In this document: positions 1-33,293 of the stretch, in pieces
How positions within the stretch are numbered: the stretch's first letter is position 1
Layout of the letters: the number at the start of each line of letters is the position of its first letter
Source of the DNA: Aurantimonadaceae bacterium
GTDB taxonomy: Bacteria > Pseudomonadota > Alphaproteobacteria > Rhizobiales > Rhizobiaceae
NCBI GenBank assembly: GCA_947474855.1
Contig: CANJKV010000020.1
Location: 1 to 33,293, forward strand
Length of the DNA: 33,293 nucleotides
Reading direction: 5' to 3'
Position numbers and translations under genes: made by a program
Notes under the pieces: model-generated
Database searches by the model: none
Told to the model about the DNA's origin: nothing
What the model saw: only the letters and a program-made list of their open reading frames with translations

Positions 1-59
1 CGATTACGCTAAGTGGTCCTCCGTGAAGTAGGCTTTTGAGCCTTTGGAGGATGCCGAGA

Positions 60-338
60 ATGCCGAGGAAGAAGCCGAGCCCGGAAGAGATCGTCGCCAA
101 GCTGCGGCAGGTGGACGTTCTCGTGTCGCAGGGTCGCCCAGTTGCCGAAGCGGTGCGCACGATCGGCGTGACGAGCTTCACCTACTATCGCTGGCGCAAG
201 GAGTATGGCGGGCTGAAGGTCGACCAGGTGAAGCGGCTGAAGGAGCTCGAGAAGGAGAACGAGCGGCTGCGCAAGGCCGTGTCGGACCTGACGCTGGAGA
301 AGCTGATCCTGAAAGAGGCTGCATCGGGAAACTGGTGA
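60..338 (+). CDS. IS3-family transposase OrfA (HTH)
   Basis: This encodes a 92-aa OrfA protein that binds the IS ends. The N-terminal half carries the helix-turn-helix typical of the family (PSPEEIVAKLRQ..., then GVTSFTYYRWRKEYGG). The C-terminal half is a leucine-zipper-like coiled coil (VKRLKELEKENERLRK) used for multimerisation. The ATG at 60 is chosen because GGAGG at 46-50 lies 9 nt upstream; the ATG at 51 directly abuts that Shine-Dalgarno and is too close. The stop codon TGA (336-338) overlaps a GTG that can start OrfB. Confidence 0.88.
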   Translation: MPRKKPSPEEIVAKLRQVDVLVSQGRPVAEAVRTIGVTSFTYYRWRKEYGGLKVDQVKRLKELEKENERLRKAVSDLTLEKLILKEAASGNW

Positions 339-1228
339 GCCCCGCCCGGCGTCGCAGATGCATCGAGCACGTCATGAAGAAGTATGGCGTGAAGGAGCGT
401 TTGGCGTGCCGGGTCCTGGGGCAGCACCGGTCAACACAGCGCAAGGCGCCCAAGGGGCGATCTGACGATGCGGCGCTGACGGCCGACATCATCGAGTTGG
501 CGACGCAGCATGGACGCTACGGATATCGTCGGATCACGGCCTTGCTTCGCGAGGCTGGCTGGCTCGTGAACGTAAAGCGCGTCGAGCGCATCTGGCGGCA
601 GGAAGGCCTGAAGGTGCCGGCCAAGCAGCCCAAGCGCGGCCGGCTCTGGCTGAACGACGGCTCGTGCGTTCGGCTTCGGCCGGAGCGACCCAACCACGTC
701 TGGTCCTATGACTTCGTGGAGGATCGCACCCATAATGGCCGCAAGTTCCGCATGCTGAACATCGTCGATGAGTTCACCCGCGAGTGCCTGTGCATCCGGA
801 TCGATCGGAAGCTGAAATCCTCGGACGTCATCGACGTCTTGTCGGATCTGTTCATCCTGCGTGGTGTGCCGGGTCACATCCGCTCCGACAACGGTCCCGA
901 GTTCATCGCCAAGGCGGTTCGCGAGTGGATCACGGCGGTCGGCGCCAGGACCGCCTTCATCGAGCCAGGCTCACCTTGGGAGAACGGCTATTGCGAGAGC
1001 TTCAACTCCAAGCTCCGGGACGAACTCCTGAACGGTGAGATCTTCTACAGCCTCGCCGAGGCCCGGATCGTCATTGAAGGCTGGCGGCAGCACTACAACA
1101 CGCGACGCCCACATTCCGCCCTCAGCTACAAACCGCTGGCACCAGCCGTCGTGCCGTGGCCGGCTGCGCCACCCCAACCCGCTTCGCCGGCCACCTCAAA
1201 CGTCGCCGACAAGCCAACCATGCATTAG
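335..1228 (+). CDS. IS3-family transposase OrfB (DDE integrase domain)
   Basis: This is the catalytic transposase subunit, about 297 aa, in the -1 frame relative to OrfA. An HTH_21-like region (HGRYGYRRITALLREAGW) is followed by an rve integrase core. Catalytic residues are visible: the first D in WSYDFVED, the second D in RSDNGPEF, and the E in YCESFN, with exactly 35 residues between the second D and the E, the DD(35)E spacing of the family. The C-terminus has the usual HYNTRRPHSALSY motif. OrfB can be made from the GTG at 335, which overlaps the OrfA stop as GTGA, or as an OrfAB fusion by -1 frameshifting near GAAAGAG (311-317). The sequence alone does not decide between these. Confidence 0.9.
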   Translation: MSPARRRRCIEHVMKKYGVKERLACRVLGQHRSTQRKAPKGRSDDAALTADIIELATQHGRYGYRRITALLREAGWLVNVKRVERIWRQEGLKVPAKQPKRGRLWLNDGSCVRLRPERPNHVWSYDFVEDRTHNGRKFRMLNIVDEFTRECLCIRIDRKLKSSDVIDVLSDLFILRGVPGHIRSDNGPEFIAKAVREWITAVGARTAFIEPGSPWENGYCESFNSKLRDELLNGEIFYSLAEARIVIEGWRQHYNTRRPHSALSYKPLAPAVVPWPAAPPQPASPATSNVADKPTMH

Positions 1229-1430
1229 ATTTGAACCGGGCCACCTAACGGGGGCAGGCCAAGCCTTCGGCCCGTCATGTGCGACCTGAAGGTAACGTTT
1301 CGGTAAGCACATGTTGCATCTCATATCAGGCGATGCTGGTCTCCCGCACAGATTTGGCTTATGTTGCGAATGTCCTGGTGCACGGAAGTGCGTTCGGCTT
1401 CAGCTGACTTGATAGTCAGCTGGATCCGCC

Positions 1431-1523
1431 TCAGATGCAGGCGGGCAGATCGAGCGTGGACTTCCCGGCGCCGTTGGGGCCGATGCCCGCTCCTTCTGTG
1501 AGCGGCAAAACCTCGATAGCAAG
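1431..1523 (-). pseudogene. Relic of an ABC/SMC-type ATPase (Walker A only)
   Basis: On the minus strand a 30-codon stretch reads LAIEVLPLT...GIGPNGAGKST and then stops (TGA at 1433-1431). GPNGAGKST is a perfect Walker A of the ABC/SMC/AAA_21 type. The preceding I-E-x-L-x-L-T pattern resembles the strand before the P-loop in such ATPases. No Walker B, signature motif or start codon follows in any frame, so at most this is a remnant. It is too short to say whether the parent was a transporter ATPase or an OLD/RecF-like defence ATPase. A chance match cannot be fully excluded. Confidence 0.4.
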
Positions 1524-1570
1524 CCGTGGTCGTCTCGGCCGAGGCAACCGCTCCACACGCGAGCGGGCAT

Positions 1571-1609
1571 ATGAGCGAGGTGCCTTCTAAGCGAATGCAC
1601 CTCGCTCAT
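1571..1609. repeat. 13-bp perfect inverted repeat
   Basis: ATGAGCGAGGTGC (1571-1583) and its exact reverse complement (1597-1609) flank a 13-nt loop. The right arm is followed by TTCCTTTAA, a weak T-rich tail. It could be an old terminator or an element end. It lies in otherwise decayed sequence. Confidence 0.6.
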
Positions 1610-2024
1610 TTCCTTTAACAACGCCGCAATTTCCGAGGCTGACCCTCATAGAGTGACCGCTCTCATCCCGCGGAACGTCGGTTCCGTCGGCAGGCAAAGC
1701 CGAGTAGGCAAGAGCGGATCGCTGGAGCCGATCACCTTTAGCGAGTTGAAGAAGCGGCGGACACAGACCCGAAGCCTACGACGTTTATCCGACTGGCCAC
1801 TGACTCCCAAAGCTGTGGACGCCGCTGGGGACTGTCTCGCAAGCGTCGAAGGGCTAGGATGACTACGCCCGGCATTTCCCTGCGGGCGGCGTGCACCAAG
1901 CCTTCACAGCCGCTGTTCATCGTCCATCCCGAGTGGGGATCACGATCAGGTCGTCTATGGCCGTTGACGCGAAGCTGGCGGCCGAACAAAGCACGTGGCT
2001 CCAGGTCTTCCTGAGGAGGGCGGC

Positions 2025-2477
2025 GTGACCAACGGTGCCACGGACGATCTCCGCGACTTTTCTCTTTTCACTCACGAGTTCGATCCTGTGAGCAAAACGG
2101 AAAATCCAAAAGGGCCGGTCGGCCGGCGGAAGGCGCCGCTAATGTCGTGCGTCCCGTCGACGAGCTTGGCCTGGCTGGCCGAGGCGCACCTCGACGGCCA
2201 CCGGAAATACGGGCGCCTCAACTGGCGGCAGGATCCGATCCGGATAACCGACTATTTGGACGCCCTCGACCGCCACCTCTTGGCTTTCGCGGAAGGGGAG
2301 CGGTGCTCTCCGGACAGCGGGTTGCCGCACCTGGCGCACATCATGGCAGGCGCGAGCATCCTTCTCGATGCCAAGGCCTGCGGGACGCTGATCGACGACA
2401 GGACCGAAGGCCGGCCGGACGCGTTCGCGGCGGTGCAGGCGGACGTCCTGGAGATCAGGGATCGCCGGACGGTCTGA
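2025..2477 (+). CDS. DUF5664 / dATP-dGTP diphosphohydrolase N-terminal-type protein
   Basis: This 150-aa protein carries the DUF5664 pattern: KYGRLNW, then a stretch where a tyrosine and an RHLLA-type helix follow (YLDALDRHLLAFAEGE), then DSGLPHLAHIMAGASILL. The family is common in phages and is described as the N-terminal domain of dATP/dGTP diphosphohydrolases, so a role in adjusting dNTP pools is the family inference. The GTG at 2025 is chosen because AGGAGG (2014-2019) sits 5 nt upstream; another GTG at 1995 is in frame but lacks such a site. The first 50 residues have no recognisable motif. The gene is convergent with the 2481-2759 gene, 3 nt apart. Substrate is not shown by the sequence. 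Confidence 0.72.
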   Translation: MTNGATDDLRDFSLFTHEFDPVSKTENPKGPVGRRKAPLMSCVPSTSLAWLAEAHLDGHRKYGRLNWRQDPIRITDYLDALDRHLLAFAEGERCSPDSGLPHLAHIMAGASILLDAKACGTLIDDRTEGRPDAFAAVQADVLEIRDRRTV

Positions 2478-2480
2478 CGT

Positions 2481-2759
2481 CTACCTGCCGATCCACAGGT
2501 AGGCGCGAAAGAGATTCTTGCCCCGGCGGCCCTCGATCGGCCGCTCCGGCTTCTCCGAGAGTTTGCGGAGCGTCGACACGTCCACGGTGAGGTCCTTCAC
2601 CATCCTGTCTGCCACCTCCTTCCGCTTTTTCATGAGGCTGTAGACCTCCTCGGGAGGGCGCGGCTTGATCTTGGCCTTGCGTTCGGCTTCGGCCTTCTTC
2701 CATCCTTCCCGACGACGCTTGCGGCCCGCCTTGAGACGGTCCTTGAGTTCCTTTTCCAC
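2481..2759 (-). CDS. Small highly basic protein, function unknown
   Basis: This is a 92-aa frame starting at GTG (2759), with an in-frame stop 18 nt upstream that rules out a longer version. The N-terminal half is extremely rich in Lys, Arg and Glu (ELKDRLKAGRKRRREGWKKA) and is predicted helical, possibly coiled coil or nucleic-acid binding. The C-terminal half includes VSTLRKLSEKPERPIEGR. I do not recognise a family. The Shine-Dalgarno is weak. It lies between the DUF5664 gene (convergent) and the Kiwa promoter (divergent). The charged composition also fits a chance frame in GC-rich DNA, so it is called with moderate confidence. Confidence 0.5.
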   Translation of the reverse strand: MEKELKDRLKAGRKRRREGWKKAEAERKAKIKPRPPEEVYSLMKKRKEVADRMVKDLTVDVSTLRKLSEKPERPIEGRRGKNLFRAYLWIGR

Positions 2760-2917
2760 GTAGCACCCGCTTCACCTGGAGACCGACCGCATCATTCCTG
2801 TTCCGACGCGGTCGGTCACCCTCGCCATGGCCGAGCGTGCGACGGCTTCCGGATCGGGTTGCCCCCCTTTGCTGCGACACCTATCCATGTCCGGAAAGGC
2901 TTCCGACGGCCGCAAAT

Positions 2918-2932
2918 GTTCACTATATGTTC
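2918..2932 (+). promoter_or_regulatory. LexA (SOS) box of alphaproteobacterial type upstream of kwaA
   Basis: GTTC at 2918-2921 and GTTC at 2929-2932 are separated by exactly seven bases (ACTATAT), matching the known alphaproteobacterial LexA operator GTTC-N7-GTTC. The box ends 17 bp before the kwaA ATG. It overlaps a possible -10 (TATATG, 2924-2929) that has a weak -35 (TTCCGA, 2901-2906) 17 bp upstream, so bound LexA would block the promoter. The exact motif is expected about once by chance in a window this size over both strands; its position over a promoter is what makes it convincing. Confidence 0.65.
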
Positions 2933-2949
2933 TGGATGGTGATTGATCC

Positions 2950-3468
2950 ATGCTGAGCACCCTTGCACGACTGACGCTGACGGCGACGTCGATCGCTCCC
3001 GTCAGCATCACCTATGCGTGGGTGTCCTTCTACCAGGGCGCCCATGTGGTCGCGGCCGTGTCGCTGTCGGTCGCGATCGTCCTCGTGATCGTCTGCGTCT
3101 TGCTCCTGCGGTACGTCAGGACGCAGGCGGAGGCACTCCGCTTCAAGGCGCAGTCTCTGGAGCCGGCCGATGGCGAGAACATCGGCTTCATGCTGCTCTA
3201 CCTTCTTCCGCTCTTCACCGACCGGATCGACACGCTGAACTGGGAGCTGTGGATCCCGCTGATCGGCATCTTTTCCGTGGTGGTCGGCACGGGATACGGG
3301 TATCACTTCAACCCGCTGCTCGGCCTGCTCCGCTGGCATTTTTACAAGGTCACGTCGGAAGACGGCGTGACCTACGTCCTCATCACGAAGAAGCACCTGC
3401 GCACCGCTTCCGGCGTGCACCGGGTCGCGCAGCTGACCGAATACATCCTCATCGATCTGGAAGGATAG
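2950..3468 (+). CDS. kwaA: Kiwa anti-phage protein KwaA (membrane subunit)
   Basis: This is a 172-aa protein with four hydrophobic segments at about residues 8-28, 32-54, 77-90 and 100-118, consistent with the four-helix inner-membrane KwaA subunit of the Kiwa system. Conserved-looking stretches are GENIGFMLLYLLPLF and YGYHFNPLLGLLRWHFYKV, followed by a cytoplasmic tail (GVTYVLITKKHLR). In Kiwa, KwaA works with the DUF4868 protein KwaB, which here begins 3 nt after the kwaA stop. Start ATG 2950 follows a purine-rich GGATGGTGAT stretch. The LexA box ending at 2932 suggests DNA-damage induction. Identification rests on topology plus the KwaB neighbour, not on alignment. Confidence 0.82.
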   Translation: MLSTLARLTLTATSIAPVSITYAWVSFYQGAHVVAAVSLSVAIVLVIVCVLLLRYVRTQAEALRFKAQSLEPADGENIGFMLLYLLPLFTDRIDTLNWELWIPLIGIFSVVVGTGYGYHFNPLLGLLRWHFYKVTSEDGVTYVLITKKHLRTASGVHRVAQLTEYILIDLEG

Positions 3469-3471
3469 CAG

Positions 3472-4350
3472 ATGACGAGCCTTCTGGCCTTATGCAAGCC
3501 GCAAAACGGGCCTGTGACGGTCAAGAGGATCGAGATCTCCCAGCCCGTCCAGAACGTGATCGGCGGGATCTTCCAGCAGCAGGCCAGTGCCTTTCTGGCC
3601 GATGTGGAGGACGAGATCGCGTTCGGCGGCGACTACAAGCCGGACGCCGACGAAATCCTCGTCCTGGAGGCGCCGGGAGAGATCGAGCTGATGAAGGCGG
3701 CCGTCGACAACCCTATCGCGCTCGACACCGTCAACGCCGGCAACTTCGCGAACGAACCGATCAAGGGCGTGTTCGTGGTGGTCGGAGAGGGCGAGAACAG
3801 GCGCTACCTGATCCAGTCGTTCACCGCACAGCAGATCCTATCCCGGAACAGCCTCGCCCTGATCTTCCAGAACAACACCTTCCGCGAGCTGAGCGAGCCG
3901 TCCTTCACCCTCGACAGCAAGCTCGTGGCGATCGCCGAGAACGGGCGGCTGAAGTTCAAGAGCTTCCACTTCCTGAAGCGGATCTTCGTGCTGGAGAACG
4001 TCTATCGGGAGGCCAGCGACCAGCAGGTCGAGGCGTTCTGCGGGCATGCCAGCCTCGCCGTGGCGAACGTCGATGCGATCAAGGCGAACTCGAACCAGAT
4101 CGTCCGCCGTCTCATCCACGCGGTGCAGACGTCCAACGTGCTCGACAGGGCGACCGTCGCCACCATCCAGACGACGGCGACGAGCCTTGGCGTGGCGCTG
4201 ACGGTGGAGAACGGGCGCATCGTAGTTCCCACCGATCGTCAGCAACTCAAGGAGCTGCTGCGCTTCCTCGACGATGCGATCTACGAGGGCCCCCTGAGCG
4301 CGCAGCGCCTTCTCGCCAATTCGAAGCGGCCGTTCGGCGTCGCCACCTGA
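3472..4350 (+). CDS. kwaB: Kiwa anti-phage protein KwaB (DUF4868)
   Basis: This 292-aa soluble protein has the DUF4868 layout. An N-terminal region covers residues 1-120. Then comes FRELSEPSFTLDSKLVAIAENGRLKFKS (about 137-164), a family hallmark in which a predicted beta strand leads to an F-x-L-x-x-I-F motif (FHFLKRIFVLENVYRE, 165-180). A helical region and a final motif RFLDDAIYEGPLSAQRLLANSKRPF (264-288) follow. KwaB is the effector partner of membrane KwaA in Kiwa defence and has been linked to DNA binding. AAGGA lies 7 nt before the ATG, and the 3-nt gap to kwaA indicates one operon. The gene appears intact. No other anti-phage gene is fused to it. Confidence 0.85.
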   Translation: MTSLLALCKPQNGPVTVKRIEISQPVQNVIGGIFQQQASAFLADVEDEIAFGGDYKPDADEILVLEAPGEIELMKAAVDNPIALDTVNAGNFANEPIKGVFVVVGEGENRRYLIQSFTAQQILSRNSLALIFQNNTFRELSEPSFTLDSKLVAIAENGRLKFKSFHFLKRIFVLENVYREASDQQVEAFCGHASLAVANVDAIKANSNQIVRRLIHAVQTSNVLDRATVATIQTTATSLGVALTVENGRIVVPTDRQQLKELLRFLDDAIYEGPLSAQRLLANSKRPFGVAT

Positions 4351-4475
4351 ACAACCTGCGGAGCCGGCCGTCGCAACCGCCGGTCCCGCACGATCCAGTT
4401 TCACACGAGCACCCGTCCGTATCGAAGATGATCATCGCAACGCCGCCGGGAAGGTGGACGGGGGACGATCATACG

Positions 4476-4679
4476 ATGTCGGACGACACGCTGACCGGCC
4501 ACGTCGTGCTCAGCGGCTACGCCAGCCGCCTCTACGACGAGGCCCTCGAAGGGTGGACGCGGATCGAGAAGCGCGTCCTCGATAACAGCGGGGAGCAGCG
4601 GGCCGAGTGCTTGTGGCTGAACCCGGTCTGCGCCGAGGCGGCCGATTCAGGAGAGGTCCGGCAGCTCAGCCTCTTCTGA
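4476..4679 (+). pseudogene. C-terminal remnant of a D12-class (Dam-like) DNA adenine methylase
   Basis: The 67 residues from the ATG at 4476 match the end of phage-type DNA adenine methyltransferases: GHVVLSGYASRLYDEALEGW (the VLSGY and LYD motifs after the catalytic region), RIEKRV, then AECLWLNPVC and the terminal LSLF. The SAM-binding F-x-G-x-G and catalytic DPPY motifs are missing. The in-frame sequence before 4476 (DDHTMSDDTL) still looks methylase-like for a few residues and then becomes unrelated, about 100 bp after the kwaB stop. This is a 5' truncation. The ATG is only the first in the conserved part, so a stable protein is doubtful. Confidence 0.75.
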
Positions 4680-5297
4680 TCACTCGTCGCCGAAGGCGGA
4701 ATAAACGCCCTTCGGCGCCACCCCCGGGCACGCCTCCCACGCCGACGACCACGACACCCTCCCGGCGTCGAGGTCGAAGATCCCGAACGGCCGCCCCCGG
4801 ACCTTGCCGACCGCGATCCCCTCGACGACGCCGGCGGGCCCGAGCCTGGCGCTGCCGATCTCTGCCGTCGTCGTGAACGCACAGGCGGGCTCGGCGTCGA
4901 GGACCTGTGGGTGGTATGCCGCCCACAACACGCGCCAGGCGTCGGGGGCAGATAGCTGGATAGTCAGCTCGCAGACGAGGCGGCCGCAGTCGGCGGAATA
5001 GCGGCCGGCATAACGGTCGTCGGCGGCAGCGGGCAGCGCGAGGGCGCAGAGAAGGGTGGCGAGGATGGCTCGCATGGCGGTCTCCGGTGTCGGGGTGTCA
5101 TGACGGCGGGTCAGCGCCGTGATCAGCTCTCGCATCTCGCCGGCGACGACCTCCGCCGCGGCGATCGGCTCGATGCGCTTCTCCTCGCGCTCGGCCGGCG
5201 TCAGCGCGTCGTCGCCGGCGAGGAGGTCGCGCACGGTGAAGCTGCCGGCGGCGACGTCGCGGACTAGCGCGAGGAGAAGGGGCGACGGCACGGTCAC
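4680..5297 (-). CDS. Unknown protein with an internal signal-peptide start (last gene of AAA+ operon)
   Basis: The 205-aa frame starts at GTG 5297, overlapping the stop of the previous gene as GTGA, which supports translation from there. Residues 1-74 look helical and cytoplasmic (LLALVRDVAAGSFTVRDLLAG). Residue 75 is a second ATG (5075) preceded by GGAG at a 6-nt spacing, and from it the protein begins MRAILATLLCALALPAAADD, a textbook Sec signal peptide with an A-x-A cleavage site. The 131-aa short form would be exported and has several cysteines (DCGRLVC, PACAF, EACPG) that could form disulfides. Whether one long protein, a short secreted one, or both are made is open. I recognise no family. 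Confidence 0.6.
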   Translation of the reverse strand: MTVPSPLLLALVRDVAAGSFTVRDLLAGDDALTPAEREEKRIEPIAAAEVVAGEMRELITALTRRHDTPTPETAMRAILATLLCALALPAAADDRYAGRYSADCGRLVCELTIQLSAPDAWRVLWAAYHPQVLDAEPACAFTTTAEIGSARLGPAGVVEGIAVGKVRGRPFGIFDLDAGRVSWSSAWEACPGVAPKGVYSAFGDE

Positions 5298-5467
5298 GCG
5301 TTGTCCTCTGGTTTCTTGTCGGCGATGGCCTGCAGCCGCTCGACCACGGAGTCGGGCAGGCCCTCGGCCGAGACCGTCATCCGCAAGTCGCGCAGGATCC
5401 GGATGCCGCGCTCGCCGGCGATATGCAGCAGCCCGGCCAGGTCGGTATCGAGGACGTAGCAGGCCAT
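5294..5467 (-). CDS. Small protein of unknown function (57 aa)
   Basis: ATG at 5467 opens a 57-aa frame beginning MACYVLDTDLAGLLHIAGER and ending KKPEDNA. Its TGA overlaps the GTG of the next gene (GTGA), and it begins 24 nt after the previous stop, so it fits the operon. It contains an ordered-looking strand/helix pattern (IRILRDLRMTVSAEGLPDSVVERLQAI) and a short acidic tail. The Shine-Dalgarno is weak. No family is recognised. It is called on operon position and codon use rather than on similarity. Confidence 0.55.
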   Translation of the reverse strand: MACYVLDTDLAGLLHIAGERGIRILRDLRMTVSAEGLPDSVVERLQAIADKKPEDNA

Positions 5468-5491
5468 CTTGGTGCTTGTCCCGCCCTTGGC

Positions 5492-5608
5492 CTACAGCCG
5501 CACGACGGCAGCCGGCACATCGGCGGGCGGCTCATCGAAGGCGAGGTCGAGCCACGTCTTCCGGCTCAGCTCCCGGACCCGCCGCCGCTCCTCGTCCCGG
5601 TAGGTCAC
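5492..5608 (-). CDS. Very small protein of unknown function (38 aa)
   Basis: GTG at 5608 overlaps the TGA of the upstream gene as GTGA, and GGAGG lies 6 nt before it, an excellent ribosome binding site. The product begins VTYRDEERRRVRELSRKTWL and ends in a hydrophobic/proline tail (EPPADVPAAVVRL). It is charged and helical at the N-terminus. No family is recognised. The strong Shine-Dalgarno and the overlap are the case for it being translated. Confidence 0.5.
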   Translation of the reverse strand: MTYRDEERRRVRELSRKTWLDLAFDEPPADVPAAVVRL

Positions 5609-5895
5609 GGTCCGCCTCCGCGCATGCGCTGGACCCGCAGCGCTACCGCTTCGTCGGCCTCGGTCGGGCCCGTTTCCATCCGCTCGGCGAGGAGGCGCTG
5701 CGCCAGGGCCTCGCCGGCATCGGCACGGCGGCGGAGGCGGATCGCATCGAGGGCCGCGAGCGCACCGGCCCGCGCATTCCGGCGGACTGCAGCGGCCTCC
5801 GTCAGCGACAGGCCGAGGCGGCCGGCGAGGTCGGTCCAGCCGCCGTCGCCGTCGAGCCAGCGGTCGATGTCGTTGAGTTCGGTCGCGTCGCTCAT
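5605..5895 (-). CDS. Unknown protein (96 aa)
   Basis: ATG at 5895 follows the previous stop by 12 nt, with GGAG about 8 nt upstream. Residues 1-35 (ELNDIDRWLDGDGGWTDLAGRLGLSLTEAAAVRR) resemble a short helix-turn-helix-like fold: the pattern W-x-D-L-A-x-R-L-G-L-S-L-x-E-A resembles the LAxxLGLS helices of DNA-binding proteins. The rest is alanine/arginine-rich helix. A DNA- or partner-binding role is inference only. The stop overlaps the next start. Confidence 0.6.
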   Translation of the reverse strand: MSDATELNDIDRWLDGDGGWTDLAGRLGLSLTEAAAVRRNARAGALAALDAIRLRRRADAGEALAQRLLAERMETGPTEADEAVALRVQRMRGGGP

Positions 5896-5907
5896 ATCCG
5901 TGCTCCG

Positions 5908-6498
5908 TCAGATCCTCAGTGTCCAGGCGCTCCACCCGTCGTGCTCTGCCGCTCGCTCCCAGACGCGCAGGCCCAATCCCTCCTCGGCGACGACGATCAG
6001 CCGCAGGTCCGCCGTGCGCTTCCAGCCGTCGATCAGATCGAGCAGGTCGAGCACCGGCTCGCGGTCGTCGAAGACGTGCACCACGGCCTCCGGAGGGGTC
6101 TGCGTCGAGCGATCCAACGCGATCGCCACCTCGACGAGCCCGAGGTCGCGCAGGCGGGCGCCGGCGTCGGCGAGAGGAAGCCGGCCCTTCCGCCAGTCCG
6201 CGACGGCATCGAGGGCTGCCGAGATCCGCCGCATCTCCCGCGTTCGTGCTTCCCGATCGCTGCGCACGTCCTCCGCAGCCGCGGCGGCGAGCGCCTGCAC
6301 CGCTTCGGCGTCGACGGTTGAGGTGCGGCCGTCGCGTTGGCGAGGGTCGACGCCGGCCGAGATCGCCAGCGCTTCGATGTCCCGGCCCGTCTCCATCGTC
6401 GATCCGAGGCGGCGGGCATAGAGGAGGGTCGTCGATGCCGGGCAGCCGCGTAGCCATAGCGCGAGAACGGTGGTGTCGAGCCGGGACATGCCGCTCAC
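5908..6498 (-). CDS. Unknown protein (196 aa)
   Basis: The GTG at 6498 is preferred because it forms the GTGA overlap with the phosphoesterase stop and has GGAGG 9 nt upstream. The ATG at 6507 abuts that GGAGG, and the ATG at 6489 is 18 nt away from it. The N-terminus (LDTTVLALWLRGCPASTTLLYARRLGST) is helical. The centre (AEAVQALAAAAAEDVRSDREARTREMRRI) is a long charged helix. The C-terminus alternates strand and helix (LRLIVVAEEGLGLRVWERA). No catalytic motif or family is recognised. It is encoded directly after the phosphoesterase and may be its partner. Confidence 0.62.
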   Translation of the reverse strand: MSGMSRLDTTVLALWLRGCPASTTLLYARRLGSTMETGRDIEALAISAGVDPRQRDGRTSTVDAEAVQALAAAAAEDVRSDREARTREMRRISAALDAVADWRKGRLPLADAGARLRDLGLVEVAIALDRSTQTPPEAVVHVFDDREPVLDLLDLIDGWKRTADLRLIVVAEEGLGLRVWERAAEHDGWSAWTLRI

Positions 6499-7427
6499 GG
6501 CTTCCATCCTCCCGACAGCTCTTTCTCGTCCTCCTCATCGGTCCACAGCCGGCCGGCCGACGCCGGAAGGCCGAAATCCTCCGGGCTCTCTAACGCGTGC
6601 TCGATCGTGGCGCCGGTGTATTCCGGCCGGCGGCGGACCTCGACGACGAGGCGGCCGTCGAAAGCGGGGTTCTCGTGCTCCCACCAGCCGTGCTTTCCGA
6701 AGCCGCCCTTGCGTTCGTAGTATCCGCGGGGATTTGCCAGGATGCGGGTAGGACCAATCCAGTAGTCCTGGGGCACGTGGACGTGGCCGTGGATCCAGAC
6801 GTCAGGCGCATGGCGCAGGATCAGATCTTCGAGGTCGCTCGCATAAGCCGCGTCGAGGTGACCGCGCTTGATGCGTGGCGACAGGCTCCGGCGCGACGGC
6901 GCATGGTGCGTCACGACGACGGTCGGGCCGTCGTGCAGCGTCGAGAGGACGGACTCGATGGCGGCGCGGTGCAGGTCGTGGATGCCGGCGAAGGATGCCG
7001 GGGACGCCCACTGCTGGCGATGGTGGATCCGGCGGAAATCCGTCAGGTATTCGAGCGCTGTGTTCTGCGCCCGCCAGGCGTCGTCCGTCAGCTCGTAGTC
7101 CGTCCAGAGCGTGGCGCCGACGAAGCGGGTGCCGCCGATCACGACGGACTGTCCGGCGTCCAGGAGGTGGACGTTCGTCAGCGACGTCTTCCGGAGGAAG
7201 CGGCGGGCGCTCTTCGCCAGGTCGGACCCGTAGAAGTCGTGATTGCCCGGGACGAGCACGACGGGGATATCGCGGGGCAGATGGCGCTCGAGCCACAGGC
7301 GCACCTGGCCCTCGAGCTTGCCGCCGATGTCGCCCGCCAGGACGAGGACGTCCGCCTCGACGCCCTGCTCGAGGGCGTAGCGCATGACGTCGACGTGCAG
7401 ATCGGACAGGATCCAGAGCTTGGTCAT
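6495..7427 (-). CDS. Calcineurin-like metallophosphoesterase
   Basis: This 310-aa protein has the complete metallophosphoesterase motif set: D9-x-H11 (ILSDLHVD), G32-D33 (LAGDIGG), G61-N-H-D64, T173-H-H175 (VVTHHAPS) and G214-H-V-H217. These bind two metals and hydrolyse phosphate esters or nucleic acid/nucleotide phosphodiesters. The substrate cannot be read from the sequence. The C-terminus (NPAFDGRLVVEVRRRPEY) closes the beta sandwich, and a tail follows. No signal peptide is seen, so it is cytoplasmic. The ATG overlaps the upstream stop (ATGA) and has AGGGA 7 nt before it, within an 18-nt sequence repeated before the AAA+ gene. Operon context with an AAA+ ATPase suggests a shared task. 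Confidence 0.88.
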   Translation of the reverse strand: MTKLWILSDLHVDVMRYALEQGVEADVLVLAGDIGGKLEGQVRLWLERHLPRDIPVVLVPGNHDFYGSDLAKSARRFLRKTSLTNVHLLDAGQSVVIGGTRFVGATLWTDYELTDDAWRAQNTALEYLTDFRRIHHRQQWASPASFAGIHDLHRAAIESVLSTLHDGPTVVVTHHAPSRRSLSPRIKRGHLDAAYASDLEDLILRHAPDVWIHGHVHVPQDYWIGPTRILANPRGYYERKGGFGKHGWWEHENPAFDGRLVVEVRRRPEYTGATIEHALESPEDFGLPASAGRLWTDEEDEKELSGGWKP

Positions 7428-7651
7428 CGGCGCTTCCCTCGCTGCGTCCGGTAGGCGGCTGAAGCCGAAATCCGGAAGGAGTTCTCTTCTACCACACGGT
7501 GGTTGCTACTGGCTTCACAAGAAAGATCGAAGTCGAGCTGTTCTGCGATCAGAGGCGGCGCCGGCAGGACCGGACGGCGCTTCTGGCTGCGCTCGTCGAG
7601 CATGCGAAGGAGCCGCGCCGCCGCCTCTCCGCGGTCGTAGCCCTCCGTCAT
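7424..7651 (-). CDS. Small protein of unknown function (75 aa)
   Basis: ATG 7651 overlaps the upstream stop (ATGA) and the TGA overlaps the phosphoesterase ATG (ATGA), so the gene is locked between two coupled neighbours. Residues 1-30 form a charged helix (DRGEAAARLLRMLDERSQKRR). Then come a proline-rich link (PVLPAPPLIAEQLDFDL) and a basic tail. The last codons coincide with the 18-nt repeat (7432-7449) that holds the phosphoesterase ribosome binding site. No family is recognised. Confidence 0.58.
   Translation of the reverse strand: MTEGYDRGEAAARLLRMLDERSQKRRPVLPAPPLIAEQLDFDLSCEASSNHRVVEENSFRISASAAYRTQRGKRR
7432..7449 (-). repeat. 18-nt translation-leader repeat, copy 1 (before phosphoesterase)
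   Basis: Read on the minus strand this is GGACGCAGCGAGGGAAGC, identical over 18 nt to 9511-9528. It contains the ribosome binding site of the phosphoesterase and ends 4 nt before its ATG. Confidence 0.8.
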
Positions 7652-7836
7652 GCGGGCCCCCGCATCCGCTCTACGACGAGCTGCATCGCGGCGATGCCGA
7701 GGATCCGGCGGCCGTCGGCGTCGAGCTGAGACCACACCGCGATCGCTTGGTGGGCGAGTTCTGTGATGGGGATTCCCTCTGCAGCTTCGATCGCTTCGAG
7801 CCGGGCGAGGACGTCACGGGGAAGCGCCAGGATCAT
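7648..7836 (-). CDS. Small ribbon-helix-helix-like protein (62 aa)
   Basis: ATG 7836 overlaps the AAA+ stop as ATGA, and the 3' end overlaps the next ATG. The sequence MILALPRDVLARLEAIEAAE, then GIPITELAHQAIAVWSQ, follows the ribbon-helix-helix pattern: a short beta strand, LPxxxxxRL, a helix, a Gly turn, xITEL, a helix, AIxxW. It could bind operator DNA as a dimer or act as an antitoxin-like partner, but without alignment this is suggestive only. There is no separate Shine-Dalgarno, so translation probably depends on the AAA+ gene. Confidence 0.6.
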   Translation of the reverse strand: MILALPRDVLARLEAIEAAEGIPITELAHQAIAVWSQLDADGRRILGIAAMQLVVERMRGPA

Positions 7837-9503
7837 TGACGCACCGCCGAGCGCTCGCGCAGGTCGACCGTTGCCTCGACCGCGGTGCGCAGCTTGCGCA
7901 GCGATCCGCCGCCCCAGACCCGTCCGATCACCTCCAGCTCGTCGGGCGCCAGCTCGCCGAGCATGTCGACGGGCACGCCGCGCTCCAGCGCAAGGGCGTC
8001 CAGCATCTGGCCTGCGAGGGCAGGCAGGTGCTCGATTGTCGGTGTCGGCATGCGGAGGATGCGGAATCGGTCTCGGAGAGGCTCGGGGATGGTCGACAGG
8101 TCGTTGGCGGTCGCCAGGAACGAGACCATCGAGAGATTCGCCGTCGCCTCGAGCGCCGTCTCGAAATACGCGGCGGCGCTGTGCTGCTCGAGCATCGGCA
8201 GGAGGGAATGCACCAGGCTGCCGTTGTGCGGCGACTGGCCCGACTTCTCCAGCTCGTCGAGGACTACGACGGGGTTTGCCTTTCCCGACGTGCGGATCAG
8301 CTCGAGCGGCGTCGATGCACGGCGCGACGACCATTGCGCCGGGGTGCCGCCGAAGGACCCGTCGGCCACAGATGCGCAGGGATAGACGATCGAGGGCAGG
8401 CCGAGGTAGCCCGCGATCGACGTCAGGAGGCGCGTCTTGCCGCTGCCCGGTTCGCCGACGAGAAGGGTCGGGCGCAGGCGGGCCGGCTTGCCGACTCGAA
8501 GATCGCCGAGGATGCGCTCGACGACCTCGCGGGCATGCGGCCAGCCGACCGACAGGTCCTCCGCGATCACGGCCGGATCCTTGGCGACAATGAGGGGCGT
8601 GTTGTGCCCGCGGATCGTCTCGAAGCTCTTCGCCAAGGCGCGGCTGTCGGCCGTCGTTCCCTCCGGAATCTTCTTCAGGACGACGAGGTATGGTCGGCGC
8701 TCGTGACGCGCCGCCCGGCGCTTCTCCTCCTCCTGCCGGCGGGCCTGCTGGTCGGCCTCGTCGATGTAATGCTCCATCAGGTCGATGTCCGCGGGCGGAT
8801 TGGGGTCGGGCTGCGGCTTGCGCACCTCGACGATCTGCGCCACCGGATGCGCCAACTTGACCAGCGCCGGACCCTTCAGCTGCCCCTCGGCCGCGGCTTG
8901 CGCTGCATCGACCCGTCCGGACCAGAAGTCGTGCTCGGCAATGCGGACGGTGAGGACGCGCAGCTCGTCGAATCCCAACTCCAGGATGATGTCCTGGTAG
9001 GCCAGGACCCAGGCGTTCGCGTCGTCGAGGTGCGGAAACGAACCGGATCCGAGCGCCGTTCGGTATGCGATGGCGTGGAGATCGTCGTCGAGGGAGTGGC
9101 GCTCGAGCAGCCAGCGGCGGGCGTCGCGAGCGCCGAACACGGCCGCGTACCATGCAGCGCGGTCGACGAGCGGTTCGCAGACGACGCTGTCGCGGTCCGT
9201 GCACAGACGCCAGAGACGCACGGCGGTCCCGTGCTCCGGGGCAACGCCCAAGTAATCGAGGGCTCGACGGACTTCATCCGGCAGGTCGAGGCCGGACGAC
9301 TTGGCGACGTAGAGCCCGATGTCGGCGAGGAGGTCGTCGCGGAGCGGGGGGTAGCCGCGCATCAGTTCGCCGGGCGACGGCGGACGGGTGAGGCGAACGC
9401 CAGCGATCTCGTTGGCGCGCTTCTCGCCGGCGTCGATGAAACGCGATGCCGAAAACTTCAGGGTCTCAGCGTCAAAATTCCACGCAAACTTGCTGCCGGG
9501 CAT
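7833..9503 (-). CDS. Lon-like AAA+ ATPase without protease domain
   Basis: From ATG 9503 this is a 556-aa protein. Residues 1-270 are a family-unknown N-terminal region ending in a charged helix (ADQQARRQEEEKRRAARHERR). The AAA+ domain follows, with Walker A GEPGSGKT (350-357), Walker B VVVLDELEK (412-420), sensor 1 N in FLATAND (462-468), arginine finger region PLRDRFR (473-479), and sensor 2 in GGSLRKLR (532-539). The order and the sensor-2 GGxxRxLR resemble the ATPase of Lon-type proteases, but no Ser-Lys protease domain follows. It should be a motor or remodeller in the cytoplasm. ATG 9503 is chosen over 9530 because GCGAGGGAAGC stands before it, as before the phosphoesterase. It heads the nine-gene operon. 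Confidence 0.82.
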   Translation of the reverse strand: MPGSKFAWNFDAETLKFSASRFIDAGEKRANEIAGVRLTRPPSPGELMRGYPPLRDDLLADIGLYVAKSSGLDLPDEVRRALDYLGVAPEHGTAVRLWRLCTDRDSVVCEPLVDRAAWYAAVFGARDARRWLLERHSLDDDLHAIAYRTALGSGSFPHLDDANAWVLAYQDIILELGFDELRVLTVRIAEHDFWSGRVDAAQAAAEGQLKGPALVKLAHPVAQIVEVRKPQPDPNPPADIDLMEHYIDEADQQARRQEEEKRRAARHERRPYLVVLKKIPEGTTADSRALAKSFETIRGHNTPLIVAKDPAVIAEDLSVGWPHAREVVERILGDLRVGKPARLRPTLLVGEPGSGKTRLLTSIAGYLGLPSIVYPCASVADGSFGGTPAQWSSRRASTPLELIRTSGKANPVVVLDELEKSGQSPHNGSLVHSLLPMLEQHSAAAYFETALEATANLSMVSFLATANDLSTIPEPLRDRFRILRMPTPTIEHLPALAGQMLDALALERGVPVDMLGELAPDELEVIGRVWGGGSLRKLRTAVEATVDLRERSAVRQ

Positions 9504-9510
9504 GTGGAGA

Positions 9511-9528
9511 GCTTCCCTCGCTGCGTCC
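9511..9528 (-). repeat. 18-nt translation-leader repeat, copy 2 (before AAA+ gene)
   Basis: Identical to 7432-7449 and ending 7 nt before the AAA+ ATG at 9503. Its position supports that start. A shorter relative, GCGAGGGATGC, precedes the HTH regulator ATG (9972). Confidence 0.8.
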
Positions 9529-9569
9529 ACGATGCGCCAGAAGACGCTGTGCGGAACGAGGGAGACCCT

Positions 9570-9605
9570 AGCCGATAATCCTTAGGAAACCAGTCGCTAA
9601 TCCTT
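9570..9605. promoter_or_regulatory. Two 14-nt direct repeats spaced 22 bp (candidate operator)
   Basis: AGCCGATAATCCTT (9570-9583) and AGTCGCTAATCCTT (9592-9605) match at 12 of 14 positions and start 22 bp apart, two helical turns. They lie between the HTH regulator stop (9613) and the AAA+ start (9503), where the operon promoter should be. Cooperative binding by the neighbouring HTH protein is an inference. Confidence 0.5.
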
Positions 9606-9612
9606 GCAGATT

Positions 9613-9972
9613 TTACGCTTCAGGCTCGTCGCGTCGCGGGCCGGGACGCGGAGGCGGCTCCTCCGAAAGCCCCTTCGAGAACTCCCGGATCCGCAGCCTC
9701 AGGAGATTCTCCGGAACGCCACGGCTCTTGAAGTCCTCGACCAGATCCTCGAGGTCCTCCATCAGCTCGTCGCAGAGCGGAGCCAGGTGATCCAGCTTCT
9801 CCAGCACCGCCGGCGGATACGTGGACGCCCCGCTGAGCCACCGCTCGGCGTTCCGTTTCGACACGCCGAGCCATGTCACGAGGCGGTCGGGGAAGGCGGC
9901 TCCGACGACCCGGACGATCAGCGCTTCGATCTCGTCGAGCGGCCTCGAATTCTCTCGTTTACGGTCTTCCAT
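9613..9972 (-). CDS. HTH transcriptional regulator of the island
   Basis: This 119-aa protein starts at ATG 9972, after GCGAGGGATGCC. Residues 15-50 include VVGAAFPDRLVTWLGVSKRN, then AERWLSGASTYPPAVLEKL, a Cro/CI-type helix-turn-helix in which the recognition helix follows GVSKRNAERW. The C-terminal half is an acidic helix (DELMEDLEDLVEDF), likely for dimerisation. A further in-frame ATG at 10041 is possible but has no comparable site. It is divergent from the excisionase-like gene and sits directly upstream of the AAA+ operon, the position of an element repressor. Targets are inferred from position. Confidence 0.68.
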   Translation of the reverse strand: MEDRKRENSRPLDEIEALIVRVVGAAFPDRLVTWLGVSKRNAERWLSGASTYPPAVLEKLDHLAPLCDELMEDLEDLVEDFKSRGVPENLLRLRIREFSKGLSEEPPPRPGPRRDEPEA

Positions 9973-10084
9973 GGCATCCCTCGCCGGCGTCGACTTACGA
10001 TCCTTCGCGTCTCCGACCATGCTGCGAACGGCGTTAACCATACGTTACGAACCGGCTTGTCCGATCTATTCCCGACAGCCGACA

Positions 10085-10119
10085 CTCCTCGTGCAATGAT
10101 TCGAAACTGACACGAGGAG
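10085..10119 (+). promoter_or_regulatory. Hairpin that would mask the excisionase ribosome binding site
   Basis: CTCCTCGTG (10085-10093) pairs perfectly with CACGAGGAG (10111-10119) across a 17-nt loop. The right arm holds the GAGGAG Shine-Dalgarno, 2 nt before the ATG at 10122, so the left arm acts as an anti-Shine-Dalgarno. It may limit Xis translation. The DNA form could also be a protein-binding site. Confidence 0.6.
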
Positions 10120-10121
10120 AC

Positions 10122-10511
10122 ATGTTCCAGCTCATCGTCGGCGAGGTCGACCTGGGCATTCCCGACTTCGACAAGGTCGGGCCCGACCAGCTTCTGACAC
10201 TCGAACAAGCCGCGTGGATCCCGGAACTCGGGGGCCACATCACACCCAAGATGATGCGCACGGCGATGCATGCCGGGCGCCTACCCGCGCACCGCCTGGG
10301 ACGGACGATCTACGTCACCCGGGCCGGTGTCGAACAGTGGAGAAACACATGCCTCGTCACCGCGAACCCGCCCGGCTCGTCCTCGAACCCGCCCGCCACC
10401 ACAAGAGCGGCCGCCTCAAGCACGAGGCGTTCTGGCAGCTCCGCGACGGCAGCAAGAAGCTCAGCACTGGATGCGGCCAGGATGACCGTGCAGGGGCTGA
10501 GGGGTTCCTGA
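10122..10511 (+). CDS. Excisionase-like HTH protein (Xis)
   Basis: This 129-aa frame has a winged-helix/excisionase-type domain at residues 22-75: LLTLEQAAWIPELGGHITPK leads to MHAGRLPAHRLGRTIYVTRAGVEQW, with the typical G-R-T-I-Y-V-T-R-A wing. Such proteins bend att DNA and bias integrase toward excision. After residue 76 the sequence becomes Ser/Ala/Arg/Thr-rich with no pattern, and this tail overlaps the integrase gene by 163 nt (10349-10511). The functional part is therefore probably only the first 76 residues. The ribosome binding site lies in a hairpin. The divergent regulator is 149 bp upstream. Confidence 0.72.
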   Translation: MFQLIVGEVDLGIPDFDKVGPDQLLTLEQAAWIPELGGHITPKMMRTAMHAGRLPAHRLGRTIYVTRAGVEQWRNTCLVTANPPGSSSNPPATTRAAASSTRRSGSSATAARSSALDAARMTVQGLRGS

Positions 10512-11479
10512 GGGAATACCTCGCGAAGCAGCACGCCAAGGCGCCGAAGGTGAAGCACAAGGCCGCCGCCGAGTGCCCGATCCCGGACGTCATCAGCCAC
10601 TACGCCGTCCACAAGACCAGGAAGCCCGTCGCCCGGCCGAAGGAGCTGGCGGCGCGCCTCGAGACGCTGCTCGCGTTCTGGGGCGACAAGACGCTCGCCG
10701 ACGTCGACGAGGACACCTGCTACGAATACGCCGACTTCGTCGGCTCCGACAGCGCGGCGAGGCGGCAGCTCGAGGACTTCAAGGCGGCGATCAAGGCCTA
10801 CTGCCGCGCCGGCCTCTGCCGCGAATCGGTCGTCGTCACCCTGCCGGACAAGCCGGACGGCCGCGTCGAGTTCTTCACCCGCTCCCAGCTCGCGGCGCTC
10901 CTCTGGCACTGCTGGCGGACCCGGCGCTACCAGGGCGAGACGGCGACCACGGACCGGCCGATGCGCCACCTCGTGCCTTTCATCCTCACCGCCGTCTATA
11001 CCGGCACCCGGTCGCGGCGGATCTGGCGGGCGAGCTACGTCCGCCAGGAGGGTCGGCCGTGGATCGACCTGGAGGGCGGCGTCTACCACCGCCTCGCGAC
11101 CGGCGAGAAGGCGCCGAAGAACAAGCGGGCGGCTTCGATCCGTCTCCCGCCGAGGCTCCTCGCCCACATGCGGCGGTGGGCCTGCAAGCGCACCTACCTC
11201 GTCGAGCTGTACGGCAAGCCCGGCGATCCGAAGAAGAGCCTCGCCGGCGCGATGGAGGCGGTGTTCGGCGAGCGCCACGCGTTCGTCCGCCACACGTTCC
11301 GCCACACGGCGGCCACCTGGCTGCTCTGGGCCGGCGTGAAGGCGGAGGACGTCGCCGCCTACCTGTCGATGACGAAGCAGATGCTGTTCGACACCTACGG
11401 CCACGACCACCCGGACGCGGACTGGGAGGTGGGCGAGGCGATCTCGAAGGGCAAGGCCGGGCGCACGAAGAAGCGCTGA
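10349..11479 (+). CDS. int: Tyrosine recombinase / site-specific integrase
   Basis: This 376-aa integrase has an N-terminal arm-binding region (FWQLRDGSKKLSTGCG) and a core-binding SAM-like helical domain at about residues 85-165. The catalytic domain shows R221 (VYTGTRSRR), K259 in KNKRAASIRLP, the H315-x-x-R318 box (VRHTFRHTAATW) and the nucleophile Y350 (FDTYGHDHPD). The second-histidine region is variant (AYLSMTKQ). ATG 10349 is chosen because GGAG stands 7 nt upstream; the longer in-frame start at 10214 reads through the xis gene out of frame and is rejected. It ends 78 bp from the tRNA-Val 3' end, its presumed attachment site. A terminator follows. Confidence 0.93.
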   Translation: MPRHREPARLVLEPARHHKSGRLKHEAFWQLRDGSKKLSTGCGQDDRAGAEGFLREYLAKQHAKAPKVKHKAAAECPIPDVISHYAVHKTRKPVARPKELAARLETLLAFWGDKTLADVDEDTCYEYADFVGSDSAARRQLEDFKAAIKAYCRAGLCRESVVVTLPDKPDGRVEFFTRSQLAALLWHCWRTRRYQGETATTDRPMRHLVPFILTAVYTGTRSRRIWRASYVRQEGRPWIDLEGGVYHRLATGEKAPKNKRAASIRLPPRLLAHMRRWACKRTYLVELYGKPGDPKKSLAGAMEAVFGERHAFVRHTFRHTAATWLLWAGVKAEDVAAYLSMTKQMLFDTYGHDHPDADWEVGEAISKGKAGRTKKR

Positions 11480-11486
11480 CGAGGAC

Positions 11487-11510
11487 GAAACCGGAGAGGA
11501 AACCGGAGAG
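11487..11510 (+). repeat. Tandem 12-nt duplication after the integrase stop
   Basis: GAAACCGGAGAG occurs twice in direct tandem (11487-11498 and 11499-11510), between the integrase stop and the terminator. It could be an integrase arm-type site or a simple slippage product. Confidence 0.6.
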
Positions 11511-11532
11511 CGGCGGAGCGATCTGCCGCTCT
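11507..11532 (+). terminator. Terminator of the integrase gene
   Basis: AGAGCGGC (11507-11514) pairs with GCCGCTCT (11525-11532) over a 10-nt loop and is followed by TTA. The T-tract is short, so termination may be partial. It separates int from the oppositely oriented tRNA-Val gene. Confidence 0.65.
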
Positions 11533-11557
11533 TTATCGTCTAAGTGCTTGAAGGACA

Positions 11558-11632
11558 TGGTGGGCGCGACAGGGATCGAACCTGTGACCCCCTCGGTGTG
11601 AACGAGGTGCTCTCCCGCTGAGCTACGCGCCC
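11558..11632 (-). tRNA. tRNA-Val(CAC)
   Basis: On the minus strand a 75-nt tRNA is encoded, starting GGGCGCGTAGCTCAGCGGGA and ending CGCGCCCACCA with the CCA in the gene. The acceptor stem GGGCGCG/CGCGCCC pairs fully. The anticodon stem CCTCG/CGAGG holds the loop TTCACAC, giving anticodon CAC (valine, GUG codon). The T-arm has GGTTCGATCCC. Its 3' end faces the integrase, so it is the likely attB of the island and has been kept intact by the integration. Confidence 0.95.
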
Positions 11633-11738
11633 TGGCCGTCCGGGCGAAGCGCCTCGGCGGTGGTGAGGCGATATACGTCGGGATCGATCGTTTCGTCAAC
11701 ACGGCGTCGGGGCAGGAGCGACGCTTTGCGTGCCGGCG

Positions 11739-12473
11739 CTATTCCGCGGCCGCGGCGAGGAGCGGGGGGCGAGGATGGCCGTCGATGGGCCGACGGCCCG
11801 CGGCGAGGCACAGGAGGCTCGAGGCGTCGAGCGCTTCGAAGCTCGGCAGAATCAAGGCAGCCTTGGCGCGGTCGCCCGCGTCGAGGGCCGCGTCGCCGAA
11901 GTCCATCAGGACGGAGGGCATCGCGACCAGGGCCGCCGCGTCGAGGTCGGTGCGCGAATCGCCGATCATTACGGCGCGCGACGCTTCGCCGCCGGCACGA
12001 GCGAGCGTGCCGAGGATGTGGGCGGGATCGGGCTTGCGCGCCGGGAAGGTGTCGGCGCCGCAGATGGCGGCAAAGCGCGCGTCGAGGCCGAGGCCGGCCA
12101 GAAGGAGGCGCGCCAGGCGCTCCGTCTTGTTGGTGCAGACGGCGAGGCGGAAGCCGGCCGCGGCCAGGCGGTCGAGCGCGTTTGTCGCGCCGGGATAGAG
12201 CTTGGAGGACACCGCGATGTTGGCCTCGTAGAAGGCGAGGAAGCGCGCGGTTTGCCCCGCGAGCTCGTCGGCCTCCAGCCGCGCGCCGGCCCATTCGTAG
12301 CCGAGGCGCAGCATGGCCTGGGCACCGTGGCCGGCATGCGGACGAATGCGGGCGAGGCCCGCGAGCGGAAGGCCCGCCGCGGCCAGGCAGTGGTCGAGGC
12401 TCGCGGCGAGGTCCGGCGCGGTGTCGACCAGCGTCCCGTCGAGATCGAAGATGGCGGTCGGCGCCACGCTCAT
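11739..12473 (-). CDS. gph: Phosphoglycolate phosphatase (HAD family)
   Basis: This 244-aa HAD hydrolase removes phosphate from 2-phosphoglycolate, which forms during DNA repair or Rubisco oxygenation. The motifs are FDLDGTLVDT (nucleophile D10, acid/base D12), the threonine motif VCTNKT, the lysine motif FPARKPDPAHIL and the metal-binding IGDSRTDLDAA. The helical cap occupies about residues 18-85. ATG 12473 is chosen because it starts 9 residues before the catalytic Asp; the longer frame upstream is not protein-like. It is divergent from rpiA, a pairing seen in other rhizobia-type genomes. Related HAD phosphatases could not be separated with certainty. Confidence 0.85.
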   Translation of the reverse strand: MSVAPTAIFDLDGTLVDTAPDLAASLDHCLAAAGLPLAGLARIRPHAGHGAQAMLRLGYEWAGARLEADELAGQTARFLAFYEANIAVSSKLYPGATNALDRLAAAGFRLAVCTNKTERLARLLLAGLGLDARFAAICGADTFPARKPDPAHILGTLARAGGEASRAVMIGDSRTDLDAAALVAMPSVLMDFGDAALDAGDRAKAALILPSFEALDASSLLCLAAGRRPIDGHPRPPLLAAAAE

Positions 12474-12745
12474 GCCCTGTCCCGTTCCTGCGCGATCGCC
12501 GGATGCCCCGGCCTCCGCCTCGTCGTGTGACGGTTGAAGCGCTGATGGGCGCGAGGTCAACCGCCGCACCGGCGTGGCGTCGCCGATCCGAGGCGCGCTG
12601 CGGCAGGATCGACACGCTTTCGAGCGGCGCGGATCGGAACATTCAGCCACGCCGCGCTTAAAGAAGGGCTTACGCGGGCAAAGGCTTGCCTCCGCCCGCG
12701 CCGAGCCTCTAGAGGCTTGATGACGCGGGCGGGAGGAACTTTGTC

Positions 12746-13441
12746 ATGGCGGATGCGGCGGAACTGAAGACGGCGGCGGCCCGGGCGGCCGCGGACGAGA
12801 TCCGCGACGGCATGCGCGTCGGAATCGGTACGGGCTCGACGGCCGAGGCCTTCGTGCGCGTCCTTGCCGAACGGGTGAGCGGCGGCCTCTCGATCGTCGG
12901 CGTCGCGACCTCGGAGCGAACGGAAGCGCTCTGCCGGGCCTGCTCGGTGCCGACCGTGCCGCTCGACGAGTGCCCGGAGCTCGACGTCACCGTGGACGGC
13001 GCCGACGAGATCGGACCGGGCCTCGCGCTGATCAAGGGCGGCGGCGGCGCGCTCCTGCGCGAGAAGATCGTGGCCAGCGCCTCCAAGCGCATGATCGTGA
13101 TCGCCGACGACACCAAGGTGGTGCAGACGCTCGGCGCCTTCCCGCTGCCGATCGAGGTCAACGGCTTCGGCGTCTTCGCGACCTATCTCCAGATCCGCAA
13201 GGCAGCCTCGGCGCTCGGCCTGTCGGGCGACATCACGGTGCGCAAGGCGGGCGAGGGGCCGTTCATCACCGATGGCGGCCACCTGATCCTGGATGCATCT
13301 TTCCGCCGCATTCCCGATCCAGAAGCGCTGTCGCGCGCGCTCCTGGACGTTCCCGGCGTCGTTCAGCACGGCCTGTTCATCGGCTTGGCCAGCGAGGCGA
13401 TCGTCGCGGGTAGCGACGGCCTGTCTCGCATCAAGCCTTGA
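12746..13441 (+). CDS. rpiA: Ribose-5-phosphate isomerase A
   Basis: This 231-aa enzyme interconverts ribose 5-phosphate and ribulose 5-phosphate in the pentose phosphate pathway. RpiA signatures are present: GTGST (28-32, phosphate loop), DGADEI (84-89) and [11 protein letters not shown] (97-107, with catalytic E106). Length is normal for the family. ATG 12746 follows GGAGG by 9 nt. A 14-bp palindrome (AGCCTCTAGAGGCT, 12704-12717) lies upstream, of unknown meaning. Confidence 0.95.
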
Positions 13442-13549
13442 TCGCCCGGCCGCCCGCGCCGTAAAAGCCGCCGTGACGGGTCGCGTCTGCGGCCCGCGGG
13501 GCGGACGCAGACGTTGAACGACGTTCAAACCTTCGGAGACGAGATTTCC

Positions 13550-14116
13550 ATGATCTTCAGCGCAAGGACGCTTCGCGGCACCCTTCTGGCGAGCCTGATG
13601 CTTGTCTGTTCTGCGTCGGTCCAGGCGCAGGAGATCAGCAGCGGCCATCTTGCCGCCGCGCGCAGCGCGATCGGCGCCATCCAGGCCACCGAGCAGTTCG
13701 ACAACATCCTCCTCAACGCCGCGACGCAGATCAAGGCGGAGCTGATCGTCAACAATCCGAACCTCCAGGGCGAGATCTCGACCATGGTGGACGACAAGGC
13801 GATCGAGCTGGCCGCGCGCCGCGGCGACCTGGAGAACGAGGTGGCGCGCGTCTACGCCAAGCTCTTCACCGAGCAGGAGCTGAACGAGATCGCCACCTTC
13901 TACGGGACGGATGCCGGCAAGAAGCTGCTGTCGCAAGGCCCCGTCGCCACGCGCGAGATGATGTCGGCCGCCGACGTCTGGGCCAACGGCATCATGCGCG
14001 ACCTGCGCACCAGCGCCGGCGAGGGCATGCGCCAGATCGTCGCCGCCAACGCGCCGGCCGGCGCCGCCGAGGGCGGCGTCGCGACCCCGACCACGGGCGC
14101 GGCCGCCAGCAACTGA
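13550..14116 (+). CDS. Secreted DUF2059 protein
   Basis: This 188-aa protein has a signal peptide (MIFSARTLRGTLLASLMLVC, then SASVQAQ with cleavage after AQA or nearby). DUF2059 follows, a helical domain with the pattern DDKAIELAARRGDLENEVARVYAKLFTEQELNEIATFYGTDAGKKLL (about 85-130). An alanine/proline-rich tail ends it. The family is periplasmic with no firm biochemical role. ATG 13550 is preferred to TTG 13514 because the signal peptide begins there and a GGAGACGAG stretch precedes it. It is followed by a strong terminator. Confidence 0.85.
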   Translation: MIFSARTLRGTLLASLMLVCSASVQAQEISSGHLAAARSAIGAIQATEQFDNILLNAATQIKAELIVNNPNLQGEISTMVDDKAIELAARRGDLENEVARVYAKLFTEQELNEIATFYGTDAGKKLLSQGPVATREMMSAADVWANGIMRDLRTSAGEGMRQIVAANAPAGAAEGGVATPTTGAAASN

Positions 14117-14170
14117 GATCGCCGGAGCGCCGCCTCTCGGCTGGCGCGGCGCGGCATCCTGCACTACGTG

Positions 14171-14197
14171 AAGGCGGCTCGATTGAGCCGCCTTTTT
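14171..14197 (+). terminator. Intrinsic terminator after the DUF2059 gene
   Basis: AAGGCGGCTC (14171-14180) and GAGCCGCCTT (14185-14194) form a perfect 10-bp stem with a GATT loop and run into five T (14193-14197). Confidence 0.92.
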
Positions 14198-14222
14198 CGT
14201 CTTGCCGAGGAGTGTTCCGCGC

Positions 14223-15623
14223 GTGGCCGATTCCCAGTTCGACTATGACCTCTTCGTGATCGGCGGCGGCTCGGGCGGGGTGCGGGCGGCGCGGCGCGCC
14301 GCCCTCCTCGGCAAGCGCGTCGCCATCGCCGAGGAGTTCCGCTACGGCGGAACCTGCGTCATCCGCGGCTGCGTTCCCAAGAAGCTCTTCGTCTATGCCT
14401 CGCAATTCCCCGAGGCCTTCGAGGATGCTGCCGGCTTCGGCTGGTCGGTCGGCCCCAGCTCGTTCGACTGGCCGACGCTGATCGCCAACAAGGATCGCGA
14501 GATCGACCGGCTGGAGCGGATCTACGCGACCAACCTGGAAAAGGCCGGCGTCGAGATCCTGCGCAGCCGCGCGACGATCGAAGGTCCGAACGAGATCCGC
14601 CTCGTCGCCACCGACAAGCGGGTCACGGCCGGCACGATCCTGATCGCGACCGGCGGGCGGCCGAACCCGTTTCCGGGCCTGCCGGGCGCCGAGCACTGCA
14701 TCTCCTCCAACGAAGCCTTCCACCTGAAGCGGTTGCCGGAATCGATCGTCATCCTGGGCGGCGGCTACATCGCGGTCGAGTTCGCCAACATCTTCGTGAA
14801 CCTCGGCGTCCGCACGACGCTGATCTACCGCGGCAAGGAGATCCTCCAGGGCTTCGACGACGATCTGCGACACGAGCTGCACCAGGCCATGGTGAAGAAG
14901 GGCGTGCGCATCGACTGCGAGGACACGCTCGTCGAGGTGCGGCAGAAGGCCGACGGCCGCTTCGAGGCGCACACGCAGAAGGGCCACGTCCACGACGCGG
15001 ACGAGGTGATGCTGGCGATCGGTCGCAAGCCGAACACCGAGGATCTCGGCTGCGAGAACGCCGGCGTCGAGCTCGACGAGAAGGGCGCCGTCAAGGTCGA
15101 CCGCTATTCCCGCACGACCGCGCCCAACGTCTACGCGGTCGGCGACGTGACGAACCGCGTGCAGCTCACCCCCGTCGCGATCCACGAGGCCATGTGCTTC
15201 GTCGAGACGGCCTTCAAGAACAAGCCGACGGTGCCCGACTACGACACGATCCCGACCGCCGTGTTCTCGCAGCCCGAGATCGGCACGGTCGGCCTGACCG
15301 AGGCGCAGGCGGCGGCGAGCCTCGATTCGGTGGAGATCTACCGCGCCAAGTTCAAGCCGATGCGCAACACCATGTCGGGCCGCGACGAGACGATGCTGGT
15401 GAAGCTCGTGGTGGACGCGGGCACCCGCAAGGTCGTCGGCGCCCATATCCTGGGGCCAGATGCCGGCGAGATGAGCCAGCTCCTCGGCATCGCCGTCAAG
15501 GCGGGGCTGACCAAGGACCAGTTCGACGCGACCATGGCGGTCCACCCGACCGCGGCCGAAGAGCTGGTCACGATGTACGAGCCGACCTATCGCCTGGAAA
15601 AGGGCGAGCGGGTCGCGGCCTGA
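14223..15623 (+). CDS. gor: Glutathione-disulfide reductase
   Basis: This 466-aa FAD flavoprotein reduces oxidised glutathione with NADPH. Visible are the FAD-binding GGGSGGVRAA near the N-terminus, the redox-active pair C45/C50 (GGTCVIRGCVPKK), a second dinucleotide fold (ILGGGYIAVEFA) followed by arginines fit for NADPH, the FAD contact VYAVGDVTN and the catalytic H441/E446 (HPTAAEE). GTG 14223 is chosen because GAGGAG lies 10 nt upstream; an in-frame TTG at 14202 is only a few bases past the terminator. The gamma-glutamylcyclotransferase-like gene starts 21 nt after, suggesting a glutathione-related pair. Confidence 0.95.
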   Translation: MADSQFDYDLFVIGGGSGGVRAARRAALLGKRVAIAEEFRYGGTCVIRGCVPKKLFVYASQFPEAFEDAAGFGWSVGPSSFDWPTLIANKDREIDRLERIYATNLEKAGVEILRSRATIEGPNEIRLVATDKRVTAGTILIATGGRPNPFPGLPGAEHCISSNEAFHLKRLPESIVILGGGYIAVEFANIFVNLGVRTTLIYRGKEILQGFDDDLRHELHQAMVKKGVRIDCEDTLVEVRQKADGRFEAHTQKGHVHDADEVMLAIGRKPNTEDLGCENAGVELDEKGAVKVDRYSRTTAPNVYAVGDVTNRVQLTPVAIHEAMCFVETAFKNKPTVPDYDTIPTAVFSQPEIGTVGLTEAQAAASLDSVEIYRAKFKPMRNTMSGRDETMLVKLVVDAGTRKVVGAHILGPDAGEMSQLLGIAVKAGLTKDQFDATMAVHPTAAEELVTMYEPTYRLEKGERVAA

Positions 15624-15644
15624 CGCGCGATCGGGCGGGGTTTC

Positions 15645-16280
15645 ATGGAGATCCATCCCGACGATCCGGATCTGCGGCGCCTCGGCGAAGCGGGCCGGGT
15701 GGTCGCCTATTTCGGCTACGGTTCGCTGGTGAACCGGCTGACGCTGCGCACCAAGTTCCTGGCGATCCGCCGGGCCGAGGTCGCCGGCTGGCGCCGGTTC
15801 TGGACGCCGCGCGGGAACGGGTCGGGCCCGGCGCTTCTTTCGGTCGCGCGGGAGGAGGACGAGGTGGTGCAGGGCGTCGTGGTCTATGACCATGCCGACC
15901 ACCTTCCGGCCGTGGACGAGCGCGAGGTCGGATACGACCGGCGGATCGTCGATCCGGGTCGCGTGACCATCGAGGCGTCGCCGCTTCCGGCCGTGCCGCT
16001 CCACATCTACGAGGCGCCGCGTCTGGCGACGGCCGAGGGCGCCGCCGCGCCGCCGATCCTGCAATCCTACCTCGACGCCGTGCTGCAGGGCTTCCTGGTG
16101 CTTTACGGCGAAGCCGGGGTTCGGCGCTTCGTGTCCCGAACCGAAGGCTTCGCCCGCACGATCCTCGCCGACCGGCACGCGCCGCGCTATCCGCGCGCCG
16201 TCCGGCTGGACGAGGCGGACGCCGCCTTGTTCGACCGCCTCGTGCGCGAGGCGGGCGCTCGCATGGAACAGTGTCCCTGA
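15645..16280 (+). CDS. Gamma-glutamylcyclotransferase-like protein
   Basis: This 211-aa protein begins with the family signature VVAYFGYGSLVNR (about 19-31), the substrate loop of GGCT/AIG2-like enzymes. A conserved acidic residue, the usual catalytic Glu, is plausible in AVDEREVGYDRR. Members cleave gamma-glutamyl peptides to 5-oxoproline. Placed just behind gor it may belong to glutathione turnover, but the substrate is inferred. The C-terminal half (GVRRFVSRTEGFARTILADR) extends beyond the minimal domain. Confidence 0.75.
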   Translation: MEIHPDDPDLRRLGEAGRVVAYFGYGSLVNRLTLRTKFLAIRRAEVAGWRRFWTPRGNGSGPALLSVAREEDEVVQGVVVYDHADHLPAVDEREVGYDRRIVDPGRVTIEASPLPAVPLHIYEAPRLATAEGAAAPPILQSYLDAVLQGFLVLYGEAGVRRFVSRTEGFARTILADRHAPRYPRAVRLDEADAALFDRLVREAGARMEQCP

Positions 16281-16447
16281 GCGGCAAGCCCTCGCGCCGG
16301 GAAAGATGACATTTCGGCAAAACGGTGCTTAAAGGCGCGCGACGCGATGCGGGCGCGGCCGAAACCGGCCGGACCGACCCTCGAATCCCGAAAACCCGGT
16401 CGCGAACGGAAAGTCCCGCCCGGACGAGGGCGGCGAAGGAGGCGTGC

Positions 16448-17836
16448 ATGGCTGCTGCGAACTGGACCCCGTCGAGCTGGCGTTCCAAGCCGATCGAGCA
16501 GGTGCCGTCCTATCCCGACGCCGCCGCGCTGGCCGATACCGAGAAGCGACTCGCGAGCTTTCCGCCGCTGGTGTTTGCAGGCGAGGCCCGCAAGCTCACC
16601 GCAGCGCTCGGTGAGGTGGCCGAGGGACGCGCCTTCCTTCTGCAGGGGGGCGACTGCGCCGAAAGCTTCGCCGAGCACGGCGCGGACAACATCCGCGACT
16701 TCTTCCGCGCCTTCCTGCAGATGGCCGTCGTCCTGACCTTCGCCGGCTCGCAGCCGGTGGTGAAGGTCGGCCGCATCGCCGGTCAGTTCGCCAAGCCGCG
16801 CTCGTCGCCGAACGAGACGGTGAACGGCGTTTCGCTGCCGTCCTACCGCGGCGACATCATCAACGGCACCGAGTTCGACGAGGCCTCGCGCGTTCCGAAC
16901 CCGGAGCGCCAGATCATGGCCTATCGCCAGTCCGCCGCGACGCTGAACCTCCTGCGCGCCTTCGCGCAGGGCGGCTACGCCAATCTCGAGAACGTCCAGC
17001 AGTGGATGCTCGGCTTCGTGTCCGGCAGCCCGGAGGCCGAGCGCTACGGCAAGCTCGCCGACCGCATCTCCGAGACGATGCAGTTCATGCGCGCGATCGG
17101 GATCGACGCCGACAACAACCGGTCGCTTCGCGAGACCGACTTCTTCACCAGCCACGAGGCGCTGCTTCTCGGCTACGAGGAAGCGCTGACGCGCGTCGAT
17201 TCGACCTCCGGCGACTGGTACGGCACGTCCGGCCACATGATCTGGATCGGCGACCGCACGCGCCAGGAGAACAACGCCCACGTCGAGTACTGCCGCGGCA
17301 TCAAGAACCCGGTCGGCCTGAAGTGCGGCCCCTCGCTGGAGCCGGACGCGCTCCTGCGTCTCGTCGACAAGCTGAACCCGGAGAACCGCGCCGGCCGCCT
17401 GACGCTGATCACCCGCTTCGGCCACGAGAAGGTCGAGGCGCATCTGCCCAAGCTCGTCCGCGCCATCCAGCGCGAGGGACGCAAGGTGGTCTGGTCCTGC
17501 GACCCGATGCACGGCAACACCATCACCGCCAACGGATACAAGACGCGGCCCTTCGACCGCATCCTCAGCGAGATCGAGGGCTTCTTCGCGGTTCACCGGG
17601 CGGAAGGCAGCCATGCCGGCGGCATCCACGTCGAGATGACCGGCAAGGACGTGACGGAGTGCACGGGCGGCACGCGGCCGGTTCTCGCCGAGAACCTGTC
17701 CGACCGCTACCACACGCATTGCGACCCGCGGCTCAACGCCAACCAGGCGCTGGAGCTGTCCTTCCTCGTCGCCGAGCTTCTCAAGAAGGACCGCGAGACC
17801 GTGGCCCAGCCCGAGAAGCACGCGGTGAACTTCTGA
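16448..17836 (+). CDS. Class II 3-deoxy-7-phosphoheptulonate (DAHP) synthase
   Basis: This 462-aa enzyme makes DAHP from phosphoenolpyruvate and erythrose 4-phosphate, the first step of the shikimate pathway. Class II features are clear: [11 protein letters not shown] (65-75, metal-binding Cys), [30 protein letters not shown] and [15 protein letters not shown]. Length is typical of the bacterial/plant class II family. ATG 16448 has GGAGG 6 nt upstream; the longer frame from 16325 is not conserved. The GFA gene begins 13 nt after the stop. Symbols used for this gene vary (aroF/aroG), so none is assigned. Confidence 0.94.
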
Positions 17837-17849
17837 GGGCGGGAAGGCG

Positions 17850-18272
17850 ATGAGCGCGGCCGAGGCGAGCGAGGCGGCGGTCCATACGGGCCGCTGCCTC
17901 TGCGGCGCCGTGCGCTTCGAGGCGCGCGGCGAGCTTCGGCCGGTCATCTACTGCCACTGCGAGTCCTGCCGGCGCCAGTCGGGCCACTTCTTCGCCTGCA
18001 CCAGTGTTACCGACGACCGCCTGACGGTGTTCGACGAGGGCGGAACGCTGGCCTGGTTCTCCGCGACGCCGGCGGCTGAGCGCGGCTTCTGCCGCACTTG
18101 CGGCTCAGCCCTGTTCTGGAAGCCGGCGGAGGGCGCGCGCATCTCGATCGAGGCCGGCTCGTTCGACGAGCCCTCGGGCCTCGTCGCCTCGCACCACATC
18201 TTCGTGGGCGAGAAGGGCAGCTACTACGAGATCACCGACGGCCTGCCGCAATTCGTCGGCGACGACGAGTGA
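17850..18272 (+). CDS. GFA-family (glutathione-dependent formaldehyde-activating-like) zinc protein
   Basis: This 140-aa protein carries the GFA/CENP-V zinc sites: C16-x-C18 (GRCLCGAVRF), C35-x-C37-x-x-C40 (YCHCESCRRQSG) and C81-x-x-C84 (FCRTCGSALFW). The founding member was linked to formaldehyde-glutathione adduct formation, but most members have no proven reaction. It follows DAHP synthase closely and may be co-transcribed without functional tie. Confidence 0.88.
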   Translation: MSAAEASEAAVHTGRCLCGAVRFEARGELRPVIYCHCESCRRQSGHFFACTSVTDDRLTVFDEGGTLAWFSATPAAERGFCRTCGSALFWKPAEGARISIEAGSFDEPSGLVASHHIFVGEKGSYYEITDGLPQFVGDDE

Positions 18273-18365
18273 TGCGGGATCGGTGAACGATGCGTCGGAT
18301 GCGCGGCATCTGACGCTCGCAGGTGCGGGTCGCTACCTTCTCCTCACGATCGAGGAGCCCCTCCC

Positions 18366-19235
18366 ATGCGCCAGCCGAGCCTGTTCATTTCCCACGGTGC
18401 GCCCGACATCGCCATCGCCGACACGCCGGCGACGGCCTTCCTGCGCGGCCTCTTCGCCCGGCTTGTCAAGCCACGCGCCATCCTCGTGGCGAGCGCCCAT
18501 TTCGAGGCGCAGGGCGTGGTCCTCGTGTCCGCCGACGCTGCGCCCGCCACGATCCGCGACTTCGGCGGCTTCGACCGCCGCCTCTACGAGATCGACTATC
18601 CCGCGCCCGGCGAGCCGGCGCTCGCGGGCGAGATCGTCGCGCGGCTCGCCGCGGCCGGCATGCCGGCACGTCCGGCCGTCGATCGCGGCTTCGATCACGG
18701 CACCTGGGTCCCGCTGCACCTGATGCGGCCGGAAGCTGACGTGCCGGTGGTTCAGGTCTCGGTCGATCCTTCCGCCGGCCCCGAGCACCACCGGCGGCTG
18801 GGCGCCGCTCTGCGCGCCTTCCGCGACGAGGACGTGCTGGTGATCGGCTCGGGCGCCTTCACGCATGACCTGCGCGCCGCCTTCGTCAACGTGCGGTCCG
18901 GCCGGCGCGATGCGGAGGTTCCGGCCTTCGTCGACGCCTTCGCGAACTGGATGTCGGCGCGCATCCTGGCCGGCGACCGCGCTGCGCTGATCGACTACCG
19001 AGTCCGAGCGCCCTTCGCCGTGCAGAACCATCCCAGCGACGAGCACCTGATGCCGCTCTTCGTAGCGCTCGGCGCGGCCGGTGAGGCCGAACCGGTGCAA
19101 CTCCTGCATTCCAGCCGCGATTACGGAGCCATCGGGATGGAAGCCTTTGCCTTCGGCTTGAACGAAGCACCGACCGCAGCGGCGATGGAGGTGGACCCGC
19201 TTCGGCACCTGCCGCGGGTCGGCTCCTTCGCCTGA
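18366..19235 (+). CDS. YgiD-type class III extradiol dioxygenase (DODA family)
   Basis: This 289-aa LigB-like protein has the metal-site histidines H10 (FISHGAPD) and H45 (VASAHFEA), the catalytic region DHGTWVPLHLM (110-120), GSGAFTHDLR, and NHPSDEHLMPL near the C-terminus. The family includes 4,5-DOPA dioxygenases and uses one non-haem metal ion to open catechol rings; the natural bacterial substrate is usually unknown. It is convergent with the dedA-type gene, 7 nt apart. Confidence 0.88.
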   Translation: MRQPSLFISHGAPDIAIADTPATAFLRGLFARLVKPRAILVASAHFEAQGVVLVSADAAPATIRDFGGFDRRLYEIDYPAPGEPALAGEIVARLAAAGMPARPAVDRGFDHGTWVPLHLMRPEADVPVVQVSVDPSAGPEHHRRLGAALRAFRDEDVLVIGSGAFTHDLRAAFVNVRSGRRDAEVPAFVDAFANWMSARILAGDRAALIDYRVRAPFAVQNHPSDEHLMPLFVALGAAGEAEPVQLLHSSRDYGAIGMEAFAFGLNEAPTAAAMEVDPLRHLPRVGSFA

Positions 19236-19242
19236 CTCGGCC

Positions 19243-19839
19243 TCAGTCGGCCTCGTTGCCGCGTCGGCGCTGCAGCAATGCTGGACCCCATTGGCGCCAG
19301 GCGAACCAGCCGGCGAGCCCGACGGCGATCACCGCGAGCGCGATGCCGACGCCGCGCTCCACCACCTCGAGCCGCGCGAAGACGGCGCCGATCGCGTGGC
19401 CGAAGACGAAGCCGATCGTCGTGAAGAGCGTCGCCCAGAGCCCGGCGCCGACGAGATTTAGGATCAGGAAGCGCGTGACCGAAATCCGGCTCAGCCCGAG
19501 AGCGATCAGCCCCGGCATGCGAAGCCCGTAGATGTAGCGGTTCACGATCACGAAGAAGGCCTGGTAGCGCTCCACGAGGCGGATGGCTTTCGCGAACTTG
19601 TCGCGCCGCCGCCAGCGCGCCACCCAACGATGATTGCTCCAGAAGCGCGCGAACAGGAACACCGACAGGTCGCCCAGGAAGGAGCCGATGAAGGCGAGGG
19701 CGATGATGAATTCGAAGGGATAGGAGCCGCGATAGGCGAGAAAGCCGCCGATGATCGCGAACACCTCACCCTCGAAGAAGGTGCCGATGAAGACGATCAC
19801 GGGGCCGAACTGGCTGATGAGGCTGAGAATCTCGTTCAC
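19243..19839 (-). CDS. DedA-family membrane protein
   Basis: This 198-aa protein has several hydrophobic segments (about 8-32, 45-65, 125-155, 160-182). DedA/VTT-domain marks are FFEGEVFAIIGGFLA near the first segment, GDLSVFLFARFW, and NRYIYGLRMPGLIALGLSRI with the conserved arginine. DedA proteins are inner-membrane, linked to lipid-carrier recycling and membrane-potential homeostasis. GTG 19839 is the start, with GGAG 5 nt before it. Confidence 0.9.
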   Translation of the reverse strand: MNEILSLISQFGPVIVFIGTFFEGEVFAIIGGFLAYRGSYPFEFIIALAFIGSFLGDLSVFLFARFWSNHRWVARWRRRDKFAKAIRLVERYQAFFVIVNRYIYGLRMPGLIALGLSRISVTRFLILNLVGAGLWATLFTTIGFVFGHAIGAVFARLEVVERGVGIALAVIAVGLAGWFAWRQWGPALLQRRRGNEAD

Positions 19840-20129
19840 GCGGTCTCCGAGGCGAGGCGGCGGCCGCTCTGTTGAACGGGGCGTGCGGAGCCGGACGGCG
19901 GCACATCGCGCCCGTCAGCCGGGTTGCCGCCGAGAGCGGCGGCCGGCTGCGATTCGAGGGCCGGAGCTATTACGACCCGCGTGCGACATCCGTCAAACGC
20001 CGCGGCGCCGGGTTCGATCCAGCTTGCCGGCGGTCCTGGCCGTGAATGGCGAGGAATGGCAGTGTCACGGCATCCTTTTCCTCGCTGGTGCCGATCGCCG
20101 CGCCGCTCGTCCCAGGCAGCTCGCGCTCC

Positions 20130-21407
20130 ATGTCCTTTCTCGCGCGGAACGCCCGCTGGATCGCAGGCGGCTTCCTTCTCTGCTTCTTCTCCTCCTTCGG
20201 GCAGACCTTCTTCATCGCGCTGTCGAGCGCCGATATCCGGCGCGAGCTGGACCTGTCGAACGGCGGCTTCGGCCTCGTCTACATGGCCGCGACGCTCGCC
20301 AGCGCCGCGACGCTCCCCTTGTTCGGACGGCTGCTCGACGCCTGGTCGACCCGCGCCATGGCGGCGAGCGTGATCGCGATCCTCGCCGGCGCCTGTCTGC
20401 TGATGGCCGCGGCGGGCAACCTCGTCCTCTTGGTTCTCGCGATCTACCTCCTGCGCCTCTTCGGCCAGGGCATGATGTCCCAGACCGCCTACACCGCGAC
20501 CGGCCGCTGGTTCTCGGCCAATCGCGGGCGGGCGACCTCGCTCGTGACCCTCGGCTTCATGGGCGGGGAAGCGCTGTTTCCGCTGCTGTTCCTCGCGGGC
20601 GCCGAGATCCTCGGCTGGCGCGGCAACTGGATCGCCGCCGCCGCGCTCCTCGCGGGCCTCGCCCCGCCGCTGATCGCCGGCCTCGCGGCGCGTGAGCGAG
20701 ACCCGTCGGCCAAACCCGCGGCGGCGGGCGGTCGCGCGCCCGCGCCCGACCGCACCCGCGGCGAAGTGCTGCGCGACTGGCGCTTCCATGTCGTCTGCTT
20801 CGGCGTCCTCGCGCCGCCCTTCGTCGTCACAACGCTGTTCTTCCACCAGAACTATCTGACGGAGCTGCGCGGCTGGCCGAACGGGCTGATCGCCGCGGCC
20901 TTCCCGCTTTTGTCGGCTACGTCCGTCGTCTTCGTGCTCGTTTGCGGCTGGCTGATCGACCGTTTCACGGCGGTGCGCATCCTGCCCTTCTTCCTCCTGC
21001 CGCTGATTTTCGCCTGCCTCGCCGCAGCCAACGTTGAAGACGCCTGGGCGGTCCCCGTCTTCATGGTGCTCGTCGGCGCATCCAACGGGCTCAACGGCAC
21101 CCTCGTCGGCGCGCTCTGGCCCGAGCTCTACGGCACGCGCCATCTCGGTGCGATCCGCTCCGTGGTCTGGGCCGCGATCGTCCTCGGCAGCGCGGTCGGT
21201 CCGGGCCTCACCGGCGTCCTCATTGACCAAGGCGTCTCCTATCCAGCCCAGATCAACGCCATGGCACTCTATGGCCTCGTCTACCTCACCGTCTTCGCGT
21301 TCGTCGCACCGCGGCTCACGCCGCGCGCCGTGCCCGCGCAGGCGCTGGCCGAGCCGCCGCTCCTCCAGCCCGGCTCCGGCGAGCCCTTGTCGCCGGGCAA
21401 AGGCTGA
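20130..21407 (+). CDS. MFS transporter
   Basis: From ATG 20130 this is a 425-aa permease with about twelve hydrophobic segments. The loop after segment 2 reads GRLLDAWSTR, the MFS motif A equivalent (G-x-x-x-D-x-x-x-x-R). A charged central loop (ERDPSAKPAAAGGRAPAPD) separates the halves. It is likely an exporter or organic-anion transporter of the inner membrane; the substrate cannot be told. ATG 20130 is favoured because hydrophobic segment 1 follows soon after; an in-frame ATG at 20046 would add 28 unconserved residues. The gltX gene begins 35 nt downstream. Confidence 0.85.
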   Translation: MSFLARNARWIAGGFLLCFFSSFGQTFFIALSSADIRRELDLSNGGFGLVYMAATLASAATLPLFGRLLDAWSTRAMAASVIAILAGACLLMAAAGNLVLLVLAIYLLRLFGQGMMSQTAYTATGRWFSANRGRATSLVTLGFMGGEALFPLLFLAGAEILGWRGNWIAAAALLAGLAPPLIAGLAARERDPSAKPAAAGGRAPAPDRTRGEVLRDWRFHVVCFGVLAPPFVVTTLFFHQNYLTELRGWPNGLIAAAFPLLSATSVVFVLVCGWLIDRFTAVRILPFFLLPLIFACLAAANVEDAWAVPVFMVLVGASNGLNGTLVGALWPELYGTRHLGAIRSVVWAAIVLGSAVGPGLTGVLIDQGVSYPAQINAMALYGLVYLTVFAFVAPRLTPRAVPAQALAEPPLLQPGSGEPLSPGKG

Positions 21408-21442
21408 TTGCCAGCCGGCCCGGCTTGGCCTAGGTCGCGAAC

Positions 21443-22816
21443 ATGACGGTCTTCGTTCGCTTCGCGCCCTCGCCGACGGGCTTCATCCACATCGGCAATC
21501 TGCGCACCGCGCTGTTCAACTGGCTCTACGCCGCCCGCGAGGGCGGGCGCTTCCTCCTGCGCTTCGACGACACCGACGCGGAGCGCTCGCGTGCCGAATA
21601 TGCGGAGGCGATCGTCGAGGATCTCGCCTGGATCGGCGTCCGTCCGCACATGACGCTCCGCCAGTCCGACCGTGTCGGGCTCTACGACACGAGCGCCGAC
21701 CGCCTTCGCGACCGCGGCCTCCTTTATCCCTGCTACGAGACGCCCGACGAGCTGGACCGCCGCCGCAAGCGGCTGATGGGCCGCGGCCTGCCGCCGGTCT
21801 ACGGCCGCGACGCGCTGAAGCTCAGCGAGGATGACCGCCGGCGGCTGGAGGAGGAGGGGCGACGCCCGCACTGGCGGTTCCTTCTGCCGAACTTCGAGGC
21901 CGATCCGTTGCAGCCGCGCCGGACGATCGTCGATTGGGACGACCTCGTGCGCGGTCCCCAGAGCGTCGACCTCGCCTCGCTCTCCGATCCCGTGCTGGTG
22001 CGCGAGGACGGCAGCTTCCTCTACACGCTGCCCTCGGTCGTCGACGACGGCGAGCTCGGCATCACCCACGTCATCCGCGGCGACGACCATGTGACGAATA
22101 CCGGCGTCCAGATCGCGCTGTTCGAAGCGCTCGGCTTCGTGCCGCCGCGATTCGGCCACCACAATCTCCTCACAACCGTCAGCGGGGAAGGGCTGTCGAA
22201 GCGCAGCGGGTCGCTCAGCCTGCGGACGCTGCGGGCGGAGGGATACGAGCCGATGGCCGTCGCCTCGCTCGCCGTCGAAGTCGGCATGTCCGGCTCGATC
22301 GAGGCGCTGCCGAGCCTCGACGCGCTCGCCGGGCGGCTGGACCTGTCCGCCGTCTCGCAGTCCGCCGCCAAGTTCGATCCGGCCGAGCTCGACCGGCTGA
22401 GCGCCGAACTGGTCCACGCCAAGCCGCACGGCGAGGTCGCAGATGCCCTGCGCGGCTTCGGTGTTCCGGAGACCGAGAGCGAGGCGTTCTGGCGCGCGGT
22501 CGCCGGCAACTGCGCGCGCGTGGCCGATGCGGCCGCGTGGGCCGGCATCGTCTACGGCGCGCCGGCTTCCACTCCCGACCTCGATGACGAGGACCGCGCA
22601 TTCGTGCGCGACGCGCTCGATCGCCTGCCGGAGGAGCCGTTCGACCGTGACACCTGGAAGACCTGGACGAACCGCCTCAAGGCCGAGACGGGCCGCAAGG
22701 GCCGGGCGCTCTTCATGCCGCTGCGTCAAGCGCTGACCGGCCTCGATCACGGTCCGGAAATGTCGGAACTCCTGCCGCTCATTGGTCGGGAAAGAACGCT
22801 GGCCCGACGACCCTGA
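21443..22816 (+). CDS. gltX: Glutamate--tRNA ligase
   Basis: This 457-aa class I synthetase has the HIGH-type motif H16-I-G-N19 ([13 protein letters not shown]) and the KMSKS-type motif L251-S-K-R-S255 ([10 protein letters not shown]). [10 protein letters not shown] (40-49) is the amino-acid and acceptor-binding region. It charges tRNA-Glu, and in many alphaproteobacteria two GltX paralogues share tRNA-Glu and tRNA-Gln; which type this is cannot be settled here. Its 3' end overlaps the convergent DUF2865 gene by 38 nt. Confidence 0.93.
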
Positions 22817-23609
22817 TCGTCTTCTTCGGCGCGTCATCGAGTGTCGCCGTCTCGATCGCGGCGGGGGCATTCGGGTCCGGGCGCCAGCGCGGGACCGGGA
22901 TCGTCCAGAGTTCGGGCGGTCCGGCCTTCGGCTCCTCCTCGAGATAGGCGGGCACCGCCTGAAGCACCGGCGTCGGAATGCGGCAGCCGCAGGTCTCCGG
23001 GTCCTTTGAGGGACCCTTCAGCTTGTACAGGAAGGCGTTGGTGAGGTCGGTATAGGGCGAGCCCGAGATCGAACGCATCTGGTCGCTCGTTTCGCCCATG
23101 ACCTTGTGGACGTAGAGGCTGACCTCCATGCCGGGGCAGCGCGCTTGGCAGGCCTGCTGGTCGGCGTCGAACCGGTCCTCCGTGGTGGAGAAGCTGATCG
23201 GGAAGAAGTAGCCGTCGCAGCTGCGCACGCACATCGTCGTGTAGGTGCCGCCGCGCGCGTAGACCGGCCCTTCGGGGGCGCGGGTCCGCCGGCGCTCGGC
23301 CGCGGGCCGCGAGCGGCGCGCCTGCCGGCGCTCGAACGAGGCGCGCTGACGGATCACCCGCCGCGGCGCGACCCGCTGGGAGCCCCGCCATTCGCGCATG
23401 CGCCCGATCAGGCCGCCGTCCTGCACCAGGATCACGGGCGCCGCGCAGGCCGCGCCGACGCACGCCGCGGTCTGGACGGGAGGCGCCGAGCCGGAACCGG
23501 CCTCCGCAGCCGTGACCGACAGGGCGGCAAGTCCAACCATGCCGACGAGGGCACCCGCACGGCCCCAGCGGCTCAGTCCGTAAAACGATCCCGCGCCGGC
23601 GTTCGACAT
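22779..23609 (-). CDS. DUF2865 protein, exported
   Basis: This 276-aa protein begins with a signal/anchor ([20 protein letters not shown], cleavage near AEA). A basic, arginine-rich linker follows ([20 protein letters not shown]). The DUF2865 core is cysteine-containing: [18 protein letters not shown], then [15 protein letters not shown] and CGCRIP. The core is typical of Rhizobiales, and no reaction is known. It overlaps the gltX end. Confidence 0.85.
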
Positions 23610-23720
23610 GCCCGCCCCTCTTCCCCGTACGATGCTTCGAGGGTCGGTATTTAGGATCGCTTAGTATTCTTCCAGGCCGATTTCGGGCTTTCCCCGGCTA
23701 TCGCCCTTGGCCGCAAATCC

Positions 23721-26033
23721 TTAGCTGGCAGAGCCGCTCTGCACGGACGCCGCCACCGCGATCGCCGACATGTTCACGACGCCGCGCGACGTGACCGACG
23801 GCGTCAGGATGTGAGCCTGGCTCGCCGCTCCGAGGAGGACGGGGCCGACATGCAGCGCGTCGGTCATCGACTTCACGACGTTGAGCGTGATGTTGGCCGC
23901 GTCGAGGTTGGGGAAGACGAGGAGGTTGGCTTCGCCCGACAGCGTCGAGTCCGGCATCAGCCGGCGGCGGATCGTCTCGTTCAGCGCCGCGTCGCCGTGC
24001 ATCTCGCCGTCGACCTCGAAGTCCGGCACGGCGTCGCGCACGAGCTTCACGGCCTGGCGCAGCTTTCGCGTGTCCGGCGTGTCGTCGGTCCCGAAGTTCG
24101 AATGCGACACGAAGGCGGCCTTGGGCGTCAGGCCGAAGCGCCGGATCTCGGCGGCCGCGAGCAGCGTCATCTCCGCCAGCTCCTCGGCCGACGGGTTGCG
24201 CTGGACGTAGGTGTCGAGGAAGAACTTGGCGCTGTTGTTGCCGATGAGGAGGCTCATCGCGGCGAACTTCGCGACGCCTTCGCGCCGGCCGATCACCTGC
24301 TGGATGTCGCGCACGTGCGGGGCGTAGCGGCCTTCCAGGCCGCAGATCAGCACCTCCGCCTCGCCGCGCGCGACGGCGAGCGCGCCGATCACGGTGGTGT
24401 TGGTGCGCACGATGGTGCGCGCCGTGTCCGGGTTGACGCCGCGGCGGCCGACCTTCTTGAAGTAGAGGTCGACGTAGTCGCGGTAGCGCGGATCGTCCTC
24501 GGGATTGACGAAGTCGAAGTCCGCGCCCGGCCGGATGCGAAGGCCGTAGCGTTCGAGGCGCGTGCCGATGACGCTCGGGCGGCCGATCAGGATCGGCTGG
24601 CAGATCTCCTCCTCGATCAGTACCTGCGCGGCGCGCAGGACCCGCTCGTCCTCGCCGTCGGAGAAGATCACCCGCTTGCCCGAGCGCCGCGCGATCCCGA
24701 AGATCGGCTTCATCAGGAGGCCGGAGCGGAAGACGAAGCGGTTGAGATTGTCGAGATAGGCCTCGAAGTCGGCGATCGGCCGCTCGGCGACGCCCTCGTC
24801 CATCGCCGCCTTGGCCACGGCCGGCGCGATCTTGAGGATGAGGCGCGGGTCGAAGGGCGAGGGGATGAGGTAGGTCGGGCCGAAGACCGGCGTGTCCGAG
24901 CCGTAGGCCTTGGCGGCCACTTCCGAAACGTCCTCGCGGGCGAGCGCGGCGATCGCGTCGACGCAAGCCTTCTTCATGCCCTCGGTGATCGCGCGCGCGC
25001 CGCAGTCCAGCGCGCCGCGGAAGATGAAGGGAAAGCAGATGACGTTGTTGACCTGGTTCGGGAAATCCGAGCGCCCGGTGCAGATCATCGCGTCCGGCCG
25101 CACATCCTTGGCGAGTTCCGGCATGATCTCCGGCGTCGGGTTGGCGAGCGCCAGGATCAGCGGGTTCGGCGCCATCGCCTCCAGGAACTCGGGCTTCAGC
25201 ACCCCGCCGGCCGAAAGGCCGAGGAAGATGTCGGCGCCCTGGATGGCTTCCTTCAGCGTGCGCTTGTCCGTCTCGACCGCGTAGACGCCCTTCCAGCGAT
25301 CCATCCCCTTGTCGCGGCCCTTGTAGACCACGCCGTCGATGTCGGTGCAGATGATGTTCTCGCGGCGCGCGCCGAGCTCGACCAGGAGGTTGAGGCAGGC
25401 GAGGGCCGCCGCGCCCGCGCCGCTCGTCACGATCTTGACCGAGCCGATGTCCTTCTTCGACAGGAGGAGGGCGTTCCTCACCGCCGCCGCGACGATGATC
25501 GCCGTGCCGTGCTGGTCGTCGTGGAAGACGGGGATGCGCATCCGCTCGCGCAGCCGCGCCTCGATCTCGAAGCACTCCGGCGCCTTGATGTCCTCGAGGT
25601 TGATGCCGCCGAAGGTCGGCTCCAGCGTCTCGACCGTGTTGCAGAAACGGTCGATCTCCAGCGCGTCGACCTCAATGTCGAAGACGTCGATGTCGGCGAA
25701 CTTCTTGAACAGGACCGCCTTGCCCTCCATCACCGGCTTGGAGGCCAGCGGCCCGATATTGCCGAGACCGAGCACAGCGGTGCCGTTGGAGATGACCGCG
25801 ACGAGGTTGGAGCGCGAGGTGTAGTCGGCCGCGAGCTTGGGATCGGCCGCGATCTCCAGGCACGGCGCGGCGACGCCCGGCGAATAGGCGAGCGCGAGGT
25901 CGCGCTGGTTGCCGAGAGGCTTCGTCGCGCGGATCGCCAGCTTACCGGGCTTGGGATGGCGATGGTAGAACAGCGCCTGCTCGTCGAGGTCGCTGCGCGC
26001 CGGCCGCTCGTTCTGCCCCTGGTCCTGCTGCAT
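23721..26033 (-). CDS. maeB: NADP-dependent malic enzyme with C-terminal phosphotransacetylase-like domain
   Basis: This 770-aa protein decarboxylates malate to pyruvate. The malic enzyme part (about 1-440) shows [46 protein letters not shown] (169-178, metal and active-site region) and the NADP fold [16 protein letters not shown]. From about residue 455 a phosphotransacetylase-like domain follows ([20 protein letters not shown]), which regulates such hybrids and usually lacks PTA activity. Length is normal for the MaeB/Tme type. NADP over NAD preference is by annotation custom, not proven here. Confidence 0.94.
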
Positions 26034-26198
26034 CGCTCGATCCCCCTTTGCGGAATGGCTCGTCTCTAAGAGGCGGATGGCGAGGGTGCAACAGCCGGCT
26101 GTCGACGACGCGCCGCATCGCGGAGAACGGGCCGACTGTCACATGGCTGATATGGGACTCGGGCAAGCCTGCCTCGTGTGATCGAGGGAGCCCCCGGC

Positions 26199-27038
26199 AT
26201 GGCGACGATGCACCAGCTCAACACCGTCCGGCACGTCCGCACGCTGTTCATCTCCGACGTCCATCTCGGCTCGAAGGCGGCCAAGGCCGAGCTCCTGGTC
26301 GACTTCCTGCGCGTCCACGACGCCGACACGATCTACCTCGTCGGCGACATCGTCGACGGGTGGCGGCTGAAACGCTCCTGGCACTGGCCGCAGCCGCACA
26401 ACGACGTGGTGCAGAAGCTCCTGCGCAAGGCGCGCAAGGGCACGCGCATCGTCTACGTGCCCGGCAACCACGACGAGTTCGTCCGCGATTTTCCGGGCCA
26501 GCACTTCGGCGGCATCGAGGTGAAGCTGAACGACGTCCACGTCACCGCGGACGGGCGGCGCTTCCTGGTCATGCACGGCGACGAGTTCGACGTGGTCGTG
26601 AAGAACGCCCGCATCCTCGCCTATCTCGGCGACTGGGCCTACGACGCGGCGCTGGCGATCAACAGCGTCTTCAACAACGTCCGCCGCCGGCTCGGCTTCC
26701 CATACTGGTCGCTCTCCTCCTGGGCGAAGCTGAAGGTGAAGAACGCCGTCAACTTCATCGGCGAGTTCGAGAAGACCCTCGCCGAGGAAGCGCGGCGGCA
26801 GGACTGCGTCGGCGTCATCTGCGGTCACATCCACCATGCCCAGCTAGCGGAGCGCGAAGGCATCGAATACGTCAACACCGGCGATTGGGTGGAAAGCTGC
26901 ACCGCGGTCGCGGAGCGGCCGGACGGGACGCTGGAGCTGATCCGCTGGGCCGAGGAAGCGCGACGCGCCCCGGTGCGCCGCGGCCGCGGCGCCGAGATCG
27001 AGATCGACGACCTGCCCGGCGCCGTCGAGGCGGCCTGA
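26199..27038 (+). CDS. LpxH-like UDP-2,3-diacylglucosamine diphosphatase-family phosphoesterase
   Basis: This 279-aa metallophosphoesterase has D20-x-H22 (ISDVHLGS), G49-D50 (LVGDIVDGW), G89-N-H-D92, MHGDEFD (125-131) and a later GHIHHA. The HGDEFD and RRLGFPYWSL stretches point to the COG2908 family, which includes LpxH. True LpxH removes UMP from UDP-2,3-diacylglucosamine in lipid A synthesis; rhizobial paralogues next to a glycosyltransferase may act on another lipid. ATG 26199 has GGAG 9 nt upstream and is preferred to GTG 26178. The glycosyltransferase starts 23 nt after. Confidence 0.85.
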   Translation: MATMHQLNTVRHVRTLFISDVHLGSKAAKAELLVDFLRVHDADTIYLVGDIVDGWRLKRSWHWPQPHNDVVQKLLRKARKGTRIVYVPGNHDEFVRDFPGQHFGGIEVKLNDVHVTADGRRFLVMHGDEFDVVVKNARILAYLGDWAYDAALAINSVFNNVRRRLGFPYWSLSSWAKLKVKNAVNFIGEFEKTLAEEARRQDCVGVICGHIHHAQLAEREGIEYVNTGDWVESCTAVAERPDGTLELIRWAEEARRAPVRRGRGAEIEIDDLPGAVEAA

Positions 27039-27061
27039 GCGCCACGCCGGTCTCGCGCGCC

Positions 27062-28153
27062 ATGCGCTTCCTCCTCGCGACGGATGCCTGGCATCCGCAG
27101 ATCAACGGCGTGGTGCGGACGCTCACCCACCTCGTGGCGGAGCTGCGCCGGGCGGGCCACGAGGTGCTGGTGGTTTCGCCCGCCGATTTCCGGACTCTCC
27201 CCTGTCCGACGTACCCTGAGATCCGGTTGTCGCTGACGACGCCGCGGCGGCTCGCGCGCCGCATCCGGTCCTTTGCGCCGGACGTCGTCCACGTCGCGAC
27301 CGAAGGACCGATCGGCCTCAGCGCCCGGGCGGCGGCGCTGCGCCTCGACCTGCCGTTGACGACGAGCTTCCACACGCGCTTTCCCGAATATCTCCGCCGC
27401 CGCGCGCCAGTGCCGGAACGGCTGACCTACGCGCTGCTGCGGCGCTTCCACGCGCCGGCAGCGGCCTGCCTCGTGCCGACGGCGCAGGTGCGCCGCGAGC
27501 TCGCCGCCCGCGGCTTCGCGCGGCTCGTGACGTGGACGCGCGGCGTCGACCGCGCGCTCTTTCGCCCGCGGAGCGGCGTCGATCTCGGGCTCAAGGCTCC
27601 CGTCTTCCTCTGCGTCGGGCGCGTCGCGCCGGAGAAGGGGCTCGAAGCCTTTCTCGACCTCGACCTGCCCGGCTCCAAGCTCGTGGTCGGCGGCGGTCCT
27701 GCCCTGGCTGCCTTGAAGGCGCGTTATCCGGACGTGCGCTTCGTCGGCTCCAAGGTCGGCGAGGAACTGGTCGACCTTTACAACGCGGCGGACGTCTTCG
27801 TTTTCCCCTCGCGCACCGATACGTTCGGCATCGTGCTCCTCGAGGCGCTCGCCTGCGGCGTTCCCGTCGCAGCCTTTCCCGAGCCGGGGCCGATCGAGGT
27901 TCTCGCCGAAACCGGTGCCGGAGTTCTCGACGAGGACCTGCGGGCAGCCTGCCTCAAGGCGCTCACGCTCGACCCGGCTGACGCGCTGGGGCGCTCGGAG
28001 GCGTTCACCTGGGCCGCCTGCGCCGAGCGCTTCGTCGAGGTGGCGGCTCTCGCCCTCGCCAACCATCCGGTCGCCACCGCTCAGCCCAGCGTCGCACGGC
28101 GGATCTCCGCCCGGCTCTTCACGCGCCCGAAACATCAGCCGCCCGGAATGTGA
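27062..28153 (+). CDS. GT4-family glycosyltransferase
   Basis: This 363-aa GT-B enzyme shows the N-terminal donor/acceptor start ATDAWHPQINGVVRTL, the acceptor loop SFHTRFPEYLRRR, the C-terminal nucleotide-binding start FLCVGRVAPEKGLEAFLDLD, and the E-x7-E-type region SRTDTFGIVLLEALACGVPV. Family members transfer sugars to lipids such as diacylglycerol or phosphatidylinositol. It is paired with the LpxH-like gene, which suggests a glycolipid or sugar-phosphate lipid product; this is inference. No good Shine-Dalgarno precedes the ATG, so coupling to the upstream gene is likely. Confidence 0.88.
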   Translation: MRFLLATDAWHPQINGVVRTLTHLVAELRRAGHEVLVVSPADFRTLPCPTYPEIRLSLTTPRRLARRIRSFAPDVVHVATEGPIGLSARAAALRLDLPLTTSFHTRFPEYLRRRAPVPERLTYALLRRFHAPAAACLVPTAQVRRELAARGFARLVTWTRGVDRALFRPRSGVDLGLKAPVFLCVGRVAPEKGLEAFLDLDLPGSKLVVGGGPALAALKARYPDVRFVGSKVGEELVDLYNAADVFVFPSRTDTFGIVLLEALACGVPVAAFPEPGPIEVLAETGAGVLDEDLRAACLKALTLDPADALGRSEAFTWAACAERFVEVAALALANHPVATAQPSVARRISARLFTRPKHQPPGM

Positions 28154-28246
28154 TTCGCAGCGGCGTGGCATCCGCGCCGCCTCCGGTCTATGCCTCCCTC
28201 GCCGAGCGGAGCGACGCGCGGCGAGGGGGCACGATCGAGGACGGAC

Positions 28247-29497
28247 ATGGCGGCGCCGACGCATGGGGGGGCGATCGACGTCGCCGACGAGCGGAGCCTG
28301 TTCCAGAAGCGCATCGCTCTCGTCTTCGCGGCCGACTTCGTCAGCCTGGGCCTGTTCATGCCCTTCTTTCCCGTCTGGCTCGCCGCCGAAGGGCTGAGTG
28401 CCGACGAGGTGGGGATCGTGCTGGCGCTGCAGACGGGCCTGCGCATCCTGACCGTCCCCGCCATCCTGCGGCGGGCCGACCGGGCGGCCGACCGCGCCGA
28501 CGTGCTCCTGCTGATGGCCTTCGCCTCTGCCGTCCTGGTCAACGTCTTCTTCTTCGTCGGCGGTTTCCCTGCGATCCTCGCCGCGACCGTCCTCGTCTGC
28601 CTCGTCTGGGCGCCGCTCGTGCCGCTCACCGATGCCATCGCGTTGTCGGGCGTCCGGCGCCTGGCCGTCGATTACGGACGCGCCCGGCTCTGGGGCTCGC
28701 TCGCCTTCGTCGGGGTCAACCTCGTTTCCGGCTTCGCGATCGCGCGGTTCGGCATCGACGCGTTCCTGCCGATGATGACGGCGGCCTTTCTCGTCGCGGC
28801 GCTGGCCGCGCTCGCGGCGCCGCGCGTCGGGCGCCCGCGCTTCGCCTCGCCGCTGCCCGCGGGACCGACGCCGGCGCCCGTCATCGCGCCGCGCGGGCTG
28901 CTGCGCCGCTTGAAGCCGGGCGCCGACATCGCGCCGCTCATGACCACCATGCTGGCGCTCGGCCTCGTTCAGTCGAGCCACGCGATGTACAACGGCTTTT
29001 CCTCGATCCTATGGACGGACCTCGGCTATTCCGGCACGGCGATCGGCGTGTTCTGGAGCGTCGGCGTCGTCGCGGAAATCCTCGTCTTCCGCTTCGCGGG
29101 CCGCGTCGCGTCGCGGCTCGGCGTCCAAACGCTGCTGCTTGTGAGTGCCGGGGCGGGCATCGTCCGCTGGCTCGCCATGGGCTTCGATCTCGGCTACGCC
29201 GGTTTCGCGGTTCTCGGCGCCTTCCATGGCCTCACCTTCGGTCTGGCCTGGGTGGCGCTCCAGGCGACGATAGCGAGTTCGATCGGCGAGGGCCGCATCG
29301 GCTCGGCGCAAGGCGTCGGCTTCACTCTGCAGACCGGCCTGACGGCCCTGGCGACGCTGGCGTCCGGTCCGCTCTACGCCACCTTCCACGGCCACGCCTT
29401 CGCGGCCATGGCGCTCCTGTCGGCGGCCGCGATCCTGATCGCGCTGCGTTACCCCCAGAGGTCCGGGGCGGGCGGCCAGACGTTCGAGCCCTCGTAG
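28247..29497 (+). CDS. MFS transporter (MFS_1-like / HcaT-type)
   Basis: This 416-aa permease begins soluble (MAAPTHGGAIDVADERSLFQ), then has about twelve membrane segments. The pattern FVSLGLFMPFFPVWLAAEGLS followed by RILTVPAILRRADR resembles the HcaT/phenylpropionate family. YGRARLWGSLAFVGVN is a conserved motif of that group. ATG 28247 has GAGG 6 nt upstream. Its 3' end overlaps the convergent epimerase gene by 49 nt. Confidence 0.83.
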   Translation: MAAPTHGGAIDVADERSLFQKRIALVFAADFVSLGLFMPFFPVWLAAEGLSADEVGIVLALQTGLRILTVPAILRRADRAADRADVLLLMAFASAVLVNVFFFVGGFPAILAATVLVCLVWAPLVPLTDAIALSGVRRLAVDYGRARLWGSLAFVGVNLVSGFAIARFGIDAFLPMMTAAFLVAALAALAAPRVGRPRFASPLPAGPTPAPVIAPRGLLRRLKPGADIAPLMTTMLALGLVQSSHAMYNGFSSILWTDLGYSGTAIGVFWSVGVVAEILVFRFAGRVASRLGVQTLLLVSAGAGIVRWLAMGFDLGYAGFAVLGAFHGLTFGLAWVALQATIASSIGEGRIGSAQGVGFTLQTGLTALATLASGPLYATFHGHAFAAMALLSAAAILIALRYPQRSGAGGQTFEPS

Positions 29498-30432
29498 ACG
29501 AGGCCGCCTTCCCGATCGGCCTTCATCAGGAGCGGCCCGTCGAGGTCGACGATCTCGGCGCCCTGAGCGAGCAGAACCGCCGGTGCCATGGCGAGCGACG
29601 AGCCGACCATGCAGCCCACCATCACGCCGAAGCCGAGTCGTCGCGCTTCGGACACCAGCGCGTGCGCTTCCGTGAGGCCGCCCGTCTTGTCGAGCTTCAC
29701 GTTGACGAAATCGTAGCGGCCGAGCAGCGAGGCGAGGCCGGCCCTGTCGTGGAGGGACTCGTCGGCGCAGACCGGCACCGGGCGCGGCAGATGCGCCAGG
29801 ATCGCGTCGCGGCCGGCGGGGAGAGGCTGCTCCACCATCGCCGCGCCGACGGACGCCGCGGCCAGCATGTTCTCCCGGATCGTGTCCTCGCTCCAGCCCT
29901 CGTTGGCGTCGAGGATGAGGCGCGAGCGCGGCGCGCCGGCCCGGACGGCCCGGATGCGCGCGGCGTCGCCCGGCGCCCCGACCTTGACCTTGAGGAGCGA
30001 GCGGTGCGCCGCGGCCTCGGCCGCCCGCCGCATCGCGTCCGGCTCGTCCAGGGACAGGGTGAAGGCGGTCTCGATCGGGCGCGGCGCGTCGATGCCGAGC
30101 CGGACCGACGCGCGCGTTCCCGAGCGCTTGGCCTCCAGGTCCCACAGGGCGCAGTCCACCGCGTTGCGCGCCGCACCGGCTGGCATCGCCTCCTGAAGCG
30201 CGGCGCGGTCCAGCCCGTCCGCCAGCGCGGGGCGCATCGCCTCGATCGCCGCGACGACGCCCTCGACCGTCTCCCCGTAGCGCGGATAGGGCACGCATTC
30301 GCCGCGCCCGAGGGCATCGCCATCCGCGATCTCGCAGACGACCACCACGGCTTCCGTTTTCGCGCCGCGCGCGATCCGGAAGGCCGCGGCCAGCGGGAAG
30401 TGTTGAACTGTGACCGAAACGACGCGCCGCAT
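29449..30432 (-). CDS. L-Ala-D/L-Glu (dipeptide) epimerase, enolase superfamily
   Basis: This 327-aa protein has the muconate-lactonizing-like subgroup residues: the KxK pair in LLKVKVG, metal ligands in LDANEGWS, MVEQPL and CADESLHD, and the second lysine in NVKLDKTGGL. Members epimerise the Ala-Glu dipeptide from murein recycling. Substrate specificity is not certain from sequence. ATG 30432 follows an AAGGA site by about 7 nt. The N-terminal capping domain holds GRGECVPYPRYGET. Confidence 0.87.
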   Translation of the reverse strand: MRRVVSVTVQHFPLAAAFRIARGAKTEAVVVVCEIADGDALGRGECVPYPRYGETVEGVVAAIEAMRPALADGLDRAALQEAMPAGAARNAVDCALWDLEAKRSGTRASVRLGIDAPRPIETAFTLSLDEPDAMRRAAEAAAHRSLLKVKVGAPGDAARIRAVRAGAPRSRLILDANEGWSEDTIRENMLAAASVGAAMVEQPLPAGRDAILAHLPRPVPVCADESLHDRAGLASLLGRYDFVNVKLDKTGGLTEAHALVSEARRLGFGVMVGCMVGSSLAMAPAVLLAQGAEIVDLDGPLLMKADREGGLVYEGSNVWPPAPDLWG

Positions 30433-30597
30433 CGCAAATCCTTTCCCGACCACTGATGACGGCCTCGTCAGCCCTTACCTAGCTCAGCCAATATCATCAA
30501 TGAATTGAACGCGGTTCGCCGCATTCCCGACTTATCGGTCCTCCAGCAGCCTGTCGCGCCGCCCGCAAGGCCGGATTGGAAATCTCGCAGCCAGATC

Positions 30598-31779
30598 ATG
30601 TCCGAAACCGCCGAAGCCCAGACGACCGCGATCGGCCGCCGCGTGGCCGCGCCCAGCCTCGACGCCGGAAACACCGGCGACGAGCTGGTCCTGCGCCTGT
30701 CCGGCGACTGGCTGGCGCGAACCGTCGGCAGCGTCGAGGCCGCCATCGGATCGGCGGCCAAGGGCGATGCGGGACGCGGCGTGGCGCTCGACCTGTCCGG
30801 CATCCACCGCATCGACACGTCCGGCGCGCTGCTCGTCGAGCGTGTGGCCCGCGACCTCAAGGCCGAGGGCCGCGCGGTCCGGATCGACGGCATCGAGCCG
30901 CGCGACGAGGCCCTCTTCGCGGCCGTGCGCCGCGCCATGGATCGCGAGCCCGCGCCCGCCAAGCCGACCCGGGGATCGCCGCTGACGGACATCGTCGCCG
31001 ACCTCGGCGAGAGCGTCGTCGCCATGGGGCGCGAGCTGGTCGCGGCGGTCGGCATCCTCGGCGGCACGGTGGAGGGCGCGGTGCGCCGCGCGACGGGGCG
31101 CACGCGCTTTCGCGGCGCCGCCATCGTCAGCCAACTCGACCGCATGGGCCTGCGGGCCGTGCCGATCATCGCGATGATGAGCTTTCTCGTCGGCGCCATC
31201 CTCGCCCAGCAGGGCGCCTTCCAGCTCCGCCGCTTCGGCGGCGAGCTCTACGCCGTCAACCTCATCGGCATCCTCGTCCTGCGCGAGCTGGGCGTGCTCC
31301 TCACCGCCATCATGGTGGCCGGCCGTTCCGGCAGCGCGATCACGGCCGAGATCGGCTCGATGAAGATGCGCGAGGAGGTCGACGCCCTTCACGTCATCGG
31401 CCTCGACCCGGTCGGCGTCCTCGTCTTTCCGCGCATGGTGGCGTTGCTGATCGCGCTGCCGCTCCTGACCGTCGTGTCGAACCTCGCGGCCATCGCCGGC
31501 GGCATGTTCGCCCTGGCGCTGTATTCCGGCATCACGCCGGCGAGCTTCCTGCAGGGGCTCCAGTCGTCGGTCGACCTTTTCACCGTCTTCTCCGGCCTCA
31601 TCAAGGCGCCGGTGATGGCCGTCGTCATCGCCATCGTCGCTTGCTCGGAAGGCATGAAGGTCGGCGGCAGCGCCGAGAGCCTGGGCGCGCACGTCACCTC
31701 ATCGGTGGTGAAGTCGATCTTCCTCGTGATCCTCATGGATGGCTTCTTCGCCATCTTCTACGCCTCGCTCGGACTTTGA
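30598..31779 (+). CDS. ABC permease MlaE with N-terminal STAS domain
   Basis: This 393-aa protein has a STAS domain (about 20-115, VALDLSGIHRIDTSGALLVE with the D-T-S-G motif). An MlaE permease with five or six membrane segments follows (VPIIAMMSFLVGAILAQQGA, ELGVLLTAIMVAGRSGSAITAEIG). The MlaE EIG(S/T)MK coupling motif is present as EIGSMKMREEVDAL. It forms the inner-membrane channel of a phospholipid transporter. The fused STAS differs from E. coli, where MlaB is a separate protein. The operon continues with the ATPase 4 nt later. Confidence 0.92.
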   Translation: MSETAEAQTTAIGRRVAAPSLDAGNTGDELVLRLSGDWLARTVGSVEAAIGSAAKGDAGRGVALDLSGIHRIDTSGALLVERVARDLKAEGRAVRIDGIEPRDEALFAAVRRAMDREPAPAKPTRGSPLTDIVADLGESVVAMGRELVAAVGILGGTVEGAVRRATGRTRFRGAAIVSQLDRMGLRAVPIIAMMSFLVGAILAQQGAFQLRRFGGELYAVNLIGILVLRELGVLLTAIMVAGRSGSAITAEIGSMKMREEVDALHVIGLDPVGVLVFPRMVALLIALPLLTVVSNLAAIAGGMFALALYSGITPASFLQGLQSSVDLFTVFSGLIKAPVMAVVIAIVACSEGMKVGGSAESLGAHVTSSVVKSIFLVILMDGFFAIFYASLGL

Positions 31780-31783
31780 CCGC

Positions 31784-32623
31784 ATGGCAATGAACGGCCG
31801 GGCCGACCACGACGGTAGCACGCAGTCCGAGGTGATCATCCGAGCGACCGACGTCACGGTGCGCTTCGGCAGCAAGGCGATTCTCGAGAACCTGTCGCTG
31901 GACGTGCGACGCGGCGAGATCCTCGGCTTCGTCGGTCCGTCGGGCGCCGGCAAGTCGGTGCTGCTGCGCACCATTCTCGGGCTCAACGCCAAGCAGGCGG
32001 GGACGATCGAGGTCTTCGGGATCGACTATGAGCGCGCCTCGACCGACGAGCGCCTCGCCGTCGAGCAGCGCTGGGGCGTCCTGTTCCAGCACGGCGCGCT
32101 GTTCGGCTCCCTGACCGTCCTGGAGAACGTCCAGGTGCCGATGCGCGAATACCTGACGCTCTCGCCCAAGCTGATGGACGAGCTCGCCCGGCTGAAGCTC
32201 GATCTCGTCGGACTGGCGCCGGACGCCGCCGACAAGTTCCCCTCGGAACTCTCCGGCGGCATGATCAAGCGCGCCGCGCTCGCCCGCGCGCTGGCGCTCG
32301 ACCCCGACATCGTCTTCCTCGACGAGCCGACCGCCGGCCTCGACCCGATCGGCGCGGCCGACTTCGATCAGCTCATCATGACGCTGCGCGATACGCTCGG
32401 CCTCACCGTCTACATGGTGACCCACGACCTCGACAGCCTCTTCACCGCCTGCGACCGCATCGCCGTCCTCGGCGACCGCAAGGTGCTGGTGGAAGGTCCG
32501 CTCGACACGATGCTGTCCTTCGATCACCCCTGGGTGAAATCGTACTTCCACGGCAAGCGGGCGCGCACCATCGCGACCGACGACCAGGGCGCTGCCGGCG
32601 CCGCGGGGCCCCAAGGAGCCTGA
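31784..32623 (+). CDS. ABC ATPase MlaF-type
   Basis: This 279-aa ATPase powers the Mla transporter. Walker A is GPSGAGKSV, the Q-loop is WGVLFQHGALF, the ABC signature is LSGGMIKRAALARALAL, Walker B is DIVFLDEPTAGLD and the H-loop is MVTHDLDS. ATG 31784 opens 4 nt after the permease stop. The YLTLSPK to LAPDAADKFPSELSGG region is typical of MlaF/Ttg2A. A tail after residue 255 is family-typical. Confidence 0.93.
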   Translation: MAMNGRADHDGSTQSEVIIRATDVTVRFGSKAILENLSLDVRRGEILGFVGPSGAGKSVLLRTILGLNAKQAGTIEVFGIDYERASTDERLAVEQRWGVLFQHGALFGSLTVLENVQVPMREYLTLSPKLMDELARLKLDLVGLAPDAADKFPSELSGGMIKRAALARALALDPDIVFLDEPTAGLDPIGAADFDQLIMTLRDTLGLTVYMVTHDLDSLFTACDRIAVLGDRKVLVEGPLDTMLSFDHPWVKSYFHGKRARTIATDDQGAAGAAGPQGA

Positions 32624-32628
32624 GCGAC

Positions 32629-33293
32629 ATGGAAACCAGAGCCAACTACGTCCGCGTCGGCCTCTTCACGATCGTCGTCCTCCTGCTGGCCATCGGCTTC
32701 ACCTACTGGGCCGTGTTCTCGCAGCGCGGCTCGGAGCGGATCCCGCTGATCGTGCGCATCGAGGGATCGGTCCAGGGTCTCCAGCAGGGCAGCCAGGTTC
32801 TCTTCAACGGCCTGCCGGTCGGTCTCGTCACGTCCCTTCGGATCGACCCGAACAATCCGCGCGTGGTGATCGCCAACACGGAGATCGACCCCGGCGTGCC
32901 GATCCGCACCTCGACGGAAGCGAGCCTCGGCATCCAGGGCCTCACCGGCTTCGCCTTCATCGGCCTGCGCGGCGGCCGCACGGACGATCGCGACATCGTC
33001 GCCTCGGCGCTCGAGCAGGGCACGGTGCCGGTGATCACCGCGCGCCCCTCGGAAGTCACCGACATCCTGGCGACGGCACGCGACATCGCCGACCGCACCA
33101 ACTCCATCCTGGGCGAATTCGAGAACCTCGTCGGCACGCTCAGCCCGTCCGTTCGCACCACGGTCGAGAACGTCGCGGCGACCTCCGAGAACGTGAACCG
33201 CTTCACCGCCTCGCTCGCCAACAATTCCGACGACATCGACAACTTCCTCGACAGCCTCGGCCAGCTCGCGAACACGGCGAACACCGTCGCGGA
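32629..33293 (+). CDS. MCE-domain protein MlaD (3' end outside window)
   Basis: Only the first 221 residues are inside the window. A membrane anchor occupies about residues 10-30 (GLFTIVVLLLAIGFTYWAVF). An MCE/MlaD domain follows (about 38-115, VQGLQQGSQVLFNGLPVGLV, then TSTEASLGIQGLTGFAFIGL). A long helical part with repeated amphipathic heptads comes next (LATARDIADRTNSI). It binds phospholipid at the periplasmic side and presents it to MlaE. AAGGAG lies 10 nt before the ATG. The longer coiled-coil tail resembles the PqiB/Mce type of rhizobia. Confidence 0.9.
   Translation, partial: METRANYVRVGLFTIVVLLLAIGFTYWAVFSQRGSERIPLIVRIEGSVQGLQQGSQVLFNGLPVGLVTSLRIDPNNPRVVIANTEIDPGVPIRTSTEASLGIQGLTGFAFIGLRGGRTDDRDIVASALEQGTVPVITARPSEVTDILATARDIADRTNSILGEFENLVGTLSPSVRTTVENVAATSENVNRFTASLANNSDDIDNFLDSLGQLANTANTVA

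Follow-up and report, generated by a model that had tools for sequence, protein, structure and literature searches.

The window analyzed here is the whole 33,293-nucleotide stretch of DNA from an Aurantimonadaceae bacterium. It carries a phage integrase gene (10214-11479, forward strand; phrog_1, with PF00589 below its cut-off) adjoining a gene for tRNA-Val (cac) (11558-11632, reverse strand), the presumed attachment site; an integrase beside a tRNA gene is an arrangement that marks prophage-borne genes. Judged from its sequence, the region represents a prophage-like element at a tRNA-Val gene. The syntenic region of Antarcticirhabdus aurantiaca R10 (G001), the one other genome of the genus among those listed, also lies near a tRNA-Val gene, with a different anticodon. 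The contig ends within the element, near a transposase gene (44-1228, forward strand; rve and HTH_21 domains), which we take to be of IS3 type and which is perhaps the reason why the contig breaks there.

A run of genes on the reverse strand includes an AAA ATPase (7833-9530; PF00004) and, downstream of it, a calcineurin-like metallophosphoesterase of phage type (6495-7427; PF00149; phrog_1649, E = 2.8e-51). These are followed by a 199-amino-acid frame (5908-6507), which matched neither a family within the limits applied nor anything in the R10 region, and by two small genes, referred to here as X1 (5605-5895; 96 amino acids, 60% identical over 93 amino acids to its R10 counterpart) and X2 (5294-5608). 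The highest identity in the comparison between the window and R10 (82% over 107 amino acids) was found for a 142-amino-acid protein encoded at 9613-10041 (reverse strand), which matched no Pfam family and gave only a weak PHROG row.

Next in the run lies a frame of 205 codons (4680-5297, reverse strand), reading from GTG 5297 to a TGA at 4680. The GTG overlaps the stop codon of the preceding frame (5608-5294), and an SD-like AGAGGA is found 5' of it. Residue 75 of the same frame is an ATG at position 5075 with a GGAG at -10, so that the frame holds two in-frame starts, each with a plausible Shine-Dalgarno sequence. As read from the sequence, ATG 5075 is followed by a Sec-type signal peptide (MR + AILATLLCALALP + AAA|DD): from residue 75 onward, there are a charged n-region, a hydrophobic core, and an A-x-A at the predicted cleavage site. 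The core consists of 13 hydrophobic residues, and its hydropathy of 2.38 is the maximum of the entire 205-amino-acid frame. The nested ATG with its own GGAG and a classic signal peptide, to which an earlier note on this DNA had drawn attention, was thereby confirmed at position 5075. The part downstream of this ATG (4680-5075) encodes 131 amino acids with a signal peptide of ∼18 residues, while the part upstream (5076-5297), starting with the GTG, comprises 74 codons and reaches the exported gene without a stop codon of its own.

The two parts resembled each other in composition, with a third-position G+C of 0.92 in the 74 upstream codons and of 0.89 in the exported part, read in one frame. 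When codon scores were compared among the three reverse-strand frames, the 205-codon frame was preferred from ∼5280 on, although the preference was weak over parts of the exported gene, and the upstream frame remained coding-like right up to ATG 5075 with no visible switch within the merged frame. The mere length of the upstream open run is weak evidence, since at least 74 open codons were also present upstream of 9152 of 20,000 random positions on both strands of this G+C-rich window.

The earlier note had also described GTG 5297 as coupled to the previous gene. The overlap with the stop codon of X2 bears this out, but X2 is itself broken by a TAG at 5494-5492, so that ribosomes coupling from X2 to GTG 5297 would already have stopped. 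At the position of this TAG, the R10 orthologue has a tryptophan, and codon scores were coding-like on both sides of it. The R10 orthologue alone counts as evidence here: tryptophan was also seen in the X2 genes of L028 and L032, but these were found with a motif that required tryptophan and are therefore no independent count. Since R10 has a tryptophan in place of the stop, decay or an assembly error is possible, and the source genome is a draft of 415 contigs. The merged frame might likewise have originated by mutation, prophage decay, or assembly error.

The earlier note had proposed comparing homologues for separate short and long versions of the protein. A homologue profile built from two rows (the window and A. 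aurantiaca R10) found matches in 7 of 394 family genomes, the source genome included, each from profile position 1. An antisense row in the source genome (L024) was dropped as chance, as were weak rows with E values of 0.01 to 0.1 in nine genomes besides the source genome and G001, plus two in the source genome. In a 397-genome sample at the order level, no homologue was found beyond the source genome, a result that may not reach wider than the family, to which all 21 rows listed belonged. In contig scans, homologues turned up at six loci of Aureimonas, two of which belong to A. endophytica, in A. aurantiaca R10, and on a viral contig (L026). After four loci found both ways had been merged, 10 distinct homologous loci remained (L022, L023, and L026 to L033): seven in Aureimonas or Antarcticirhabdus records, two in other genomes of the family, and one on the viral contig.

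All 10 loci start at the codon aligned with residue 75, nine with ATG and one (L029) with a TTG that was assigned by alignment, the search match there having begun later. A GGAG precedes the start in every case, at -10 or -11 in nine loci and at -14 in L022. The exported protein was 55 to 68% identical to eight of its relatives and 43% and 24% (L023) identical to the other two, and codon position 3 held more of the differences than either other position in all 10 comparisons. An N-terminal extension alignable with the 74 amino acids of the window was found in none of the 10 loci. The open run upstream of the start was as long as 77 to 136 codons in three of them, yet seven loci had no in-frame start codon within this run and L026 had one just 4 codons away; in L032 and L022, in-frame starts occurred farther up, only within a longer ORF of a different reading frame. 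Consistently, BLAST of the whole window frame against nine loci (L023 left out) aligned 109 to 134 columns, which is about the exported part by itself. In the same nine loci, the distance from the end of the closest upstream ORF, assigned by eye, to the exported start was 0 to 44 nt.

Queried separately, the 74 amino acids matched the source genome only among the 394 family genomes. The entire 205 amino acids retrieved nothing from phages or plasmids, and neither did the R10 protein from phages. Used as single sequences, the 205 amino acids found nothing in viral or genome contigs and the 74 amino acids nothing in viral contigs; these scans are weak negatives, because the genome scan missed loci that were later found with an alignment.

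A phosphoesterase homologue was located upstream of the exported gene in eight of the nine related loci compared, L022 being the exception; the AAA protein was present in five of the nine, the loci being cut at their flanks. The exported gene is thus a regular neighbor of the phosphoesterase and no oddity of this window, contrary to the earlier view that an exported product in an AAA+/phosphoesterase operon is unexpected.

In R10, the phosphoesterase gene is followed by X1, X2, a 62-amino-acid frame with its own stop, a spacer of 44 nt, and the exported gene. The SD-like site and the GTGA overlap that precede the 62-amino-acid frame are also kept in the window. Homology between this protein and the 74 amino acids was rejected, as their alignment score of 17 was reached by 1981 of 2000 shuffles. 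Because the two proteins are not alike, a lost stop can be placed by position but has no orthologous stop to point to. We read the 74 codons of the window as the likely positional counterpart of the R10 gene, not as its proven orthologue.

An AlphaFold2 model of the exported protein, based on eight sequences, had a mean pLDDT of 85.8 and eight strands. Confidence was low over residues 1 to 20, as commonly seen with signal peptides, and reached 87 to 96 in ten-residue blocks of residues 21 to 130. Cysteines 30, 35, 65, and 116 were invariant in seven of seven aligned sequences, the most distant included, and in eight of eight of a second set. Neither Pfam, NCBIfam, and PHROG searches, which gave chance-level rows only, nor a sequence search of the PDB, which returned no match better than chance level, assigned the exported protein to a family, even though the phosphoesterase upstream is itself a member of phrog_1649. 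PADLOC reported nothing for the 74-codon part or the exported part, and none of 521 pdb hits and none of 747 viral hits in Foldseek reached E ≤ 0.001. The rows listed by VIA-align (Z = 6.5 to 9.3) mixed many barrel families, the best (Z = 9.3) being a designed barrel. Small secreted or lipoprotein barrels such as TP0435 (4u3q), SP_0198 (3ge2/5cyb), YedD (4hwm), and Brucella PhiA (7dpy) fall in the same size class (Z = 6.8 to 8.2 over 78 to 83 residues), but they share only 8 to 12% identity with the exported protein, at Z values in the range that VIA-align calls common. Unlike the lipoproteins among them, the exported protein has no lipobox visible by eye. It is therefore described here as a predicted 8-stranded beta barrel, and no named family is claimed.

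Computation thus gave a start position common to all homologues, an unconserved N terminus, a shared Shine-Dalgarno sequence, two genes in R10, and a barrel model. Most likely, a separate gene for an exported protein begins at ATG 5075, and the 74 codons are most likely a different, local small gene whose frame continues into it. Our preferred interpretation is that two neighboring prophage genes appear to have had their frames merged in this genome, the upstream gene having no stop; we put its probability at roughly 0.87. The downstream gene would be translated from ATG 5075 by means of its own GGAG, and the resulting 131-amino-acid precursor would be exported by Sec and cut after AAA, with the mature protein presumably forming a small beta barrel in the periplasm, probably with disulphides. 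The upstream gene, from GTG 5297, would specify a small cytoplasmic protein, unrelated and variable from locus to locus. Lacking a stop, its frame would run in phase into the exported gene, and the 205-codon frame would be a by-product of this merging, whether by mutation or by assembly error. Given the coding-like upstream frame and the SD-like AGAGGA, and provided that the sequence is correct, a fused 205-amino-acid product may be made as well. Of the two explanations offered by the earlier note, the fusion of two genes through a lost stop is in line with the two genes of R10 and with the coding-like usage of the 74 codons, while a single gene with two differently located products finds no support as something conserved.

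As a special case of this reading, the true upstream gene might stop just before the exported gene, like its counterparts in relatives, the merged frame arising from an assembly or sequencing error or from a decaying prophage end. This is conceivable, perhaps one chance in three in feel, and would be in keeping with the coding-like usage on either side of the X2 stop and with the fragmented draft assembly. A TGA in another frame, moreover, ends 22 nt before ATG 5075; in four relatives (L026, L028, L031, and L032), the end of the upstream ORF is within two nucleotides of this place, 23 to 24 nt before the exported start. The part of the element covered by the window further contains a transposase gene and a methyltransferase remnant. 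On the other hand, the codon scores prefer the merged frame with no visible switch, and the exported gene is intact.

Bacterial N-terminal proteoforms that arise from in-frame alternative starts have been described for PagC and OmpX (PMC11005335). The window is similar in having two in-frame starts that differ by a Sec signal peptide and possibly different compartments for the products; however, the long form of PagC and OmpX has the signal peptide and the short form does not (PMC11005335), whereas in the window it is the short form that has it, and none of the 10 homologous loci shares the window's N-terminal extension. A lineage-specific gene of this kind, with GTG 5297 giving a 205-amino-acid cytoplasmic or signal-anchored form and ATG 5075 the exported form, would account for the SD-like sequences at both starts and for a frame that is coding-like over its whole length. 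We consider it improbable: in addition to the missing extension and the restriction of the 74 amino acids to one genome of 394, eight of the 10 loci offer no in-frame start beyond 4 codons upstream and the other two, L032 and L022, do so only inside the ORF of another frame. A cytoplasmic form would also have no evident role if the cysteines are paired. Homologues that all start at residue 75, with the first 74 codons unconserved, are the outcome that the earlier note had itself named as refuting its proposal; that one gene makes two products with different locations was accordingly not supported as a conserved device.

Slightly less probable still is a fusion caught at its birth, in which the recent merger would yield two differently located products from a single frame: the exported barrel on its own and a 205-amino-acid protein in which the upstream protein is displayed, by way of a signal anchor, N-terminal to the barrel. 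It is very unlikely that the exported gene is an inert relic with nothing made from ATG 5075: the neighboring X2 is broken, but the frame itself is intact and 55 to 68% identical to eight of its ten relatives, codon position 3 holds more differences than either other position, and start position and GGAG are kept.

Under the preferred reading of two adjacent genes, annotation by the longest frame would give one 205-amino-acid protein and hide the signal peptide. Separating the two exposes a small family of exported, cysteine-bearing predicted barrels encoded downstream of a phosphoesterase in Aureimonas and Antarcticirhabdus elements, with no match in the libraries searched. From their location and fold class, the exported barrels could tentatively be envelope factors expressed by the lysogen, for example, acting in superinfection exclusion or inhibiting a periplasmic or murein-active enzyme; this guess is doubtful and poorly grounded, because the fold matches are weak. 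Their genes may accordingly be candidates for a part in phage exclusion or in lysogenic conversion.

Convergent with the exported gene, and apparently within the prophage-like element, a Kiwa defence pair that is complete by profile was identified at 2950-4350 (forward strand). It consists of KwaA (2950-3468; PADLOC, E = 1.5e-71) and KwaB (3472-4350; PADLOC, E = 1.3e-108; PF16162). The window also encodes a protein with a dATP/dGTP diphosphohydrolase N-terminal domain (1995-2477, forward strand; PF18909, E = 4.2e-24). Beside the Kiwa genes, a C-terminal piece resembling a D12-type adenine methyltransferase is found at ∼4470-4679 (forward strand). Similar frames occur at the same place in L027, L029, and L032, those of L027 and L029 matching PF02086, and since three related loci have such frames there, Kiwa may have replaced a methyltransferase.
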